A DNA stretch of 64,000 bases from the NCBI GenBank assembly GCA_015068975.1, contig SVJM01000008.1, positions 1 through 64,000 of the forward strand, read 5' to 3'. Within the stretch, counting starts at the first letter, position 1. Every line of letters begins with the position of its first letter. The position numbers were made by a program, and so were the translations under genes. Of the stretch, positions 1 through 64,000 are shown piece after piece. This DNA is from Oscillospiraceae bacterium (GTDB lineage: Bacteria; Bacillota; Clostridia; UMGS1810). The notes beneath the pieces were generated by a model, which worked only from the letters and a program-made list of their open reading frames with translations, made no database searches and was not told the origin of the DNA.

Positions 1-1
1 A

Positions 2-892
2 ACCTCTAATATCGAGTGGCAAAAAGATATGGGGTACGAATGTTTAATTCTGGAGCATCACATGGCGGCAAGCAGATTTTCCTTTAGCAACTTATACACA
101 CCATTAAATGAATCAAAAGAATTTGACAGTGCTTTGCGAAAAGGTGAAATACCCGAAATATCATTTTTAGCTAATACAGTTTCTCCGCTTATTAAAGCGT
201 ATCAAGCACACAATACATTTGAGATTGCAAAGATTGTTCGCCAAAGTTCACCTTTATTAAGTAAAAAAACTCTTTCTTTGCAACCGGATAAACAGCAACA
301 AAAGTTAGAACAGGCAGAAGCCGCCACGAGATCATTATTTGCTCTTTGGGATAGTGGCAAGAATCCTTCGTGTATTCAAGTTTTAAGTAATATAAAAGCG
401 TCTGGACTTTATGAGCTTAGCGAACGTATGGAAGAAATAATAGATAGCACATATGCTGGAGATGATCCCAAGGTTGTAGCACTGAAAGCTGCATTAGATG
501 TTCCGTTTGATGAAATGGAACGATATGCTGCATATGTTTCAGAACAAAGCAGATTTGCTACGCATCAAGGCGTTAAAGGGCTAGAGTATCCTCGGGTAAT
601 GGTTGTTTTGGATGATTCCGAAGCTAGAGGATTTTTGTTTAGCTATGAAAAGTTGTTTGGTGCTAAAGAAAAGACTGCTACAGATTTAAAAAATGAAAAA
701 GAAGGAAAAGATACCAGCATTCAAAGAACTGCTAGGTTGTTTTATGTTGCCTGTACACGAGCGATGGATAGTTTAGCAGTTGTTGCATATTCTGAGAACC
801 CAACCTTGGTGCGTTCTACAGCATTAACCAACGGATGGTTTGCAGAAGAAGAAATTGTGCTGTTGGATGATTTAGTATTTGATGATAATTAG
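2..892 (+). CDS. UvrD/Rep-type DNA helicase, C-terminal part (5' end outside window)
   Basis: The frame is open to the left edge, so only the last ~297 codons are seen. The visible part holds the C-terminal superfamily 1 helicase signatures: a motif V-like stretch 'THQGVKGLEYPRVMVV' and a motif VI-like stretch 'RLFYVACTRAMDSLAVVAY'. These belong to RecA domain 2 of UvrD/Rep/PcrA-type 3'-5' helicases. The helical segment before them fits a 2B-like insertion. Walker A and B must lie upstream. The gene is followed after 48 bp by an HNH-type gene, and such accessory helicases are often part of phage-defence modules (GajB of Gabija is a UvrD-like example). Gln is mostly CAA, unlike the core genes of this window, which suggests transfer. 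Membership in a defined defence system cannot be shown from this fragment. Confidence 0.8.
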   Translation, partial: TSNIEWQKDMGYECLILEHHMAASRFSFSNLYTPLNESKEFDSALRKGEIPEISFLANTVSPLIKAYQAHNTFEIAKIVRQSSPLLSKKTLSLQPDKQQQKLEQAEAATRSLFALWDSGKNPSCIQVLSNIKASGLYELSERMEEIIDSTYAGDDPKVVALKAALDVPFDEMERYAAYVSEQSRFATHQGVKGLEYPRVMVVLDDSEARGFLFSYEKLFGAKEKTATDLKNEKEGKDTSIQRTARLFYVACTRAMDSLAVVAYSENPTLVRSTALTNGWFAEEEIVLLDDLVFDDN

Positions 893-940
893 CAGAGTGA
901 ATGATGCGAAAAATCCTTAATTTTGTAGGAGGATGTACTC

Positions 941-1735
941 ATGGATAATGAATCAACCACGAATTTTGTATGTAAACTATGCGGTCAAGAATTTGATAAT
1001 AAAGAAATGAGCGAGGAACACTATCCTGCACGTAGCACTGGAAACGAAGATATAGTTTCGCTTGACATTGTCAAAATGATCGACTCAATAATGTCAGGCG
1101 AAATACACAATGAAATTTTACGAAGATCTACTAAGGGAGAAGAGATATCTGATATTTCGGAGAATATATTTGACACTCAACTTTCTAAATCATTATATCC
1201 TGATGGAAGAACCTCAAGAACATTATGTAAGGAATGCAATACGTTTTTGGGAAAGTATGACGAAGCGTATTTGAAATTTTTCAATGTAGATGGAAATCCT
1301 AAGATAGTGAAAGGGTTTCAACAAATAACAAAGTTGGAAATAATAAAAGCAATTTATGCAAAGTTTTTATCACTACCGGAAAGTGTTGATGAAAAATTTG
1401 ACTTCTTGGAATTTATTAAAAACAAAAACATGACGACTTATAATGGTATATGGAAATTGTACTTTGTAAAAAGAGATTTTTCTTCTGATCTACTTGGAAT
1501 GAAGGATATAGGTACAGGAAAAGTAGTGTTTGATGAGGGCGTTGTATATGAGATGTCAGATGATAAGTTTATTTTTAATTTAATGAATTTTGAAATACAT
1601 TCTTGTTTTAATATGACAAGTATTTTTGATATTTTGAAGAAAAATTATACGATAATTGAGGGCGTCGGAGAGAATGGTGGGTATCACGCTCAAATTCTTA
1701 TGAGCAAACTGTTCTCTGAATTTAGTGAAGAGTAA
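941..1735 (+). CDS. HNH-like nuclease-type protein, accessory
   Basis: A 264-residue protein. The N-terminus has 'CKLCGQEF' (residues ~11-18) followed by 'EEHYPARS' (~26-33), and residues ~96-110 read 'LCKECNTFLGKYDEA'. Two CxxC pairs with a His/Pro element between them resemble the zinc-bound beta-beta-alpha metal fold of HNH endonucleases; the central Asn is not obvious. The C-terminal ~150 residues match nothing I recognise. The start ATG follows a good AGGAGG-like site (909-935 region, 'taggagga'). It lies directly downstream of a UvrD-type helicase in the same direction, so the two probably form one operon, perhaps a defence module whose first genes are outside the window. Function is inferred from motifs only. 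Confidence 0.6.
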   Translation: MDNESTTNFVCKLCGQEFDNKEMSEEHYPARSTGNEDIVSLDIVKMIDSIMSGEIHNEILRRSTKGEEISDISENIFDTQLSKSLYPDGRTSRTLCKECNTFLGKYDEAYLKFFNVDGNPKIVKGFQQITKLEIIKAIYAKFLSLPESVDEKFDFLEFIKNKNMTTYNGIWKLYFVKRDFSSDLLGMKDIGTGKVVFDEGVVYEMSDDKFIFNLMNFEIHSCFNMTSIFDILKKNYTIIEGVGENGGYHAQILMSKLFSEFSEE

Positions 1736-1759
1736 AATTTACTATTTCCCACAAAGCAC

Positions 1760-1788
1760 TTGAAATATTTGTTCATTTATGGTATCAT
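1760..1788 (+). promoter_or_regulatory. SigA-type promoter of an orphan transcription unit
   Basis: TTGAAA (1760-1765), 17-bp spacer, TATCAT (1783-1788). The spacing is ideal and the -35 matches 5 of 6 consensus bases. No gene follows before the terminator at 1996-2030. Confidence 0.45.
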
Positions 1789-1824
1789 TATACATAACCG
1801 ATGTAGAACAAACAGTGGTAAATA

Positions 1825-1854
1825 TGATACTCGGCGTGATACTGTTTTGATACT
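1825..1854 (+). repeat. Three direct repeats of TGATACT
   Basis: TGATACT occurs at 1825-1831, 1837-1843 and 1848-1854, with start-to-start distances of 12 and 11 bp, about one helical turn. Such iteron-like spacing is common in binding sites for initiators, recombinases or regulators. No partner protein gene is visible in the window. Confidence 0.45.
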
Positions 1855-1995
1855 AAAAATTCAGGCAAAGAAAAATAATACGGAGATTTAGTGCAAAATA
1901 GGCAATAAAGCCAACGAATTGCTAAACAAATAAGTTTAGTAACAAGAAAACTTTATCGAGTGGAAATAATACAATTTAATTCACAATGATTTATT

Positions 1996-2030
1996 TGCAG
2001 ACAGTTATTTTGACTGTCTGCATTTTTCGT
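1996..2030 (+). terminator. Rho-independent terminator, plus strand
   Basis: A perfect 10-bp stem (TGCAGACAGT / ACTGTCTGCA, 1996-2005 and 2013-2022) with a 7-base loop is followed by TTTTT. It ends the transcript from the promoter at 1760 or read-through from the HNH-type gene. Confidence 0.85.
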
Positions 2031-2035
2031 TACAA

Positions 2036-2072
2036 AAAAATACCATTGAGGCTTGTCCTCAATGGTATTTTT
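2036..2072 (-). terminator. Rho-independent terminator of the upp transcript
   Basis: A 15-bp perfect inverted repeat (2036-2050 and 2058-2072, core TACCATTGAG / CTCAATGGTA) with a 7-base loop. The A-run at the left end is a T-run on the minus strand. It lies 19 bp past the upp stop codon and can work in both directions. Confidence 0.85.
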
Positions 2073-2090
2073 GGCTGATTTAATTTAGTT

Positions 2091-2720
2091 TTATTTTGTA
2101 CCGAAGATTCTGTCGCCTGCATCACCAAGACCGGGTACGATATAGCATTTGTCGTTAAGCCCTTCATCTACGTTTGCACAGTAGATTTCCACATCAGGAT
2201 GAGCCTTCGAAAGGGCTGTAATACCTTCCGGTGCAGCGATAAGACACAAGAATTTAATGTGTGTAGCGCCATATGATTTGATCTGACCTATAGCATCTAT
2301 TGCAGAGCCACCTGTAGCAAGCATAGGGTCTACAACCACTACAAGTCTCTGATCAATATCAGCAGGAAGCTTGCAGTAATATTCACAAGGCTGCATAGTT
2401 TCTTCATCTCTGTACATTCCTATGTGACCAACCTTAGCAGTAGGGACAAGTGACAGCATACCGCTGACCATACCAAGACCTGCTCTGAGAATAGGTACAA
2501 TTGCAATATCCTTGCCTGTGATCATTTTCTGAGTAGTTTTTTTGATAGGTGTTTCTATTTCAACATCTGTCAATGGAAGATCGCGGAGTGATTCGTAGCA
2601 CATAAGCATTGTAATTTCTTCTACAAGCTCGCGGAATTCCTTGTTTGTAGTGGATGTCTGACGAAGTATTGTAGTCTTGTGCTGAATAAGTGGATGATCA
2701 AATGTTACAACTTTACTCAT
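2091..2720 (-). CDS. upp: Uracil phosphoribosyltransferase
   Basis: A 209-residue protein, the usual length for Upp. It salvages uracil by joining it to PRPP to give UMP. The PRPP-binding loop is '[14 protein letters not shown]' at residues 127-140, and the uracil-binding C-terminus reads '[12 protein letters not shown]'. A longer frame exists upstream, but the ATG at 2720 has an AGGAG site seven bases before it and gives the normal N-terminus. The gene follows the uracil permease fragment, whose stop codon lies only 4 bp before the upp start, so the pair forms the common permease-upp salvage operon. The original promoter of the operon appears to be lost, because the permease 5' end is missing. 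Confidence 0.96.
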
Positions 2721-2724
2721 AATA

Positions 2725-3708
2725 TTACTCCTCTTTTGCTTTAGATGTGATAAGATTTGTGATAATACCAAATATCAATGCACATGCGATAGATGTGATT
2801 GTGATTTTGCCAAATGTAAGTGTAAGTCCGCCGATACCTGTGATAAGGATTACAGCAACAACAAAGAGATTTTTGTTCTGACCAAGGTCAACCTTCTGAA
2901 TCATCTTAAGACCTGAAACAGCGATGAATCCGTAAAGTGAAATACAAACACCGCCCATTACACAGTTTGGAATTGTAGCAAGGAATGTTACAAATGGAGC
3001 AACAAATGATGCTATGATAGCAATGATTGCAGTAGTAAGGATAGTTACTACAGAAGCGTTACCTGTGATAGCTACACAACCAACTGATTCACCGTATGTT
3101 GTGTTTGGACATCCACCGAAGAATGCACCTGCGATAGAGCCGATACCGTCACCGAGTAGTGTTCTGTGAAGACCTGGTTCTTCAAGAAGTTCTGTGCCGA
3201 TAATTGAACTTAAGTTCTTGTGGTCAGCGATATGCTCTGCAAATACAACAAATGCTACAGGAATATATGCTACAGCAACTGTTGCGATATATGAAGCATC
3301 AATTTCCTTGATTCCTTCAAAAGCTTTTACAAATGTGAAATCAGGGTACCACTGCATATTTTTGAATGCAGAAAAATCTATGATCATCAAAGCCTGATTG
3401 TCTGTATAAGTACCGATCAATGTGAAAATGGTTGCTACAAGATAACCTGCAACGATACCGATGATGAAAGGTATGAGCTTTGTCATATTTTTGCCGTATA
3501 CTGAACAGATTGCAACTGTAAAAAGTGTTACAAATCCACAGAAGATACAAGCATATGGTGAAGCAACGGATACACCTTCTACTAATACTTTACCAACCTG
3601 AAGATCATTTATTGCAGCACCGGCAAGTGAAAGACCAATAAGTGCAACAGTTGGTCCGATAACAACAGGAGGCATAAGCTTGTTGATCCAGTTAACGCCT
3701 GCAAACAT
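2725..3708 (-). pseudogene. Uracil/xanthine permease, N-terminally truncated
   Basis: The 327 residues match the nucleobase:cation symporter-2 family (UraA/PyrP) from the 'W-hydrophobic-PP-VVIGP' region to the C-terminus, with about nine membrane segments. Family members have about 420-430 residues, so roughly the first 100 are absent. The first ATG has no ribosome-binding site, and the upstream frame closes at a TAA five codons before it. Right at this point the sequence turns into the interior of a spoIIM-like gene on the other strand. The fragment overlaps no other gene and runs into upp. It is either a real deletion or inversion junction or an assembly join; the permease is probably not functional as drawn. 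Confidence 0.75.
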
Positions 3709-3714
3709 CTGTTG
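3705..3714. other. Junction joining two 5'-truncated genes head to head
   Basis: Within about ten bases, homology to uracil permease (minus strand, ending near 3708) stops and homology to SpoIIM (plus strand, from about 3714) begins. Both genes lose their 5' halves at the same point. No repeat or insertion sequence is visible at the join. Confidence 0.6.
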
Positions 3715-4007
3715 TGGGATTTGTTATGGGTATGGTAGATATTGTATCCAATGAAAATGTACTTCTTTATTTTGTGAAGTATATACTTCCTCACGGAGTG
3801 TTTGAAATTCCTGCAGTTATCCTTTCTGTTGCACTTGGAACAAGGCTTTGTATATTTATGTGCTCAAAGATAACCGGTGGCTCCAAGGATAAATCAATTT
3901 TATATCATCTCAAAGGGAGTATTGGTACCTTTTTTACGTATATTATTCCATTGCTAATCGTTGCTGCATTTATCGAGGCGATTATCCTTGAGATTATATT
4001 TCTGTGA
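3714..4007 (+). pseudogene. Stage II sporulation protein M-like (DUF95), C-terminal fragment
   Basis: The 97 residues contain the SpoIIM/DUF95 signature 'ILPHGVFEIPA' followed by two hydrophobic segments, as at the end of this family. Family members have about 190-210 residues, so the first half is missing. The apparent GTG start sits inside a membrane segment and has no ribosome-binding site. SpoIIM is a membrane part of the SpoIID-SpoIIM-SpoIIP machine that remodels peptidoglycan during engulfment; shorter homologues also occur outside sporulation. The frame simply continues from the junction with the permease fragment at about 3710. If the join is real, this copy is dead. It is followed after 22 bp by an SGNH esterase gene. 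Confidence 0.7.
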
Positions 4008-4029
4008 TTAGATAATAAGGAGAAAAACA

Positions 4030-5097
4030 ATGTTTGATATTTCAAAAATAGATGCAAATTTTAAAGTAGAAACAAAGATTGAAAAAGAGGATATAAAGTT
4101 TTACGATGCTGATGATGTCCCATTTAAGATATACGGAGTATACAGAGAAGGCGACAGATACAGAAGAATGCCTGAAAATGTGGCAAAATCTGTAAGCGAA
4201 GGAGTATACAGTCTTCATTCCAATACTGCGGGTGGCAGAGTGAGATTTGTTACCGACAGTCCATATGTTGCTATTCATGCAAAAATTGACAAAAATGCAA
4301 AGATGGCTCATTTTCCCTTTACAGGCTCCATGGGGTTTGACCTTTATGCAGACAACATTTATATAAACACCTTTGTTCCGCCATTCAATACCAATGATAT
4401 ACTGGAAAAGGTCATTGACTTTAATGGTATAAACGGAGAGCATGCCAAAACAAAAGAAATCACAATTAACTTTCCTTTGTATTCAGATGTACTTAAGCTC
4501 TATATAGGACTAAAGGATGGTTGCATTATAGAAGAGGCGGCGGAATATAAAAATGAAAAGCCTGTAGTGTTCTATGGCTCATCCATTACTCAGGGAGGAT
4601 GTGCATCAAGACCGGGGACTTGTTATCAGGCAATATTATCAAGAAATCTAAATATGGATTATATCAACCTTGGTTTTTCCGGAAGTGCAAAAGCTGAAGA
4701 TGAAATGATTGATTATATTATGAATCTTGATATGTCGGTTTTTGTCTTTGATTATGATAACAATGCACCCACAAGTGAGCATCTTAAAAATACTCACGAA
4801 AAGATGTTTAAAGCCATTAGATATAATCACCCGTCGGTTCCTGTTATAATGATGCCAAGACCAAAGTATTATCTTACAGACAGTGAGAAGATTAATCGAA
4901 GTATTATAGAAGCTACATACAGAAACGCTGTTAATAACGGGGACAAAAATGTGTATTACATAAGCAACGAAGAGTTAACTTCTCTTTGCAAGAATGAGGG
5001 GACGGTTGATAATTGTCATCCTACAGACTTTGGATTTGCTTCTATGGCTGAGGCTTTGGAGAAAGTATTCAGGGATAATCATCTTCTGGATAGATAA
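4030..5097 (+). CDS. SGNH/GDSL-family esterase
   Basis: A 355-residue protein without a signal peptide. The N-terminal half (about 1-170) is a beta-rich domain like the one found before SGNH domains in clostridial carbohydrate esterases. The C-terminal half has block I 'FYGSSITQGG' with catalytic Ser185, a middle block around 'NLGFSGSAK' (213-221), and the Asp-x-x-His pair D327 and H330 in 'DNCHPTDFGF'. The enzyme should therefore be a cytoplasmic ester hydrolase, possibly removing acetyl groups from sugars; the substrate is unknown. An AAGGAG site precedes the ATG. The lipoprotein gene downstream follows after 14 bp and is likely co-transcribed. Confidence 0.85.
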   Translation: MFDISKIDANFKVETKIEKEDIKFYDADDVPFKIYGVYREGDRYRRMPENVAKSVSEGVYSLHSNTAGGRVRFVTDSPYVAIHAKIDKNAKMAHFPFTGSMGFDLYADNIYINTFVPPFNTNDILEKVIDFNGINGEHAKTKEITINFPLYSDVLKLYIGLKDGCIIEEAAEYKNEKPVVFYGSSITQGGCASRPGTCYQAILSRNLNMDYINLGFSGSAKAEDEMIDYIMNLDMSVFVFDYDNNAPTSEHLKNTHEKMFKAIRYNHPSVPVIMMPRPKYYLTDSEKINRSIIEATYRNAVNNGDKNVYYISNEELTSLCKNEGTVDNCHPTDFGFASMAEALEKVFRDNHLLDR

Positions 5098-5111
5098 AGG
5101 AGATATGTTTA

Positions 5112-5603
5112 ATGAAAAAGTTATTTTTATTGTTATTGACGGTTTTAATGATATTCAGTTTGTCAGCTTGTGAAGAGAGTAAAGATAATGCTGTATACAA
5201 TGATGGCGAAAAAGAAGAAATAATTACAAGTGATATCACTGTAGATGAATTTTTTGAAAAGGTAAACGGATATTGGGGTGCAAGTGCTATGGAAGACTGC
5301 TGGGAAGTGGTAGGATTTTATGACAAAAAAATATATCTCTTTGATTATCCCGGACATTACTGGATAACTGATGGCAATGTAAAAACTCTGCATATAGAAG
5401 AGGATGGTACGATTGTTGCTGATATAGTTTATCTGTATCCGGAGCTTGGCGGACCTACAACAAAGGAAGAAGCAACACTTCGTATAAGATCAAATGATGA
5501 GTTTAAAAACTCTCTTGTACTTGTAGGAGATTCGGTAACATCCGAGTATGTGTATATGGGTGAGACTTTTGAGCAAATGGAGGCTTATGTGGCAGCACAC
5601 TGA
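5112..5603 (+). CDS. Predicted lipoprotein of unknown function
   Basis: A 163-residue protein with a lipoprotein signal peptide: charged start 'MKK', a hydrophobic stretch and lipobox 'LSAC' with Cys20 as the lipid anchor. The mature part is acidic and rich in aromatic residues, with no motif I can assign. It should sit on the outer face of the membrane. The ATG has a GGAG site eight bases upstream. It lies 14 bp after the SGNH esterase gene and 49 bp before the exonuclease gene, in the same direction, which suggests a loose operon. Confidence 0.75.
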   Translation: MKKLFLLLLTVLMIFSLSACEESKDNAVYNDGEKEEIITSDITVDEFFEKVNGYWGASAMEDCWEVVGFYDKKIYLFDYPGHYWITDGNVKTLHIEEDGTIVADIVYLYPELGGPTTKEEATLRIRSNDEFKNSLVLVGDSVTSEYVYMGETFEQMEAYVAAH

Positions 5604-5652
5604 TCGGATTTTGATGCTGAAATTTATAATAGTATAGAAACGGAAGATAAAA

Positions 5653-6213
5653 ATGAACAGATTTATTGTATTTGATGTGGAAACACCAAATCACTTTAAC
5701 AACAGAATGAGTGCAATAGGTATTTCTGTTATAGAAGATAATGAGATAATTGAAGAGAGATACTACCTTGTAAATCCCGAGTGTGAGTTTGATATGTTTA
5801 ATATCGAGCTTACAGGCATAACTCCTGAGATGGTAGAGGATAAGATGACATTCGGAGAATTGTGGGAAGAAATTGAACCTCTTTTTTCATCAGGGCTTCT
5901 TATGGCACACAATGCACAGTTTGATATGAGTGTACTGGGTAAGTGCCTTAAGACTTATGGCATATGCTGGGAAGCAAAAGTAGGCTACGCCTGCACATGC
6001 ACAATGGGAAAAAAGCTTATGCCTGATTTCCCAAATCATAAGCTTGATACTATGTGTTATCTTTTGGGGTTTGACCTTGATCATCATAATGCAGGAAGCG
6101 ATGCCAGAGCAGCGGCTCTTATTATGCTTGAGTATCTTAATATGGATATAAACCCAAATGATTATGTCCGCCAGTATGATATGGAAAATATTTGTACTGT
6201 TAAAAAAAGATAG
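5653..6213 (+). CDS. DEDDh-type 3'-5' exonuclease (DnaQ-like)
   Basis: A 186-residue single-domain protein. Exo I is 'FDVET' with D8 and E10, Exo II is 'HNAQFDMSVL', and Exo III is 'HHNAGSDARAA', so the DEDDh metal-binding set is complete. It should be a two-metal-ion 3'-5' exonuclease, akin to the epsilon proofreading domain or to stand-alone DNA/RNA exonucleases. It is not fused to a polymerase or a BRCT domain. A weak GGA-type site lies ten bases upstream of the ATG. The acetyltransferase gene begins within a few bases of its stop codon. The substrate cannot be told from sequence. Confidence 0.85.
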   Translation: MNRFIVFDVETPNHFNNRMSAIGISVIEDNEIIEERYYLVNPECEFDMFNIELTGITPEMVEDKMTFGELWEEIEPLFSSGLLMAHNAQFDMSVLGKCLKTYGICWEAKVGYACTCTMGKKLMPDFPNHKLDTMCYLLGFDLDHHNAGSDARAAALIMLEYLNMDINPNDYVRQYDMENICTVKKR

Positions 6214-6222
6214 GTGAATGAT

Positions 6223-6837
6223 ATGGATAATTACGAAAAGCTACATTCAGGCAAGGTATACGATCCTTCTGATGAAAGCATAATGAAAGAACAGCTTAAG
6301 TGCCTTGATAAGCTTTATGATTTCAATATGACAAGACCATCGGAACTGGATAAGCGAATGAAATTACTCCAATCTATGTTTGCAGAAATTGGAGAGAATT
6401 GTTACATAGAACCTCCCTTTTATTCAAACTGGGGAGGTAGGCATGTGCACTTCGGTAAGAATGTCTATGCAAATTTCAACCTTACTCTTGTGGATGATAC
6501 ACATATTTATGTGGGGGATTATACTTTGTTTGGTCCCAATGTGACTGTCGCCACAGCAGGACATCCTGTATTACCTGAATTAAGAGAAAAGGGCTACCAG
6601 TTTAATATGCCTGTTCATATAGGTACAAACTGCTGGATAGGAGCAGGTGCGATTATTTGTCCCGGAGTGAAGATAGGAGATAATTCTGTTATTGGCGCGG
6701 GAAGTGTTGTTACAAAGGATGTACCTTCAAATGTAGTAGCAGTTGGTAATCCTTGCAGAGTAATGAGAGAAATAGGGCAGGCAGACAGAGAATATTATTT
6801 CAGAGATCTTAAGATAAATTACGAGGATTTGAAGTAA
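6223..6837 (+). CDS. Maltose/galactoside O-acetyltransferase family protein (left-handed beta-helix)
   Basis: A 204-residue hexapeptide-repeat acetyltransferase. The N-terminal helical part (about 1-55) matches the Mac domain of maltose acetyltransferases. The repeats run through 'NCWIGAGAIICPGVKIGD' to 'GAGSVVTKDVPSNVVAVGNPCRV', and the catalytic His is in 'ATAGHP'. It should move acetyl from acetyl-CoA to a hydroxyl of a sugar. A GTG nine bases upstream is also in frame, but the AGGTGA site fits the ATG at 6223. A related but distinct acetyltransferase is encoded at 16689. Confidence 0.88.
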   Translation: MDNYEKLHSGKVYDPSDESIMKEQLKCLDKLYDFNMTRPSELDKRMKLLQSMFAEIGENCYIEPPFYSNWGGRHVHFGKNVYANFNLTLVDDTHIYVGDYTLFGPNVTVATAGHPVLPELREKGYQFNMPVHIGTNCWIGAGAIICPGVKIGDNSVIGAGSVVTKDVPSNVVAVGNPCRVMREIGQADREYYFRDLKINYEDLK

Positions 6838-6857
6838 ATATAATATTGGAAAATGAA

Positions 6858-6925
6858 AAGAAAGTTTACCTCATCTACATATAAAGAACTTTATTATACC
6901 AAAATGAGGTTGACTTTCTTGTTTT
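6858..6925 (+). terminator. Terminator after the acetyltransferase gene, overlapping the his promoter
   Basis: A 17-base inverted repeat (6858-6874 and 6904-6920) with two internal mismatches and a 29-base loop is followed by GTTTTATT. Its right arm includes the -35 box of the his operon promoter, so the two signals overlap. Confidence 0.6.
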
Positions 6926-6938
6926 ATTGTGTTAACAT
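6910..6938 (+). promoter_or_regulatory. SigA-type promoter of the yerC-his operon
   Basis: TTGACT (6910-6915), 17-bp spacer, TAACAT (6933-6938). It is the only good promoter ahead of the ten-gene operon. Confidence 0.65.
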
Positions 6939-6955
6939 AGTAAAGTGCTAAAGTG
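6932..6955. promoter_or_regulatory. Candidate YerC (TrpR-family) operator
   Basis: A dyad of the form TTAnCA-8-TGnTAA (6932-6951) overlaps the -10 box. A direct repeat TAAAGTG (6941-6947 and 6949-6955) overlaps it. The position right at the promoter and just upstream of a TrpR-like gene suggests autoregulation. This is inferred from symmetry and position only. Confidence 0.35.
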
Positions 6956-6970
6956 AAAGGCGGTATTTCT

Positions 6971-7267
6971 ATGAAAAAATTTGACTTTAATAAAACAGAA
7001 AACTTCTACAAAGCTGTACTAAGTCTTGAAACCAATGATGAATGCAAAAACTTTTTTGAGGATATCTTTACAGTAAAAGAGCTTCAGGATATCTGTCAGC
7101 GAATAGAAGTTGCTATGATGCTTGATAAGGGCAAGAGCTATAATGAAATATGCGAAAAGACAGGAGCAAGTACAGCTACTATCAGCAGGGTAAACAGATG
7201 TCTTGTATATGGTAGTGGTGGATACAGAAATGTACTTGACAAGATCAACACTACGGAGGAAAAGTAA
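6971..7267 (+). CDS. yerC: YerC/YecD family TrpR-like regulator, leader of the his operon
   Basis: A 98-residue protein of the TrpR superfamily. The N-terminal helices contain 'FTVKELQDICQRIEVAMML', and the helix-turn-helix is 'SYNEICEKTGASTATISRVNRCL' split over residues ~57-80. YerC-like proteins at the head of clostridial his operons have been proposed as histidine-responsive repressors. Here the gene follows a promoter with a possible operator and precedes hisZ with a one-base overlap. A GTG 18 bases upstream is in frame, but the ATG at 6971 is preceded by an AAAGGCGG site. DNA binding is a family inference; the ligand is not proven. Confidence 0.85.
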   Translation: MKKFDFNKTENFYKAVLSLETNDECKNFFEDIFTVKELQDICQRIEVAMMLDKGKSYNEICEKTGASTATISRVNRCLVYGSGGYRNVLDKINTTEEK

Positions 7268-8385
7268 TGAGCATCAATTATTCAGTTCTCAAAAATGACG
7301 AAATCGCTATTTTTAAAATGCGTTCATTATACAAAAAGTACGGCTACTCACAGTTTAAGATGAGTAAGTTTGAAGAATACGATTTGTATGTAAGAAACAA
7401 AAACTACCTTGTATCAGAAAATGTAATCACATTTACCGATACAGATGGTAAGCTTATGGCACTTAAGCCTGACGTTACTCTCTCTATTATCAAAAACTGC
7501 GATGATAATATGAAGGGTGTTACCAAGGTTTTTTATGACGAAAATGTATATAGAGTAAGCAAAGGCACAGAATCCTTCAGAGAGCTTATGCAGGTAGGTC
7601 TTGAATGTATAGGAGATGTGGACACATATTGTATATATGAAGTAATTATGCTTGCTTTAGAAAGCCTCAAGGGTATAAGCGAAGAGTATGTGCTTGATAT
7701 ATCTGATATGGACATACTTTATGAATTATTTGATAAAGCAGAGATAGATTCCAAACCGAGAAAAGAAATCATCAAATGTATCGGAGAAAAAAATACCCAC
7801 GGAATAGATCTTATCTGCAAAAACTATTCAATTGATTCTTCATTCTGCAATAAGCTTAAAAAGCTTGTTTCTCTTTTTGGAGATGTGGATGAAGTAATGA
7901 GAGAAATCAGGGATATAGTCGGTGAATCCGATTCTATCACACAACTCGAAACTATCGTAAATCTTCTTTCCAAGGCAGGATACAAGGATAATCTGAGAAT
8001 AGACTTTTCTGTTGTATCCGATGCCAATTATTATAACGGATTTGCGTTCAAGGGATTTATCAAGGGTATTTCCACATGGATTCTTTCAGGCGGTCAGTAT
8101 GATAACCTTATGAAAAAGATGAAAAAAAATTCCAAAGCTATTGGTTTTGCCCTTTATCTTGATTTACTTGAGCGATTTAATGAAGAAGTGGAAGAATATG
8201 ATGTGGATACCGTTATCCTTTATGATGAAAAATCAGACATTGATGCTCTTAATGATGCTGTAAAGATGCTTACATCAGGCGGAAAGAGTGTGATATGTCT
8301 TAAAGAAGTTACATCAGGGCTGAAATATAAACAGTTGTTAAGACAAAATGAGAGAGGGGTTGAAATCATTGAAAACAATGCTTAA
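7267..8385 (+). CDS. hisZ: ATP phosphoribosyltransferase regulatory subunit
   Basis: A 372-residue paralogue of histidyl-tRNA synthetase that lacks the anticodon-binding domain. Class II features remain: a motif 2-like stretch around 'VYRVSKGTESFREL' and a later 'WILSGGQYDNLMKK'. HisZ binds short-form HisG and is needed for its catalysis and for histidine feedback. The short HisG encoded next fits this. The start overlaps the yerC stop by one base and has a GGAGG site inside the end of yerC, so translation is probably coupled. Confidence 0.92.
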   Translation: MSINYSVLKNDEIAIFKMRSLYKKYGYSQFKMSKFEEYDLYVRNKNYLVSENVITFTDTDGKLMALKPDVTLSIIKNCDDNMKGVTKVFYDENVYRVSKGTESFRELMQVGLECIGDVDTYCIYEVIMLALESLKGISEEYVLDISDMDILYELFDKAEIDSKPRKEIIKCIGEKNTHGIDLICKNYSIDSSFCNKLKKLVSLFGDVDEVMREIRDIVGESDSITQLETIVNLLSKAGYKDNLRIDFSVVSDANYYNGFAFKGFIKGISTWILSGGQYDNLMKKMKKNSKAIGFALYLDLLERFNEEVEEYDVDTVILYDEKSDIDALNDAVKMLTSGGKSVICLKEVTSGLKYKQLLRQNERGVEIIENNA

Positions 8386-9010
8386 TGTGGCACTTCCCAA
8401 GGGAAGACTTGGACAAAAGGTCTATGATATGTTTGAAAAAGCAGGTTTTGAATGTCCTTCTATCAAAGAAAACAACAGAAAGCTTATCTTCGAAAACGAA
8501 GAAAAGTGCGTAAGATATTTCTGGGTGAAGCCATCAGATGTGGCTATATATGTAGAGAGAGGTGCGGCAGATATAGGTGTCTGCGGCAAGGATATCCTTC
8601 TCGAATATGAGCCTGATATATATGAGCTTCTTGACCTTCAGATAGGCAAATGCAGAATGGCAGTTGCAGCAAAAAAAGATTTCAGAGACGATACCAGATC
8701 AACCCTTAAGGTAGCAACCAAATTTCAGAATATTGCCAAGAATTTTTATTCAAAAAAGGGCAGAGATATAGATATAATTCATCTTAACGGATCTATAGAG
8801 ATAGCACCCATACTTGATCTTTCTGATGTTATAGTGGATATCGTAGAGACAGGTGCAACACTTAAAGAAAACAACCTTGAGGTATTTGATACTATTGTAC
8901 CTATAAGCGCACGTCTTATAGCAAATAAGGCAAATTATAAGTTTAAGGAACAGGAAATAAGAAGGCTTACAGATGACCTTACAAAGCAAGTTTCTGAAGG
9001 AGAAAACTAA
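8378..9010 (+). CDS. hisG: ATP phosphoribosyltransferase, short form catalytic subunit
   Basis: A 210-residue short-form HisG, which catalyses the first step of histidine synthesis, ATP plus PRPP to phosphoribosyl-ATP. Visible motifs are 'LNVALPKGRLG' at the N-terminus, 'GVCGKDILLE', and the PRPP-binding 'DIVETGATLKENNL'. The regulatory C-terminal domain of long HisG is absent, in line with hisZ next door. The ATG at 8378 overlaps the hisZ end by eight bases. An in-frame TTG at 8369 has a better-spaced GAGAGGGG site and may be the real start, adding three residues. Confidence 0.93.
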   Translation: MLNVALPKGRLGQKVYDMFEKAGFECPSIKENNRKLIFENEEKCVRYFWVKPSDVAIYVERGAADIGVCGKDILLEYEPDIYELLDLQIGKCRMAVAAKKDFRDDTRSTLKVATKFQNIAKNFYSKKGRDIDIIHLNGSIEIAPILDLSDVIVDIVETGATLKENNLEVFDTIVPISARLIANKANYKFKEQEIRRLTDDLTKQVSEGEN

Positions 9011-9012
9011 CA

Positions 9013-10290
9013 ATGATAAAGATACTTAAATATGGTGAGATTGACAATCAGGAGATTTTTGAAAGGGCAGTTGATACAGACAATGTAGAAGAAATTGTAT
9101 CAGCCATTATCAGTGATGTAAAAGAAAATGGAGACAAAGCTCTTATTAAATACGCAGAGAAATTTGACAAAGCAAAGATAGACAATCTCATTGTTTCAAA
9201 AGAAGAAATAGAAGAAGCAGTTAAGTCTGTTGACGAAGAATTCATAAGAATACTTAAAAGAGCTGCAGAAAATATCCGTATGTTTCATCAGAAGCAGGTA
9301 AGAAACAGCTTTATAATGAATGAACAAAATGGCGTAGTCACAGGACAGAAGATTATCCCTGTTGACAGGGCAGGTCTGTATGTACCGGGTGGTACTGCGG
9401 CATATCCTTCTACTGTACTTATGGATTCTATTCCTGCAAAGATTGCAGGAGTAAGAGAAGTTGTTATGGTTACACCACCTATGAGTGATGGCAAAATCAA
9501 TCCGGTAATACTTGCAGCAGCATATATTGCAGGCGTGGATACTATTATCAAAACAGGCGGTGCTCAGGCAATCGCTGCTCTTGCATATGGTACTGAGTCT
9601 GTACCTAAGGTGGACAAAATAGTAGGACCTGGAAATAAGTTCGTGGCAGAAGCAAAGAAACAGGTATTCGGTCAGGTTTCTATTGATATGATTGCAGGCC
9701 CAAGTGAAATTCTTATTGTGGCAGACGGCAAGACAAATCCAAAGTACGCCGCTGCAGATCTTCTTTCTCAGGCAGAGCACGACAGAATGGCAAGTGCAGT
9801 ATTGGTTACTGATTGTTACGATTTTGCATTGAAGGTTTCTGAAGAAATAGAAAATCAGATTCCAGAGCTTTTAAGATGCGATATTGCAAGAGCATCTATA
9901 GATAATAATGGTAAGATAATTGTGTGTGAAAATCTTGATACTGCAATAGATATTTCAAACGAAATTGCTCCGGAACACCTTGAGCTTTGTGTGGACAATC
10001 CATTTGATTATCTTGACAAAATCCGTCACGCAGGAAGCATCTTTATGGGAAGAAATTGTCCTGAGGCACTTGGTGACTATATGGCAGGACCAAATCATAC
10101 ACTTCCTACAAGCGGTACTGCAAGATTTTCAAGTCCCTTGTCAGTTGACGATTTCGTGAAGAAAACACAGTATACATACTACACAAAGGATGCGTTGAAG
10201 GATATTGCATACGACGTGGAATACTTTGCCACCAAAGAGGGGCTTACAGCTCACGCGAAAAGTGCTGTAATAAGGCTGGAGGAGAAATAA
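9013..10290 (+). CDS. hisD: Histidinol dehydrogenase
   Basis: A 425-residue protein, normal length for HisD, a zinc enzyme that oxidises L-histidinol to L-histidine in two NAD-dependent steps. Visible family blocks include 'RAGLYVPGGTAAYPSTVLM', 'KIVGPGNKFVAEAK', 'DMIAGPSEIL', 'SQAEHD' and 'APEHLEL', which carry the substrate, zinc and catalytic His/Glu residues. It begins two bases after the hisG stop codon with an AGGAGAA site at the end of hisG. Confidence 0.96.
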   Translation: MIKILKYGEIDNQEIFERAVDTDNVEEIVSAIISDVKENGDKALIKYAEKFDKAKIDNLIVSKEEIEEAVKSVDEEFIRILKRAAENIRMFHQKQVRNSFIMNEQNGVVTGQKIIPVDRAGLYVPGGTAAYPSTVLMDSIPAKIAGVREVVMVTPPMSDGKINPVILAAAYIAGVDTIIKTGGAQAIAALAYGTESVPKVDKIVGPGNKFVAEAKKQVFGQVSIDMIAGPSEILIVADGKTNPKYAAADLLSQAEHDRMASAVLVTDCYDFALKVSEEIENQIPELLRCDIARASIDNNGKIIVCENLDTAIDISNEIAPEHLELCVDNPFDYLDKIRHAGSIFMGRNCPEALGDYMAGPNHTLPTSGTARFSSPLSVDDFVKKTQYTYYTKDALKDIAYDVEYFATKEGLTAHAKSAVIRLEEK

Positions 10291-10321
10291 AAATCCATTT
10301 ACAAAAGGAGTTATCATACAT

Positions 10322-11374
10322 ATGAGCAGGTTTTTTTCTACCAAATACAATGGACTTACTCCATATACACCGGGAGAACAGCCAAAGATAGATAACCTTA
10401 TAAAACTTAATACAAACGAGTCACCTTATCCGCCTTCCGAGAAGGCCTTTGAAGAAGGTAAGAAGGCTATGAATAAATTAAATCTCTATTCCGATCCTGA
10501 ATGTAAGATATTGCACGAAAAACTATCAGAGATACTCGGTGTGAAATCCTCTCAGGTGCTATGTACAAATGGCTCAGACGAAATACTGAATTTTGCATTT
10601 ATGGCTTTTTGTGACAAGGATCATCCTATTGTATTTCCTGATATCACATATGGCTTTTATCCTGTGTTTGCAGAGCTTAACAATATCCCTTATGAAGAAA
10701 TTCCCTTAAAGGATGATTTCTCCATTGATCCTGAGGATTATATAGGCATAAACAAAAATATTGTAATAGCTAATCCAAATGCGCCTACAGGTATGTGTAT
10801 GCCGCTTTCTGATATAGAAAGGATTGTTAAGTCCAATCCTGATAATATAGTGATAATAGACGAAGCGTATGTGGATTTTGGAGGAGAGAGTGCAGTTTGT
10901 CTTATAGATAAATATGACAACCTTTTAGTCACACAGACATTTTCCAAATCCCGTTCATTTGCAGGTGCAAGACTTGGTTTTGGTGTGGCTTGTGATAGCA
11001 TTATTAACGACCTGAATACTATCAAGTATTCTACCAATCCTTACAATATCAATATGATGACGATGTTTGCAGGCTACGGTGTGCTTTGTGACGAGGAATA
11101 CACAAAGAAAAATATCAGAGAAATCATAAACACAAGAGAATACACTGTAAATGAGCTTAAAGACCTTGGTTTCAGTGTTCTTGATTCAAAGACAAATTTC
11201 ATTTTTGCAAAGCACTGTGAAAAAAGCGGAGAATATGTATACGGTAAATTAAGAGAAGCAGGTATCCTTGTCCGTCACTTTGACAAAGACAGGATAATGG
11301 ATTACAATCGTATAACAATAGGTACTATGGAAGATATGAAACAGATGATCACTGTTTTGAAAAATATAATTTAG
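10322..11374 (+). CDS. hisC: Histidinol-phosphate aminotransferase
   Basis: A 350-residue fold type I PLP enzyme. The PLP lysine is K209 in 'TFSKSRSFAGARLG'. Other family features are 'KLNTNESPYPPS' at ~28-39, 'ANPNAPTG' at ~150-157 and 'IIDEAYVDF' at ~178-186. It converts imidazole-acetol phosphate to histidinol phosphate. An AAGGAG site lies upstream of the ATG with a longish spacer. Position between hisD and hisB supports the assignment over other aminotransferases. Confidence 0.94.
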   Translation: MSRFFSTKYNGLTPYTPGEQPKIDNLIKLNTNESPYPPSEKAFEEGKKAMNKLNLYSDPECKILHEKLSEILGVKSSQVLCTNGSDEILNFAFMAFCDKDHPIVFPDITYGFYPVFAELNNIPYEEIPLKDDFSIDPEDYIGINKNIVIANPNAPTGMCMPLSDIERIVKSNPDNIVIIDEAYVDFGGESAVCLIDKYDNLLVTQTFSKSRSFAGARLGFGVACDSIINDLNTIKYSTNPYNINMMTMFAGYGVLCDEEYTKKNIREIINTREYTVNELKDLGFSVLDSKTNFIFAKHCEKSGEYVYGKLREAGILVRHFDKDRIMDYNRITIGTMEDMKQMITVLKNII

Positions 11375-11387
11375 AAGGTATGATATT

Positions 11388-11975
11388 ATGAGAAAAGCTG
11401 AAATAAAAAGAGATACAAAAGAGACAAAAATCTCTCTTACACTTAATCTTGATGACAAAAGCGAAGTAAACATTGATACAGGCTGTGGTTTCCTTGATCA
11501 TATGCTCACACTTTTTGCATCACATTCCAAGTGTGGATTAAGTGTTGTGTGCAATGGTGACACAGAGGTGGATTATCATCACACAGTAGAGGATATCGGC
11601 ATTTGTCTGGGACTTGCCTTAAAGGAAGCAGTTGGAGACAAAAAGGGTATCAACCGATACGGTCATATGATACTCCCTATGGATGAGGCACTTATTCTTA
11701 CTGCAGTTGATCTGTCAGGAAGAGGACATCTTCGTTATGATATGGATATCCCCACAGAAAAGGTGGGTGACTTTGATACAGAGCTTGTAGAGGAATTTTT
11801 CTTGGGCTTTGTAAGAAATGCTGAGTGTACTCTCCATATCAAGATGATAGACGGAGATAATTCTCATCACATTATCGAGGGTGCGTTTAAGTCTGTTGCA
11901 AGAAGTATCAGACAGGCAATAAATGAAGATCCCCTTGCAAAAAATGAAATACCTTCCACAAAGGGGGTACTGTGA
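11388..11975 (+). CDS. hisB: Imidazoleglycerol-phosphate dehydratase
   Basis: A 195-residue monofunctional HisB. Two metal-binding repeats are visible: 'GCGFLDHMLTLFASH' with 'DYHHTVEDIGICLG' in the first half and 'HHIIEGAFKSVARSI' in the second. It removes water from imidazole glycerol phosphate. There is no fused histidinol-phosphatase domain, unlike enterobacterial HisB, so phosphatase activity must come from another gene (see 22150). Confidence 0.96.
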   Translation: MRKAEIKRDTKETKISLTLNLDDKSEVNIDTGCGFLDHMLTLFASHSKCGLSVVCNGDTEVDYHHTVEDIGICLGLALKEAVGDKKGINRYGHMILPMDEALILTAVDLSGRGHLRYDMDIPTEKVGDFDTELVEEFFLGFVRNAECTLHIKMIDGDNSHHIIEGAFKSVARSIRQAINEDPLAKNEIPSTKGVL

Positions 11976-12583
11976 TGATAGCGATTATTGATTATGGTGT
12001 GGGAAATCTCTTTTCCCTTAAGAGCTCCTTTGAAAAAATAGGCGAAAAAGCCATTGTTACAGGGGATAAGGATGAACTCCTTAAGGCAGACAGAGTAATC
12101 CTTCCTGGAGTCGGAGCTTTTGGTGATGCTGCAGACAAGCTTAAGGAGAGCGGACTCTTCGAATTTGTAAAGGAATTAAGTAAAACAGGTAAGCCTATTA
12201 TGGGTATATGCCTTGGTATGCAGCTCCTTTTTGACAAAGGATATGAGTATGGTGAGCATGAAGGTCTTGGGTTAATCAAAGGTGAAGTGAGACCTATTTC
12301 TGATGTTATCCCAAAGGGGTTAAAAATCCCTCATATCGGTTGGAACGCTCTTAAGTTCAAGAAGGATTCAAAGATATTCAAATACTTAAATGACGGAGAT
12401 TTTGTTTATTTTGTTCATTCCTTCTATGGAGCGAACTGCGATGACAGTGTAAGTGCAGTAAGTGAATACGGAGCAGAGCTTACAGCCTCAGTTGAGAGTG
12501 GCAATGTATACGGGTGCCAGTTCCATCCGGAAAAAAGCGGAGATACAGGACTTAAGATACTTAAGGCATTCTGTGAATTATAA
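11975..12583 (+). CDS. hisH: Imidazole glycerol phosphate synthase, glutamine amidotransferase subunit
   Basis: A 202-residue class I glutamine amidotransferase. The nucleophile Cys79 lies in 'GICLGMQLLF', and the His/Glu pair is in 'CQFHPEKSG' near the C-terminus. It supplies ammonia from glutamine to HisF. The ATG overlaps the hisB stop codon (tgATGA) with a GGGGG site before it. A GTG three bases earlier is possible. Confidence 0.95.
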   Translation: MIAIIDYGVGNLFSLKSSFEKIGEKAIVTGDKDELLKADRVILPGVGAFGDAADKLKESGLFEFVKELSKTGKPIMGICLGMQLLFDKGYEYGEHEGLGLIKGEVRPISDVIPKGLKIPHIGWNALKFKKDSKIFKYLNDGDFVYFVHSFYGANCDDSVSAVSEYGAELTASVESGNVYGCQFHPEKSGDTGLKILKAFCEL

Positions 12584-12618
12584 TATACAACATAAGTTTT
12601 TGAAAGGATAGTTTGATT

Positions 12619-13332
12619 ATGGAAATTTTTCCTGCTATAGATTTGTACGACAAAAAAGCTGTAAGGCTTTATAAAGGCGATTATAATAATATGACAGTTT
12701 ATTCTGATAAGCCATGGGAAATAGCAGAAGACTTTAAGTCAAATGGTGCAAAGCACATCCATATCGTTGACCTTGAAGGAGCAAAAAGCGGTGAAACTCC
12801 AAATATTGATACAATCAAAAGGATTGTAGACAGTGTTGATCTTTTTGTAGAGGTAGGCGGTGGAATCAGAAGTATGGAAGTCATTGACAAATATGCTTCT
12901 ATCGGTGTAAATCGTGTGATACTGGGTACTGCTGCTGTGGAAAATGAAGAATTTTTAAAAGAAGCTATAGCCAAATACGGTGATATGATTGCTGTGGGAA
13001 TTGATATAAAAGACGGATATGTTGCCATTAAGGGATGGACAGAGAAGAGTCAGTATTCTGCATTCGAATTTGTAGAAAAAATGCAGAATATAGGTGTTAA
13101 AACCATTATCTGCACAGATATTTCAAAGGATGGTGCAATGAAGGGAACAAATCTTCCTCTTTATAAAGAACTCAGTGAAAAATATCACATAGACATAATT
13201 GCATCAGGCGGTGTATCTACTCTTGATGATATAAAAGGGCTTAGAAAAATGGATATATATGGTACAATAGTGGGAAAAGCCTACTATACAAAGGCTATCT
13301 CAATAAAAGAAGCAATCGAGGTGGCGAAATGA
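12619..13332 (+). CDS. hisA: Phosphoribosylformimino-5-aminoimidazole carboxamide ribotide isomerase
   Basis: A 237-residue beta/alpha barrel. Catalytic Asp8 is in 'FPAIDLYD', and the second Asp is in 'CTDISKDGAMKG'. Phosphate-binding Gly motifs are 'VGGGIRS' and 'ASGGVS'. It opens the ribose of ProFAR in an Amadori rearrangement. A TTG two codons upstream is in frame, but the ATG at 12619 follows a GAAAGGA site. The last bases overlap hisF by four. Confidence 0.94.
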   Translation: MEIFPAIDLYDKKAVRLYKGDYNNMTVYSDKPWEIAEDFKSNGAKHIHIVDLEGAKSGETPNIDTIKRIVDSVDLFVEVGGGIRSMEVIDKYASIGVNRVILGTAAVENEEFLKEAIAKYGDMIAVGIDIKDGYVAIKGWTEKSQYSAFEFVEKMQNIGVKTIICTDISKDGAMKGTNLPLYKELSEKYHIDIIASGGVSTLDDIKGLRKMDIYGTIVGKAYYTKAISIKEAIEVAK

Positions 13333-14087
13333 TAACAAAGAGAATTATCCCTTGCCTTGATGTAAGGAATGCAAGGGTGGTAAAGGGCGTTAATTTTGAG
13401 GGGCTTAATGATGTATCAAGCCCTGTTGAACTTGCGAAGTTTTATAGTGAAAATCTTGCTGATGAGCTGGTGTTCTATGATATAACCGCATCATGCGAAG
13501 AGAGAAATATATTTACAGACATTCTTTGCGAAACTGCAAGAAATGTATTTATTCCTCTTACAGTAGGTGGTGGCATTAATACTCTTGATGATTTTGACAG
13601 AGTGTTAAAATGCGGTGCAGATAAGGTAAGTGTAAATTCAGGGGCTATCAGAAATCCTGACCTTATATATCAGGCAGCGAAGCGATATGGTGATCAGTGT
13701 GTGGTCTTAAGTGCCGATATTAAACGAGTTGACGGAGAATTCCGTGTATTCGCAAAAGGCGGAAGAGAAGACACAGGTATGGAAGCAATCAGCTGGATTA
13801 AGCGTTGTGTAGACAATGGTGCAGGAGAAATCGTTGTTAATTCCATTGATACAGATGGAGTAAAGGGCGGCTTTGATATAGAAATGCTAAAAGCAGTGTG
13901 TAATGCTGTAAACGTACCTGTTATTGCATCCGGCGGTGCAGGTTGTGTCAATGATTTTGTCACACTTTTTGACCAAGTGCCTGGCGTTGATGCAGGACTT
14001 GCCGCATCAATATTCCACTTTGGAGAAGTGGCGATACCTGATCTTAAAAAAGAACTGAAAAGCAAAGGGATTAATGTAAGAATGTAA
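13329..14087 (+). CDS. hisF: Imidazole glycerol phosphate synthase, cyclase subunit
   Basis: A 252-residue beta/alpha barrel, homologous to HisA. Catalytic Asp11 lies in 'RIIPCLDVRNARVVKG', and the second Asp is in 'SIDTDGVKGGFD'. With HisH it turns PRFAR and ammonia into imidazole glycerol phosphate and AICAR. The start overlaps hisA through ATGA, typical of translational coupling. Confidence 0.96.
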   Translation: MITKRIIPCLDVRNARVVKGVNFEGLNDVSSPVELAKFYSENLADELVFYDITASCEERNIFTDILCETARNVFIPLTVGGGINTLDDFDRVLKCGADKVSVNSGAIRNPDLIYQAAKRYGDQCVVLSADIKRVDGEFRVFAKGGREDTGMEAISWIKRCVDNGAGEIVVNSIDTDGVKGGFDIEMLKAVCNAVNVPVIASGGAGCVNDFVTLFDQVPGVDAGLAASIFHFGEVAIPDLKKELKSKGINVRM

Positions 14088-14102
14088 ATGGAGGGTATAA
14101 CA

Positions 14103-14750
14103 ATGATAAATATAAATGAACTTAAATTTGACGAAAAAGGTCTTATTCCTGCAATTGTAGTGGATGCAATATCAAAAAAAGTCCTTACTCTTGCATATAT
14201 GAATGAGGAAAGTCTCAAAATATCTATAGAAAAAAACCTTACCTGTTTCTATAGCCGTTCTAGACAGGAATTGTGGCTTAAGGGTGAAACAAGCGGTAAC
14301 TATCAGCACATTGTATCTATCACAGCTGATTGTGACAATGATGCACTTGTAGTAGAGGTTGAGCCTGAAGGTCCTGCCTGTCACAAGGGTACATTTTCTT
14401 GCTTCGAAAACAGAATATATCAGAACGAAGACCTCAAGGACTTCTCATATGAAGGTCTTATGGAGCTCATTCGTGGCAGAAAGATTGACAAAAAAGAAGG
14501 CTCTTACACCACATACCTTTTCGAAAAAGGTCTTGATAAGATTCTTAAAAAGGTGGGAGAGGAGTGTACCGAGGTAATCATCGGTGCCAAATCAAATGAC
14601 AAAAAAGAAACTATCTATGAGATAGCAGACCTTTGCTATCATACAATGGTGCTTATGATAGAAATGGGAATATCCCTTGAGGACATCCACAGAGAACTTG
14701 CTTCAAGACATGTAATTGACCACAAGGTAAAACAGGAAAAAATGGTATAA
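14103..14750 (+). CDS. hisIE: Bifunctional phosphoribosyl-AMP cyclohydrolase / phosphoribosyl-ATP pyrophosphatase
   Basis: A 215-residue fusion. Residues ~1-110 are HisI, with metal ligands in '[20 protein letters not shown]' (split: 'TADCDND', 'GPACHKG') and '[17 protein letters not shown]'. Residues ~125-215 are HisE, with '[15 protein letters not shown]' and '[13 protein letters not shown]'. They catalyse the third and second steps of the pathway. An ATG at 14088 is in frame, but it overlaps the GGAGG site that serves the ATG at 14103. It is the last gene of the operon and is followed by a terminator. Confidence 0.95.
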
Positions 14751-14757
14751 AATAATT

Positions 14758-14791
14758 GTATTCTGCTATTTTGGCAGAATACTTCTTTTAA
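14758..14791 (+). terminator. Terminator of the his operon
   Basis: A perfect 9-bp stem (GTATTCTGC / GCAGAATAC, 14758-14766 and 14774-14782) with a 7-base loop, followed by TTCTTTT. It lies 8 bp past the hisIE stop codon. Confidence 0.85.
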
Positions 14792-14844
14792 AAGATACTT
14801 ATAATAAAGAAATATGTGTTTAATTTTAGTCTATAGGTGATAAA

Positions 14845-15771
14845 ATGAAAATTTATAATTCCATATGCGATCTCGTTGGCAAAACTCCACTTGTAGAGTT
14901 TGGTAAGCTTAAAAATGAATACAATATTTCAGGTAAACTTATTGCTAAGCTTGAATGCTTCAACCCTGCAGGCAGTGTAAAGGACAGAGTTGGTCTTAAT
15001 ATGATACTTGATGCAGAGAGAAATGGTGTTTTGAAAAAAGGAGATACCATAATTGAGCCTACAAGCGGAAATACGGGGATAGGTCTCGCATCATATGGCG
15101 CATCCAGAGGCTACAGAGTTATACTTACTATGCCTGATACTATGAGTGTGGAGAGAAGAAATCTTCTCAAGGCTTATGGTGCCCAGATCATTCTTACTGA
15201 AGGTAAGCTTGGTATGAAGGGCGCAATAGAAAAGGCAGAAGAGATACAGAAATCTATCCCGGGAAGTATCATTGCAGGGCAGTTTGTAAACAAGGCTAAT
15301 CCTGATATCCACTATCAGACTACAGGACCTGAAATATGGGAAGATACAGATGGTAAGATAGACGTATTTGTAGCGGGCATCGGTACAGGCGGTACAATCA
15401 CAGGTGTAGCAAAGTATCTTAAAGAGAAGAATCCATCCGTTAAGATCATCGGATACGAGCCTTATTCATCACCATATTTTACAAAAGGGGAAGCAGGCTC
15501 TCATAAGATACAGGGGATCGGTGCAGGATTCAAACCTTATATATATGATGAATCACTTGTGGATGAAGTGATTACAGTTAAGGACGAAGATGCATACCAC
15601 ATGGCAAATTTCCTTGCAAAAAACGAAGGAGTCCTTATAGGAGTATCATCAGGAGGAGCACTCTTTGCCGCAACAGAGATTATGAAAAGAGATGAATACA
15701 AAGACAAAACAGTAGTTGTCCTTTTGCCTGATTCGGGCGAAAGGTATCTTTCCTGCGGGCTTTTTGATTAA
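14845..15771 (+). CDS. cysK: Cysteine synthase (O-acetylserine sulfhydrylase)
   Basis: A 308-residue fold type II PLP enzyme. The PLP lysine is K46 in 'NPAGSVKDR', the substrate loop is 'TSGNTGIGLA', and the phosphate-binding loop is 'GIGTGGTITG'. It makes L-cysteine from O-acetylserine and sulfide. An AGGTGA site precedes the ATG. No cysE is adjacent. A T-box or S-box leader is not visible in the 54-bp gap to the his terminator. Downstream there is no ordinary terminator, only the multi-hairpin array starting 31 bp after the stop. Confidence 0.93.
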   Translation: MKIYNSICDLVGKTPLVEFGKLKNEYNISGKLIAKLECFNPAGSVKDRVGLNMILDAERNGVLKKGDTIIEPTSGNTGIGLASYGASRGYRVILTMPDTMSVERRNLLKAYGAQIILTEGKLGMKGAIEKAEEIQKSIPGSIIAGQFVNKANPDIHYQTTGPEIWEDTDGKIDVFVAGIGTGGTITGVAKYLKEKNPSVKIIGYEPYSSPYFTKGEAGSHKIQGIGAGFKPYIYDESLVDEVITVKDEDAYHMANFLAKNEGVLIGVSSGGALFAATEIMKRDEYKDKTVVVLLPDSGERYLSCGLFD

Positions 15772-15784
15772 ATTAATTGTAGAT

Positions 15785-15796
15785 CCTGACTTGACA
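15785..15796 (+). repeat. 12-bp flanking repeat, left copy
   Basis: CCTGACTTGACA at 15785-15796 recurs in the same orientation at 20039-20050. Bases 15788-15799 (GACTTGACACGA) also recur inverted at 19727-19738. These copies flank the block of four genes with foreign-looking codon use. Confidence 0.5.
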
Positions 15797-15802
15797 CGAA
15801 CT

Positions 15803-15981
15803 ATTGCATTGCAAAGCAATGCAATGAATTGCCTGACGGCATGAATTGAAATCTATGATTTCATGAATTGAGTCTACGACTCATGAATTGCACCTTCGGT
15901 GCATTTTAGGCAATTCAATTCATGGAGCGGAGCGAGAATTCATGGCAGAGCCAATTCATGACAAGGTCGTTGTCAATTCAT
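15803..15981 (+). repeat. Multi-hairpin array A: ATGAATTG linkers with variable mini-hairpins
   Basis: An opening 10-bp hairpin with AAA loop (15803-15825) is followed by four forward linkers ATGAATTG (15824, 15841, 15863, 15883) and then four inverted linkers, CAATTCAT or GAATTCAT (15916, 15936, 15952, 15974). Between the linkers lie tiny hairpins: GCC-TGAC-GGC, GAAATC-TAT-GATTTC, GAGTC-TAC-GACTC, GCACC-TTC-GGTGC, then a GCGGAGC element, GGC-AGA-GCC and GACAA-5-TTGTC. Forward and inverted linkers can pair, giving a closed multibranch fold. It occupies the 3' region of cysK, where no normal terminator is seen. Arrays B and C in this window share the design. Confidence 0.8.
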
Positions 15982-16056
15982 TAAACTTGATTTGCATCTA
16001 AACCTTATGTGTCGCAATATAGATATGTCGAAAATTGTCAAAATGAGGTGATGTGA

Positions 16057-16602
16057 TTGAATGAGAAATTTAGTGTAATTAGCGAAAACAATCTTAAGTA
16101 TATTGATTTTCATGATTGCGAATGTTCAAGATTGTATTATGAAAATTATACCCTCGTATTTGAAATGGATTGGATGGAAGTTTTATCAGAACATCCTATG
16201 AATCCGCGCAACAAGGCTCATCAATCAGGTGAGGAAATGGTAATGCTTCAACTGCCTACGATAGAGCAATTAGTTCTGTATAAAAACAATAGTGAAATTA
16301 TTTCTGTTAATGATTTAAATAATGTCGATTTCCGAGATACTATATTGTTGCAGTATGATGAGAGTAAAACCAATGATGGTTATAAGGCTAAAATATATTT
16401 GCTTTTTAATAACAATAAAGAGTTTGATAGTGCTTTGATTGAAATTAGTTACAATAAATCAGTCGCTATGTGGGATGATGAGCTGACCGTGTATAAAGAC
16501 AAGGAGCATCCATTACCAGCGGATGCGTGGAGTTTTGTTGATAATGTGAAAATCATGACTAAAGATGCCCATATATTTGCTCCGCTGCTCGTTCTAAGAT
16601 AA
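16057..16602 (+). CDS. Hypothetical protein, accessory
   Basis: A 181-residue acidic protein with no signal peptide or membrane segment. I do not recognise the family. The start is a TTG with a GAGGTGATG site seven bases upstream. The size, acidity and beta-rich look resemble immunity or small accessory proteins, but no specific family can be named. It is the first gene of the block between 15785 and 20050. Confidence 0.6.
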   Translation: MNEKFSVISENNLKYIDFHDCECSRLYYENYTLVFEMDWMEVLSEHPMNPRNKAHQSGEEMVMLQLPTIEQLVLYKNNSEIISVNDLNNVDFRDTILLQYDESKTNDGYKAKIYLLFNNNKEFDSALIEISYNKSVAMWDDELTVYKDKEHPLPADAWSFVDNVKIMTKDAHIFAPLLVLR

Positions 16603-16688
16603 GAACACAAAAAATACGATTTTAAACAATATATGCATGAAAATTGGGATAAATAAGAAATTGAAAGGATATGGGGGGTAGAGATACA

Positions 16689-17321
16689 ATGAAACAAAAA
16701 CAACAAACCGAATATGAAAAAATGGTATTAGGTAAACTTTTTAATCCTGCTGATAAATCTTTTTTCTTCACATTAGCACGGGCTGAGTGGCTCCAGCGAA
16801 AACTTAACAAAGCACCTCTGTGGGCACAAGGTCGAAAAGAGCGCATTTTTAAGAAGTTGGTTGGTTCTGTTGACGGAAATCCTTATAACATATTCACGCC
16901 CTTTAAGGTTGTTTGTGGAAAAAACATTCATATCGGTAAGAATTTTTTTGCAAATTGGAATTTGTGCTTACAAGATTATGCAGAAATACATATTGGCGAT
17001 AATGTTTTTATTGGACCGAATGTTTCGATAGTAACTATTCAGCATCCTATAAACGCAGATGAAAGAAAGCCACGAAAGGTTCCCGGCAGCTTGATTTCGG
17101 GCAGTCGTGGCAATTTTGAAAAAGCATTGCCCGTACATATTGGGAATAATGTTTTAATTTATACCAATGTAACTATTTGTCCCGGTGTTACGATCGGCGA
17201 TAACTCTATAATCGGTGCGGGTAGTGTTGTAACAAAGGATATTCCTGCTAATGTTCTTGCTTGCGGTGTTCCGTGTAAGGTTGTCCGAGAGATTACTGAC
17301 GAAGATAGGATTATGGAGTGA
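16689..17321 (+). CDS. Hexapeptide-repeat O-acetyltransferase
   Basis: A 210-residue left-handed beta-helix acetyltransferase of the maltose/galactoside family. It shows the Mac-like N-terminus 'YEKMVLGKLFNPAD', the catalytic His in 'TIQHPI' and repeats such as 'ICPGVTIGDNSIIGAGSVVTKD' split over residues ~165-190. An ATG 18 bases upstream is in frame, but the GGGGGGTAGAGA site best serves 16689. It is distinct from the homologue at 6223 and has extra residues in the middle loop. The acceptor is unknown. Confidence 0.85.
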   Translation: MKQKQQTEYEKMVLGKLFNPADKSFFFTLARAEWLQRKLNKAPLWAQGRKERIFKKLVGSVDGNPYNIFTPFKVVCGKNIHIGKNFFANWNLCLQDYAEIHIGDNVFIGPNVSIVTIQHPINADERKPRKVPGSLISGSRGNFEKALPVHIGNNVLIYTNVTICPGVTIGDNSIIGAGSVVTKDIPANVLACGVPCKVVREITDEDRIME

Positions 17322-17389
17322 TAAAATCATTATCTGACCACAGCATAAAACGCATTTTTGTTTAATAAGAGATTGAAAGGATAAAGAAA

Positions 17390-17887
17390 ATGAAAGACAT
17401 TATTATTCACTTAATTTTCACTTTGTCAGCCACAACGCTTCCGCTAATTGCAGGATGGATACTATCCTTCGTATGCTTTTCTAATGATAAGCATTTCATT
17501 AAAGAAAAATTGGAAAACGATACAGAACTTTCAAGGACATATCATCGATTTTATGTGTGGTATAAATCAACAATTCTTTGGACTATAACAGAATATCTAT
17601 TTGTAATTATTCCGTTTATATCAAATGTTATTGTTATATATTTATCCAATATCAAAGATATTGCAAGTAATACACCTGTGATTTTATTTCACTCAATAAT
17701 TTCGTTATCTTTTATAGTCTTTGGATTTGCTATAAATCCACAACGTCAAAAGAAATGTTATAGAAAAGCATTTACACATTTAGATTCATGTATAAACGAA
17801 TATTTATCAAATCCTAAACCCGATATTCTAAGAAAAGGATTAAAAGATGGAGAAAAATTCATTGATCCATCTTGCGATATTGAATAA
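17390..17887 (+). CDS. Small integral membrane protein of unknown function
   Basis: A 165-residue protein with hydrophobic segments at about residues 6-30, 62-86 and 95-114 and a basic C-terminal tail of ~50 residues. No motif is recognised. The start has a GAAAGG site. It lies 17 bp before the adenylate-forming enzyme gene, so the two are probably co-transcribed. Confidence 0.65.
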   Translation: MKDIIIHLIFTLSATTLPLIAGWILSFVCFSNDKHFIKEKLENDTELSRTYHRFYVWYKSTILWTITEYLFVIIPFISNVIVIYLSNIKDIASNTPVILFHSIISLSFIVFGFAINPQRQKKCYRKAFTHLDSCINEYLSNPKPDILRKGLKDGEKFIDPSCDIE

Positions 17888-17904
17888 AAAGAGGAGTAAA
17901 AACT

Positions 17905-19692
17905 ATGCCAACAGAAAAGAAAATGACGGGTTATCCGGCCATCGAGAATCCCAAAAGAAGAATTGTCGAAGACTTAAAAATTCGCAATAAAGATAATATG
18001 AAAGTTATTGCTGGAGAATATTTCGGCAGCAAGTTTACATATGCACAAACATTTAAAATGTTCGAAGAATATAAAAAGGCATTCATTGCCATTGATGGTT
18101 TGAACGAAGATACCATCACTATTTCTGCGCCTTCTACCATTGCATCTGTTAATGCTTTTTATGGTGCATTGGATGCGAATAAGGTTATCAATATGACCGG
18201 TCCCGGTTTCCTTCATGCCTACACCGAGCAATATACTAAACGATTAAATAGCAAAACTGTTGTGATGTTCGATAGTTTCCTAAATGATGATTTAGTAGCA
18301 AAGTTTCAAAGAGCCGGCGTTAAGAATTTGATTGTGACAAGCGTTAGCGATTATATGAATCCTATTGTGAAACTTATTGCAACTAAAAAGGGTTTAATTA
18401 GCAGTAAGAATTATTTGGATGTGTATGCAAAGGCTCATAAAGGCTTACCGCAAGGATTAGAAATGATGCGTCTAAAGGATTTTGCCAAGCTTGGTGCAAA
18501 GATTAAAGAAAACTATGATTTCCCGTATGAAGAAAACAAGCTTGCCGCTTATTTCTTGACTGGTGCAACCACAAGTCAATTCCCTAAGTGTGTTAAAATC
18601 TCTGCTGATGGTTTTACAAAAATGGCTCGCATTTACGATGAACTATGGTTTGATTTCAAACCTGGTGATAGGCAGACTGTATTTATCCCTCTGTTCTATG
18701 CGACAGGTGCGGTACATGGTGTACACGCAGGTCTTATGGATGGTATGACTTTGATATATAAACCGAAATATGACCGTTTTGCTTTTGCAAAGGATTTACT
18801 TGAAACTAAAGCTAAAATTGCTCTCGTTGCACCTAGCCACGTTGCAACGTTAGAAGAATCCGGTTTGGAGGATAATGCACTCAATCACTTGAAGTACATC
18901 TTTATTGGTGGTGAAGCAATTATGCCCGCTGCAATGGAGAAATTCAGAAAAACGGGCGACCGCTTAGGTATTCAGTATATACTTAATGGTTATGGTATGA
19001 CTGAAACAGGCAGTATGTCCGGTATATCGGATAAAGAATCTATAGGTGACGATGTAACTGTTACTCCGGTACCCGGTGTTGAGTATCGTATTGTTGATCC
19101 AAATACAAGAGAAATACTACCTGATAATGCTAGAGGTATTCTTGAAAAGAAATCGCCGTGTGCTACACTTGGTTATTTTGAAGAAGAAAAGGACAAAAAT
19201 CTTTTTACAGAGGATGGTTGGATCAATACGGGTGACGTCGCTGTGCGATATGGCAATGGCAAGTATCGTATTTTTGGTAGAGAAACAGACTGTTTCACTA
19301 ATGAAGGCAAAACCTATGCTATGTACGATGTTGAAGAACAAGCATTAAAGCATCCCGATGTTGCTGAAGCAGAAGTAATCAAATTTGACATTGACGGAGA
19401 AGAATATCCCGCAATGGTGGTTGTTCTTAACAGTGATGCCGTTGATAGAATTGTAGAAATCACAAAAGAACTTTGTGCTATTGATGTTGGAGGTATGGAA
19501 CACTTTATTGGTGTTCGTTTTGTTGATAAGTTTAAGACGCACCCCGTAACATCCAAGCGTGATTATCTTTCCTTGCAGAATGATAAAGAAGGATATTTCT
19601 ATGTAGATGAGAATAAAGATGTGTTTGTTACCAATATAGGTAAGGATAAGAAATTTGTTGATGCAACTGAGATTAAAGTTGTCAATGTATAA
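17905..19692 (+). CDS. Divergent adenylate-forming enzyme (ANL superfamily, acyl-CoA synthetase-like)
   Basis: A 595-residue ANL-type ligase. The A5 motif 'NGYGMTETG', the A4-like 'FIGGEA', the A7 'GWINTGD' and the A8-like 'YRIFGRETD' are present, and the A10 Lys is probably in 'HPVTSKRDY'. The A3 phosphate loop reads 'LTGATTSQFPKC' instead of the usual TSGTTGxPKG, so binding may be altered. Such enzymes activate carboxylic acids as acyl-adenylates; the substrate and any CoA transfer are unknown. No carrier protein or peptide synthetase gene is nearby. A GAGGAG site precedes the ATG. Gln is mostly CAA, unlike the core genes. Confidence 0.8.
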   Translation: MPTEKKMTGYPAIENPKRRIVEDLKIRNKDNMKVIAGEYFGSKFTYAQTFKMFEEYKKAFIAIDGLNEDTITISAPSTIASVNAFYGALDANKVINMTGPGFLHAYTEQYTKRLNSKTVVMFDSFLNDDLVAKFQRAGVKNLIVTSVSDYMNPIVKLIATKKGLISSKNYLDVYAKAHKGLPQGLEMMRLKDFAKLGAKIKENYDFPYEENKLAAYFLTGATTSQFPKCVKISADGFTKMARIYDELWFDFKPGDRQTVFIPLFYATGAVHGVHAGLMDGMTLIYKPKYDRFAFAKDLLETKAKIALVAPSHVATLEESGLEDNALNHLKYIFIGGEAIMPAAMEKFRKTGDRLGIQYILNGYGMTETGSMSGISDKESIGDDVTVTPVPGVEYRIVDPNTREILPDNARGILEKKSPCATLGYFEEEKDKNLFTEDGWINTGDVAVRYGNGKYRIFGRETDCFTNEGKTYAMYDVEEQALKHPDVAEAEVIKFDIDGEEYPAMVVVLNSDAVDRIVEITKELCAIDVGGMEHFIGVRFVDKFKTHPVTSKRDYLSLQNDKEGYFYVDENKDVFVTNIGKDKKFVDATEIKVVNV

Positions 19693-19726
19693 GAAAGTAC
19701 AATATAAGAGAATGGTCATAATGTGC

Positions 19727-19738
19727 TCGTGTCAAGTC
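19727..19738 (-). repeat. 12-bp flanking repeat, inverted copy
   Basis: TCGTGTCAAGTC is the exact reverse complement of bases 15788-15799. The pair encloses the four accessory genes. Confidence 0.45.
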
Positions 19739-19899
19739 TATAAAATTTAAAACATTAGTTTGCCGATTTTGATATTTACATACACTATCGGATGCGAGAA
19801 AATCCAGTATTCTCGCGGGTTCTAATGAATTTTGTTTAGGAAAGAATTAGCGAAAAATCAAGGAAAAATTAGTAGGTCCTAATACGAGCTTTCGAGTAT

Positions 19900-19959
19900 C
19901 AAGGTTCTCGGGTACCCAACAGAAATCTGTGATTTCGTGTTGGGTGATGGTTCTTATTA
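19900..19959 (+). repeat. Hairpin direct repeat, copy 1
   Basis: This 60-bp unit is repeated 68 bp downstream with one base changed. It folds into ACCCAACA / TGTTGGGT (19914-19921, 19938-19945) stacked on GAAATC-TGT-GATTTC (19922-19936), a near-continuous 14-bp stem with one bulged G. The inner hairpin matches a module of array A. Confidence 0.75.
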
Positions 19960-19967
19960 CGGAGTAA

Positions 19968-20027
19968 CAAGGTTCTCGGGTACCCAACAGAAATCTATGA
20001 TTTCGTGTTGGGTGATGGTTCTTATTA
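19968..20027 (+). repeat. Hairpin direct repeat, copy 2
   Basis: The second copy differs from the first only in the loop triplet, TAT instead of TGT. Here the inner hairpin GAAATC-TAT-GATTTC is identical to the one at 15848-15862 in array A. Confidence 0.75.
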
Positions 20028-20038
20028 TTCACTGTTCG

Positions 20039-20050
20039 CCTGACTTGACA
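20039..20050 (+). repeat. 12-bp flanking repeat, right copy
   Basis: CCTGACTTGACA, identical to 15785-15796 and in the same orientation. It includes TTGACA, but no -10 box lies at the right distance. Confidence 0.5.
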
Positions 20051-20095
20051 AAAGTCTGATTGTGTCAAAAAATATATAAGGGAGGGAGAAATGAA

Positions 20096-21445
20096 ATGGG
20101 AAGATTTATAAAAAATTTATCATCAATACAAATAATTATGTGGGCTTTTTTGTTTGTGATTATATTCGGAAGCCTTCTTTTAAGTCTGCCTATAAGCTCT
20201 GCAACGGGAAAGAGTGTTTCTTATGTTGATGCACTTTTTACTGCTACAACAGCTACTTGTGTTACAGGTCTTGTTACCTTGCCTACAGTATCAACATGGA
20301 GTGTTTTTGGACAGGTTGTAATACTTCTTCTTATCCAAATTGGTGGATTGGGAGTTATAACAGTTATTGCAGGTTTTGTAACGATTTTTCAGAATAAAAT
20401 TGATATAAATGACAAAATCATTATCAGCGATTCATTTAATCTGAACTCCCTTGGCGGAATAGTTAAGTTTGTAAAAAAAGTAATATTGCTGACCTTTATA
20501 ATAGAACTGGCAGGAGCATTATTATATATGACTGTTTTTGTTCCTGAATTTGGTATTAAAGGAATATGGGTGTCGATTTTCACTTCTGTATCTGCTTTTT
20601 GCAATGCAGGTATAGATATAATTTCTGAGAATAGCTTGTATGAATATGTACTGGATCCTGTAGTCAATATTACAACTATTATGCTTATTATTTCAGGTGG
20701 TATCGGATTTGTTGTGGTATTTGATTTGATCAGACTGGCAGGAAACAAAAAACGAAGGGGTTTAAAGTTTTTATCCTTGCACAGTAAAATCGCACTTTCC
20801 GTTACCGGTTTTCTGATACTTTTTGGTACAGTGCTTATTTTTGTTTTTGAATATAACAATCCTGATACTATAGGAGGATATACATTTATTGAAAAGATTA
20901 TGGTATCCTTGTTTCAATCGGTTACTTTAAGAACTGCAGGTTTTGCATCAATAGCTCAGGAATGTATCACTGATGCTTCTGCATTTATATCAATGCTACT
21001 TATGTTTATCGGTGGTTCACCCGGGGGAACAGCCGGCGGTATAAAGACGGTTACGTTTTTTGTTTTGATTGCAAGTACCGCCTCAGTTATAAAAAACAAA
21101 AGAACAGTAGATGTGTTTAACAGACGAATTCCAACAGAAATCCTGAAGCGTTCTGTTGCCGTCTTTATAGTTTCATTATTGACTGTTTTAGGAGCAACTA
21201 TTCTGCTTATAGTTTTTAACGGCGGAGAGTTTCTTGATATCTTATATGAAACAGTCAGTGCTACAGCTACAGTTGGATTGAGCAGAAATTTTACAAGCAC
21301 ATTAAATACAATGGGCAAAATTATAATTACATTAACTATGTATCTTGGAAGAGTAGGGCCTATTTCTCTGGCTTTTGCCTTTAGTGTAAATAAAGGCAAA
21401 GAAAATCTGATTGAAAATCCCGTTGAAGAAATAAGTGTTGGATAA
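20096..21445 (+). CDS. ktrB: TrkH/KtrB family potassium transporter, membrane subunit
   Basis: A 449-residue membrane protein with the four-fold M1-P-M2 layout of Trk/Ktr/HKT channels. Selectivity-filter segments are visible as 'TATCVTGL', 'SAFCNAGID', 'TLRTAGF' and 'SATATVGLS', each with its conserved Gly. It takes up K+ (often Na+-coupled) and works with the cytosolic RCK subunit encoded next. An upstream TTG is in frame, but the GGAGGGAG site fits the ATG at 20096. The ktrA gene follows after 12 bp. Confidence 0.92.
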   Translation: MGRFIKNLSSIQIIMWAFLFVIIFGSLLLSLPISSATGKSVSYVDALFTATTATCVTGLVTLPTVSTWSVFGQVVILLLIQIGGLGVITVIAGFVTIFQNKIDINDKIIISDSFNLNSLGGIVKFVKKVILLTFIIELAGALLYMTVFVPEFGIKGIWVSIFTSVSAFCNAGIDIISENSLYEYVLDPVVNITTIMLIISGGIGFVVVFDLIRLAGNKKRRGLKFLSLHSKIALSVTGFLILFGTVLIFVFEYNNPDTIGGYTFIEKIMVSLFQSVTLRTAGFASIAQECITDASAFISMLLMFIGGSPGGTAGGIKTVTFFVLIASTASVIKNKRTVDVFNRRIPTEILKRSVAVFIVSLLTVLGATILLIVFNGGEFLDILYETVSATATVGLSRNFTSTLNTMGKIIITLTMYLGRVGPISLAFAFSVNKGKENLIENPVEEISVG

Positions 21446-21457
21446 GGAGGTTTTTAT

Positions 21458-22099
21458 ATGAAAAAAAGCTATGCAGTTTTTGGACTTGGCAGATATGGAA
21501 GGGCAGTTGTAAAAGAGTTGTTGAATAATGGGGCAGAGGTTTTGGCTGTAGATCAGGATATAAAAATCGTAGATGAACTTGTGGACGAAATCCCTGTTTT
21601 GAAATGTGCGGATATAACTGAGCCGGGAGTTATAGAACAACTTGGTATATCAGACATAGATGTTGTGGTTATTTCAATGGCAAAAAGCTTTGAGGCAAGT
21701 ATTATGGCAACTATGCTTTGCAAAGAAGCTGGTGTTTCTAAGGTTATTGTAAAGTGCTCTGACGAAGCACAGTGCAAGATTATGAAAAAAATCGGAGCAG
21801 ACGAGGTTATTTTGCCTGAGACCGAGTCAGGAACACGTCTTGCAAAAAATATCCTTAGTTCCGGATTTATAGATATAGCTGATATTACTGATAATATATC
21901 AATTTTGGAAATAGATATAAAATCTGAGTGGACAGGCAAAACACTGCGAGAACTTGATTTAAGAAAAAAATACAACATAAACATAATGGCTTTTAAAAAT
22001 GGTAACCAGGTGGTTTTTGCAAATCCCGATGTTGTTATTGATGAAGGTATGAAAATGATAGCAATGGCAGATAAACAAAGTGCTGCTTTTCTTAAATAG
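21458..22099 (+). CDS. ktrA: TrkA/KtrA family potassium channel regulatory subunit
   Basis: A 213-residue protein with an RCK_N Rossmann domain starting 'FGLGRYGRAVVKELL' and the acidic 'VDQD' that binds nucleotide ribose. The C-terminal RCK_C (TrkA_C) domain covers about residues 140-213. It gates KtrB in response to ATP/ADP or c-di-AMP. An AAGGAGG site precedes the ATG, and the gene directly follows ktrB. Confidence 0.92.
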   Translation: MKKSYAVFGLGRYGRAVVKELLNNGAEVLAVDQDIKIVDELVDEIPVLKCADITEPGVIEQLGISDIDVVVISMAKSFEASIMATMLCKEAGVSKVIVKCSDEAQCKIMKKIGADEVILPETESGTRLAKNILSSGFIDIADITDNISILEIDIKSEWTGKTLRELDLRKKYNINIMAFKNGNQVVFANPDVVIDEGMKMIAMADKQSAAFLK

Positions 22100-22149
22100 T
22101 AACAAATGATTAAAAGAGACTTTTATAACAAGGAAAATGAGGGATAAGA

Positions 22150-22950
22150 ATGCTTACAAATTATCATACTCATACAACTTTTTGCGATGGTAAGAATACC
22201 CCTGAGGAGGTTATTCTTCGTGCAATGGAAATAGGGCTTTCAGCAATAGGTTTTTCAGGACATGGATATACACCATTTGACACAGAATACTGTATGAAGG
22301 ATACTGATGAATATATCAAAGAAATATCCGGACTAAAAGAAAAATATGGTGACAAAATTGAAATTTTCTGTGGAGCTGAAGAGGATGCTTTTGCTTGTGT
22401 AAAAAGAGATGATTTTGATTACATTATAGGAAGCTCACACTATATACGTGTTGACGGGGAGTATTATCCTATTGATTCAGGAGCCGACACTTTCAAAAAA
22501 TGTCTGGAAGTATCTGATAATGACCCCATTAAACTTGCAGAAAATTACTATAGCACATTCGTAGATTATATACTCAAAAGAAATCCTGACATAGTAGGCC
22601 ATTTTGATCTTATAACAAAATATGATGAAATTGATACTCAGCTTTTTTCAAATAATACTGAATACTTAAAACTTGCAGAAAAATACATATCAAAAGCTGC
22701 AGAAGCAGACGTTATTTTTGAAATGAATTCAGGTGCAATCTCAAGAGGCTTAAGAAAAACACCATACTTAAGTGAAAATATGCTTTATATTCTTAAGTCA
22801 AAAAATAGTAAGATAATGCTTTCTTCAGACAGTCATAGTATTGAAACATTAAATTTTTATTTTGAAGAAATGGAATATATACTTAGAAATGTTGGCTTCA
22901 ATTGTGTATATGAACTTCATAAAGACGGATTTGAAAAAAGATTTATATGA
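22150..22950 (+). CDS. hisK: Histidinol-phosphatase, PHP family
   Basis: A 266-residue PHP-domain protein. Metal ligands are visible in 'YHTHTTFCDG' at the N-terminus, 'GFSGHGYTPF', 'IIGSSHYI' and 'SSDSHS' near the C-terminus, in the order typical of HisK/HisJ. It would remove phosphate from histidinol phosphate, the one step missing in the his operon at 6971-14750. The gene stands alone after ktrA with its own GAGGGAT site and ends at a bidirectional terminator. Other PHP phosphoesterases look alike, so the pathway role is partly inference. Confidence 0.85.
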   Translation: MLTNYHTHTTFCDGKNTPEEVILRAMEIGLSAIGFSGHGYTPFDTEYCMKDTDEYIKEISGLKEKYGDKIEIFCGAEEDAFACVKRDDFDYIIGSSHYIRVDGEYYPIDSGADTFKKCLEVSDNDPIKLAENYYSTFVDYILKRNPDIVGHFDLITKYDEIDTQLFSNNTEYLKLAEKYISKAAEADVIFEMNSGAISRGLRKTPYLSENMLYILKSKNSKIMLSSDSHSIETLNFYFEEMEYILRNVGFNCVYELHKDGFEKRFI

Positions 22951-22965
22951 TACATGTATCCAAAA

Positions 22966-23014
22966 AAATAAATCTCTTAAGCAGCTTAAGTCAAGCTTTT
23001 TGAGAGATTTATTT
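22966..23014. terminator. Bidirectional terminator between hisK and the LysR gene
   Basis: A 12-bp inverted repeat (AAATAAATCTCT / AGAGATTTATTT, 22966-22977 and 23003-23014) with an inner partly self-complementary loop. A-runs and T-runs on the two sides let it serve both convergent genes. Confidence 0.8.
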
Positions 23015-23025
23015 TATATATGATT

Positions 23026-23925
23026 TTATTTATTTTTTTGGGTATAATTATCTTGACTGATTAATTTCAAAAAAGTCTGTGCCGCAGGGGAGAGTGGGGT
23101 GCTTTTTAAGTATGCATAGCCAATGCTTCTTGGTGGCAAAGGTGGTTTAAGATTTACAGGGATAACATGTCCCTTGTCCAGACTTCCTTTTGAAAATTCC
23201 TTTATTACACAGGAAATACCAAGATGAATTGATGCAAATCTCAACAGCAAGTCGTGAGCAGCAATTTCAATCTGAGGTTTTAAGGAGATACCCTTTTTCA
23301 AAAACTGACTGTCAATATACTGACGTGAAGAGGAGTTTTCTTCAAGGAGAATTAGAGGCTCCTTTACGATATCTTTCCATGTGTAGCTGTCTTTTACCTT
23401 GTGATTTGGTCCGCATACAAAAATATCGTGAACATCAAAGCATGGCTCGATGATAAGCTCCTCGTCACTTGCAGGCATATTTACAAAGGCAAGTTCACTT
23501 TTGCCTTCTTTTACAAGAGACAGCATTTTTTGTGAATAAGAGTTTGCAACTTCTATTCTGATGTTTGGGTATTCAGAGTGAAACTTTTCAAGGTAAGGCA
23601 AAAGAAAATGACTTGTAATAGTGTCACTTGCTGCAATGGTAAGAGAGCCACTGTCCAGATGATGAAACCTGGCAAGTAATTCTTCCCCCTGCTCAATAGC
23701 CTGTATGGCACTTTCTACCTTCTGAAAAAGTAGTTGCCCTTCCATTGTCAACGAAACACCGCGACGTGTTCTTACAAAAAGCTTATAATCAAGATCCTCT
23801 TCTAATTGGTGTATGCACTGGGATATAGCTGACTGTGAAATGTAAAGCTCCCTGGCAGCAGCTGAAAAGGATGAATGTTTTGCTGTTACGTAAAAAATGC
23901 GGTAGTAGTCAAATTTTGTTTTCAT
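23026..23925 (-). CDS. LysR family transcriptional regulator
   Basis: A 299-residue LysR-type protein. The N-terminal winged helix-turn-helix reads 'SFSAAARELYISQSAISQCI' (residues ~16-36), followed by the linker helix and a periplasmic-binding-like effector domain from about residue 88. The start ATG at 23925 has an AAGGAGAA site; an upstream extension lacks one. It is divergent from the CofE-like gene at 24036, the usual arrangement of a LysR activator with its target. The 110-bp gap holds a dyad of the form TTAaCAAT...ATTGtaTTAA (about 23973-24004), a possible binding site. The effector is unknown. Confidence 0.9.
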   Translation of the reverse strand: MKTKFDYYRIFYVTAKHSSFSAAARELYISQSAISQCIHQLEEDLDYKLFVRTRRGVSLTMEGQLLFQKVESAIQAIEQGEELLARFHHLDSGSLTIAASDTITSHFLLPYLEKFHSEYPNIRIEVANSYSQKMLSLVKEGKSELAFVNMPASDEELIIEPCFDVHDIFVCGPNHKVKDSYTWKDIVKEPLILLEENSSSRQYIDSQFLKKGISLKPQIEIAAHDLLLRFASIHLGISCVIKEFSKGSLDKGHVIPVNLKPPLPPRSIGYAYLKSTPLSPAAQTFLKLISQDNYTQKNK

Positions 23926-23962
23926 ATAAGTTCTCCTTATCAATGTAATAAGAATTATCTGC

Positions 23963-23991
23963 TTTACTAATGTTAACAATTGTATTATAAT
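23963..23991 (+). promoter_or_regulatory. Promoter of the CofE-like gene, with overlapping LysR-type dyad
   Basis: TTTACT (23963-23968), 17-bp spacer, perfect TATAAT (23986-23991). A dyad with arms around 23973-23980 and 23995-24004 overlaps the -10 box. Confidence 0.5.
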
Positions 23992-24035
23992 TATATTGTA
24001 TTAAGAAGTCAAGTCCTTATGGAGGTGTTTTAATA

Positions 24036-25232
24036 ATGAAAAAAGAAAGAAGAGTTGGTACCATTTCAAGAGGTATCCGTTGTCCTATAATCAAAGAAGG
24101 AGACGACCTTGCAACAATAGTTGCAAACAGTGTGCTTGAAGCAGCTGAGTGTGAGGGTTTTGAGCTTCGTGACAGAGACGTAATTTCTATGACAGAATCA
24201 ATCGTTGCACGTTCTCAGGGCAACTATGTTACTGTTGATAATATTGCAGAAGATGTTAAAAATAAGCTTGGTGGAGAAACAGTAGGTATTGTTTTCCCAA
24301 TCCTTTCACGTAACCGTTTTGCTATTTGTCTCCGTGGTATTGCCAAGGGTGCAAAAAAAGTTGTAATTATGCTTAGCTATCCTTCTGACGAAGTGGGTAA
24401 TAAGCTTATCACTGAAGAAATGGTGGAAGAAGCAGGAATCAATCCATATTCTGATGTTCTCAGCCTTGAACAGTATCGTAATGCTTTTGGCTATCATAAG
24501 CACGAGTTTACAGGTATTGATTATGTAGAATACTATGCAAATCTTGTTCGTGAGATGGGTGCGGAGGTTGAATTTGTATTTGCAAATCATGCAAAGGCAA
24601 TTCTTGATTATGCTGATTGTGTAATTGCCTGTGATATCCACACAAGACACAGAACAAAGAAGCTTCTGAAAGCCAACGGTGCAAAGCTTGTATTCGGTCT
24701 TGATGAAATAATGAATGCTCCTATTAATGGCAGTGGATATAATGAAATGTATGGGCTTCTTGGCTCCAATAAGTCCACAGAAGACAAAATCAAGCTTTTC
24801 CCAAGAGAGTGCAAACAGCTTGTACTTGATGTTCAGAAGAAGGTGTTTGATGCTACGGGAAAGCATGTAGAAGTTATGGTATACGGAGACGGTGCATTCA
24901 AAGATCCTCAGGGTAAAATCTGGGAGCTTGCAGATCCGGTTGTATCTCCTGCATTTACAGACGGACTTCGTGGTACACCAAACGAAATCAAGCTTAAATA
25001 TCTTGCAGACAATGATTTTAAGGATCTTACCGGTGACAAGCTTATAGAAGCAATTTCTGACAGAATCAAATCAAAGAAAGATAACCTTGTAGGTGATATG
25101 GCATCTCAGGGTACAACACCACGTCAGCTTACAGACCTTATCGGTTCACTTTGTGACCTTACAAGCGGATCTGGTGACAAGGGTACACCGGTTGTTCTTG
25201 TTCAGGGATATTTTGATAATCTTGCTGATTAA
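24036..25232 (+). CDS. Coenzyme F420-0:L-glutamate ligase (CofE)-like protein
   Basis: A 398-residue protein. Its N-terminal ~110 residues match the start of CofE-type amide ligases: 'RCPIIKEGDDLATIVANS', 'LRDRDVISMTESIVARSQG' and 'ILSRNRFAICLRGIAKGA'. CofE adds glutamate to F420-0 with GTP in archaea and actinobacteria. This protein is longer than CofE (~250), and clostridia of this type are not known to make F420, so it probably ligates an amino acid to another acid. A GGAGG site precedes the ATG. The divergent LysR gene suggests induction by a metabolite. No cofC, cofD or cofGH gene is in the window. Confidence 0.75.
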   Translation: MKKERRVGTISRGIRCPIIKEGDDLATIVANSVLEAAECEGFELRDRDVISMTESIVARSQGNYVTVDNIAEDVKNKLGGETVGIVFPILSRNRFAICLRGIAKGAKKVVIMLSYPSDEVGNKLITEEMVEEAGINPYSDVLSLEQYRNAFGYHKHEFTGIDYVEYYANLVREMGAEVEFVFANHAKAILDYADCVIACDIHTRHRTKKLLKANGAKLVFGLDEIMNAPINGSGYNEMYGLLGSNKSTEDKIKLFPRECKQLVLDVQKKVFDATGKHVEVMVYGDGAFKDPQGKIWELADPVVSPAFTDGLRGTPNEIKLKYLADNDFKDLTGDKLIEAISDRIKSKKDNLVGDMASQGTTPRQLTDLIGSLCDLTSGSGDKGTPVVLVQGYFDNLAD

Positions 25233-25244
25233 TATATAATTATT

Positions 25245-25280
25245 AAGTCTGATTCTCTTTGTGAGGATCAGACTTTTTTA
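25245..25280 (+). terminator. Terminator of the CofE-like gene
   Basis: AAGTCTGAT / ATCAGACTT (25245-25253, 25267-25275) extended by a CTC/GAG pair inside, followed by TTTTTT. It lies 12 bp past the stop codon. Confidence 0.85.
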
Positions 25281-25320
25281 TGTGTAAAAGATCAGACAAA
25301 TATGCTAATGTAAAGATGCA

Positions 25321-25360
25321 AAAAAGTGCTTGTTTTTTAGATAAATAAGCACTTTTTTTG
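25321..25360 (+). terminator. Second terminator-like hairpin
   Basis: AAAAAGTGCTT / AAGCACTTTTT (25321-25331, 25347-25357) with a 15-base loop and a T-run on both sides. It backs up the first terminator and isolates the next promoter. Confidence 0.7.
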
Positions 25361-25361
25361 T

Positions 25362-25390
25362 TTGACTAAAAAAGGAATAAGTGTTATAAT
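25362..25390 (+). promoter_or_regulatory. Strong SigA-type promoter
   Basis: TTGACT (25362-25367), exactly 17 bp, TATAAT (25385-25390). It drives the histidine phosphatase gene 60 bp downstream. Confidence 0.8.
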
Positions 25391-25458
25391 AAACTGATAA
25401 ATTATAATTATTTTGAATTTGTATCAAATTTTGTGAAAAAACCGAAAGGATGAAACAT

Positions 25459-26181
25459 GTGAAGATACTACTTATAAGACATGCAGAGCCTGATTATCCA
25501 AACAACACCCTGACAGAGAAAGGCTTTGTGGAAGCTGAATATCTTTCAGAGAGACTTGAGCATAGTGATATAACACATATTTATTCATCGCCTCTCAACA
25601 GGGCACTTCTCACTGCAAACCCAACTGCAGAAAAAATCGGCAAAGAAGTAGTAATATGTGATTGGCTTACTGAGTTTAACGGAAAAATCCTGGTAGATGA
25701 TAACAGAAGAATCCCATGGAATATGATGCCACGTGACTGGCAGAAGGAAACTGATATATTTAATATCAATACATGGCATAAAAGTGAATTATATACAAGT
25801 GCAGATATGCTTGAGAAATATGAGTATGTTACACAAAACCTTGATAAGCTTCTTGAAAGCCACGGTGCAAAAAGAGAAAATATCATTTACAAAGGCGAAA
25901 ACAACAATGACACAATAGCACTGTTTTGTCACTTCGGCTTGGGAATGGTCATTGCATCACACTTTACAGGTATTTCTCCGGTTTTGTTGTGGCAGACAAT
26001 GTTTATGCCCACATCTTCTGTTACAGAGTTTATTACAGAAGAAAGGGTAAAAGGAGAATTTGTTTTCAAATGTAAGCAAATGGGAGATACATCACATTTG
26101 TATGTTAAAAATGAACCTGTTTCAAATTCAGGCTTGTTCAGTGAATTTTTCGGCGGTGAAGGCGCAGGGGCACAGGTGTAA
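25459..26181 (+). CDS. Histidine phosphatase family protein (phosphoglycerate mutase-like)
   Basis: A 240-residue protein with the 'LIRHAEPDYP' catalytic motif (phospho-His in RHA, a variant of RHG), 'SSPLNRAL' and a second His in 'ALFCHFGLGMVIASH'. It should remove phosphate from a small metabolite; the substrate is unknown. An ATG at 25450 directly abuts the AAAGG site, so the GTG at 25459, nine bases from that site, is the better start. It has its own consensus promoter. The stop codon runs straight into hairpin array B. Confidence 0.85.
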   Translation: MKILLIRHAEPDYPNNTLTEKGFVEAEYLSERLEHSDITHIYSSPLNRALLTANPTAEKIGKEVVICDWLTEFNGKILVDDNRRIPWNMMPRDWQKETDIFNINTWHKSELYTSADMLEKYEYVTQNLDKLLESHGAKRENIIYKGENNNDTIALFCHFGLGMVIASHFTGISPVLLWQTMFMPTSSVTEFITEERVKGEFVFKCKQMGDTSHLYVKNEPVSNSGLFSEFFGGEGAGAQV

Positions 26182-26183
26182 GC

Positions 26184-26296
26184 GGTGCAATGAATTGTCT
26201 TGCGACGTGAATTGAAATAAAAGATTTCATGAATTAAGCCGTTGGCTTATGAATTGCACCTTGTGGTACATTTTAATGCAATTCAATTCATTTTTC
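26184..26296 (+). repeat. Multi-hairpin array B, homologue of array A
   Basis: Four forward linkers close to ATGAATTG (26190, 26207, 26229, 26249) and one inverted CAATTCAT (26284-26291) followed by TTTTT. The hairpins between them are GTC-TTGC-GAC, GAAAT-5-ATTTC, AAGCC-GTT-GGCTT and GCACC-TTGT-GGTAC. Unit by unit it aligns with 15821-15923 of array A. Stem 1 changes a C:G pair to T:A, and stem 3 changes G:C to A:T and T:A to C:G, all compensatory. The outer linker pair plus the T-run could make it act as a branched terminator of the phosphatase gene. Confidence 0.8.
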
Positions 26297-26369
26297 TTTA
26301 TCCGAATTTCAGATAAAATACACCCGATATTATCGAAAGATACAAATGAATCTTAAGAGGTGATATAAT

Positions 26370-26783
26370 ATGTGGTTTATACTTGCACTTTTGTCTGCTA
26401 TATTTGCAGCACTTACATCTATACTTGCAAAGATAGGTATAGATGGAGTAAATTCAAATCTTGCCACGGCAATCAGGACTGTTGTGGTGGTTATTATGGC
26501 ATGGGGAATGGTCTTTCTGACCAATTCACAGAGTGGCATTGCAGAAATCGGCAAAAAGAGTTGGATATTTCTTATTTTGTCAGGATTGGCAACCGGTGCT
26601 TCATGGCTGTGTTATTATAAGGCATTGCAAATAGGGGATGCATCGAAGGTTGTACCTGTTGATAAATTAAGTGTAGTGATTACGTTGATTCTTGCATTTG
26701 TATTTTTGCATGAGCAGTTTACAACTAAATCGTTGATAGGTTGCATACTTATCGGGGTTGGTACTATGGTGATGGTTATCTGA
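26370..26783 (+). CDS. Half-size EamA-type membrane transporter
   Basis: A 137-residue protein with four to five hydrophobic segments and the EamA repeat features 'LSAIFAALTSILAKIGI' and 'ASWLCYYKALQIGDASKVVPVDKLSVV'-like spacing (the latter across residues ~78-103). Full DMT transporters carry two such repeats, so this single-repeat form must act as a dimer. The substrate is unknown. An AGAGGTGAT site precedes the ATG. It lies 79 bp beyond the end of array B. Confidence 0.85.
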   Translation: MWFILALLSAIFAALTSILAKIGIDGVNSNLATAIRTVVVVIMAWGMVFLTNSQSGIAEIGKKSWIFLILSGLATGASWLCYYKALQIGDASKVVPVDKLSVVITLILAFVFLHEQFTTKSLIGCILIGVGTMVMVI

Positions 26784-26807
26784 AATTTCACTTACATATT
26801 TCAGATA
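26777..26807 (+). terminator. Possible weak terminator overlapping the EamA gene end
   Basis: TATCTGAAAT / ATTTCAGATA (26777-26786, 26798-26807), a 10-bp stem that includes the stop codon. No clear T-run follows, so termination is uncertain. Confidence 0.35.
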
Positions 26808-26872
26808 TATAATTTGCCCTATGACTACTTATTAAAACATAATTAAATATTTTTTTAATGGAGGGATTAAAT

Positions 26873-28162
26873 ATGAAATTTACAGCTTGCGGTGACGCAA
26901 TAATTCAGAGAAGAATCTATGAAGGCTATGAAGGCTTTGATGATATAAGAGATTATATCATGAAGGGTGATGCAAGAATATTTAATTTTGAGTCTACCTT
27001 AAACTATGAAGGAGAGTGCTTTGCATCGCAGTTTTCAGGTGGTACATATGTAAGGACCAATCCTGAGATGTTCGGAGATTGTCTGAAATACGGATTTAAT
27101 ATGACAAGCTTCAACAATAACCACGCTATGGACTTTTCATATGAGGGACTTCTCAAAACCAAGGATTATATTGACGAATACGATATCCCTCAATGTGGAG
27201 TAGGAAGAAATCTTGGAGAAGCAAGTGCACCTTGCTATCTTGATACCAAATCAGGAAGAGTTGCCCTTATTTCTGTTAACTCCACATTCAATCCAGCTAT
27301 GATGGCAGGTGAACAGTCAAGAAGAGTAATAGGAAGACCGGGAATAAACGGTTTGAGATTCAATCAGACTATATATGTGACTAAAGAGCAGTTTGATGCT
27401 GTAAAGAATCTTGGTGATAGTATAGGTATCAATGTATATAACGATATTATCAGAAAAGAAGGATATCTTAAACCTTTGGCAGAAGGTACATATGAAATGG
27501 ACAACCTTGTATTCAAGGTGGGAGAAGAAACAAAGATAGTTACCGAATGTAACAAGGAAGACCTTGAGAGAATAAAGAAATCCATATATGAAGCCAAGCT
27601 TCAGGCAGATTATATCATCATTACACTTCATTCACATGAAATCTCAGGAACAGAAAAAGAAACTCCTGCAGATTTTATCGAAGAATTTGCACATTTTTGC
27701 ATTGATAATGGTGCAAATGCCGTTGTAGGTCACGGACCGCATCTATTAAGACCTATCGAGATTTACAAAAAGAGACCTATATTCTACTCAATAGGTGATT
27801 TCATTCTTCAGCTTTATAATATTGACTTTGCACCTGAGGATTTCTTCAAGAAACAGGGGCTTAATTCAGATGATACAGTTCATGATCTTCTAAGGCTCCG
27901 TTCAGCAGATTTCACAAGAGGTCTTATGATTGATAAGAAGATGAATGAAACAGTTATTCCTTATTGGGAAACAGATGAAAATGGCGATCTTACATATCTT
28001 GAGTTATTACCTGTAGAGCTTTCTATGAATGGTCTTAAATCTCATGAAGGATTACCATATATTGCTTCTGATTTAAGCTTCATAGACAGACTTGACAAGA
28101 TATCCCGTCCTTACGGAACAGAAGTTAAGATGCAGGGAAATGTAGCTGTATGCAAATGGTAA
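26873..28162 (+). CDS. CapA-family (PGA_cap) metallophosphatase-like protein
   Basis: A 429-residue protein of the CapA/PgsA-like calcineurin fold. Metal-binding motifs are visible as 'TACGDAII' near the start, 'FNFESTL', 'NNNHAMDFSYEGL', 'ITLHSHE' and 'VVGHGPHLLRPIEIY', then 'YSIGDFI'. Members are linked to poly-gamma-glutamate capsule synthesis, but many clostridial homologues stand alone. No signal peptide or capBC gene is seen here, so a cytosolic phosphoesterase role is more likely. An earlier ATG overlaps the GGAGGG site that serves 26873. A larA-like gene follows. Confidence 0.85.
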   Translation: MKFTACGDAIIQRRIYEGYEGFDDIRDYIMKGDARIFNFESTLNYEGECFASQFSGGTYVRTNPEMFGDCLKYGFNMTSFNNNHAMDFSYEGLLKTKDYIDEYDIPQCGVGRNLGEASAPCYLDTKSGRVALISVNSTFNPAMMAGEQSRRVIGRPGINGLRFNQTIYVTKEQFDAVKNLGDSIGINVYNDIIRKEGYLKPLAEGTYEMDNLVFKVGEETKIVTECNKEDLERIKKSIYEAKLQADYIIITLHSHEISGTEKETPADFIEEFAHFCIDNGANAVVGHGPHLLRPIEIYKKRPIFYSIGDFILQLYNIDFAPEDFFKKQGLNSDDTVHDLLRLRSADFTRGLMIDKKMNETVIPYWETDENGDLTYLELLPVELSMNGLKSHEGLPYIASDLSFIDRLDKISRPYGTEVKMQGNVAVCKW

Positions 28163-28214
28163 AAGTCGTTGGTAATGTGATATATGTATTTTAATTAATG
28201 ATAGGAGATTATCA

Positions 28215-29495
28215 ATGATAAACGTAGAATTTCCATACGGAAAAGACAAAATAAATTATTCATTTGATGAAAATGAGCTTATAAATGTACTGGTTTCTTC
28301 TGTAGAAGAGTATAATCCCGGATGCAGTGAAGAAGACCTTGTGATAAAAGCTATGGAAAATCCCACCTCTTCACCGAAACTAAGTGAACTTTCAAAGGGG
28401 AAGGATAAAGTTGTAATTATCGCAAGTGATCACACAAGACCTGTACCAAGTAAGGTAATTATCCCTTATATGCTTAAGGAAATAAGAGAAGGAAATCCCA
28501 ATGCGGATATTACTATCCTTATTGCTACAGGATGTCACAGGGGCACCACAAGAGAAGAGCTTGTATCAAAGTTTGGCGAAGATATTGTAAATAGCGAAAA
28601 GATCTACGTGCACGACTGTGACGAAAAAGAAAAGCTTGTAAATATAGGAACTCTTCCATCAGGTGGAGAATGTGAGATAAACTCTATTGCATATGATGCA
28701 GATTTGCTTTTGGCAGAAGGTTTTATCGAGCCACACTTTTTTGCAGGATTTTCAGGTGGCAGAAAGAGTGTCCTCCCGGGCATATGCTCAAGAAAGACAG
28801 TCCTTGCAAATCACTGTTCGGAATTTATCGCAAACAAAAATTCCCGTACCGGAATACTCTGTGGGAATCCTATCCATGAGGATATGATATGGGCTTGTAA
28901 AACAGCTAAGCTTGTATATGTGGTAAATGTGGTATTAAATGCAGAAAAAGAAGTGATATATGCTGTAGCAGGTGATGCAATTGAAGCACACAAAAAGGGC
29001 ACAGACTTTCTCTCAGAGCTTTGTGGTGTAAAGGCGAAATATTCTGATATAGTCATCACCACCAATGGCGGATACCCACTTGATCAGAATATGTATCAGG
29101 CAGTAAAGGGTATGACTGCTGCCGAATCCTGTGTAAAGGAAGGCGGAGTTATCATAATGCTTGCCCGCTCAAATGATGGCATCGGAGGAGATCATTTCTA
29201 CAGACAGCTAAATGAAATAGATGATATAAATCAAGGTATGAAAAATATATTATCCAAAGGCAGACACGAGACAGAGCCTGATCAGTGGATGGTGCAGATA
29301 CTCTTGAGAATCCTTATGAGAGCGAAAGTAATATATGTATCTCAAATGCCTGACAAAACAGTGAAGGATATGAATATGATACCTGCTCACTCAATAGATG
29401 AAGCAATGGATATGGCAAGAGAAATACTTAATAAAGATAATATCACTATAACTGCTATCCCTGAAGGTGTATCTGTTATTGTTAAAGGATATTAA
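28215..29495 (+). CDS. larA: LarA-family nickel-pincer-dependent racemase/epimerase
   Basis: A 426-residue protein. The residues known in Lactiplantibacillus plantarum LarA fall at identical numbers: His108 in 'ATGCHRG', His174 in 'IEPHFFAGF', Lys184 in 'SGGRKSVLPGI' (covalent cofactor site) and His200 in 'VLANHCSEF' (nickel ligand). LarA interconverts D- and L-lactate, and homologues act on other 2-hydroxy acids, so the substrate is not fixed. The cofactor needs LarB, LarC and LarE, none of which is in this window. A TAGGAG site precedes the ATG. A lactate/malate-type dehydrogenase gene is at 55364 but is not adjacent. Confidence 0.85.
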   Translation: MINVEFPYGKDKINYSFDENELINVLVSSVEEYNPGCSEEDLVIKAMENPTSSPKLSELSKGKDKVVIIASDHTRPVPSKVIIPYMLKEIREGNPNADITILIATGCHRGTTREELVSKFGEDIVNSEKIYVHDCDEKEKLVNIGTLPSGGECEINSIAYDADLLLAEGFIEPHFFAGFSGGRKSVLPGICSRKTVLANHCSEFIANKNSRTGILCGNPIHEDMIWACKTAKLVYVVNVVLNAEKEVIYAVAGDAIEAHKKGTDFLSELCGVKAKYSDIVITTNGGYPLDQNMYQAVKGMTAAESCVKEGGVIIMLARSNDGIGGDHFYRQLNEIDDINQGMKNILSKGRHETEPDQWMVQILLRILMRAKVIYVSQMPDKTVKDMNMIPAHSIDEAMDMAREILNKDNITITAIPEGVSVIVKGY

Positions 29496-29531
29496 TATAT
29501 TATAAGGGGGATTACATTAAGGGGTGATTAA

Positions 29532-31979
29532 ATGCAAAAATTTGATATAAAAGGGATGAGCTGTGCCGCTTGTGTAGCAAGAGTGGAGAAAGCTGTTAAG
29601 GATATAGATGGTGTCACAGAAGTATCAGTAAATCTCCTTACTAATTCAATGATACTTGAGGGGGATTATCTGGTAGATGATGTGATTCTGTCAGTAAAAA
29701 AAGCCGGCTATGATGCCGCTCCTTCACAAAACACAAATAAAGCATCCCAAAAAGCTGTCAAAAATGCTGAATCAGAAGAACACACACTTATTTCAAGACT
29801 TATTTCTTCCTTGTGTATCCTTATTGTGCTTATGTACTTTTCTATGGGGCACAGTATGTGGGGATTTCCTGTTCCTGCATTTTTTGAAGAGAATTTTATT
29901 GCTCAGGGAATATTACAGCTTGTACTGTCAGCTATTGTAATGGTAATTAATCAGAGGTTTTTTGTTTCCGGTTTTAAAAGTCTTTTTAATAAGTCACCAA
30001 ATATGGATACACTTGTGGCACTGGGATCTTCAGCAGCTTTTGTGTATTCATTGTACGCACTTTTTCTGATGACTTGGGATTTTAATAATGCTCATCATTA
30101 TATGCATGAATTGTACTTTGAATCTGCTGCAATGATTCTTACACTTATTACAGTGGGAAAGACTCTTGAATCACATTCAAAGGGCAAGACCACAAACGCC
30201 ATCAATGCTCTTATGAATCTTTCTCCAAAGGTTGCAACCCTTAAGACTGCTGAGGGAGAGAAGACAATCAGAGCAGATGAGCTTAAAGTAGGGGATATAT
30301 TTATTGTCCGCCCGGGTGAATCTATACCTTGTGATGGTGTGGTAATTTACGGTGAAACATCTGTAGATGAATCATTTCTTACAGGAGAAAGCATCCCTGT
30401 TGACAAAAAGATAAATGATAAAGTTTCCGCAGGCTGTATAAATAAATACGGATATATAGAGTGTCGTGCCACTGATGTTGGCGAAGATACAACACTTTCT
30501 AAGATAATACAGATAGTTTCCGATGCAGCCGCACAAAAAGCACCTATTGCCAAGATTGCAGACAGGGTGTCAGGGGTATTTGTACCCATTGTAATTTTGA
30601 TTTCTGTTCTTACTTTTATTGTATGGCAGATACTTGATGGGAATATCGGTTTTTCTTTGCAGAGAGCCATTTCTGTCCTTGTAATAAGTTGTCCCTGTGC
30701 ATTGGGACTTGCCACACCGGCAGCAATAATGGTAGGCAGCGGTATAGGTGCAAAGAACGGGATATTATTCAAGAATGCCACATCTCTTGAGATGACAGGC
30801 AAAGCGCAGATTGTAGCCTTTGACAAAACAGGTACTCTTACCAAAGGAACTCCCGAAATTACAGATATTGTACCTTTTGGCGACAATGATACAGAGCTTC
30901 TTTTAAAATACGCTTATTCACTGGAGAAATTAAGTGAGCATCCTTTGTCCAAGCCTATAGTGAAAGAATGGGAAAAAAGTAATCAGGAAGGTTATATGGT
31001 AGAAGACTTTGAGATCCTTTCGGGCAAAGGCTTAAGAGGAAGAATTGAAGGAAAAGAGATTGTCGGCGGCAAACTGGATCTTATAGAAAAAATAGTCAGT
31101 CCTGATGACATCGTTATGAAGGTATATAACGAACTTTCACTACATGGCAAGACTCCTCTGATGTTTGCCTATGACAATGAATTTTTAGGTATAATAGCAG
31201 TTTCTGATACGGTCAAGGATGATACTTCAAATGCTTTAAAAATGCTGAAGGATGAAGGGTTGAAGGTTGTAATGATTACAGGCGATAACCATAACAGTGC
31301 ATCCTTTATTGCAGACAAAATCGGTATAGACAAGGTATATTCAAATGTACTTCCTTCAGAAAAAGAAAATATTATAAAGGAGCTTAAAACAGAGGGAAAG
31401 GTAATTATGGTAGGTGATGGTATAAATGATGCACCTGCTCTTACAACTGCAGATATAGGTATTGCAATCGGTACAGGTACTGATGTTGCAATTGATTCTG
31501 CTGATGTAATACTTACAAAAAGCACACCAAAGGATGTGGCAAATGCAATATTTATAAGCCGCAAGGTTATTAAGAATATAAAAGAAAATCTGTTTTGGGC
31601 GTTCTTTTATAATTCCATCGGAATTCCTGTGGCAATGGGTCTTCTGATACCCTTTGGTATTACTCTCAATCCTATGCTTGGAGCTCTTGCAATGAGTCTT
31701 TCAAGCTTTTGTGTAGTATCAAATGCATTAAGACTTAATTTAATCAAAATAAACAAAAAACAAAAGGAGAATGAAACTATGGAAATCGTATTGAATATTG
31801 AGGGTATGATGTGCCCACACTGTGAAAAGAATGTAAAAGACACACTTGAAGCAATTGATGGTGTAGTTGAGGCAGTTACAAGCCACAAGGAAGGAACTGC
31901 AGTTATCACTCTTTCAAAGGAAATAGATACAGAAATCCTTAAGGAAGCAGTAAGACAGAAGGGTTATGCAGTAAAATAA
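29532..31979 (+). CDS. copA: Copper-translocating P1B-type ATPase with N- and C-terminal HMA domains
   Basis: An 815-residue Cu+ exporter. Residues ~1-62 form an HMA domain with 'GMSCAAC' (C11, C14). The ATPase core has TGES (284-287), the membrane metal site 'SCPCALG' (C387, C389), the phosphorylated Asp431 in 'DKTGTLT', 'HPLSKP' and 'GDGINDAPAL'. After the last membrane helices a linker leads to a second HMA domain at 750-815 with 'GMMCPHC' (C761, C764). Family members usually carry such domains only at the N-terminus; here the C-terminal domain looks like a fused CopZ. An internal AAAGGAG site and in-frame ATG precede it. No CsoR or CopY gene is adjacent. Confidence 0.93.
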   Translation: MQKFDIKGMSCAACVARVEKAVKDIDGVTEVSVNLLTNSMILEGDYLVDDVILSVKKAGYDAAPSQNTNKASQKAVKNAESEEHTLISRLISSLCILIVLMYFSMGHSMWGFPVPAFFEENFIAQGILQLVLSAIVMVINQRFFVSGFKSLFNKSPNMDTLVALGSSAAFVYSLYALFLMTWDFNNAHHYMHELYFESAAMILTLITVGKTLESHSKGKTTNAINALMNLSPKVATLKTAEGEKTIRADELKVGDIFIVRPGESIPCDGVVIYGETSVDESFLTGESIPVDKKINDKVSAGCINKYGYIECRATDVGEDTTLSKIIQIVSDAAAQKAPIAKIADRVSGVFVPIVILISVLTFIVWQILDGNIGFSLQRAISVLVISCPCALGLATPAAIMVGSGIGAKNGILFKNATSLEMTGKAQIVAFDKTGTLTKGTPEITDIVPFGDNDTELLLKYAYSLEKLSEHPLSKPIVKEWEKSNQEGYMVEDFEILSGKGLRGRIEGKEIVGGKLDLIEKIVSPDDIVMKVYNELSLHGKTPLMFAYDNEFLGIIAVSDTVKDDTSNALKMLKDEGLKVVMITGDNHNSASFIADKIGIDKVYSNVLPSEKENIIKELKTEGKVIMVGDGINDAPALTTADIGIAIGTGTDVAIDSADVILTKSTPKDVANAIFISRKVIKNIKENLFWAFFYNSIGIPVAMGLLIPFGITLNPMLGALAMSLSSFCVVSNALRLNLIKINKKQKENETMEIVLNIEGMMCPHCEKNVKDTLEAIDGVVEAVTSHKEGTAVITLSKEIDTEILKEAVRQKGYAVK
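31779..31979 (+). CDS. Possible internally initiated CopZ-like copper chaperone
   Basis: Within copA an AAAGGAG sequence (31763-31769 region) sits nine bases before an in-frame ATG at 31779. Translation from there would give a 66-residue stand-alone HMA protein with the 'GMMCPHC' copper site, the size and make-up of CopZ. The residues just before it (Lys/Gln/Asn/Glu-rich linker) look like a former intergenic region read through in frame. Whether a free chaperone is made is not shown by sequence alone. Confidence 0.45.
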   Translation: MEIVLNIEGMMCPHCEKNVKDTLEAIDGVVEAVTSHKEGTAVITLSKEIDTEILKEAVRQKGYAVK

Positions 31980-32026
31980 TATATTTAGAGTGTTAATACA
32001 ACTTATTTTCGAAGAGAGGCAGTCAG

Positions 32027-33064
32027 ATGAACAATAATATAAAAACAGGAGTTGTGTATACGATTTTACATCTTCTGGTAGATTTTACAACTGTATTTCT
32101 TGTTTGCGGTCTCTTGATTGGCCCCGAAATAGGGATTGTAAATCGGGGAGAAGTTATCATCACATATAATCTAATAGCTTTTGCAGGGCAGCTTCCCATT
32201 GGAATGATAGCTGACATACTCAGGCGAAACCGATTGCTTGTTGCTATTGGTTGTGCACTTTCTGCAATAGCATATCCTGTTGCATTTATATATCCCTGGA
32301 TTGGTTGTATATTAGCATCTTTAGCAAATGGTGTGTTTCATATAGGTGCCGGTGCAGAGATACTCAAAATAAGTATGCCAAAGGCAGCAATGTCCGGACT
32401 CTTTGTGAGCAGTGGTGCATTTGGTGTATGGTTGGCATATAATGTGTCAGGCAAATTCGTCATATGGCTTTGCCCTGTTGTAATGGTTGTTGCCGGCTGT
32501 TTGTTATTATTCTTTGACAAAGATACAGAGGATAATGATATATCAGACAGACTAACCTTTGACAAACCGGATTTTATTATACTTCTTGCTGTAAGCTGTT
32601 TTATGCTGACCATAGTTATACGGTCGCTTTTGGGGATGGTAATGGACTTTTCATGGAAAGCTGTTCCCGTTTTGTCACTATTATCTGTTTTGGCAGTTGT
32701 ATCAGGAAAAGCCATCGGCGGATATCTTGGAGATAGATTCGGATATATAAAGACTGCGGTGATTTCTCTTGGGATTTCCCTTCTTGGTTTTGCATTTTCC
32801 TTTGATTATTGGATATGGGGAATTATAGCAGTGTTGTGCTTTAATATGACTATGCCATTGACGCTTACCGCCATTGCAGGTGTCAGCAATAAGAAATATG
32901 GCTTTGCATTCGGGCTTACTACCTTTGCACTGGCAATAGGGTTTGTTCCTGTTGTATTTGGTGCAAAGGATTGGTTTGGTATACCTTTACTTATTGGCGG
33001 AAGCTTCTTGTCCATGCTTTTGCTTGTTTGCGGTTTTTTACTTTTGAAAAAGCAAAATAACTAA
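32027..33064 (+). CDS. Major facilitator superfamily transporter
   Basis: A 345-residue polytopic membrane protein with about 10-11 hydrophobic segments. The loop 'GMIADILRRNRLLVAIG' between segments 2 and 3 and 'GGYLGDRFGYIKTAV' in the second half match the MFS A-motif pattern. The substrate cannot be assigned. It is a little shorter than typical MFS proteins (~400). A GAGAGGCAG-like site precedes the ATG. The next two genes follow closely (15 bp each) and may form an operon with it. Confidence 0.8.
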   Translation: MNNNIKTGVVYTILHLLVDFTTVFLVCGLLIGPEIGIVNRGEVIITYNLIAFAGQLPIGMIADILRRNRLLVAIGCALSAIAYPVAFIYPWIGCILASLANGVFHIGAGAEILKISMPKAAMSGLFVSSGAFGVWLAYNVSGKFVIWLCPVVMVVAGCLLLFFDKDTEDNDISDRLTFDKPDFIILLAVSCFMLTIVIRSLLGMVMDFSWKAVPVLSLLSVLAVVSGKAIGGYLGDRFGYIKTAVISLGISLLGFAFSFDYWIWGIIAVLCFNMTMPLTLTAIAGVSNKKYGFAFGLTTFALAIGFVPVVFGAKDWFGIPLLIGGSFLSMLLLVCGFLLLKKQNN

Positions 33065-33079
33065 TGGAGTGAATGTAAA

Positions 33080-33424
33080 ATGTGGATTGTACATATTCTT
33101 CTGATAAATCTTCTTATAGTGTTTATATCAGAAGTATCTCTTGGTATCATTTTGGGATCAAGACATCCAAGAGATATTATTACAGTTATATTGATCAATA
33201 TAATAACTAATCCCGCTGTTGTGCTCAGCTCAATGTGTTTAAGGCTTTTTTTAACAAAATGGCAGTATATAGGACTTTTTGCATTGGAGATGATGGTATT
33301 TTTAGTCGAAGGGTTTGCTTTTTTGAAGTTTAAGACTTTCGGAGAAAAGAATCCATATGTGGTTTCTTTTGTGTTAAATCTTACATCGTTTATAGTCGGA
33401 GAATTAATTGAGATCTTATTATGA
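33080..33424 (+). CDS. Small membrane protein of unknown function
   Basis: A 114-residue protein with four hydrophobic stretches (about 3-24, 34-56, 63-82, 92-112). No family is recognised. The ATG follows a GGAGTGA site and lies 15 bp after the MFS gene; the SH3-domain gene begins 15 bp after its stop. The set may act at the envelope together. Confidence 0.65.
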   Translation: MWIVHILLINLLIVFISEVSLGIILGSRHPRDIITVILINIITNPAVVLSSMCLRLFLTKWQYIGLFALEMMVFLVEGFAFLKFKTFGEKNPYVVSFVLNLTSFIVGELIEILL

Positions 33425-33439
33425 AAGGATAGATAGATT

Positions 33440-34024
33440 ATGAAAAAGAATTTTATTGTATTAGGGTTGGTATTGGTACTTATTATAGTAAATGTATTGC
33501 CCGCATTTGCTGATGCTGTAACATATGATATGGACCCTGCAGATTATTATGTGTATGTTGCCACACCTGATGGTGGACTGAACCTCCGTCATGGTCCGGG
33601 AACAAATTATGATAAGGCTATGGATGGTCGTATTCCTGATGGTGTTCGTCTTTACATTTCATACACTTCCGGCAATTGGGGATTTACCTCATACAACGGT
33701 TATCAGGGTTGGGTAGCGTTGAAGCAGACAAGTGCAACACCTCCTGATATAAATGTGCCAATTGAACAGCCCATAGAAGATATTAAGAAAGAAATCAAAG
33801 AAGAAGTAAAAGAAGAAGTCAAGGACGAGATCAAAGAAGAAACTAAAGAAGAAACTAAAGAAACATTGGCTCAGCAAAAGCCGGATGCAAATTCTCAGGA
33901 TGATGCCAAGACTGCGAAGAATGCTATGGCAAATCAGATTTTATTAATTGCAGCCATATTGATACTGGTTATTATAATAGCAGTTTTGATACTGATAATT
34001 GTTAATATGAGATCAAAGAGATAG
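33440..34024 (+). CDS. Membrane-anchored SH3b-domain protein
   Basis: A 194-residue protein. Residues 1-25 are a signal peptide, and ~35-95 form a bacterial SH3 domain with 'LNLRHGPGTNYDKAM' and 'GYQGWVALKQTS'. Residues ~113-141 are a Lys/Glu repeat region that should form a charged helix or coiled coil, and ~166-190 a transmembrane anchor with the basic tail 'RSKR'. It should stand on the outer face of the membrane and bind the cell wall. An AAAGGATAG site precedes the ATG. Confidence 0.8.
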   Translation: MKKNFIVLGLVLVLIIVNVLPAFADAVTYDMDPADYYVYVATPDGGLNLRHGPGTNYDKAMDGRIPDGVRLYISYTSGNWGFTSYNGYQGWVALKQTSATPPDINVPIEQPIEDIKKEIKEEVKEEVKDEIKEETKEETKETLAQQKPDANSQDDAKTAKNAMANQILLIAAILILVIIIAVLILIIVNMRSKR

Positions 34025-34063
34025 TTTATACTATTTGTGTCATAAAGTCCTATAAGGAGAAAA

Positions 34064-34150
34064 ATGATGAATATTTTAAAAATATTAAAATTTTTAAAGA
34101 ATCATCATCAAAAAGTAATTTTTAAATTTCAAAGGGTTAATAAAACTTGA
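34064..34150 (+). CDS. Micro-ORF of 28 codons before tadA
   Basis: An AAGGAG site (34054-34059) sits four bases before the ATG. The peptide is rich in Lys, Ile, Leu and Phe and would be a cationic amphipathic helix. The stop codon TGA immediately precedes the tadA ribosome-binding site (GAAAGGAG at 34151), so it could couple or regulate tadA translation, or be a small membrane-active peptide. The coding status rests only on the site and spacing. Confidence 0.4.
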   Translation: MMNILKILKFLKNHHQKVIFKFQRVNKT

Positions 34151-34167
34151 GAAAGGAGAGGCTTTTT

Positions 34168-34614
34168 TTGAAATATATATCTTTTATGAATGATGCGATC
34201 CTACAGGCAGAAAAAGCCTTTCTCGAAGGAGAAGTGCCTGTAGGCTGTGTGATAGTAAAGGACAATGAAATTATTTCTAAAGCGCATAATCTGTGCGAAA
34301 AAAATCACAATGCTACACATCATGCAGAAATTCTTGCAATAAATAAGGCAATTGAGAGGATAGGTGAGAAGTATCTTACCGATTGTTCGTTGTATGTTAC
34401 TCTTGAGCCTTGTCCTATGTGTGCAGGTGCTATAATAAATTCCAGGATAAAGAGAGTGTATATCGGATGCCTTGACAAAAATGCAGGCTGTGCAGAAAGT
34501 GTATACAAGCTTTTAAAGGATGGAGTGTTTAATCATACACCTGAAGTATATATAGGTATAGAAGAGGAAAAATGCTCAAAAATTCTTAAAAGTTTTTTTA
34601 AAGATAAAAGGTAA
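34168..34614 (+). CDS. tadA: tRNA-specific adenosine(34) deaminase
   Basis: A 148-residue zinc deaminase. Zinc and proton-shuttle residues are His52 and Glu54 in 'HHAEILAI' and Cys82 and Cys85 in 'EPCPMCAGA'. It turns A34 of tRNA-Arg(ACG) into inosine. The longest frame begins at a TTG at 34147, which lies before the GGAG site; the TTG at 34168 is correctly placed after it. An ATG at 34186 is a further option. The next gene, dacF, follows after 49 bp. Confidence 0.92.
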   Translation: MKYISFMNDAILQAEKAFLEGEVPVGCVIVKDNEIISKAHNLCEKNHNATHHAEILAINKAIERIGEKYLTDCSLYVTLEPCPMCAGAIINSRIKRVYIGCLDKNAGCAESVYKLLKDGVFNHTPEVYIGIEEEKCSKILKSFFKDKR

Positions 34615-34663
34615 TAAGGGGATAAGCAGTCAGCATAATGTTTAGATAGAAAGGTGGAATATT

Positions 34664-35803
34664 ATGCTGAAAAGATTCCTTAGCTTGGTAATTGTTTTTT
34701 CACTTATATTTTCTGTGAAGGTATATGCAAATGATGTTGACCTTAAGCTTTCTGCAAGATCAGCTATACTTATGGATTATGAAACGGGAGAGGTTCTTTA
34801 TTCTCATAATCCTCACGAAAAGCTTCCTCCTGCAAGTGTCACCAAGATTATGTCTATGCTTCTTATCATGGAAGAAATTGCACAAAAAAGACTTACCTAC
34901 GATGATATGGTTACAGGAAGCGAAAGAGCGAAAAGTATGGGCGGATCCACTATATTTCTTGATGAGGGAGAGAGTCTCAGTGTGAGAGATATGCTCAAAG
35001 GTATTGCCGTTGCAAGTGGAAATGATGCTACAGTTGCTATGGCAGAGCATATATCAGGTACTGTAGAAGCCTTTGTTGACAAAATGAACAATCGGGCAAA
35101 AGAGCTTGGGATGAAAAATACCCATTTTATCACTTGTAATGGACTTGATGCAGATGGGCATTATTCATCGGCGTATGATATAGCTTTGATGAGCAGAGAG
35201 CTTATGAAGTATGAGGATATATTCAAGTTTACTACCATATGGATGGATAGCTTAAGAGATGGTGAATTTACACTGTCAAATACAAATAAGCTTATAAGGT
35301 TTTATGAAGGTGCCACAGGTCTTAAGACAGGATCTACTTCCATTGCCAAAAACTGTATAAGTGCCACGGCAAAAAGAGACGGAATGCATCTTATCGCTGT
35401 TGTTATGGCAGCACCCACATCAAAAGACAGATTCTCTGACGCATCAAAGATGCTTAATTTCGGATTTAATACATATAAGGTGACAACATTTAGAAAAACG
35501 GGGGATTCTCTCGGCTTTTGTGATGTAAAAAAGGGTAAGGAAAACAAAGCAGAAATGCTTTATAATACAGGCTTTGGATATTTATCCAAAAAGTCAGAAA
35601 GCAAAGAAATAGAAGAAAAAATCATTATCAATAAAGATATTATTGCACCTTTGTCAAAAGGCGATATAATAGGTAAGGCAGAGTTTTATCAGGATGGTAA
35701 GCTTTTGGGCTCGTCGGATATTATATCTGCCTCCGATATAGAAAAAAAGAGTTTATCTGATGCATTTAAAGATACTTTCGATAAATTTCTTACAAAGAAA
35801 TGA
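34664..35803 (+). CDS. dacF: D-alanyl-D-alanine carboxypeptidase (penicillin-binding protein 5/6 type)
   Basis: A 379-residue secreted S11 peptidase. Residues 1-22 are a signal peptide. The three active-site motifs are SVTK (S58, K61), SGN (118-120) and KTGS (221-224). It trims the terminal D-Ala from peptidoglycan pentapeptides. The C-terminal part (about 290-379) matches the beta-rich PBP5-like domain and a short tail that may contact the membrane. An AAAGGTGG site precedes the ATG. Confidence 0.93.
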   Translation: MLKRFLSLVIVFSLIFSVKVYANDVDLKLSARSAILMDYETGEVLYSHNPHEKLPPASVTKIMSMLLIMEEIAQKRLTYDDMVTGSERAKSMGGSTIFLDEGESLSVRDMLKGIAVASGNDATVAMAEHISGTVEAFVDKMNNRAKELGMKNTHFITCNGLDADGHYSSAYDIALMSRELMKYEDIFKFTTIWMDSLRDGEFTLSNTNKLIRFYEGATGLKTGSTSIAKNCISATAKRDGMHLIAVVMAAPTSKDRFSDASKMLNFGFNTYKVTTFRKTGDSLGFCDVKKGKENKAEMLYNTGFGYLSKKSESKEIEEKIIINKDIIAPLSKGDIIGKAEFYQDGKLLGSSDIISASDIEKKSLSDAFKDTFDKFLTKK

Positions 35804-35833
35804 TATTATTTCATAAGAAAAGGAGATATCAGA

Positions 35834-36871
35834 ATGACAAAAAGAATAAAGGTTGGAAACCTCTTTATGGGTGGCGGCGAAAGAATACTTATACAGTCAA
35901 TGACTAATGTAAAAACTGCAGACTATGACAAATGCATTGAGCAGATTATTGCATTGGAAGAGGCAGGCTGCGATATTATACGTGTGGCAATTCCTGATGA
36001 AAAGAGTGCCGATGCCATAGCAAAAATCAAACCAAGAATTCACATTCCTCTTGTTGCTGATATCCACTTTGACTATAAACTGGCTCTCAAATGTATGGAA
36101 AACGGTGTTGACAAAATAAGAATCAATCCCGGAAATATCGGTGAAGAATCAAGAGTAAAAGAAGTGGCAAAAATGGCGGATTCTCTTGGTATTCCAATCA
36201 GAATAGGAGTCAACGGAGGATCACTGGAAAAGGAAATTCTAAAAAAATACGGTCATCCTTCTCCTGAGGCCATGGTTGAGAGCGCAAAGGGACATGTGGA
36301 GATACTCAACAGATTTGACTTTGATAATATTGTCATATCCCTTAAGGCATCCAATGTAAAAAATACTATTGATGCATACAGACTTGCAAGTAAGACCTTT
36401 GATTACCCTCTGCATCTTGGAGTTACTGAGGCGGGTACATTTCTTGGCGGTACAATCAAATCTGCCATTGGTATTGGCTCGCTTCTTGCAGACGGTATAG
36501 GAGATACCATCAGAGTATCACTTACAGATGACCCTGTAAGAGAGGTGGAGATTGCCCGTGAGCTCCTTAAGGCTCTCAATCTTATGGAGGATGCTCCTGA
36601 ATTTGTGTCATGTCCCACATGTGCCAGATGTAATTATGATATGATTTCCCTTGCAAATAAGGTGGAGGACTACCTTAAGTCTGTGCACAAAAAAGTCAAA
36701 GTTGCTGTTATGGGCTGTGCAGTAAACGGACCGGGAGAAGCAAGAGAAGCAGATATCGGTGTTGCAGGCGGAAAAGGTGATGGATTGCTCTTTAAAAAAG
36801 GCGAAATTATAAAAAAGATTCCCGAATCAGAGCTTTTTGATGCAATCAAGAAGGAAATTGATGAATTTTAG
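35834..36871 (+). CDS. ispG: 4-hydroxy-3-methylbut-2-en-1-yl diphosphate synthase (flavodoxin)
   Basis: A 345-residue IspG/GcpE of the MEP isoprenoid pathway. It converts MEcPP to HMBPP with a [4Fe-4S] cluster. The N-terminal barrel starts with 'ILIQSMTNVKTAD', and the cluster ligands are in 'SCPTCARC' (~265) and 'GCAVNGPGEA' (~300). An AAGGAGATA site precedes the ATG. It lies upstream of proS, as in many clostridia. Confidence 0.95.
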   Translation: MTKRIKVGNLFMGGGERILIQSMTNVKTADYDKCIEQIIALEEAGCDIIRVAIPDEKSADAIAKIKPRIHIPLVADIHFDYKLALKCMENGVDKIRINPGNIGEESRVKEVAKMADSLGIPIRIGVNGGSLEKEILKKYGHPSPEAMVESAKGHVEILNRFDFDNIVISLKASNVKNTIDAYRLASKTFDYPLHLGVTEAGTFLGGTIKSAIGIGSLLADGIGDTIRVSLTDDPVREVEIARELLKALNLMEDAPEFVSCPTCARCNYDMISLANKVEDYLKSVHKKVKVAVMGCAVNGPGEAREADIGVAGGKGDGLLFKKGEIIKKIPESELFDAIKKEIDEF

Positions 36872-36881
36872 TGAAAAACAG

Positions 36882-36910
36882 TTGCAAGTTTAATAGAAAT
36901 ATGCTAAAAT
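36882..36910 (+). promoter_or_regulatory. SigA-type promoter of proS
   Basis: TTGCAA (36882-36887), 17-bp spacer, TAAAAT (36905-36910), 37 bp before the proS start. Confidence 0.55.
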
Positions 36911-36946
36911 ATATTGGAATTTTTAGTAAGATTAAGGAGAAATCAT

Positions 36947-38653
36947 ATGAGATTATCTAAATATTTAATGCCAACATTAAGAGAAGTTCCTGCAGAAGCA
37001 GAGATTGTAAGTCATCAGCTGATGCTCCGTGCAGGCATTATGAGAAAGCTCGCTTCAGGTGTGTATTCTTATTTGCCTATGGGACTTCGTTCACTGAAAA
37101 AAGTAGAAAATATTATCAGAGAAGAAATGGACAAGCAGGATGCTATAGAAGTACTTATGAGTGCACTTCTTCCTGCGGAGAGCTATCAGGCTTCAGGAAG
37201 ATGGGACGTTTTCGGTCAGAGTATGTTCCGCTTAAAAGACAGATCTAACAGAGATTTTTGTCTGGGACCTACACACGAAGAAATCTTTACAGAAACTGTT
37301 AAGGCTACTATCAAGTCATATAAGCAGCTTCCTGTAACTCTCTATCAGATCCAGACTAAGTACCGTGACGAAGCAAGACCTCGTTTCGGTGTTATCCGAA
37401 GCAGAGAGTTTATAATGAAGGATGCTTACAGCTTTGATAAGGACGAAAAGGGTCTTGATGAATCATATCAGAAGATGTATAAAGCATACAGAAGTGCATT
37501 TGACAGACTTGATATGGATTATATGATTGTAGATGCAGATTCAGGTGCTATGGGTGGCAGCGGTTCTCAGGAATTTATGGTAAAATCTGAAATCGGTGAA
37601 GATTCAATAGCATTCTGTGATGCATGTAACTATTGTGCAAATATTGAAAAAGCTGTATGTGTTCCTGAGGAAAACCTATCAAAGGAAGAAATGAAGGAAC
37701 TTACTAAGGTTCATACACCAAATGCAGGCACAATTGAAGAGCTTGTAGCATTTCTTAATACAACAGCAGATAAATTTGCAAAGACTCTTATCTATAAGGC
37801 AGAAGACAAGCTTGTTGCTGTTATGGTAAGAGGAGACAGAGAAGTAAACGAAGTTAAACTTGCAAACTATCTTGGCGTTACAGAAGTAGAGCTTGCACCT
37901 GCATCAGATGTATGTGAAGTGACAAATGCAAGGGTTGGCTTTGCAGGTCCTGTAGGACTTAAAATTGATGTTATCTGTGATAATGAAGTTGCAAATATGC
38001 AGAACTTTGTAGTTGGTGCAAATGAGTCTGATTATCATTATACAAATGTTAATATAGAAAGAGACTTTACACCTTCACACATTGGTGATTTCAGAAATAT
38101 CGAAAAAGGCGATAAATGTCCTGTTTGCGGAAAACCTATAGATATCTGCAAGGGTATAGAAGTAGGACATATATTCAAGCTTGGTACAAAGTACTCCAAG
38201 GCTCTTGATTGTACCTTCCTTGACGAAAATGGCAAGGCTCAGGTGCCTATTATGGGTTGCTATGGTATCGGTGTGTCAAGATGTGTGGCTGCAATTGTCG
38301 AAGAACACAGTGACGAAAAGGGTATCATCTGGCCTATGAACGTTGCGCCATATCATGTAAATATCGTATGTGCAAATATGAAAGACGAAGATGCTGTTAA
38401 ATTAAGCGAAGAGCTCTACAATAAGTTTTTGGAAAACGGCGTAGAAGTTATATATGACGACAGAAACGAAAGAGCAGGGGTTAAGTTTAACGATGCTGAC
38501 CTTATCGGTATTCCAATCAGAATCACTGTTGGTAAAAAGGCAAAAGAGGGTATCGTAGAATACAAATTAAGATGCTCTGATGAAATCACAGAAGTAAATG
38601 CAGACGATGTTGTAAAAATGGCTATGGACGAAATTAAGGACAAGCTTAACTAA
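36947..38653 (+). CDS. proS: Prolyl-tRNA synthetase
   Basis: A 568-residue bacterial-type class II synthetase with the editing insertion. Motif 2 is around '[21 protein letters not shown]' (split over residues ~140-165), motif 3 near '[15 protein letters not shown]', and the C-terminal anticodon-binding domain covers about 465-568. An AAGGAG site precedes the ATG at 36947; the longer upstream frame has none. No T-box leader is seen. gltX follows after 24 bp. Confidence 0.95.
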
Positions 38654-38677
38654 TATTTTGAAAGGAACTGATTTGAA

Positions 38678-40123
38678 ATGTCAAAAGCAAGAACAAGATT
38701 TGCACCCAGCCCTACAGGCTATATGCATATCGGTAACTTAAGAACCGCTTTGTATGCATATCTCCTTACAAAAAATCTTGGTGGTGATTATATCCTTCGT
38801 ATAGAAGATACAGACCAGGAGAGATATGTAGAGGGTGCAGTTGATCTTATATATCGTACAATGAAGGAAACAGGACTTAAACACGACGAAGGTCCTGATG
38901 TGGGCGGTGATTACGGTCCATATATCCAGAGTGAAAGAATGGGCATATACAAAGAATACGCTGAGAAACTTGTTGAGCTTGGCGGTGCTTATTACTGCTT
39001 CTGTGGTAAAGAAAGACTGGAAGAAATGAAAGAAGAACAGGCAAAGAAGGGCCTTGTTCCTAAATATGACGGTCACTGCAGAAATCTTTCAAAAGAAGAA
39101 ATTCAGGCAAAGCTTGATGCAGGCGAACCATATGTTATCAGACAAAAAATCGACCCAAGAGGTACAACTACATTTGAGGATGCTGTATTCGGATCTATTA
39201 CTGTAGAAAATTCCTCATTGGACGAAAATGTGCTTCTTAAATCAGACGGACTCCCAACATACAACTTTGCAAATGTTGTGGATGACCATCTTATGAAGAT
39301 CACACACGTTATCAGAGGTAATGAATATCTTTCAAGTACACCTAAGTATAATCTTTTGTACAATTCATTTGGTTGGGAAATTCCCACATATGTACACGTT
39401 TCTCCGATTATCAAGGAATCAGGCAAGAAGCTTTCCAAGAGAGAAGGAGACGCGTCATACGAGGATTTCACAAACAAGGGTTATCTTAAGGATGCTATTA
39501 TCAACTATATTGCACTTCTTGGCTGGAGCCCCGGTGGAGAGCAGGAAATATTCACAATGGATGAGCTTATTGAACACTTCTCTATTTCAGGTATTTCCAA
39601 GTCACCTGCAGTGTTTGACGAAAAGAAGCTTGCCTGGATCAATGGCGAATATATCAGAAAACTTTCTATGGAAGAGTTTGAAGAACTTGCTAAGCCTTGG
39701 TTTGAAAAAGCAATCAAAAAAGAGGTTGACTATAAGAAACTTGCAATACTTATGCATGACAGAACAGAAAAGTTTATTGACATTGTAGAGCAGCTTGACT
39801 TTATTGATGAGCTTCCTGACTACGATATAGATCTTTATAATCACAAAAAGATGAAAACCAATCCGGAAAACTCTCTTGAAAGCCTCAAAGCAGCATTACC
39901 TGTCCTTGAAGCTTTGAATGAATGGAATGAAGAGTCAATTCACAACACACTTTTTGAACTTATTGAAAAGCTTGGTGTAAAGAATGGTCTTATTCTCTGG
40001 CCTGTAAGAGTAGCATTAAGCGGTAAGTCATTTACCCCGGGTGGTGCTATTGAAATTGCTGATCTTCTCGGTAAGGAAGAAAGTATAGAAAGAATCAAAA
40101 AAGGTATAGAAAAATTATCATAA
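38678..40123 (+). CDS. gltX: Glutamyl-tRNA synthetase
   Basis: A 481-residue class I synthetase. The HIGH-type motif is '[16 protein letters not shown]' in 'FAPSPT...' context at the N-terminus, and the KMSKS-type loop is '[15 protein letters not shown]'. The C-terminal helical anticodon-binding domain follows from about residue 330. It charges tRNA-Glu and, if non-discriminating, tRNA-Gln for the GatCAB route. An AAAGGA site precedes the ATG. Confidence 0.95.
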
Positions 40124-40131
40124 TATATCAC

Positions 40132-40160
40132 AGCGGACAAGTTTTTGTCCGCTTGATTTG
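40132..40160 (+). terminator. Terminator-like hairpin after gltX
   Basis: A perfect 9-bp stem (AGCGGACAA / TTGTCCGCT, 40132-40140 and 40145-40153) with GTTT loop, followed by TGATTTG, a poor T-run. Confidence 0.6.
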
Positions 40161-40181
40161 AATACAGAGGTATTATATTTT

Positions 40182-40652
40182 ATGTTGTATGTTATTATGT
40201 TTGCAATACTGGTCTTTTTAGATCAGCTGACAAAAATACTTTCTTTAGAATATCTTACACACAAGGGTGTCACTTTGATTGAAGGGGTTTTGTCCCTTTC
40301 ATTTGTAAGAAATACAGGTGCTGCATGGGGGATTTTTGCAGGCAAGACATTTTTTTTGGTGCTTATTACTGTGGTTATTTTTGGTGTGGGATTTATGTAC
40401 TTTTACAAAAATCCGCCAAAAAATGCTATATATAAAACAGCAATAATGCTTGTTGCCTCCGGCGGAATAGGAAATATGATAGACAGAATATTTCGTGACG
40501 GATCTGTAATTGATATGATAAAGGTGGACTTTATTGACTTCCCTGTGTTTAATGTGGCAGACATATGCGTATGTGTGGGAGCAGTGCTTTTGTGTATTGC
40601 CATACTCTTTTTTGACAAAGAGAAGGATGAGGAGACAGATGATGGAGAATAA
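40182..40652 (+). CDS. lspA: Lipoprotein signal peptidase (signal peptidase II)
   Basis: A 156-residue membrane aspartyl protease with four transmembrane helices. Conserved blocks are 'FLDQLTK', 'RNTGAAWG', 'GGIGNMIDRIFRDGSVIDMI' split around the first catalytic Asp, and 'FNVADICV' with the second Asp. It cleaves prolipoproteins such as those at 5112 and 43369. The ATG at 40182 follows a GAGGT site at a long spacing; a TTG at 40158 is in frame but extends the protein unusually. The end overlaps rluD by 11 bases. Confidence 0.93.
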   Translation: MLYVIMFAILVFLDQLTKILSLEYLTHKGVTLIEGVLSLSFVRNTGAAWGIFAGKTFFLVLITVVIFGVGFMYFYKNPPKNAIYKTAIMLVASGGIGNMIDRIFRDGSVIDMIKVDFIDFPVFNVADICVCVGAVLLCIAILFFDKEKDEETDDGE

Positions 40653-41556
40653 AATAACAATTATCTGTGATGAAAATAAAATACGAATAGATAAATATAT
40701 CAAGCTTGAGGGTATTACCCGTTCAATGATACAGAATCTTATAAACTCGGGTGAGATATTGGTTAATAATAATACTGTAAAAGTAAATCACACTTTAAGC
40801 ATTGGCGATGAGATTACAGTGAATATACCTGAGCCTGAAAGTGCGGAGATAATTGCGGAGGATATACCTCTTGATATTGTATATGAGGACGATCATCTTC
40901 TTGTGGTAAATAAGCCTCAGGGGATGGTGGTACATCCTGCTGCAGGCAATTATTCAGGTACTCTTGTAAATGCACTTATGCATCACTGCGGTGAAAATTT
41001 AAGTGGTATCAATGGAGTGATAAGACCTGGAATTGTCCACAGAATTGATAAGGATACATCGGGACTTCTGCTTGTAGCAAAGACTAACCTTGCACATCTT
41101 TCTTTGTCAGAACAAATAAAAGAAAAAACTGTCAAGAGAAGCTACAGAGCTATATGTCACGGAGTGTTGAGATCTGACAGAGGAAAGATTGATGCACCTA
41201 TCGGCAGACATCATACTGAGAGAAAGAAGATGACTGTCACAAACAAAAATTCAAAAGATGCGGTTACACATTTTGAAGTTATTGAGAGGTTTCACGAATA
41301 TACTTATATCAAATGTGTGCTTGAGACAGGAAGAACCCATCAGATAAGAGTGCATATGAAATATATGGGACATCCAATACTTGGCGATGAGGTATATGGG
41401 CCTAAGAGCAATGAATTTGCTCTCAGAGGACAGGTGCTTCATGCGGCAGAGATTGGATTTGTGCATCCTGTTACAAAGGAATATGTGGAATTTTTTGCAG
41501 ATATTCCTGCAAATTTTACAAATGTACTTACTGATTTGAGAGGAAGGGTAAAATAA
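40642..41556 (+). CDS. rluD: RluD-family 23S rRNA pseudouridine synthase
   Basis: A 304-residue RluA/RluD-type enzyme. Residues ~10-75 form an S4 RNA-binding domain, and the catalytic Asp is in 'VHRIDKDTSGLLLVAK' at about residue 135. 'LETGRTHQIRVHMKYMGHPILGD' block follows (residues ~232-254). It should modify helix 69 of 23S rRNA or a related site. Two ATGs are possible; 40642 is the better spaced from GAGGAG. lspA-rluD is a widespread Firmicute pair. Confidence 0.92.
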   Translation: MENKITIICDENKIRIDKYIKLEGITRSMIQNLINSGEILVNNNTVKVNHTLSIGDEITVNIPEPESAEIIAEDIPLDIVYEDDHLLVVNKPQGMVVHPAAGNYSGTLVNALMHHCGENLSGINGVIRPGIVHRIDKDTSGLLLVAKTNLAHLSLSEQIKEKTVKRSYRAICHGVLRSDRGKIDAPIGRHHTERKKMTVTNKNSKDAVTHFEVIERFHEYTYIKCVLETGRTHQIRVHMKYMGHPILGDEVYGPKSNEFALRGQVLHAAEIGFVHPVTKEYVEFFADIPANFTNVLTDLRGRVK

Positions 41557-42062
41557 TGGACGTTTTTTTGGAATATTTAATCAAAAGAAAATATACATCC
41601 AAAGAGTATATTAAAGTGATACTTTTTGGTATAGGGTCATTTGTTCTTGCAATACTTTTGTTTCTTGCAAGTATGATATCATATCTTTACAATCCGTTTC
41701 TACAGCAGATTTTGTTTGTAGCACTGATTGCTGATGTTTATTTCGGATATGTAATTGTTACAAGACAGAATGTTGAGTATGAGTATGCTCTTACCAACAC
41801 ATATTTTGACATAGACAGAATTATTGCCAAGAGAAGAAGAGAAGACGTTCTGAGCATTGATGTGAGAGAAATAAAAGAAATGGATTCTCTTGACCTTTGT
41901 TCATATAAATCTGATAAAAACAAGTATAAAGATTATGAGATATACGGAAATATAGATTCTTCGGCATATTATATCATCTATGATGATAATGGTGAAACTC
42001 ACAAGGTAATTTTTAATCCTCCAACCAAAATGGTAGAAGGAATGAAAAAATTTATTAGATAA
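41556..42062 (+). CDS. Membrane protein of an uncharacterised clostridial family (DUF6106-like)
   Basis: A 168-residue protein with two transmembrane helices (about 22-44 and 50-68) and a soluble C-terminal domain of ~100 residues that resembles the small PH-like domains of uncharacterised clostridial membrane proteins. The ATG overlaps the rluD stop codon (taATG). The family name is given from memory of similar proteins next to rluD and is uncertain. Confidence 0.65.
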   Translation: MDVFLEYLIKRKYTSKEYIKVILFGIGSFVLAILLFLASMISYLYNPFLQQILFVALIADVYFGYVIVTRQNVEYEYALTNTYFDIDRIIAKRRREDVLSIDVREIKEMDSLDLCSYKSDKNKYKDYEIYGNIDSSAYYIIYDDNGETHKVIFNPPTKMVEGMKKFIR

Positions 42063-42080
42063 TGTTTTGAGGTGTGTACT

Positions 42081-43355
42081 ATGATTGGTACCGATATATG
42101 CGAGATAAAGAGATTTGAAGAGCTTTCTAAGAATGATTCCTTTCTTAATAAGGTTTTTACCTCTGAGGAAATAAATTATTTTGAAAACAGAAATTTCAAT
42201 CCTGAAACAATTGCAGGAGCCTTTGCCTCAAAAGAAGCTTTTTTTAAGGCTATTGGCACAGGAATAAGCAGATTCCCCCTAAAGAGTATTGAAATCCTTA
42301 AGACAGAAACGGGTAAGCCATATATAAGACTTAATGATGAAATAAAAGATTTTTGTGATAGTATGGGAGTAAGCTGCAGTGATTTGTCTGTATCACATGA
42401 TGGCGGATTTGCAATTGCAGTTGTATATCTTAAGGTTGATAATGACAAATTACTCTTTGAAAAATGTATCGAAAAGGTAAGATGCAATCAATCCGGTATC
42501 CTTACCTATGACAGTATTAAGGGGATCCTTACAAAAAGAGATTCCGACTCTCACAAGGGCGATTACGGAAAGTCTCTTATTATAGGCGGTTCAAAGGGCC
42601 TTACAGGAGCACCCATTATGTCAGCTCAGGCTATGCTTAAATCCGGCTCAGGACTTATCACACTTATGTGTGCAGAAAGCTTAAATACAGTATTTGAAAC
42701 TGTATTAAAAGAAGTGATGACACTTCCTTTAAGTGATAATGATGGAATAATTTCAAGAGATAACAAAGAAAAGATACTTGAGAGAATATCTGTATCAGAT
42801 TCATGCCTTATAGGTCCGGGAATGGGACGTGGCAGAGATGTGAATTCTATTGTAAGATATGTTGTCAAAAATTCAACAGTTCCCATGGTTATTGATGCAG
42901 ACGGCATAAATGCCCTCTCGTCAAATCTTGATGCACTCAAACGTCATAATTCAGAAATTATCATTACACCTCATATGATGGAATTTTCAAGGCTTACAGG
43001 GGTGGATATTGACATTCTCAAATCTCAACCGCATAAATATGCCCTTGAGTTTGCATCAGAATACAATGTGGTTGTGATTCTTAAATCGCACAGAACTCTT
43101 ATTGCATTTCCTGACGGGGAAATTTACGAAAATATACTTGGAAATCCCGGAATGGCTACCGGTGGGACGGGAGATGTGTTATCAGGAATTGTCAATTCAT
43201 TTATGGGACAGTTCAAGGATACAAAAAAGGCATCCATGCTTGGTGTATTTGTACATTCGCTGTCTGCGGACATAGCAAAAGAAAAAACAGGGGAATATTC
43301 TCTTACTCCAACCGATATAATAGAAAATATATCATCTGTTCTCAAATATTTATAA
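42081..43355 (+). CDS. Holo-ACP synthase fused to ADP-dependent NAD(P)H-hydrate dehydratase
   Basis: A 424-residue protein made of two enzymes. Residues 1-~118 are AcpS: 'GTDICEIKRFEEL' with D5 and 'FASKEAFFKAIGTG' with E52; it transfers phosphopantetheine from CoA to acyl carrier protein. Residues ~140-424 are the NnrD/CARKD dehydratase, with 'HKGDYGKSLIIGGSKGLTGA' split over 158-177, 'ITPHMMEFSRL' and the nucleotide loop 'MATGGTGDVLSG' (358-369). It repairs hydrated NAD(P)H. The two are usually separate genes, or NnrD is joined to the epimerase NnrE, which is absent here. An upstream GTG overlaps the GAGGTG site serving 42081. Confidence 0.9.
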   Translation: MIGTDICEIKRFEELSKNDSFLNKVFTSEEINYFENRNFNPETIAGAFASKEAFFKAIGTGISRFPLKSIEILKTETGKPYIRLNDEIKDFCDSMGVSCSDLSVSHDGGFAIAVVYLKVDNDKLLFEKCIEKVRCNQSGILTYDSIKGILTKRDSDSHKGDYGKSLIIGGSKGLTGAPIMSAQAMLKSGSGLITLMCAESLNTVFETVLKEVMTLPLSDNDGIISRDNKEKILERISVSDSCLIGPGMGRGRDVNSIVRYVVKNSTVPMVIDADGINALSSNLDALKRHNSEIIITPHMMEFSRLTGVDIDILKSQPHKYALEFASEYNVVVILKSHRTLIAFPDGEIYENILGNPGMATGGTGDVLSGIVNSFMGQFKDTKKASMLGVFVHSLSADIAKEKTGEYSLTPTDIIENISSVLKYL

Positions 43356-43368
43356 TATCGGTTGTGAT

Positions 43369-43953
43369 TTGTTGAAAAAGAAATTTTGTTGTCTTTTTAT
43401 GGTGGTTGTATTTATGCTGTCAGGATGTTCTGACAACGAATATTCCATATATGAAAGGATAAATAAAAGATACTATAGCTTAGCCTCTTACAAAGCAGAG
43501 GGAAATATCACTTATTATACAAATAAAACAAAAAACAAATATTCATTTATAGAGTATTTCAATGGAGATACATCACATCTTATACACTATACAGATGATG
43601 ATCTGAAGGTGTGTGTAAGGGAAGACGGAGTTTTTTTGAAATACTTACAAAGGGATAAAGCAGTCAGGATTTCAGATACCGATGAGGGGTACAGATACAT
43701 ATTTCCTGACTGTTTTTTTGAAAGCTATTACTTAAAGGAAACATCGGCTTTTGACAGTGATTCAGAATATGTAATTCTTGAGACCGATTGCTCTGATGGT
43801 GCAGTATCATCTATGAAAATGTGGATTGATACACATACTCTTGATCCTTACAAAATACATATATATGATTCGGATTCAGATATTGTATGTGAGATAAGCT
43901 TTACTTCCTTTGATACTGATACACAAATAAGTGATGAATTATTTGAATTTTAG
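43369..43953 (+). CDS. Lipoprotein resembling YdcC/GerS (LolA-like fold)
   Basis: A 194-residue lipoprotein with signal peptide and lipobox 'LSGC' (Cys20). The mature part begins with a helix and then repeats strand-rich segments with 'YKAEGNITYYTNKTKNKY', as in LolA-like lipoproteins. In Bacillus and Clostridioides the gene between acpS and alr encodes such a protein (YdcC, GerS), the latter needed for spore cortex modification and germination. The position after acpS supports this. The start is TTG (43369 or 43372) without a strong site. Confidence 0.7.
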   Translation: MLKKKFCCLFMVVVFMLSGCSDNEYSIYERINKRYYSLASYKAEGNITYYTNKTKNKYSFIEYFNGDTSHLIHYTDDDLKVCVREDGVFLKYLQRDKAVRISDTDEGYRYIFPDCFFESYYLKETSAFDSDSEYVILETDCSDGAVSSMKMWIDTHTLDPYKIHIYDSDSDIVCEISFTSFDTDTQISDELFEF

Positions 43954-44063
43954 TGATTATAAAATATCAAAAAAGAGGGAACAATATTCATACCGTGGAT
44001 AATTGTTTGCAAATCTGTTGTGGTTTGCATACATATCGCCGACCTCTTTACCAAAAACTTCAT

Positions 44064-44092
44064 TTGACAGTTTTAATAATTGATTGTATAAT
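44064..44092 (+). promoter_or_regulatory. Perfect-consensus SigA promoter of the ndoAI-ndoA operon
   Basis: TTGACA (44064-44069), 17 bp, TATAAT (44087-44092). All twelve hexamer bases match consensus. Confidence 0.85.
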
Positions 44093-44095
44093 CAT

Positions 44096-44121
44096 TATAT
44101 ACAAAAACATAAATGTATATA
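44096..44121. promoter_or_regulatory. Inverted repeat, likely antitoxin operator
   Basis: TATATACA (44096-44103) and TGTATATA (44114-44121) form a perfect 8-bp inverted repeat spaced by 10 bp, just downstream of the -10 box. Ribbon-helix-helix antitoxins bind such dyads to repress their own operon. Confidence 0.6.
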
Positions 44122-44140
44122 GGAATGGAGGCTTGGCTAA

Positions 44141-44416
44141 ATGGCACAACAGAGAAAAATACTCGTCAGCTTGTCGGATACCCTCTTAAAAGAGGCGGAC
44201 ACAATTGCAAAAAACAACAATATGAATCGCAGTGAGTTTATCAGATCAGCCATGAAGCTTTATATCAGAGAACAAAAAAAGGCCTCTTTGTATGATAAGA
44301 TGAAGAAGGGATATCTTGAAATGGCAGATATTAATCTTCGACTTGCAGATGAGTGTTATCTTACCGATTGTGAACAATTATATAACTACGAGGCTAAACT
44401 TTCGGAGTGTGAATAA
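44141..44416 (+). CDS. ndoAI: Ribbon-helix-helix antitoxin (NdoAI/EndoAI type)
   Basis: A 91-residue CopG-family protein. The N-terminal strand '[16 protein letters not shown]' and '[18 protein letters not shown]' form the ribbon-helix-helix DNA-binding unit; the C-terminal tail should wrap the toxin. It neutralises the MazF-type RNase encoded two bases downstream and represses the operon. A GGAGG site precedes the ATG. Confidence 0.9.
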
Positions 44417-44418
44417 TT

Positions 44419-44778
44419 TTGGTTGTAAAAAGAGGAGATATTTTTTACGCAGATTTAAGTCCGGTGATAGGAAGTGAGCAGGGTGGTGTAAGGCCTGTAC
44501 TTATCGTTCAGAATGATGTGGGCAACCGATACAGTCCTACTGTGATAGTAGCCGCAATTACATCACAGATAAACAAGGCAAAGCTTCCCACTCATATAGA
44601 GATACCTGGATTGGAATACGGTCTGAGTAAGGATTCTGTGATACTTCTTGAACAGATCCGCACTGTGGACAAAAAACGTCTGAGAGAAAAAATTGGTCGA
44701 CTCAATGATGATGTTATGACAGATGTGGATATTGCTATGAAAATCAGCTTCGGTTTTCCCGAAGATGTTGATATGTGA
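44419..44778 (+). CDS. ndoA: MazF/NdoA-type endoribonuclease toxin
   Basis: A 119-residue PemK/MazF-fold protein: '[20 protein letters not shown]' at the N-terminus, 'RPVLIVQND' and '[15 protein letters not shown]'. Firmicute homologues cut mRNA at UACAU. The start is a TTG two bases after the antitoxin stop, with GGAG ten bases upstream, so toxin synthesis is probably low and coupled to the antitoxin. Confidence 0.92.
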
Positions 44779-44820
44779 CAATTCTAATGACAAAATTTAT
44801 GCAAAAAAGGTGGGTTACTA

Positions 44821-45309
44821 ATGAAAAAAACAGTTTCTTTGGTGTTGGTATTAGCGCTTCTTTTAGGCGCGCTTGCATTTGTGGTTCTGGCAGCTCCGGG
44901 ATCTGCGGATGATCCTGTTGTGTCACTTTCATATGTGACAGAGGTTTTGTGGCCACAGATTAAAGATTATGTAGCTTCAGAAGGTGCAGGTACAGCAGTT
45001 GTAGCACCTCCATCACATGTTTCTCCTGAAGGGATGGAGTACAGTGATACCTTCAAGGTAGTAAGTATTCAAAAAGGCCAGAAACTTATTGGCGGTGACG
45101 GATGTGAAGTGATTGTAAGGACTGGAAGTGTGACTGTTATTGCCAGTGAAAGAGGCGGAATAGCTGATGTTACCGCAGGTCTTGATCTTCCGGGTAATAC
45201 CATTGCCCCTGCAAATCATCTTCTTGTTATTCCTGTAAATGACGGAAGGGGACTTTTATTTAACACAGACAGTTATGTGATGGTAAAAGGAGATTATAAA
45301 ATCCAATAA
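44821..45309 (+). CDS. Secreted protein of unknown function
   Basis: A 162-residue protein with a signal peptide (residues ~1-24, 'VLAAPG' near the cleavage site). The mature part has a helix with 'VTEVLWPQIKDYV' and a beta-rich domain with repeated Gly and Val. Similar clostridial proteins carry a short 'sequence of unknown function' after an SLH-like helix, but no motif is certain. An AAGGTGG site precedes the ATG. It ends at a strong terminator shared with the tRNA gene on the other strand. Confidence 0.7.
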   Translation: MKKTVSLVLVLALLLGALAFVVLAAPGSADDPVVSLSYVTEVLWPQIKDYVASEGAGTAVVAPPSHVSPEGMEYSDTFKVVSIQKGQKLIGGDGCEVIVRTGSVTVIASERGGIADVTAGLDLPGNTIAPANHLLVIPVNDGRGLLFNTDSYVMVKGDYKIQ

Positions 45310-45315
45310 TAATCA

Positions 45316-45357
45316 AAAAGCGTAATCAGGATAAAAGATCTGATTACGCTCTTTTTG
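45316..45357. terminator. Bidirectional terminator between the secreted protein gene and tRNA-Thr
   Basis: An 11-bp perfect stem (AGCGTAATCAG / CTGATTACGCT, 45319-45329 and 45340-45350) with a 10-base loop, flanked by AAAAA on the left and TTTTT on the right. It serves both convergent units. Confidence 0.85.
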
Positions 45358-45433
45358 TGGAGCTGGTGGCGTGACTTGAACACGTGACCTTTTGATTACG
45401 AATCAAATGCACTACCAACTGTGCTACACCAGC
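45358..45433 (-). tRNA. tRNA-Thr (anticodon CGT), CCA encoded
   Basis: Read on the minus strand, the acceptor stem is GCTGGTG / CACCAGC, the D stem GCAC / GTGC, and the anticodon stem TTTGA / TCAAA with loop TTCGTAA, so the anticodon is CGT, reading ACG (Thr). The T loop is TTCAAGT. The outer pair of the T stem is an A-C mismatch. The discriminator is T, and CCA is encoded (45358-45360). It stands alone. Confidence 0.9.
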
Positions 45434-45483
45434 ATTATTTATACCATTATACCTCAAAATGTACCAATCGTCAACGGTATAGT

Positions 45484-45512
45484 TTGACTTTTCTTATATT
45501 TGGATGTATAAT
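45484..45512 (+). promoter_or_regulatory. Strong SigA-type promoter of the metal exporter gene
   Basis: TTGACT (45484-45489), 17 bp, TATAAT (45507-45512), 30 bp before the start codon. The leader is too short for a riboswitch. Confidence 0.8.
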
Positions 45513-45541
45513 AAATATATACTGAAATTGGAGGAATATTC

Positions 45542-46405
45542 TTGCATCACTTGTTACACATTATTGAGCACGCATTTTTAGATTCAGTCAAGCTTTTGCC
45601 CATATTGTTTATAGTTTATTATTTAATAGAGTATTTTGAGCACAAAAACAATAATACATTCAATCATTTTATGATGAAGTCAAAAAGGACAGGCCCTTTG
45701 TTTGGAGGATTGTTCGGATGTGTGCCTCAGTGTGGCTTCAGTGTGGTAGCAGCCAATCTTTATGCAAAAAGAACTATTACACTGGGAACATTAATAGCGG
45801 TTTTTGTTGCCACATCTGACGAAGCTGTTCCTATACTTCTAAGTTATCCCGAAAGGATAGGGGACATATTATATGTGCTTTTATATAAGTTTGTGATTGC
45901 ATGTGTTTCGGGATTATGTGTTGATTTAGTATATAAGTCAGAAATAATAAACGAGAATCTTTGTCATAATCACACCCACGAGCATGGTCACATTCACGGA
46001 AATTGCGAAAGCTGTGATGATGGTCCGTTTATCGCTACTGTAAAACATATGATAAGGATATTTCTGATTGTATTTATTACAAATATAATTGTTGGCTATT
46101 CTATTTATATGATAGGGGAAGAGACTATTTCAGAGTTTCTTTACACAAAGAGATTTCTTCAGCCATTTCTCAGCGCTTTGGTAGGGCTTATACCAAATTG
46201 TGCTGCATCATGTGTTCTTACAGAACTGTATGCAGAAGGCTTTCTGTCATTTGGTGCACTTATTGGTGGACTGTCCACAGGAGCAGGTGTGGGTATGGTG
46301 GTACTCTTTAAAACAAACAAAGATTTTAAGAACAATCTTATGATTGTGGGGATAGTATATATAATAGGAGTGCTGTTTGGTTCATTGATACAAATTTTTT
46401 GTTGA
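45542..46405 (+). CDS. Putative heavy-metal (manganese/arsenic-type) exporter, ArsP_2-like
   Basis: A 287-residue polytopic membrane protein with internal duplication: 'GGLFGCVPQCGFSVVAANLY' in the first half and 'LVGLIPNCAASCVLTELYAEG' in the second, each with a Pro-x-Cys element in a membrane segment. The central cytosolic loop is His-rich ('CHNHTHEHGHIHGNCESC'), fit for metal binding. The pattern matches the family described as putative 10TM heavy-metal exporters or putative manganese transporters. The start is a TTG with a GGAGG site seven bases upstream. Confidence 0.8.
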   Translation: MHHLLHIIEHAFLDSVKLLPILFIVYYLIEYFEHKNNNTFNHFMMKSKRTGPLFGGLFGCVPQCGFSVVAANLYAKRTITLGTLIAVFVATSDEAVPILLSYPERIGDILYVLLYKFVIACVSGLCVDLVYKSEIINENLCHNHTHEHGHIHGNCESCDDGPFIATVKHMIRIFLIVFITNIIVGYSIYMIGEETISEFLYTKRFLQPFLSALVGLIPNCAASCVLTELYAEGFLSFGALIGGLSTGAGVGMVVLFKTNKDFKNNLMIVGIVYIIGVLFGSLIQIFC

Positions 46406-46430
46406 TATATTTTATTAGGAGGTATGTATT

Positions 46431-46712
46431 ATGTCTTTTTGGGAAGAATTTGCAGAAAAAGCAAAAGAAGGTGCGCAAAAGGTTCAGGTGTTTACCATGG
46501 AAACTGTGGATAAGGTAAAGCTCAAAGCAAGATTATCCAAGCTTAACAATGATGTTTCAAAGCTTTATACAGAAATCGGTAAACTTGTTTATCTGGAAAG
46601 ATGCGGTGATACCTTCGAGGATTACAGCGAAAAGCTGTCACAGTATCTTGAGAGTATTACTAATCTCAAAGACCAGATTAACGAAATTGAAAAACAGCTT
46701 GAAGATCTATAA
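46431..46712 (+). CDS. Small coiled-coil protein of unknown function
   Basis: A 93-residue, highly charged, almost all-helical protein. Heptad-like leucines run through 'KARLSKLNNDVSKLYTEIGK' and again to the C-terminus 'LKDQINEIEKQLEDL', so it should form a coiled coil. No signal peptide or membrane segment is present. A TAGGAGG site precedes the ATG. It is followed 19 bp later by hairpin array C. Confidence 0.7.
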   Translation: MSFWEEFAEKAKEGAQKVQVFTMETVDKVKLKARLSKLNNDVSKLYTEIGKLVYLERCGDTFEDYSEKLSQYLESITNLKDQINEIEKQLEDL

Positions 46713-46731
46713 AAAAATAATGGCTCAGATA

Positions 46732-46935
46732 TGCCGAGTGCCCTTAAGGACACTCGGCAGTGATATGAATTCCTACGGCATTCCCGATATGTGTTTCACA
46801 CTCGATATGCCTTGCGGCGCGATATGTCGCTAAAGCGACGCTTTTTTGAATTCATATCATATCGCAATTTCTGAAAGAAATTATATCGAATTTGTCGTAA
46901 GACAAATATATCGAGTTTGCGTAGCAAACATATAA
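46732..46935 (+). repeat. Multi-hairpin array C: CGATATG linkers with variable mini-hairpins
   Basis: A 9-bp leading hairpin (TGCCGAGTG / CACTCGGCA, 46732-46759) is followed by forward linkers TGATATG or CGATATG (46761, 46785, 46803, 46820) and inverted ones CATATCA/CATATCG/TATATCG (46853, 46858, 46882, 46907). GATATGAATTC (46762-46772) pairs perfectly with GAATTCATATC (46848-46858). Mini-hairpins include GTG-TTT-CAC, GCC-TTGC-GGC, GTCGC-TAAA-GCGAC, AATTTC-5-GAAATT, ATTTGTC-GTAA-GACAAAT and GTTTGC-GTA-GCAAAC. The architecture equals that of arrays A and B with a different linker word. Confidence 0.8.
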
Positions 46936-46936
46936 C

Positions 46937-46982
46937 AAAACCGTTCAAAATGTATAAGAATACACTTTGAACGGTTTTTCTT
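46937..46982. terminator. Strong bidirectional terminator after array C
   Basis: AAAACCGTTCAAA / TTTGAACGGTTTT (46937-46949, 46966-46978), a 13-bp perfect stem whose loop holds TGTAT / ATACA, followed by TCTTTG. It separates the coiled-coil gene from the minus-strand DUF378 gene. Confidence 0.85.
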
Positions 46983-47068
46983 TGTTTATAAAATGTCCTT
47001 ATGACACTCCTCATTTACCTTATGAAAAGGTAAGCGAAGCGAACATTTAATTTACGAAGTCAATTTTT

Positions 47069-47287
47069 TTAATATTGGTGATGATGTTTGGAGTCTGTGG
47101 CATTTTCTCTGAACAAAAAGCTTATACACCACAAACCTGCAACACCTACAACCGAAAATATGATTCTGGATAATAAAGCCAGCTGTCCACCAAAAAGAGA
47201 CCCTACAAGATCCAGACCAAAAAGTCCTATTGAGCCCCAATTGATTGCACCGACGATTACAAGAATCAGCGCTATAGAGTTAAACAT
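47069..47287 (-). CDS. DUF378 family small membrane protein
   Basis: A 72-residue protein with two transmembrane helices. 'LVIVGAINWGSIGLFGLDLV' and the second helix with 'SRIIFSVVGVAGLWCI' match DUF378 (YuzA-like) proteins. Its function is unknown. A GGGAGA site precedes the ATG on the minus strand. The C-terminus is His-rich. Confidence 0.85.
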   Translation of the reverse strand: MFNSIALILVIVGAINWGSIGLFGLDLVGSLFGGQLALLSRIIFSVVGVAGLWCISFLFRENATDSKHHHQY

Positions 47288-47322
47288 AATATTCTCCCTT
47301 TTATTTAGGATAATAAAAAAAG

Positions 47323-47370
47323 CCCGTTTAAAGTTTATGCAATTTCACAAACTTTAAACGGGAAATTTTT
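47323..47370. terminator. Terminator of clpX, bidirectional
   Basis: A 14-bp perfect stem (CCCGTTTAAAGTTT / AAACTTTAAACGGG, 47323-47336 and 47349-47362) with A-runs on the left and T-runs on the right. On the minus strand it ends the tig-clpP-clpX transcript. Confidence 0.88.
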
Positions 47371-47379
47371 TCAAATAAT

Positions 47380-48657
47380 CTACGAAACAGATTCTTCGTC
47401 AAGTATACTCTGATCGATTTTTGCTTTATTGTTTTGCTTGATTATCTCAGGTGAAGTGCCGTTTAAGACACAGTCCTCATTGATAATACACTTTTCTATA
47501 GTGGAATCAGAAGGACAGTCAAACATAACATCCATCATTGTATCTTCCATTATGGATCTTAAACCTCTTGCGCCTGTTTTAAGCTTAATGGCTTTTTTTG
47601 CCATTTGAGAGAGTGCATCTTTTTCAAATTCAAGTGTGACTCCATCCATTTCAAGAAGTCTCTTGTATTGTTTTACAAGAGCATTTTTTGGTTTAGTCAA
47701 AATGCTTACAAGAGCTTCCTCATCAAGTGAGTCAAGTGTTGCCACTACGGGTAGTCTGCCTATAAATTCAGGGATAAGGCCAAATTTCAAAAGATCCTGT
47801 GGCAAAATTTCTTTTAATAGTGCACCCACATCCTTTTCTTCCTTTGTCTGGATGTCTGCGCCAAAGCCAAGAGATTTTTTTCCTGTTCTGGCTTCAATGA
47901 TTTTGTCGATTCCGTCAAATGCTCCACCGCAAATGAAAAGAATATTTGTTGTATCGATCTGGATAAGCTCCTGATGAGGATGCTTTCTTCCACCCTGAGG
48001 CGGTACAGAAGCAGTAGTTCCTTCAAGTATTTTCAAGAGAGCCTGCTGAACACCTTCGCCGCTTACATCACGTGTTATTGAGGGGTTTTCGGACTTTCTT
48101 GCTATTTTGTCTATTTCGTCGATATAGATAATGCCTCTTTCGGCTTTTTCAATATTATAATCTGCCGCCTGGATAAGCTTTAAGAGTATGTTTTCCACAT
48201 CTTCACCCACATATCCGGCTTCTGTAAGAGAGGTTGCATCAGCAATTGCAAAAGGAACGTCGATGATTTTTGCAAGTGTCTGTGCAATAAGTGTCTTTCC
48301 TGATCCGGTAGGGCCCAGAAGAAGAATATTACTTTTTTGCAGTTCTATATCATTCTCAGCCTTCTCGGAATCTATTCTTTTGTAGTGATTGTACACCGCA
48401 ACAGAAAGAGCTTTTTTTGCCTGGTTCTGACCGATTACATATTCATCCAGTACAGCCATAATATCCTTTGGCTTAGGAAGGCTGTCCAGTGACTTTGGTT
48501 CGTATTCTTCATAATCGTCAGAAATGATTTCCATACACATTTCTATACAGTCACTGCAAATGAATACTCCTGGTCCTGCAATAAGACGAGGTACTTCATC
48601 TTCGGACTTTCCGCAGAATGAACATTTGATTTTAGTTTTATCATCTATTGTTGCCAT
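47380..48657 (-). CDS. clpX: ATP-dependent Clp protease ATP-binding subunit ClpX
   Basis: A 425-residue AAA+ unfoldase. The N-terminal zinc domain has 'CSFCGKSE' and 'CSDCIEMC'; Walker A is 'GPTGSGKT', Walker B '[11 protein letters not shown]', and the sensor region and IGF-type ClpP-binding loop follow. It unfolds substrates and feeds them to ClpP, encoded just upstream. A GGAGGTGG site precedes the ATG. The order tig-clpP-clpX on one strand is standard. Confidence 0.96.
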
Positions 48658-48683
48658 ATGTCCACCTCTCTGATACAGTTAGA

Positions 48684-49268
48684 TTAGTCTCTGTTGGTAA
48701 TTACTTCATCAACAAGGCCGTAAGCCTTTGCTTCTTCGGCAGTAAGGAAGTTATCTCTTTCTGTATCATGTTCGATAACTTCGATAGGCTTACCGCATCT
48801 CTCGCTTAAGATTCTGTTAAGAGTACTTTTCATCTTGAGAATTCTGTCAGCGTGAATTTTGATGTCAGTTGCCTGTCCCTGCATTCCGCCAAGTGGTTGG
48901 TGTATCATTACTTCACTGTTTGGAAGGGCATAACGCTTACCCTTTGCACCTGCGCAAAGCAAGAACGCACCCATTGATGCAGCCATGCCGATACAAATAG
49001 TAGAAACATCACACTTAATATACTGCATTGTGTCATATATTGCCATTCCTGCAGTTATGGAGCCACCGGGACTGTTGATATATAGATGAATGTCTTTTGT
49101 AGGGTCTTCAGCTTCAAGAAACAGAAGCTGTGCGACAACAAGGCTTGCAGTAACATCATTTACTTCATCTGAAAGAAAAATGATTCTGTCTTTTAAGAGT
49201 CTTGAGTAAATATCGTACGATCTTTCTCCTCTGCTTGTTTGTTCTACTACCATAGGTACTAAGCTCAT
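48684..49268 (-). CDS. clpP: ATP-dependent Clp protease proteolytic subunit ClpP
   Basis: A 194-residue serine peptidase of the usual length. The nucleophile Ser98 lies in '[11 protein letters not shown]' and His123 in 'SEVMIHQP'; the third residue is an Asp near 172. It forms the tetradecameric chamber used by ClpX. An AGGAGG site precedes the ATG. It is separated from clpX by 26 bp and from tig by 40 bp. Confidence 0.97.
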
Positions 49269-49308
49269 AGTGTGTTCCTCCTAATCTATATTTTTTGTAG
49301 ATAGTTGA

Positions 49309-50595
49309 TTATTTTATATTTGCTTTCTTTACAAGTAATTCGATTACTTTCTTTGCTTTGATTTCTGCTTTGAGAGAATCAAGATCAGCATCTGTAAAGA
49401 GAGTTTTTACTTTGTCAAGTTCCATGTTGTACTGTTCAGCCATTTTTGTCATCTGTTCTTCTACATCTTTGTCTTTTGCTTCGATGTTTTCTTTAGCAGC
49501 GATTGCTTCGAGAACCAATGATGTTTTTACCTGGCTTTCAGCCTGATCCTTAAACTGTTCTTTGAAGGATTCAAGTGTAGAACCTGTCATGTTAAGGTAC
49601 TGTTCAAGGTTCAAGCCCTGTGCAGCAAGTCTGTAGTTAAAGTCTCTTGCAATGTTGTCAAGCTGAGTATTGATCATACATTCAGGAATGTTCACTTTAC
49701 AAAGCTCACAAACCTTTTCTACTACTTTGTCTTCCTGTTCCATTTTAGCTTTTTCGTTATTAGCCTTTGTAAGTTTTGCCTTAACATCTTTTTTGTATTC
49801 TTCAAATGTTTCAAATTCACTTACATCTTTTGCAAAATCGTCATCAAGTTCAGGGAGCTGTTTTTCTTTGATTTCTTTAACAGTTACTTTAAACATAGCA
49901 TCCTTGCCCTTTAAGTCTTCTGCATGATATTCTTCAGGGAATTTCACATTGATTTCTTTTTCTTTATTAAGCTCACAGCCTACGAGCTGATCTTCAAATC
50001 CGGGGATGAATGCACCTGAACCGATTTCAAGATTGTAGTCTTCGCCTTTTCCTCCCGGGAATGCAACACCGTCACAGAAGCCTTCGAAGTCGATTACTGT
50101 AAGGTCACCTTTTTTAACTTTTCTGTCTTCAACAGTGATGATTCTTGCATTCTGTTCCTGAGTTTTTTTGATTTCAGCATTTACATCAGCAGCTAAAGTC
50201 TTGTATGTAACCTTTTCTACTTCAACGCCTTCATATTCGCCAAGTTCAACTTCAGGCTTTACAGTTACTGTAGCTGTAAATACGAAGTTTTCACCGTTAC
50301 CGATTTTTTCAATATCAATTTCAGGTCTGTCAACAGGCTCGATTTTTGTTTTTTCCAAAGCTTCTTCATAAGCCTTAGGGCAGATGATGTTGATTGCATC
50401 TTCGTAGAATACACCTTCGCCATAATACTGTTCGATGATTTTTCTTGGTGCTTTACCTTTTCTGAAACCTGGAATATTGATCTTCTTTGCAGTTTCTTTG
50501 TAAGCCTTGTTTACACCTTCCTGAAATGCTTCGTTATCAACTGTGATTGTAAGTCTGATAACATTTTCTTTCATTTTCTTTTTTGTTACTTTCAT
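49309..50595 (-). CDS. tig: Trigger factor
   Basis: A 428-residue ribosome-bound chaperone. The N-terminal ribosome-binding domain has 'NIPGFRKGKAPRKIIEQYYG' (the GFRxGxxP signature). The middle FKBP-type PPIase domain is marked by 'KKGDLTVIDFEGF', and the rest is the helical chaperone domain. It is the first gene of the tig-clpP-clpX set. The start has an AAGGAAAAG site. Confidence 0.96.
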   Translation of the reverse strand: MKVTKKKMKENVIRLTITVDNEAFQEGVNKAYKETAKKINIPGFRKGKAPRKIIEQYYGEGVFYEDAINIICPKAYEEALEKTKIEPVDRPEIDIEKIGNGENFVFTATVTVKPEVELGEYEGVEVEKVTYKTLAADVNAEIKKTQEQNARIITVEDRKVKKGDLTVIDFEGFCDGVAFPGGKGEDYNLEIGSGAFIPGFEDQLVGCELNKEKEINVKFPEEYHAEDLKGKDAMFKVTVKEIKEKQLPELDDDFAKDVSEFETFEEYKKDVKAKLTKANNEKAKMEQEDKVVEKVCELCKVNIPECMINTQLDNIARDFNYRLAAQGLNLEQYLNMTGSTLESFKEQFKDQAESQVKTSLVLEAIAAKENIEAKDKDVEEQMTKMAEQYNMELDKVKTLFTDADLDSLKAEIKAKKVIELLVKKANIK

Positions 50596-50657
50596 TCTTT
50601 TCCTTATCCCTTCTGTATTTATTATCTGATTTATTCAGACATATTTACTGACGATAT

Positions 50658-50666
50658 ATTATACCA
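50658..50666 (-). promoter_or_regulatory. Extended -10 promoter of tig
   Basis: On the minus strand the sequence reads TGGTATAAT, a perfect -10 box with the TGn extension, about 63 bp before the tig start. The -35 region is weak, as usual for this class. Confidence 0.55.
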
Positions 50667-50751
50667 AATAATATTGGAATTTGCTACTATTTTTTTAAAA
50701 AATATCAAATTTCTGCAATTTTAACTAAAAATACCTGTATTTTACACTGGT

Positions 50752-51456
50752 TTATGTGAGTTTTTGTGGTGTAAAATGTACATAATCAGCAGAAACCAAC
50801 TTAAACTCTATATTATCAACTTGTCCTTCAAATGCATTTTTGTGTGAATTAGAGTGAAGATGCCCGTAAATGCAGGTGGATACAGAATACTTTTTAAATA
50901 GTTCAAGATAGTCCTGATTGATAGTTTTGTCTTTTGTTACCGGAGGGTAGTGGAGTACGGCAATTATCTTTTTGGGATTGTATTTAATTCCTTCCTTCAA
51001 AGATAATTCCATTCTTCCAAGTTCTCTTAAATATATCTTTTCGTCATCTTTTTTGAAGTTGTCTGTGCTTGGATCAATCCAGCCACGAGTTCCGCATATT
51101 GCAGTGTCTTGTGCAAGTATAGATGTATTGTGGAGAAACTCAATTGTTTTATATCCCATTTCATCAGTGAATCTTTTTAGCTTTGTGAGACTTTCCCACC
51201 AGTAGTCGTGATTGCCTTTTAAGAGGATTTTTTTGCCCGGGAGTGATTCGATGAAATCAAAATCCGGCTTTATATCATCAAGGTAAGTGCCCCATGAAAT
51301 ATCTCCGCCGATGATCACAGTATCCTGATCATTAACTGTGTTTATCCAGTTTGTTTCTGTTCTTTCCATATAGTTTTCCCAGCCATAGCCAAAAATATCC
51401 ATGGGCTTATCCACACCAAATGCCAGGTGAAGATCCGAAATAGTATAAATGCTCAT
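50752..51456 (-). CDS. Metallophosphoesterase of the calcineurin fold
   Basis: A 234-residue protein with all five metal motifs: 'DLHLA' (motif I DxH), 'IIGGDISWG' (GD), 'KGNHDYWW' (GNHD), 'AVLHYPP' and 'YGHLHS' (GHLH). The 'NHDYWW' and 'GTRGW' details match a clostridial group of soluble phosphoesterases. The substrate is unknown. An AGGAGG site precedes the ATG. It is divergent from comEC across a 134-bp gap. Confidence 0.9.
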   Translation of the reverse strand: MSIYTISDLHLAFGVDKPMDIFGYGWENYMERTETNWINTVNDQDTVIIGGDISWGTYLDDIKPDFDFIESLPGKKILLKGNHDYWWESLTKLKRFTDEMGYKTIEFLHNTSILAQDTAICGTRGWIDPSTDNFKKDDEKIYLRELGRMELSLKEGIKYNPKKIIAVLHYPPVTKDKTINQDYLELFKKYSVSTCIYGHLHSNSHKNAFEGQVDNIEFKLVSADYVHFTPQKLT

Positions 51457-51590
51457 TATATCCTCCTTTCTTATTGCAAATATTATATCCTATATGCTAT
51501 AATTATTTTGTCGAATTTAAGTAAGTTAAATAATTCAGACTATATTACAGTATATAATAAAATTCAGAAATATGCAAGGAGTATAAACTA

Positions 51591-53894
51591 TTGCGAAAAA
51601 TATTTTTTATGTCCCTTTTCGGATATGTGTGGGGTATCATTCTTGCAGATGTATTCTGCGATGAAAGAATACTTATTCCGCTTATTTTGATATGCATTGC
51701 AGTTTGCGGTTTTGCACTTTATAATAATAAGTCTTATGTATGGATATTTATGAGTGTTTTTCTGGTTACGGGAACATTTGTTTATTATCACAGAGATAAT
51801 TTATCTGAGCGGAATATTCAATACGTAAACAGCCAAAGTGAAAGTATAGTTTTGAAAGTCTGTAACAATCCTTCTTATCAGGATGACAGGGGGATATTTT
51901 ATGCAGATGCATTGCTAGATGGAAACCATATCACAAAACTCAGTGTGACTGTTTCAGGTGAGAAGCACAATAGAGTTAAATACGGCGATATACTTTGTAT
52001 AGATGATATGAAGGTTACTCAGCCAAAGAAAGGGCTAAACACGGGTGATATGAGCTATGATACATACCTTAAGGCTCGCGGTGTATCAGGCTTGGTATAT
52101 GCCCACAGCGATGATATATCCTTTGTTGGAAATGACGCAAATCCCATAATCAGAACTATATACAATCTGAGTGATTTTACAAAGAATACCCTGTTTACGC
52201 TTATCAGTGGTGACGAAGGGGGATTTTCTGTTGCACTTCTTACAGGTGACAAGAAGTATCTTTCTGACAGTGCTTTTATTGATATTGAGGTTGCAGGATT
52301 ATCCCATGTTGTAGCTGTTTCGGGAATGCATATGAACATATTTGTGATGCTTGTATATATTCTCTTTTCTCGCAGCAAAAAGAGAAGCTATCTTGCTTCG
52401 GCTATAAACATCATTCTTTGTGTATTTATGGTAATATTTACCGGGGGATCATACTCTGTCATAAGAGCGGCTATTATGGTGATCTTTGCAAATATTGGGT
52501 ACTTTCTGGGAAGAGGGAGTTATTCACTTAATTCTGTCTTGTGTGCTGCAGGTATCATAGTGCTTTTTAATCCCTTTGCCATATTTGATATGTCATTTAT
52601 ACTGTCATTTGCGGCAACTGTTTCAATTATTCTTTTTGAAGAGAGGACAGAGGATTTTCTTCAAAGGTATATCGGGATAAAAAACAATTATCTTAAGTCG
52701 CTTATATCTGTTGCTTTAAGTGCTCAGTATCTGGTGATCCCTTGTATTATAGCAATGAAAAACACCATAAACACTTATTCGCTTTTGTCAAATATTCTCG
52801 TAGTGCCTGTTATTCCATTTTATATGATATCTGTTGTTGTGACATTTGCCTTTTGCGGCACGGGAATATTGGTTGATATTATAAGTATTATCCCGTATTA
52901 TTTAGCAAAATATATACTCAAAATATGCAGCGTTGTATCTGGGATGCCGTTTTCTGAATTAGTGATTTCTGATTGGCTGTTTAATATAGTAATATTAATT
53001 AGTGTTTTTTCATTTGTTCTTTTTGTTTTTTTAAGACGAAGATACAATATAAGTTTAAAAATTGCTTTAAAATACTATGGTTTTACTTTGATAACAATAT
53101 TATTTTTAAATTTCTTCATCCCTTCCGGTACATATATTGATTTTATAAATGTGGGACAGGGAGACAGTGCACTTATCCGTGACAGAGGAGTGAATATTCT
53201 GATTGATTCCGGTGGTAGCAAAGATACTGATTCTGATTTTGGAATCAGGGTAGTAGGAGCGTATCTTAAGAGGAAAGGTGTATACAGACTGGATTATGCA
53301 TTTATAACACATTATGACAGTGACCATTGTCAGGGATTTATTTCTTTACTTGACAGGTTCAGAATTGATAATCTTGTTGCACCGCCACCTGTAAGTGAAG
53401 AAGACGCAGAGCTTCACAATATTATTATCGATAAAGCCGAAAAGAATGGTACTAAGGTGGTATATGCTTTATATGGTGACAGGTTTAAATCAGGAAAAGA
53501 AAGTAGTCTGAGAATCGTGGCACCCAAAAGGTATAGGGGAGAAGACGCAAATACCAATTCACTTATGGTTATGTATGAGTCGGAAGGGATCAAGACGCTT
53601 TTTGCAGGGGATAACTCTCAGGAGGAATCTTTAAGCATAATTGATTGTGATGCAGATATACTTAAGGTGGGTCATCACGGGGCTTCTGATTCCAACGAAA
53701 AAAGCTTTCTTATGAAGGTAAGCCCTGTATTGTCTGTAATAAGCGTAGGAGAGAATAATATGTATTCTCATCCTCATAATCAGGTTGTCAAAGACCTTTA
53801 TGAAGTGGGAAGCCATGTGCTTAGAACAGATTTTGATGGTGCAATAACAGTAAAATTAGACAATGGAAAGATAAATGCAAAAACTGATAAATAA
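51591..53894 (+). CDS. comEC: DNA internalization-related competence protein ComEC/Rec2
   Basis: A 767-residue protein. The N-terminal part (about 1-210) holds membrane segments and an OB-like DUF4131 region. The Competence domain (~225-490) includes 'HVVAVSGMHMNIFVML', and the C-terminal metallo-beta-lactamase domain (~515-767) has 'INVGQGDSALI' and 'ITHYDSDHCQGF'. It forms the channel that takes up single-stranded DNA; the C-terminal domain may degrade the other strand. The start is TTG with an AAGGAG site about ten bases upstream. Confidence 0.93.
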   Translation: MRKIFFMSLFGYVWGIILADVFCDERILIPLILICIAVCGFALYNNKSYVWIFMSVFLVTGTFVYYHRDNLSERNIQYVNSQSESIVLKVCNNPSYQDDRGIFYADALLDGNHITKLSVTVSGEKHNRVKYGDILCIDDMKVTQPKKGLNTGDMSYDTYLKARGVSGLVYAHSDDISFVGNDANPIIRTIYNLSDFTKNTLFTLISGDEGGFSVALLTGDKKYLSDSAFIDIEVAGLSHVVAVSGMHMNIFVMLVYILFSRSKKRSYLASAINIILCVFMVIFTGGSYSVIRAAIMVIFANIGYFLGRGSYSLNSVLCAAGIIVLFNPFAIFDMSFILSFAATVSIILFEERTEDFLQRYIGIKNNYLKSLISVALSAQYLVIPCIIAMKNTINTYSLLSNILVVPVIPFYMISVVVTFAFCGTGILVDIISIIPYYLAKYILKICSVVSGMPFSELVISDWLFNIVILISVFSFVLFVFLRRRYNISLKIALKYYGFTLITILFLNFFIPSGTYIDFINVGQGDSALIRDRGVNILIDSGGSKDTDSDFGIRVVGAYLKRKGVYRLDYAFITHYDSDHCQGFISLLDRFRIDNLVAPPPVSEEDAELHNIIIDKAEKNGTKVVYALYGDRFKSGKESSLRIVAPKRYRGEDANTNSLMVMYESEGIKTLFAGDNSQEESLSIIDCDADILKVGHHGASDSNEKSFLMKVSPVLSVISVGENNMYSHPHNQVVKDLYEVGSHVLRTDFDGAITVKLDNGKINAKTDK

Positions 53895-53932
53895 ATCATT
53901 TGACAAAAACATTCACTTAAACTAAAATATAT

Positions 53933-54976
53933 ATGTTGATTTTTATGATATTGTGGGAAGGAGTGATTGGTACGGACAGAGTAAAAGCAGATATTAAATC
54001 AGGACAGTTCAGGTCTTTGTATTTCTTCTTAGGGGAAGAAGAATACCTTAATGATTATTATAGCGAAGAAATAGTAAAAGCACTTGTTCCTGAAGGAATG
54101 AAGATTTTTAATTATCTTTCTTTTTCCATTGATTTTGATTTGGATGCCTTTGAGAATTTTCTCAATTCTCCTCCTATTATGAATCCTAAAAAAGTGGTGT
54201 ATATAAAGGATTGTGGTCTTTGCTCAAAGAGTGTAAAGGAGGATGTGAGAGACCGTGTCAAAGAGATTATCTCTGATCTTCCTTCTTATGCTACATTAAT
54301 TATCAATGAATCAAATCCTACAAAGACTATGGGGATATACAAGACATCTGCCAAGGTGGGAATTGTGGTAGAGAATAAGTTTCAGAAGATAAATGTGCTT
54401 CAGAGCTGGGTGGTACGTTCTTTTGAAAAAGACGGATACACCATATCACCGGATGATGCCCTTTATCTTGTGGAGAATGGCGACAACGGGATGTATTTTC
54501 TTAAGAATGAAATTGACAAGCTGAAAGGCTATAAGGTGCTTGAGAAAACCGTCACAAAGGAAGATATTGAAAAGTGTATTGTCAAAAGTATAGAAGGAAA
54601 AGTCTTTGATATGCTTGACTGTATGTTTAATTCGCAGATGAATGCCACATTCAGACATCTTGCAGATCTGAAGACGCTTAAGGAGCCTGTAAAGAGAATC
54701 CTTGCCATTATTATGACAGAGCTTACCAGGATAAAAAAAGCTAAAATACTTGATGGCAAAATGTCAAAAAATGATCTTTCAAAAGCTTTATCTGTAAATC
54801 CTTTTTTTGTGGACAAAGTGATAAAGCGTGCAAAGGCTTTTTCGACTGAATATATAAATGAGATGATTATTCTGTGTCAAAAGACGGATTTCGACATTAT
54901 ATCCGGAAAAAAAGAACAGTGGCAGGCATTAGAGGATCTGATTATTAAATCACACAATCTGAAGAAACGCATATAA
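53933..54976 (+). CDS. holA: DNA polymerase III subunit delta
   Basis: About 347 residues from the first ATG; the delta clamp-loader subunit. It shows 'SLYFFLGEEEYLNDYY' near the N-terminus, 'NPKKVVYIKDC' and the C-terminal helical region. It opens the sliding clamp for DnaE/PolC. The start is unclear: a good AAGGAG (53958-53963) lies inside the frame, but no standard in-frame start codon follows at the right distance. An ATT (53966) and an ACG (53972) are the only near-cognates, and the ATGs at 53933 and 53945 have no site. The protein body begins about residue 14. Confidence 0.88.
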   Translation: MLIFMILWEGVIGTDRVKADIKSGQFRSLYFFLGEEEYLNDYYSEEIVKALVPEGMKIFNYLSFSIDFDLDAFENFLNSPPIMNPKKVVYIKDCGLCSKSVKEDVRDRVKEIISDLPSYATLIINESNPTKTMGIYKTSAKVGIVVENKFQKINVLQSWVVRSFEKDGYTISPDDALYLVENGDNGMYFLKNEIDKLKGYKVLEKTVTKEDIEKCIVKSIEGKVFDMLDCMFNSQMNATFRHLADLKTLKEPVKRILAIIMTELTRIKKAKILDGKMSKNDLSKALSVNPFFVDKVIKRAKAFSTEYINEMIILCQKTDFDIISGKKEQWQALEDLIIKSHNLKKRI

Positions 54977-54998
54977 TACACCAAGAGAGGTGTTTCAG

Positions 54999-55148
54999 AT
55001 GTTTGGTTGTTTAAGGTTCAAGGTGCTTTTGTACGTTGTAAGTGCATTTCTTCTGGGGATTATACTCACATCTGTTATGCCGGCTTTTTTGATAGCAATA
55101 TTGGCACTTGTTGCAGTTGGTGTCATTGTTTGCTTACTCTGTAAATAA
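54999..55148 (+). CDS. Small two-helix membrane protein (49 residues)
   Basis: An ORF with an AGAGAGG site seven bases before the ATG. The peptide has a basic N-terminus and two hydrophobic stretches (about 9-26 and 29-47) split by a Pro, i.e. a membrane hairpin. It lies 22 bp after holA and 21 bp before the spoVM-like ORF, on the same strand. No family is recognised. Confidence 0.55.
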   Translation: MFGCLRFKVLLYVVSAFLLGIILTSVMPAFLIAILALVAVGVIVCLLCK

Positions 55149-55169
55149 AGGGTATAAGGAGTTGGAATA

Positions 55170-55238
55170 ATGAAGATTGTTGTGGTAAAGACCTCGAAAT
55201 TCTGGGGAAAAATCCTGAAAGCTTTTTTCAGAATATAG
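55170..55238 (+). CDS. spoVM: Stage V sporulation protein M-like peptide (22 residues)
   Basis: A 22-codon ORF with a clean AAGGAG site eight bases before its ATG. The peptide starts 'MKIVVVKTSKFWGKI' and aligns without gaps to SpoVM of Bacillus subtilis ('MKFYTIKLPKFLGGI'): M-K-hydrophobic, K7, K10-F11, G13, I15, then a basic residue, Ala and hydrophobics. SpoVM is an amphipathic helix that marks the convex forespore membrane and anchors SpoIVA for coat assembly. It is a little shorter than the Bacillus peptide (26). Given the tiny size the call rests on this pattern, the site and the following terminator. Confidence 0.65.
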   Translation: MKIVVVKTSKFWGKILKAFFRI

Positions 55239-55245
55239 TGTTTAC

Positions 55246-55286
55246 ATACTCTGTAATCCATCGGATTACGGAGTATATTTCATTTT
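55246..55286 (+). terminator. Terminator after the spoVM-like ORF
   Basis: A 14-bp stem with one G-T pair (ATACTCTGTAATCC / GGATTACGGAGTAT, 55246-55259 and 55263-55276), three-base loop, followed by ATTTCATTTT. Confidence 0.75.
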
Positions 55287-55300
55287 AGTACAAAAAACAA

Positions 55301-55329
55301 TTGAATTTATAGAACAATTATGATAAAAT
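55301..55329 (+). promoter_or_regulatory. SigA-type promoter of the dehydrogenase gene
   Basis: TTGAAT (55301-55306), 17 bp, TAAAAT (55324-55329), 34 bp before the start codon. Confidence 0.55.
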
Positions 55330-55363
55330 TATTCTGTAACTAACAATAAAGGAGTTTTTTAAC

Positions 55364-56494
55364 ATGGCAAAGAGTATAAATTATTCATATGAAACATTAA
55401 AGAAATTTTGTAAAGATGCATTTTTGAAGTTTGGCTTTGATGATGCACAGAGCGACATCATTGTGGATGTACTTCTCACAAGTGATCTGTATGGTATAGA
55501 ATCTCATGGTATGCAGAGACTTGTACGTTATCACAAGGGAATAGAAAAAGGTCTTATAAAGGTTGATGCAAAGCCTGAAATAGTATTTGAAACACCTGTA
55601 TCAGCAGTTATAGAAGGTAATGATGGTATGGGACAGCTTCTGGGGCATAAGGCTATGGAAATTGCTATAGAAAAAGCAAAAACCACAGGTATGGCAATTG
55701 TTACCGTGAGAAATTCCAACCACTATGGTATCGCAGGTTATTATGCAAAGATGGCGTGCAAAGAAGGTCTTATCGGTATGTCAATGACAAATTCTGAGGC
55801 TATTATGGTACCTACCTTCGGTAAGAAGGCAATGCTTGGAAGTAATCCTATTGCAATAGCAATGCCTGCCAAGCCATATGACTTTTTCTTTGATGCATCT
55901 ACAACAGTTGTTACAAGAGGAAAGCTTGAAGTATACAACAAAATGGACAAGCCTCTTCCTGAAGGCTGGGCTCTTAACAAGGATGGTAAGGGTTCATCAG
56001 ATGCAAGTGATGTGCTCAAAAACATCGTTGCAAAAGCAGGTGGCGGAATTATGCCTCTTGGTGGCGAAACAGAGCAGCTTGGAAGTCACAAGGGATATGG
56101 CTACGGAATGTTCTGTGAAATATTTACCTCCATTCTTTCTATGGGACTTACATCCAATCATACACATTTAAACGGTAAGGGTGGTACATGTCACGGCTTT
56201 GTTGCTATTAATCCTGCTGTATTCGGCAATGCAGATGACATCAAGGAACACCTTTCCACACTATTACAGGAACTCAGAGAGTCTCCTAAGGCAGAAGGCT
56301 GCGAAAGAATATATACACATGGCGAAAAAGAAGTTATCGCATTTAAAGACCGACTCAAAAATGGTATAAATGTAAATATCAATACTGTTGCAGAGATGGT
56401 TGATTTGTGTAAGTATCTTGATATGGATGTAAAGAAGTATCTTGGTGAAGAAGCTCTTAAGCTTACACTTAACAAGAGTTCATATGATATGTAG
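55364..56494 (+). CDS. Malate/L-lactate/ureidoglycolate-type dehydrogenase (Ldh2 family)
   Basis: A 376-residue NAD(P)-dependent oxidoreductase of the MDH type 2/LDH2 family. Conserved blocks are 'GIESHGMQRLVRYHKGI' (with the SHG-xxR substrate residues), 'VRNSNHYGIAGYY' (catalytic His) and 'PTFGKKAMLGSNPIAIA'. It oxidises a 2-hydroxy acid; malate, lactate, ureidoglycolate and sulfolactate dehydrogenases share the fold, so the substrate is open. An AAGGAG site precedes the ATG. An isomerase-like gene follows after 20 bp. Confidence 0.88.
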   Translation: MAKSINYSYETLKKFCKDAFLKFGFDDAQSDIIVDVLLTSDLYGIESHGMQRLVRYHKGIEKGLIKVDAKPEIVFETPVSAVIEGNDGMGQLLGHKAMEIAIEKAKTTGMAIVTVRNSNHYGIAGYYAKMACKEGLIGMSMTNSEAIMVPTFGKKAMLGSNPIAIAMPAKPYDFFFDASTTVVTRGKLEVYNKMDKPLPEGWALNKDGKGSSDASDVLKNIVAKAGGGIMPLGGETEQLGSHKGYGYGMFCEIFTSILSMGLTSNHTHLNGKGGTCHGFVAINPAVFGNADDIKEHLSTLLQELRESPKAEGCERIYTHGEKEVIAFKDRLKNGINVNINTVAEMVDLCKYLDMDVKKYLGEEALKLTLNKSSYDM

Positions 56495-56514
56495 TTTCTT
56501 AGGGGGATTTTGAA

Positions 56515-57255
56515 ATGAAAAAAATAGCTATTCAGCTTTATTCTGTACGAGGTGCAATTGAAGAACTTGGATTTGAGAGAGTACTTGATGAGTTGGCAAA
56601 AATGGGCTTTACAGGTGTGGAATTTGCCGGAGTAGGCGATGTAAAGAAGGAAGATATGAAAAGATATCTTGATAATGCAGGTCTTGAGGCTGTTGGTTCT
56701 CATTCAAAACACAATATCCTTATAAATGATCTTGATAAAGAAATGGAATATATGGGATATCTCGGGTGCAAGTACATTACCTGTCCATCCGCGCCTGTAA
56801 ATAAGCTTTCTCAGATAAACAAAACCATCAATGATCTGAATACCATCGGAAGAAAGGTGACAGAAAACGGATTTGTGTTCAGTTACCACAATCATGCTCC
56901 GGAGCTTTGGCTGACTGTAAATGGGGGGAAACGTGCTCTTGATTATATTTTTGAAAACACTGATGCCGATTTTGTTAAGGCACAGCTTGATGTGTTTCAT
57001 GTGTTGAGAGCAGATGTTAATCCTTATGAATACGTGGAAAAGTACGCTCACAGAATGCCTACAATTCACTTAAAGCAGATGGAATCTTCTGATACAAAAG
57101 AAGATGCAAGAGCAGGAAAAGGTGTAATTGATTTCAGAAGAATAATAGATATTGCATCACTTAAGGGTACTCTTGAGTACATATACGAAGACGAAGGAGT
57201 AGGAGATCAGCTTGAAATGGCTAAGGAATCCTGCGAGTACCTTCTGAAGATCTGA
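56515..57255 (+). CDS. Sugar phosphate isomerase/epimerase (xylose isomerase-like TIM barrel)
   Basis: A 246-residue AP endonuclease 2-type TIM barrel. Metal-binding Glu/Asp/His residues are in 'GFTGVEFAGVG', 'SYHNHAPEL', 'AQLDVFHVLRA' and 'TIHLKQME'. Members isomerise or epimerise sugars, inosose or hydroxy acids. Its position behind the dehydrogenase suggests a shared catabolic step. A GGGGGA site precedes the ATG. Confidence 0.85.
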   Translation: MKKIAIQLYSVRGAIEELGFERVLDELAKMGFTGVEFAGVGDVKKEDMKRYLDNAGLEAVGSHSKHNILINDLDKEMEYMGYLGCKYITCPSAPVNKLSQINKTINDLNTIGRKVTENGFVFSYHNHAPELWLTVNGGKRALDYIFENTDADFVKAQLDVFHVLRADVNPYEYVEKYAHRMPTIHLKQMESSDTKEDARAGKGVIDFRRIIDIASLKGTLEYIYEDEGVGDQLEMAKESCEYLLKI

Positions 57256-57276
57256 TAATATTATAGATTGTTATAT

Positions 57277-57329
57277 AAGCCCTGTATTGATTATAGTCAT
57301 CGGACTGTTAATCGATGCAGGGCTTTTTG
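57277..57329 (+). terminator. Terminator after the isomerase gene
   Basis: AAGCCCTG / CAGGGCTT (57277-57284, 57318-57325), extended by AT and GATTA pairs with small mismatches, then TTTT. Confidence 0.8.
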
Positions 57330-57341
57330 CACAAAATAAAT

Positions 57342-57375
57342 AAAGGAACTGCAAATCACAGTTCCCTTATTCTAA
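57342..57375 (-). terminator. Terminator of rpmB
   Basis: On the minus strand AAGGGAACTG is followed by CAGTTCCTT with a short loop and one bulge, then TATTTATTTT. It lies just past the rpmB stop. Confidence 0.65.
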
Positions 57376-57397
57376 GTAAAATTATTAACGGATTAGA

Positions 57398-57586
57398 TTA
57401 GATAGCACGAACTACCTTATTTGAACGGAGACAACGTGAGCAAACCTTAACTTTCTTTGGTGTGCCGTCCACAATTGCTCTTACGGTTCTGATGTTTGCC
57501 TTCCACGCTCTGTTTGATCTGATGTGTGAATGAGAAACTTTGATACCAAAAGTAGTACCCTTTCCGCAGATTTCGCATTTTGCCAT
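57398..57586 (-). CDS. rpmB: 50S ribosomal protein L28
   Basis: A 62-residue L28. It starts 'MAKCEICGKGTTFGIKVSHS' and has a second Cys pair in 'KVCSRCLRS', so it is the zinc-binding four-Cys form. The ATG at 57586 has a perfect AGGAGGTG site; the longer frame upstream is not used. It stands alone, as L28 often does. Confidence 0.96.
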   Translation of the reverse strand: MAKCEICGKGTTFGIKVSHSHIRSNRAWKANIRTVRAIVDGTPKKVKVCSRCLRSNKVVRAI

Positions 57587-57632
57587 ATATATACACCTCC
57601 TAAAAATTATCACTTTTCATAAACAATTATAT

Positions 57633-57661
57633 ATTCTAACAGAAGTTTTTACATTTTGCAA
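57633..57661 (-). promoter_or_regulatory. SigA-type promoter of rpmB
   Basis: On the minus strand TTGCAA (57656-57661), 17 bp, TAGAAT (57633-57638), about 47 bp before the start. Confidence 0.6.
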
Positions 57662-57771
57662 GTGTTTTTTTAAAAAAACTGAATTATTTTGAAAAAAACC
57701 CCTGAAACGACTGATATTTAACTCTAAAAAAGAAAATTTTGACAAAGATTCAAAAAATATCAAAAAAACAC

Positions 57772-57800
57772 TTTAAATATTTATAATTTTATTATATAAT
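57772..57800 (+). promoter_or_regulatory. Possible promoter of hprK
   Basis: TTTAAA (57772-57777), 17 bp, perfect TATAAT (57795-57800) in very AT-rich DNA, 55 bp before the start. The surrounding 240-bp gap shows nothing else. Confidence 0.4.
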
Positions 57801-57855
57801 ATATTATGTATCAGTATGTACAACTAAAAATACCATAATTTAAGGAGGGGATTTA

Positions 57856-58794
57856 ATGGCTCTGTCAGAATTTAAGGTGTCACTGAATAAGATTATCGAT
57901 GAGTTTCATCTTACTCAGTTGAACGAAACTAAAGATATTGATAAAGTAATGGTGTCAAGTAATGAAGTAAACCGTACAGGACTTCCTTTGACAGGTTTTT
58001 TTGATTATTTTGACAGTCATAGAATACAGATTATAGGAAATGTTGAAACTGCTTATTTGTCTACCATGTCAGATGATGATGTGAGAAATGCTATGGAAAT
58101 GCTTTTCAAAAATCAGATTCCGGCTATGATTATCTCAAGGGATATTGAGCCGAATCCTGTAATACTTGAAGTTGCAAACAAGTATAATACCCCTGTTTTA
58201 AAAACACATCTTTCTACATCAAGGTTTGTAAGCTCACTGATTGCATTTCTTAATGTGCAGCTTGCACCAAGAGAAACAAGACATGGTGTTCTGGTGGAAG
58301 TATATGGTGAAGGTATCCTTCTTCTTGCAGACAGTGGTGTAGGTAAGAGTGAGGCAGCTGTGGAGCTTGTGAAGAGAGGACACAGACTTATTGCAGATGA
58401 TGCAGTTGAAATCAGGAAGGTGTCAGATATTACTCTTGTTGGTACTGCACCTGAGATTATCAAGCACTTTATTGAAATACGCGGTATAGGTATCGTAGAT
58501 GTAAAAAACATCTTCGGTGTGGGTGCTGTCAAGGATTCAGAAAAAATAGACCTTGTAATAAATCTTGAAAACTGGCAGCCTAAAAAACAGTATGACAGAC
58601 TGGGACTCAAAACTGAGTATACAGAGATTCTCGGACTTAAGGTGCCGTCTCTTACAGTACCTGTTAAGCCGGGAAGAAATCTTGCAGTGATTATTGAGGT
58701 TGCTGCCATGAACAATCGTCAGAAAAGAATGGGTTATAATGCAGCTCAGGCTCTTAACGACAGACTGATGAACAGTGGTGATACAGAAGAATAA
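57856..58794 (+). CDS. hprK: HPr kinase/phosphorylase
   Basis: A 312-residue bifunctional enzyme that phosphorylates and dephosphorylates Ser46 of HPr, the key switch of carbon catabolite repression in Firmicutes. The Walker A loop is 'ADSGVGKSE' (K164, S165), preceded by '[12 protein letters not shown]' and followed by '[11 protein letters not shown]' and the family signature '[10 protein letters not shown]'. A GGAGGGG site precedes the ATG. It heads the run hprK-glcK-murB-rapZ-yvcK-whiA-dnaE. Confidence 0.96.
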
Positions 58795-58827
58795 ATAATA
58801 AGTATTATACTATAGGAGGATAAAGTT

Positions 58828-59775
58828 ATGTATTATATTGGTGTTGATTTAGGTGGAACAGGCATTAAGATTGGTGTTGTAGATGAAAAAGGGACAATCA
58901 TAGAAAAAGATAGTTGCCCTACAAGAGTAAAGGACGGATACAAAGAAATCGTAAAGGATATGAGCCAGGTTATCAATTCTCTGAAGGCTAAGCTTAATAT
59001 AAGTGATGATGAAATTCATTCTATCGGTATCGGAAGCCCCGGTGCTATTGATGATAAAAATGGTGTAGTAATCTTTTCAGGAAATCTTGAATTTGATTAT
59101 GTACCATTGGCAGAGGAAATGAAGAAGTATTTTGATAAGCCTGTATATGTTGGTAATGATGCAAACTGTGCGGCTCTCGGTGAATACTTCGCGCTCAATG
59201 ATGATTCTATCGAAGATTTCGTTGCTGTTACACTTGGAACAGGTGTAGGTGGCGGAATTATTATGAATAAAAAGATTTTTACAGGTTTTAACGGCATGGC
59301 AGGAGAAATCGGTCACATGGGTCTTGTAATGAATGGAGAACCATGTACCTGCGGAAAGAGAGGATGCTGGGAGGCATATGCCTCTGCAACTGCTATAATC
59401 AGGGAAACAGAAAAGGCTGCAAGAGAATATCCTGATTCATATGTGGCAAAGCTTGTAGAAGAAAACGGTGGTAAAGGAAGCGGCAAGACTGCATTTATTG
59501 CTCAAAGAGCAGGAGACAAAATCGGTGATATGGTTGTAAAAAACTATGTGCAGGCAGTTGCTGAAGGCATTATCAATATTGTAAACGCCATCCAGCCTCA
59601 GGTGGTTGTTATCGGTGGCGGTGTAAGCAAAGAAGGCGAAGGCCTTATCAATCCTGTAAGAGAATATGTAGAAGAATATTCTTTCGGACCATCTACTGTA
59701 AAGAAGGCAGAATTAAGACTTGCAACTCTTGGTAATGATGCAGGAATTATAGGTGCGGCTTTTCTTGGTAAATAA
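58828..59775 (+). CDS. glcK: ROK-family glucokinase
   Basis: A 315-residue ROK kinase. The ATP-binding start is 'GVDLGGTGIKIGVVD', the catalytic Asp is in 'VYVGNDANCAALGE', and the zinc motif is 'CTCGKRGCWEAYAS'. It phosphorylates glucose with ATP. A TAGGAGG site precedes the ATG. Its neighbour hprK links it to sugar sensing. Confidence 0.92.
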   Translation: MYYIGVDLGGTGIKIGVVDEKGTIIEKDSCPTRVKDGYKEIVKDMSQVINSLKAKLNISDDEIHSIGIGSPGAIDDKNGVVIFSGNLEFDYVPLAEEMKKYFDKPVYVGNDANCAALGEYFALNDDSIEDFVAVTLGTGVGGGIIMNKKIFTGFNGMAGEIGHMGLVMNGEPCTCGKRGCWEAYASATAIIRETEKAAREYPDSYVAKLVEENGGKGSGKTAFIAQRAGDKIGDMVVKNYVQAVAEGIINIVNAIQPQVVVIGGGVSKEGEGLINPVREYVEEYSFGPSTVKKAELRLATLGNDAGIIGAAFLGK

Positions 59776-59795
59776 TATTTATGAGGTGAATTTTT

Positions 59796-60704
59796 GTGGG
59801 TAATCCATTGATCCGGGAACTTATAGAGGCTCTTTCTGATGATGAAAAAAGAGTAAAGACAGAAGAACCTATGAAGGAGCATACTACCTTCAAAATTGGT
59901 GGCAGCGCAGAGGTTATGGTGTTTCCGGAAAGTGTTGAAGAAATAAAAAATGTAATATGTGTTGCAAAGAAACACAGTGTAAATGTTTTTGTACTTGGAA
60001 ACGGATCAAATCTTCTGGTTTCTGACAAGGGGATAAAAGGTATTGTCATTAAGCTTGACGCAAACTTTTCTTCAGTCAGTTCAGAGGGGGATACAGTATA
60101 TGCCTTTTCAGGTGCACATTTGTCAAAAATCGCAAATGTATGTCTGGAAAATTCCCTTTCAGGATTTGAATTTGCATCTGGTATTCCGGGTACATTAGGC
60201 GGAGCTGTCAAAATGAATGCAGGTGCATATGGCGGCGAAATGAAAGATGTGGTGGAATATGCTGACTGTATTGATTTTGAAGGAAATATATCCACTCTTA
60301 CAAATGAGGAGTTGGATTTTTCTTACCGTCACAGTGCAATAAGAGACGATATGATCGTATTAGGCGCATCAATGAAATTTAAATATGGTGACAAAGCATT
60401 GATAAAAGAACAAATGCGTGAGCTTAATATGAGAAGAAAAGAAAAGCAACCTCTTGAGTATCCAAGTGCGGGAAGTACATTTAAACGTCCTGAGGGATAT
60501 TTTGCAGGTAAGCTTATTCAGGACAGCGGACTTAAAGGCTATACCGTAGGCGGTGCTCAGGTATCTGAAAAGCACAGCGGATTTGTAATAAACAAGGATA
60601 ATGCAACATTTAGTGATGTTGTAAATCTTATCGAAGATGTTAAGAAGACTGTGCACGATAAGTTTGGAGTGGAGCTTTCGGAAGAGGTAAAGATTATCAG
60701 ATAA
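59796..60704 (+). CDS. murB: UDP-N-acetylenolpyruvoylglucosamine reductase
   Basis: A 302-residue type IIa MurB, an FAD enzyme that makes UDP-MurNAc. Conserved blocks are 'TTFKIGGSAEVMVFP', 'LGNGSNLLVSDKG', 'GIPGTLGGAVKMNAGAYGGE' and the serine block 'PSAGSTFKRP' with the proton donor. The start is a GTG with a GAGGTGA site. Confidence 0.96.
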   Translation: MGNPLIRELIEALSDDEKRVKTEEPMKEHTTFKIGGSAEVMVFPESVEEIKNVICVAKKHSVNVFVLGNGSNLLVSDKGIKGIVIKLDANFSSVSSEGDTVYAFSGAHLSKIANVCLENSLSGFEFASGIPGTLGGAVKMNAGAYGGEMKDVVEYADCIDFEGNISTLTNEELDFSYRHSAIRDDMIVLGASMKFKYGDKALIKEQMRELNMRRKEKQPLEYPSAGSTFKRPEGYFAGKLIQDSGLKGYTVGGAQVSEKHSGFVINKDNATFSDVVNLIEDVKKTVHDKFGVELSEEVKIIR

Positions 60705-60721
60705 AAAGAGGAGGAGATATT

Positions 60722-61582
60722 ATGAAATTTGTAATCATAACGGGAATGTCAGGCTCAGGCAAAAGCCAGGCTGTGAACTTTATGGAAGATATGGGGTATT
60801 ATTGTATCGACAATATGCCACCCAGCCTCTTTTCTAAATTTGCGGATTTGTGTAACCGTTCAGAAGGAAAATTTGACAAGATTGCTTTTGTAATCGATAC
60901 AAGAACAAGGGAGCTTTTTACCGATGCCCTTGATGCACTTGATACTCTGAAGGATCAGGGTGAAAGTTGTGAAATCGTTTTTCTTGATGCAAGTGATGAA
61001 GTTATCCTCAAAAGATATAAGGAATCCAGAAGAAATCATCCTCTTGCTGATGACGGCAGGGTAATAGACGGTATCAAAAAGGAACGAAAGATCCTCAGTG
61101 ATATCAAGAAAAAGGCAGACTATATTGTAGATACATCTACTATGCCTACCAAGAGCTTAAGGGCATATCTTAATTCTGTTTTTAACGACAGAGAAGACGA
61201 AACAAATATATTTATCAATGTATTGTCATTCGGATTTAAATATGGTATTCCTCTTGATGCCGACCTTGTGTTTGATGTGAGATTTTTGCCAAATCCTTAC
61301 TATATTCCTGAGCTTAAGCATATGACCGGGCTTGATCAGGAAGTGCAGGATTTTGTGAATAATTGTGAGCAGACAGCGGAGTTCAAAAAGAAGCTTGATG
61401 ATCTTATCAAGTTTACGCTTCCTCTTTATGTTGAAGAAGGAAAGTCACAGCTTGTAATAGCAATTGGATGTACAGGTGGCAAGCATAGATCTGTTACTAT
61501 TGCAAACCATGTATACAAGACCATTATTGATATGGGATTTTCAGTGAAGATTTCTCACAGAGATGTGAGCAGACTCAAATAA
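60722..61582 (+). CDS. rapZ: RNase adapter protein RapZ / nucleotide-binding protein YvcJ
   Basis: A 286-residue P-loop protein. Walker A is 'GMSGSGKSQA' (residues ~8-17). The middle and C-terminal parts carry 'RRNHPL' and the highly conserved 'GCTGGKHRSVTIA'. In E. coli RapZ controls glmS small RNAs; in Bacillus YvcJ hydrolyses GTP and affects competence. The place between murB and yvcK is standard in Firmicutes. An AGGAGG site precedes the ATG. Confidence 0.95.
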   Translation: MKFVIITGMSGSGKSQAVNFMEDMGYYCIDNMPPSLFSKFADLCNRSEGKFDKIAFVIDTRTRELFTDALDALDTLKDQGESCEIVFLDASDEVILKRYKESRRNHPLADDGRVIDGIKKERKILSDIKKKADYIVDTSTMPTKSLRAYLNSVFNDREDETNIFINVLSFGFKYGIPLDADLVFDVRFLPNPYYIPELKHMTGLDQEVQDFVNNCEQTAEFKKKLDDLIKFTLPLYVEEGKSQLVIAIGCTGGKHRSVTIANHVYKTIIDMGFSVKISHRDVSRLK

Positions 61583-61643
61583 TCAGAATTTGTATGGGTT
61601 AAATTACTTATAGATTTGTTTTCTCTTTTTGGAGGATTTATAT

Positions 61644-62669
61644 ATGATAGATTTAGAAAATAAGGAGCTTATGAATAAACTCCGCAGATTAAAAATCGTT
61701 GCTATTGGCGGTGGTACAGGAATTTCCACAATGCTTCGTGGTATAAAGAAATATACAAACAAGATTACCGCGATTATCACTGTTGCTGATGACGGTGGCG
61801 GAAGCGGGATGCTCAGAACTGATATGAATATGGTGGCACCGGGCGATGTGAGAAACTGTATGCTTGCATTGGCAGATATGGAAATGGTCATGGACAGTCT
61901 CTTGAATTACAGATTTGACTCAGGAAGGCTCAACGGACAGAGTATGGGCAATCTTATCCTTGCTGCAATGTATAAGCTGTCTGACGAGAATTTTACTGAG
62001 GCAGTCAAGAAGACCTGCCAGGTACTGGCTGTTAAGGGTAGAGTACTTCCTGTTACAAACAGAAATGTAAACCTTGGTGCAAGGCTCAGCGACGGAAGTG
62101 TGGTTCTTGGAGAATCCACAATTCCTGTGTCTGCAGCAAAAAACAGACAGAAGATAAGCGAGCTGTTTCTTATTCCCAAGAAGGTTGAGCCTGCTGAGGA
62201 TGTGATAAAGAGCATAAACGAAGCAGACCTTATAGTCCTTGGCCCCGGAAGTCTGTATACAAGTATTATTCCCAATATACTTGTTGACGGAGTCAGTGAA
62301 GCATTAAAAAATGCAAAAGCAAAAAAACTTTATGTGTGTAATATTATGACCCAGAAGGGTGAAACGGATGATTATACAGCATATGATCATGTAAGAGCCA
62401 TCAACAGTCATGCAGGGTGCGATATCATCGATTATTGCATTGTAAATGATGAGCCTATTCCTGATAATATGAAGTTGAAGTACAGAATCAACAATTCTCA
62501 TCCTGTGGTGGTTGATGCTCCTGAGTTTACAAAGGGTGGGATTGAACTGTTTTCATGTAAGGTGCTTGATGTGTCAAAGGGATATATCAGACATGACTAT
62601 GACAACCTTGCAGAAGCAGTTATGGATTTGTGCTATTCCATTAAGATAAAAAGCAAAAAGGAAAGATAG
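61644..62669 (+). CDS. yvcK: Gluconeogenesis factor YvcK
   Basis: A 341-residue CofD-like protein. It shows 'VAIGGGTGISTMLRGIKKYT', 'VTVADDGGGSGMLR', 'PGDVRNCMLALA' and 'GLIVLGPGSLYTSIIPN'-like 'DLIVLGPGSLYTS'. YvcK binds UDP-GlcNAc and is needed for growth on gluconeogenic carbon and for cell shape. The ATG at 61644 follows a TTGGAGG site; an upstream ATG in frame overlaps that site. Confidence 0.95.
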   Translation: MIDLENKELMNKLRRLKIVAIGGGTGISTMLRGIKKYTNKITAIITVADDGGGSGMLRTDMNMVAPGDVRNCMLALADMEMVMDSLLNYRFDSGRLNGQSMGNLILAAMYKLSDENFTEAVKKTCQVLAVKGRVLPVTNRNVNLGARLSDGSVVLGESTIPVSAAKNRQKISELFLIPKKVEPAEDVIKSINEADLIVLGPGSLYTSIIPNILVDGVSEALKNAKAKKLYVCNIMTQKGETDDYTAYDHVRAINSHAGCDIIDYCIVNDEPIPDNMKLKYRINNSHPVVVDAPEFTKGGIELFSCKVLDVSKGYIRHDYDNLAEAVMDLCYSIKIKSKKER

Positions 62670-62671
62670 AT

Positions 62672-63610
62672 ATGTCATATTCTTCAGATGCAAAAATGGA
62701 TATGCTTGGTGTGGGTATTAAGCGTAAATGCTGCAAGATTGCCGAGCTATACGGAATAATTACCTTTCTTGCAAAGATAAAAACAGAGGATGAAGAAGTA
62801 AAGCTTGTATTTAATACAGAAAATGAAATACTGGCAGACAGAATTGCCGAGCATCTCTATTTTCTTTTCAGGATAAAATCTGAAAATCAGGTTTTTCATC
62901 AGAAGCATTCAAGGTATTCCGTATACAGTGTTATTGTTTCAAACCCAAAATATATCCAAAAGCTTTTTGATACATTCGGTCTTAAAATAGACGAAAACGG
63001 CGAGGTGGATTTTTTCATTGAAAACAGTATTATAGATAAGCCCTGTTGTAAAAAATCCTTTGTCAGAGGTGCTTTTCTTGCATCAGGATCCATTATGCAT
63101 CCTGAAAAGAAATACCATATGGAGTTTTATACTTACCACAAAAGAGTAAGTGATGGTTTTGAAAATCTTATGAAGGAGCTTGGACTCAATCCAAAGGTTA
63201 TCCTCAGGAAGAAAAATTATGTGGTGTACTTTAAAAACAGTGATGAAATAGCTGATATTCTTAGTATGACGGGAGTTTTTGACACGCTGATGGACTTCCA
63301 CAACATACGTATAATGAAGGATATGAGAAACAAAAACAATCGTATAATCAATTGCGAAACTGCAAATATGGACAAGACTCACAAGGCTTCTATAGAGCAT
63401 ATTTTGTGTATCCAGAAGCTGAAAAAAAGCAGCAAATGGGATGGTCTTAGTCCTGTTTTAAAAGAAATTGCCGAGTTAAGGCTTGAGCACAGAGAGGCAA
63501 GTCTCAAGGATCTTGGCGATATGTTTACACCTAAGCTTACACGTTCCGGTGTAAATCACAGGTTAAAAAGACTTGTAGATATAGCAAACAGTCTGGAAGG
63601 AGAAGAGTAA
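62672..63610 (+). CDS. whiA: DNA-binding protein WhiA
   Basis: A 312-residue WhiA. The N-terminal two-thirds is a degenerate LAGLIDADG homing-endonuclease fold ('RGAFLASGSIMHPEK', 'YHMEFYTYHKRV'). The C-terminal helix-turn-helix lies around 'LKDLGDMFTPKLTRSGVNHRL'-type sequence, residues ~270-300. It affects cell division and, in actinobacteria, sporulation. It starts two bases after yvcK and overlaps dnaE by one base. Confidence 0.95.
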   Translation: MSYSSDAKMDMLGVGIKRKCCKIAELYGIITFLAKIKTEDEEVKLVFNTENEILADRIAEHLYFLFRIKSENQVFHQKHSRYSVYSVIVSNPKYIQKLFDTFGLKIDENGEVDFFIENSIIDKPCCKKSFVRGAFLASGSIMHPEKKYHMEFYTYHKRVSDGFENLMKELGLNPKVILRKKNYVVYFKNSDEIADILSMTGVFDTLMDFHNIRIMKDMRNKNNRIINCETANMDKTHKASIEHILCIQKLKKSSKWDGLSPVLKEIAELRLEHREASLKDLGDMFTPKLTRSGVNHRLKRLVDIANSLEGEE

Positions 63611-64000
63611 TGTTTACTCATTTGCATCTGCACTCACAGTATAGTTTACTTGATGGTGCTGCAAAAATTGAAGATGCATTAGACAGGGCGAGAGAGCTTA
63701 ATATGGATTCTCTTGCCATAACTGACCACGGCGTTATGTATGGCGTGGTCGATTTTTATATTGCTGCAAAAAAGAAAAATATCAAGCCTATAATCGGTTG
63801 CGAAGTATATATGGCGCCCAATTCACGATTTGACAAAAATCATATAGTGGATTCGTCATATGGCCATCTTATTCTTCTTTGCAAGAATATAAAAGGATAT
63901 CACAATCTTGTGAAAATATGCTCATATGCATTTACTGAAGGCTATTATTACAAGCCAAGGGCGGACTTTGAGCTTCTTAAGAAATACTCAGAAGGCCTTA
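63610..64000 (+). CDS. dnaE: DNA polymerase III subunit alpha, N-terminal part (3' end outside window)
   Basis: The first 130 codons of a DnaE-type replicative polymerase. The PHP domain is clear: 'FTHLHLHSQYSLLDGAAKI' at the N-terminus and 'LAITDHGVMYGVVDFY', followed by 'KPIIGCEVYM'. The ATG overlaps the whiA stop codon (taATG). The frame is open to the right edge. In Firmicutes DnaE works beside PolC at the fork. Confidence 0.95.
   Translation, partial: MFTHLHLHSQYSLLDGAAKIEDALDRARELNMDSLAITDHGVMYGVVDFYIAAKKKNIKPIIGCEVYMAPNSRFDKNHIVDSSYGHLILLCKNIKGYHNLVKICSYAFTEGYYYKPRADFELLKKYSEGL

Follow-up and report, generated by a model that had tools for sequence, protein, structure and literature searches.

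The window examined here, the whole 64,000-nt stretch of one Oscillospiraceae contig, contains between a phosphatase gene and a transporter gene an array of four hairpins with TGAAT spacers between them, and the question is what kind of element this array (B) represents. A sequence-only reading had aligned it unit by unit with a second array in the window (A), taken the changes in its paired positions as a sign of selection on structure, and suggested that it might also terminate transcription of the phosphatase gene. The first spacer of B starts 10 nt after the phosphatase stop codon, and its 3′ end reads AATTCAATTCATTTTTC. The proposed homology was borne out for four units: the hairpins of B align with the first four hairpins (hp) of A. 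In A, these are followed by a hinge and three further hairpins in reverse polarity, spaced by ATTCA, the reverse complement of TGAAT. B, which has neither the leading palindrome (hp0) nor hp5-hp7 as compared with A, is therefore a truncated copy. The third array of the window, which uses another spacer word, is situated after an ORF at 46431-46712. The window also holds a 68-bp unit in two tandem copies of 96% identity (19894-20027), just ahead of an ORF at 20060-21445.

Table 1. Positions of the arrays, their parts and the genes beside array B (S, spacer; S′, its reverse complement).
Feature	Position	Strand	Remark
Array A, hp0 palindrome TTGCATTGC-AAA-GCAATGCAA	15804-15824	+	
Array A, S hp1 S hp2 S hp3 S hp4 hinge S′ hp5 S′ hp6 S′ hp7 S′	15825-15981	+	full ORF-less element
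Histidine phosphatase gene (PF00300)	25450-26181	+	host gene upstream of B
Array B as a whole	26191-26290	+	left half of the element, truncated
Array B, spacer S1 (TGAAT)	26191-26195	+	
Array B, hp1 TGTCTTGCGACG	26196-26207	+	one pair changed from A (C-G to U-A); outer pair U.G
Array B, hp2 TGAAATAAAAGATTTCA	26213-26229	+	apical pair lost
Array B, hp3 TAAGCCGTTGGCTTA	26235-26249	+	two compensated pairs relative to A
Array B, hp4 TGCACCTTGTGGTACA	26255-26270	+	one C.A mismatch
Array B, hinge and two reverse spacers (TTTTAATGCAATTCAATTCA)	26271-26290	+	hp5-hp7 missing; T-run next
EamA-family transporter gene (PF00892)	26370-26783	+	host gene downstream of B
Third array, words CGATATG/CATATCG, hp0 TGCCGAGTG...CACTCGGCA	46732-46934	+	architecture as in A

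When the stems of B were compared with those of A, three pairs were found to have changed on both sides, one in hp1 (GCC/GGC to GTC/GAC) and two in hp3 (TGAGTC/GACTCA to TAAGCC/GGCTTA; G-C to A-U and U-A to C-G). Two others were broken: hp2 has lost its apical pair (C-G to A.G), and in hp4 the third pair is now a mismatch (C-G to C.A), so that the compensation first described holds for hp1 and hp3 and fails at these two positions; on account of its uncompensated changes, B looks like a decaying copy. Furthermore, A and B are homologous, as had been claimed, but are not the only two copies. A DNA search of this genome returned 14 matches at E <= 1.1e-7, corresponding to 13 copies, one of which is split in two; A, B and eleven further copies make up one family. 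A gapped spacer pattern matched 31 times in the same genome, whereas the reversed control pattern matched 0 times, and the spacer pattern was present in half of 16 genomes of the same family and in many uncultured gut Clostridia. The full order of a TGAAT-family element is an hp0 palindrome, four units of TGAAT plus hairpin, the hinge, three units of ATTCA plus hairpin and a final S′. Palindromes of at least 9 bp at the hp0 position stand ahead of 20 of 25 arrays, as against roughly 10% of window positions.

Covariation was assessed in 18 aligned left halves, in which 97.4% of cells were paired and 8 pairs had changed on both sides (2.1 after shuffling; 0 of 500 shuffles reached this). Sliding the partners lowered pairing to 20-50% and left 0-1 pairs changed on both sides. 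Similarly, across 25 full arrays each arm paired better with its own partner than with partners taken from other copies; this held in hp1-hp4, hp6 and hp7 (0 of 5000 permutations each, with relatedness among copies uncorrected); for hp2 the values were 0.91 with its own partner and 0.38 across copies. In contrast, hp5 is not a canonical stem (0.56 own, 0.54 cross); its conserved motif, GGAGCG..AGCGAGAAATCA, is non-canonical. Complementarity of the hinge to the 5′ arm of hp1 beside spacer 1 (4.36 contiguous pairs with its own copy, 2.58 across copies; 0 of 5000, again uncorrected for relatedness) gives hp1 two competing partners. This pairing is clear in the TGAAT family alone (0 of 5000 permutations); in an automated test across word families the first unit was the best match of the hinge in 20 of 39 cases, a figure that is only partly informative, given how often the first word deviates. 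The covariation that had been proposed as a check on the collected copies is thus clear in the 18 left halves, yet uncompensated stem changes occur in B and in the copies C28, C7_6434r and G001_C52. Moreover, the arrays L092, L127 and L161, which occupy one locus in related genomes and have upstream flanks that align over about 890 nt, nevertheless differ by whole hairpins, so part of the covariation may stem from the swapping of hairpins at the repeated spacer and not from point compensation. The hairpins have been kept from copy to copy, and the idea of structural selection is partly supported.

That B is simply the transcription terminator of the phosphatase gene appears highly improbable. 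Its hairpins are indeed followed by a T-run (26291-26295), but this run comes after an A+T-rich AATTCA stretch and not immediately after a G+C-rich stem, as an intrinsic terminator would have it. No terminator was called by a terminator scan at B, the outer stem is A+T-rich, sister copies have no terminal T-run, and the folding z-score of B is -1.5 on the + strand (-3.0 on the - strand; -3.8 for A). A known Rfam RNA family was also rejected as the identity of the arrays, since no match over the gathering score was found at any of them; the only such matches were to tRNAs and, in a flank, to one Gut-1 RNA.

A link beyond what the sequence-only reading could see is provided by the genes that follow complete arrays. 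At twelve loci the array lies 12-70 nt upstream of an ORF of 118-122 aa, which belongs to PF05635, the 23S rRNA intervening-sequence protein (88.7 bits against a cut-off of 33.8). At L057, L116 and L180 the PF05635 gene has a left half array on one side and a right half array on the other. We read the upstream regions of 105 PF05635 genes in Clostridia, collected by family and class searches, for an S...S′ array, a test that requires reverse-complement words and therefore gauges enrichment, not pairing. Such an array was present in 39 of the 105; among controls it was present in 1 of 525 (Markov-resampled sequences) and in 3 of 127 (neighbouring ORFs). About half of the PF05635 genes have no array of words recognisable by this test, and in a divergent clade of the 'VWQKAHEL' type it was found in 0 of 18. 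Other clades of the protein share this architecture but use different words (GCTAAAT, TGAAATA, CGATATG, ATGATAT, GTGAAG/ATGAAG and AGTGATG). The word agreed with that of the nearest neighbour of the protein in 43 of 45 cases (chance, 0.16), and the protein clades extend over several GTDB families, although this correspondence may reflect co-inheritance rather than binding. Three loci of another clade (L206, L207 and L252) are without a hairpin array and instead have A+T-rich repeats (gaattgataattgaaaatggaaagttgaaagtga) directly ahead of the gene, possibly another type of end. The one TGAAT-family PF05635 copy found in the present genome is broken, and its solo arrays may for that reason be inactive relics; the third array of the window has no PF05635 gene adjoining it.

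We then consider whether array and gene behave as a unit. In most copies what is shared is the array plus gene only, about 0.55 kb, without flanks. We compared 22 pairs of related PF05635 copies. Their principal block of similarity begins 61-346 nt ahead of the ORF in 20 pairs and ends no more than 122 nt from the stop codon in 21. There was no further similarity in 15 of these pairs; 6 had a separate flank match, some sharing a tRNA or rlmD target, and one pair (L230/L362) shared the downstream gene as well; shared target sites or common ancestry may lie behind these matches. Between unrelated TGAAT copies, upstream similarity covers only about 27-37 nt, namely hp0 with its TATAAT. Two copies (C9:2497 and L058) retain the array and both ends of the PF05635 gene with the middle deleted, and are deletion derivatives. 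An extended solo palindrome, ATGTTATAATGAGTTTGCAAAGCAAACTCATTATAACAT (hp0, with TATAAT on both strands), occurs without an array downstream of the array at L060.

Array sites in relatives are intergenic, often after rlmD or tRNA genes. The PF05635 gene starts about 210-290 nt after rlmD in five genomes (G057, G087, G092, G100 and G148), and at L104, L145, L158, L198 and L233 arrays, belonging to two word families, directly adjoin the 3′ end of rlmD; these 3′ ends are a hotspot. Here a palindrome precedes the array, and its right arm mirrors the codons of the local rlmD. By eye, no codon-mirroring palindrome was seen at the listed rlmD ends without an array, and the palindrome might be produced on insertion. 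The right arm alters the RlmD C-terminus at L104, L145, L147, L158, L198 and L233. Homologues of the genes flanking A and B in relatives have no array adjoining them, and these relatives are too distant to supply a closely related empty site; no target-site duplication is evident at the flanks. The element contains no transposase or recombinase gene. At L062 (G011:C2) and L373 (G000:C28), in two different genera, the sequence upstream of the array is identical over 128 nt while the downstream flanks differ, which may be due to recent transfer, rearrangement or a misbinned contig.

These data point to a little-known type of mobile element whose complete copies travel with their PF05635 gene between gut bacteria, and not to a stand-alone RNA terminator. 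We think it probable that A and B are ORF-less copies, B being truncated as well, of a small PF05635 element of about 0.55-0.6 kb, and that the array is its cognate recognition end. In the model we propose, the complete form consists of the hp0 palindrome, the hairpin array and the gene for the four-helix-bundle PF05635 protein. The protein, probably a pentamer, would recognise its cognate spacer word, four to five repeats of which in each polarity would be presented between the hairpins of a folded single strand, either an RNA leader or single-stranded DNA. The one solved relative identified by sequence, 2RLD, has five chains. The array would thereby act in cis as the recognition end, and solo arrays would be non-autonomous derivatives that are served in trans, persist and spread.

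An array that acts chiefly as a cis-regulatory RNA leader would instead be bound by the PF05635 protein in its own mRNA, much as by a TRAP-like ring, to control the synthesis of the protein, with solo arrays serving as 5′ UTR sites of other genes. Several copies start immediately behind a TATAAT box, which in some is preceded at 17 nt by a -35-like hexamer, and would hence be transcribed; these copies lie just upstream of a start codon, and both the covariation and the conserved non-canonical hp5 fit an RNA. However, A and B stand at gene ends and not in obvious leaders, a promoter-like sequence separates the array from the ORF at many PF05635 genes, and dispersal and unit boundaries require mobility in any case. 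We regard a primarily regulatory role as unlikely.

The hairpins, opposed polarity and dispersal of the arrays also resemble REPINs, single-stranded DNA hairpins whose movement depends on a Y1 (HUH) tyrosine transposase with its gene elsewhere, and like the REPIN/RAYT system they have a single-gene cognate partner that is outnumbered by ORF-less copies (PMC3116915). The partner here is PF05635 and not a Y1 transposase, the elements have seven hairpins with repeated words of 5-8 nt, and the inverted polarity that marks a REPIN doublet is seen within multi-unit arrays. Y1 genes scored over the cut-off in 12 of the 16 family genomes, but none of 16 Y1 (PF01797) loci had an array nearby, and two array-bearing genomes (G001 and G009, the latter only 71% complete) gave no Y1 match. 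The Y1/RAYT link was rejected on this basis, and with the arrays linked to PF05635 instead, movement of this kind is very improbable. A retroelement, in which PF05635 would act like the Avd protein with a reverse transcriptase in trans on the array RNA, is more doubtful still. PF05635 is related to Avd of diversity-generating retroelements, likewise a four-helix bundle (PMC10053308). Reverse transcriptase (PF00078) was nevertheless found in 0 of the 16 family genomes, while three positive-control genomes did match, and this link too was rejected; these genomes are fragmented MAGs, in which factors acting in trans may be missed. Neither template nor variable repeats were seen. Arrays often come after a hairpin, as group IIC introns do.

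The closest likeness by protein is to the intervening sequences of 23S rRNA genes with an S23p/PF05635 ORF, as in Coxiella (428 nt) and Leptospira, which have no transposase and are regarded as selfish (PMC4990558). The elements described here share with these the protein family, a similar size, the absence of a transposase and terminal complementary sequences, in that S and S′ are reverse complements and the hinge pairs with the first unit. Complete elements of relatives carry the PF05635 ORF, although A and B themselves do not. Unlike the intervening sequences, A and B lie beside protein genes and not inside a 23S rRNA gene, a multi-hairpin word array stands in place of a single 28-bp stem, and the elements are multicopy and dispersed, with ORF-less copies and a word specific to the protein clade. 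Being short, dispersed and ORF-less, with inverted ends, and derived from a coding element, they are also MITE-like, but they differ from MITEs in having no recognised parent transposase and an internal hairpin array; no target-site duplication was evident at their flanks, for which no closely related empty site was available. No description of a PF05635-linked element family was found in the open-access literature searched (subscription papers lay outside its scope), and one may still have been published. PF05635 proteins are common, with solved structures and without a known function; the clade-specific word array is a direct, testable candidate for their ligand. The element family offers a route to a mechanism of mobility or regulation without a known transposase, and could account for dispersed hairpin and short-word repeats of unexplained origin in bacterial genomes.

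Finally, we looked at 18 PF05635 loci outside Clostridia, on plasmids and phages, where short repeats upstream of the gene return as the reverse complement downstream. Repeats matched in 15 of the 18 own pairs and in 21 of 306 swapped pairs; two phage loci have Clostridia-type arrays upstream instead. This suggests that inverse repeats around PF05635 genes are a general rule, drawn from few loci, some of them close relatives. Short tandemly repeated repetitive (STRR) heptamers are a repeat type of cyanobacteria, and in cyanobacterial plasmids short repeats of this general kind, to which the likeness is confined, flank PF05635 genes inversely, without the intervening hairpins of the Clostridia arrays. 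We tentatively speculate, while holding it somewhat less likely than its opposite, that there is a widespread class of mobile elements without transposase. In each, a pentameric PF05635 protein would read a short word that is specific to its clade and is repeated inversely ahead of the gene or on both sides of it. Hairpins would separate the words in Clostridia, and in cyanobacteria and elsewhere the words would be bare tandem repeats. Solo word arrays scattered through many bacterial genomes, STRR heptamers possibly among them, would then be non-autonomous copies. In Nostoc and Anabaena plasmids (L381 and L388), the PF05635 gene and its short repeats lie between cas2 and cas1. At L386 and L387 the gene comes after a helicase/DISARM drmD gene, and at L378 between hsdS and hsdR; insertions of PF05635 genes into defence loci may be frequent.

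Follow-up and report, generated by a model that had tools for sequence, protein, structure and literature searches.

Array C, a ladder of small hairpins separated by a repeated 7-nt word at positions 46,732 to 46,935 of the window (the whole 64,000-nt stretch of Oscillospiraceae DNA that was analyzed), is one copy of a widespread, dispersed DNA element of gut Clostridia. The element class to which it belongs is very probably linked to genes of the S23 family (PF05635/TIGR02436), which encode the four-helix-bundle protein named after 23S rRNA intervening sequences. We favor, with some reserve, a reading in which the linkers serve as words recognized by the cognate S23 protein, and array C represents a non-autonomous version of such an S23-linked element.

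Architecture and dispersal of array C

The repeated linker, its reverse complement, the closing stem and the mini-hairpins that had been reported for array C are all present, with small corrections to the length of the linker and of the unit. The linker has 7 nt (NCGATAT on the left and its reverse complement ATATCGN on the right), and the true unit is slightly larger than first described. All of its parts are given here on the plus strand. The unit begins with a 5' hairpin of 28 nt, hp0 (TGCCGAGTGCCCTTAAGGACACTCGGCA, 46,729-46,759). Four left linkers follow, namely L1 (GTGATAT, 46,760-46,766, also the 5' part of the closing stem), L2 (CCGATAT, 46,784-46,790), L3 (TCGATAT, 46,802-46,808) and L4 (GCGATAT, 46,819-46,825), alternating with the hairpins h1 (46,767-46,783), h2 (GTGTTTCACAC, 46,791-46,801), h3 (GCCTTGCGGC, 46,809-46,818, the previously noted GCC-TTGC-GGC hairpin) and h4 with its spacer (GTCGCTAAAGCGAC, 46,826-46,847). 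The 3' arm of the closing stem (GAATTCATATC, 46,848-46,858) pairs with 46,762-46,772; taken over 12 nt (46,761-46,772 with 46,848-46,859), the two arms are 100% complementary. The right half consists of R1 (ATATCGC, 46,859-46,865), h5 (46,866-46,882), R2 (ATATCGA, 46,883-46,889), h6 (46,890-46,907), R3 (ATATCGA, 46,908-46,914), h7 (46,915-46,929) and a degenerate R4 (ATATAAC, 46,930-46,936), with which the array proper ends. Beyond it lie a terminator-like hairpin carried by the array-C subfamily (46,937-46,978) and, at the 3' end, a hairpin-like sequence that resembles the reverse complement of hp0 (46,992-47,014).

The array stands between a small ORF and clpX. A fold of 46,715-46,985 is strongly stable on both strands (z = -10.95 on the minus strand and -7.55 on the plus strand). 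At the Rfam gathering score, the window gives a tRNA only, with no match for array C. A MazF/PemK-like toxin gene is located about 2 kb away (44,419-44,775), and no link between it and the array was seen.

The original prediction would have fallen if a pattern search had found such arrays at the rate expected by chance, and the search gave the opposite result. A word-independent detector, based on architecture only (identical 6-mers flanking palindromic spacers, with at least two modules in a row), returned five half-arrays in the window, all of them parts of arrays A, B and C and together accounting for all three; 20 sequences simulated from the dinucleotide frequencies of the window gave no hit. 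Array A (15,803-15,981, plus strand) is a complete array of the same architecture with the linker ATGAATTG/CAATTCAT and its own hp0, whereas array B (26,186-26,291, plus strand) is the left half alone of a ATGAATTG-type array. The upstream flank of array A (CCTGACTTGACACGAACTATTGC) and its tail (GCATCTAAACCTTATGTGTCGCAAT) also flank a AGCTAAAT array in another metagenome-assembled genome (MAG; locus L223), and left halves resembling array B occur on contigs C7, C54, C36 and C76 of the same genome as the window.

Copies of array C that are 93-100% identical and have unrelated flanks were found on four other contigs. In four of the five closest copies, the homology continues past the terminator-like hairpin to about 47,014; the copy on C76 diverges after about 46,986. 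The whole dispersed unit of the array-C subfamily (hp0, array, terminator-like hairpin and 3' hairpin) can thus be placed at 46,729-47,014 on the plus strand, from the homology common to the copies on C27, C22 and C49 in unrelated flanks, with an approximate 3' end. A covariance model of the plan identified about 32 full GCGATAT/TCGATAT copies, including array C, in the 2.35-Mb genome that contains the window, and copies in 10 of the 16 genomes of the family, which are incomplete MAGs with genes called by simple ORF rules. A DNA pattern of the right half matched at least 114 stretches in MAG contigs; among the matches whose titles were listed, all come from MAGs labelled Clostridia, Oscillospiraceae, Ruminococcus, Clostridiales or Lachnospiraceae, most of them with herbivore-gut sample names. 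The same pattern had only three matches in viral contigs, and a search with the DNA of array C against plasmid and phage collections yielded none. The array-C-subfamily copies on C27, C22 and C49, together with a relative in another genome (L089), are located inside the loops of terminator-like hairpins with stems of 10, 12, 6 and 11 bp, respectively. The window copy has no such enclosing stem, and over all arrays the flanks show little excess of stem complementarity over shuffled pairing, so that the array-C subfamily and this one relative alone stand out.

A common plan with variable linker words

Full copies share one plan: hp0, four 7-nt linkers alternating with hairpins, a closing stem of 11-12 bp, and four reverse-complement linkers again alternating with hairpins. 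Each of the 22 copies first read in the genome of the window can be divided into seven hairpins and two sets of four linkers, one on the left and one on the right. The stems covary, with 27 pairs changed on both sides (17.8 in shuffles) and 91% of the cells paired, and the closing stem covaries as well. Nested and parallel pairings of the left and right linkers score equally, so the ladder fold remains putative, and the complementarity of the two linker sets may simply mirror binding sites in both orientations. Two copies (L021 and L022) have a larger h4 with an additional hairpin nested in it, which looks like the insertion of a second palindrome.

About a dozen linker words occur in this unchanged plan across Clostridia MAGs, namely GCGATAT, TCGATAT, ATGAATTG (the word of arrays A and B), GTGAAAT, ATGAAGT/GTGAAGT, AGCTAAAT, ATGATTTG, ATGATGT/GTGATGT, GTGGTATT, ATGATAT and GTTATAT. 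The word is repeated within an array and differs between families, which strongly supports the proposal of an element class whose linker is fixed per family. The companion proposal, that hairpin modules are exchangeable, stands in part. Hairpins vary freely and with compensation inside one linker family (107 of 125 hp0 sequences are distinct), a very similar hp0 (TGCCGAGTG..CACTCGGCA) is combined with both CGATAT and GTGGTATT linkers (hp0 of array C itself has similar counterparts in the GTGGTATT-type S23 leaders L290 and L328), and one array in the genome of the window (L027, C55:26,794-26,970) looks chimeric, with TCGATAT-type linkers on the left and GCGATAT-type linkers on the right. The small hairpins that are identical across families, on the other hand, have just 8-10 nt and are too short to prove recombination.

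The S23 partner gene and its association with the linker word

Protein genes that co-occur with the arrays had been named as a point to pursue, and one recurrent partner emerged. The ORF that recurs after arrays encodes an S23 protein homologous to PDB 2RLD. It is absent from array C and present in complete relatives, including an intact GCGATAT unit in the same genome (C25), in which the array is followed by a 115-aa open frame; a decayed ATGAATTG unit was also found there (C9). We then searched for S23 genes irrespective of arrays at the family and class levels (an order-level search covered the same 16 genomes as the family search) and obtained 96 loci with a usable ORF. Array modules were detected within 400 nt upstream in 46 of these 96 loci, compared to 9 of 94 downstream of the same genes; the loose criterion of the detector (5-mers) lets a few other word repeats into the 46, and its misses include further degenerate arrays recognized when the sequences were read by eye. 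No arrays accompany the S23 loci that scored best in the class search (L261-L278). Conversely, S23 lies directly downstream in only 8 of 97 parsed GCGATAT/TCGATAT arrays; all others are solo.

Which linker word is used can be predicted from the S23 clade. Across a tree built from 59 S23 proteins, whose loci use nine words (the labels of 12 proteins were assigned by hand after the sequences had been seen), the word changes 10 times, with a minimum of 8, compared to a mean of 37.2 in shuffles, and none of 200 shuffles was as low. At a finer scale, a single linker base tracks the S23 subclade in all 18 loci of the CGATAT group: the first base is G (C on the right) in 10 of 10 loci with KTIKELAVEL-type proteins, and mainly T (A on the right, where readable) in all eight with LREETINFAI-type proteins. 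This association suggests a protein that reads its word, and we consider it reasonably probable that the linkers are recognized by S23. As array and gene are adjacent and possibly co-inherited, physical linkage alone could yield the same pattern, which is therefore no proof of recognition.

S23 loci without a ladder, some of them from other phyla, often show short words in the upstream flank that return as reverse complements in the downstream one. The two flanks have five or more inverted 8-mers in common in 27 of 51 such loci, compared to 147 of 997 mismatched pairings; the test is crude, includes low-complexity AT-rich flanks and a few degenerate ladders, and provides a lead only. These words are a hint that the PF05635 superfamily as a whole may recognize words.

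Several individual S23 loci are also worth recording. In the genome of the window, an S23 gene (L234, C8:267-578) is flanked by inverted repeats (AATTTAAAATGGAAAGTTGAAAG/CTTTCAACTTTCC-like) and adjoins a tRNA gene, whose 5' end (GCGGCTGTGGCGGAAT) flanks the unit on either side in the manner of a target duplication. Two contigs of a phage collection, from human faeces (L355 in MT835815.1 and L356 in MT835590.1), carry S23 genes with ladder-type arrays upstream, with the linkers GTGATATT and TGAAAT; one of the two directly follows a tRNA gene. In other groups, short tandem words (CACTGGT or GAAAGATGAAAG, for example) surround the S23 genes of Treponema (L357), Anabaena (L358), Euhalothece (L359) and Monoglobus (L354).

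Interpretation and relation to known systems

In the model that we favor, a complete unit would consist of a promoter or terminator, hp0, the four left linkers with their hairpins, the closing stem, the four reverse-complement linkers with their hairpins, and the S23 gene. The eight linkers, four per strand, would be recognition words for the cognate S23 protein, the hairpins would display these words, or set the distance between them, once the DNA (or RNA) is folded, and the protein would help the element to replicate or spread. Solo arrays such as array C would then have been moved in trans or be decayed remnants. A requirement for S23 in the spread is the more tentative part of this model and is judged a little doubtful. 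No catalytic activity is known for S23 proteins, so the explanation lacks the machinery that would move the element. The small share of arrays followed by S23, the array-free S23 loci with the best scores, and the failure to find a target-site duplication or an empty site at the array copies also count against the model.

The alternative that survives best, although we consider it unlikely, is that the array is a cis-acting RNA leader, i.e. an autoregulatory 5' UTR of S23 genes, with the solo arrays as S23-controlled RNA elements elsewhere (an S23 regulon). Arrays do end just before the S23 start codon (15-19 nt from the last linker in most GCGATAT/TCGATAT and ATGAATTG units), 19 of 131 loci have a TTG-16/18-TATAAT promoter where hp0 begins, compared to about one at shifted positions, and AAATTCC can pair either with h1 or with the closing arm, all of which would suit a leader. 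However, the 131 proteins that are nearest neighbors of solo GCGATAT/TCGATAT arrays fall into 122 clusters; being nearly all different, they indicate that solo arrays do not serve particular genes as a conserved regulatory element. Instead of preceding genes, many arrays immediately follow a gene or a tRNA terminator: they are often close behind a co-directional gene (by crude gene calls), and several follow a tRNA, whose terminator-like hairpin takes the place of hp0. The stems, too, lend no support to an RNA-only reading. They are nearly pure Watson-Crick, and G-U and A-C wobbles are equally rare (seven and eight in one genome; GT 24 and AC 27 in 76 arrays), so that neither RNA strand is favored and selection on one of them gains no support.

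Somewhat less probable still is that array C is an ordinary MITE: an unrelated DNA transposase would recognize its ends and move it, with the array as a passenger. Related hairpin sequence is indeed found at both ends of the array-C subfamily (GAGTG-CC-TAAGGACA-like, by eye), and its copies have sharp boundaries in common, as a MITE would. The ends vary between subfamilies while the plan of the array is constant, no target-site duplication was seen at the array copies, and no transposase flanked by the array was found. The genome of the window has two Y1 transposase genes, neither of them beside an array, with the nearest array half about 1.5 kb from one. No empty site was found either; for array C, relatives gave only weak matches (at most 34% identity) as orthologs of the upstream gene, which is why none was obtained.

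REPIN/RAYT systems, in which REP-like hairpins are spread by a Y1 tyrosine transposase, have the same format as the arrays: inverted sets of a short conserved word with a variable hairpin, dispersed outside genes, some of them accompanied by the gene of a cognate, word-specific protein and others non-autonomous (PMC3116915). As in REPINs, short palindromes with a conserved head word occur in inverted pairs in the arrays. That they are such a system is nevertheless very improbable, because the linked protein is the four-helix bundle of PF05635 and not a Y1 transposase; the two Y1 genes mentioned above (PF01797 matches), not adjacent to arrays, disfavor a RAYT-driven system as well. The array differs from a REPIN also in its length of about 180 nt and its eight linkers. 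Least credible is a passive origin as functionless palindromes from replication slippage or template switching, which would give near-pure Watson-Crick stems with no strand bias through palindrome repair but leaves the fixed 4+4 plan that the families have in common, the constancy of the word over eight positions, the S23 linkage and the word-clade association unexplained. A CRISPR array was rejected, as the spacers are palindromic, the linkers invert in mid-array, and no cas family was detected among the adjacent genes scanned.

The S23-linked element can also be compared with other systems. S23/IVP proteins are widespread and of solved structure, with no known function, and the origin of rRNA intervening sequences (IVSs) is unclear (PMC4990558). 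Like an IVS with an S23p ORF, the complete unit is a structured element that carries a PF05635 ORF, and the location of some array-C copies in the loops of terminator hairpins recalls the way in which an IVS takes the place of an rRNA-helix tetraloop (PMC4990558). In Coxiella, the IVS replaced an rRNA tetraloop, and tandem heptamers are found upstream of its S23 gene (PMC4990558); this parallel is suggestive and is not evidence of common descent. Unlike rRNA IVSs, the arrays lie outside rRNA, beside protein-coding or tRNA genes, and have a 4+4 linker-hairpin ladder, many solo copies and links to particular S23 clades. The Avd protein of diversity-generating retroelements, which resembles PF05635 (PMC10053308), offers another example of a related four-helix-bundle protein that works with a nucleic-acid element. 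Unlike those retroelements, the S23 genes that were read, in an unsystematic survey, had no reverse transcriptase, template or variable repeat noticed beside them. Dispersed repeats of comparable size with predicted secondary structure include the bcr1-type repeats of the Bacillus cereus group, for which we know of no linker-hairpin ladder or linkage to S23. We found no description of such arrays in the open-access literature, and novelty is claimed against that scope.

The arrays may represent a previously undescribed mobile or selfish class. In it, an inverted hairpin array would display a family-specific short word to the S23 four-helix-bundle protein that reads it, the word and its reader would diversify together, and arrays of the non-autonomous kind would spread among the genomes of gut Clostridia; we regard this full picture as a serious possibility that falls short of a probable one. 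The family-specific word arrays that accompany each S23 clade give S23 a concrete candidate ligand. If the picture is true, it would define a class of protein-word elements analogous to REPIN/RAYT and built on a family with no known catalytic activity, and would account for the strange hairpin repeats that are numerous in uncultured gut Clostridia.
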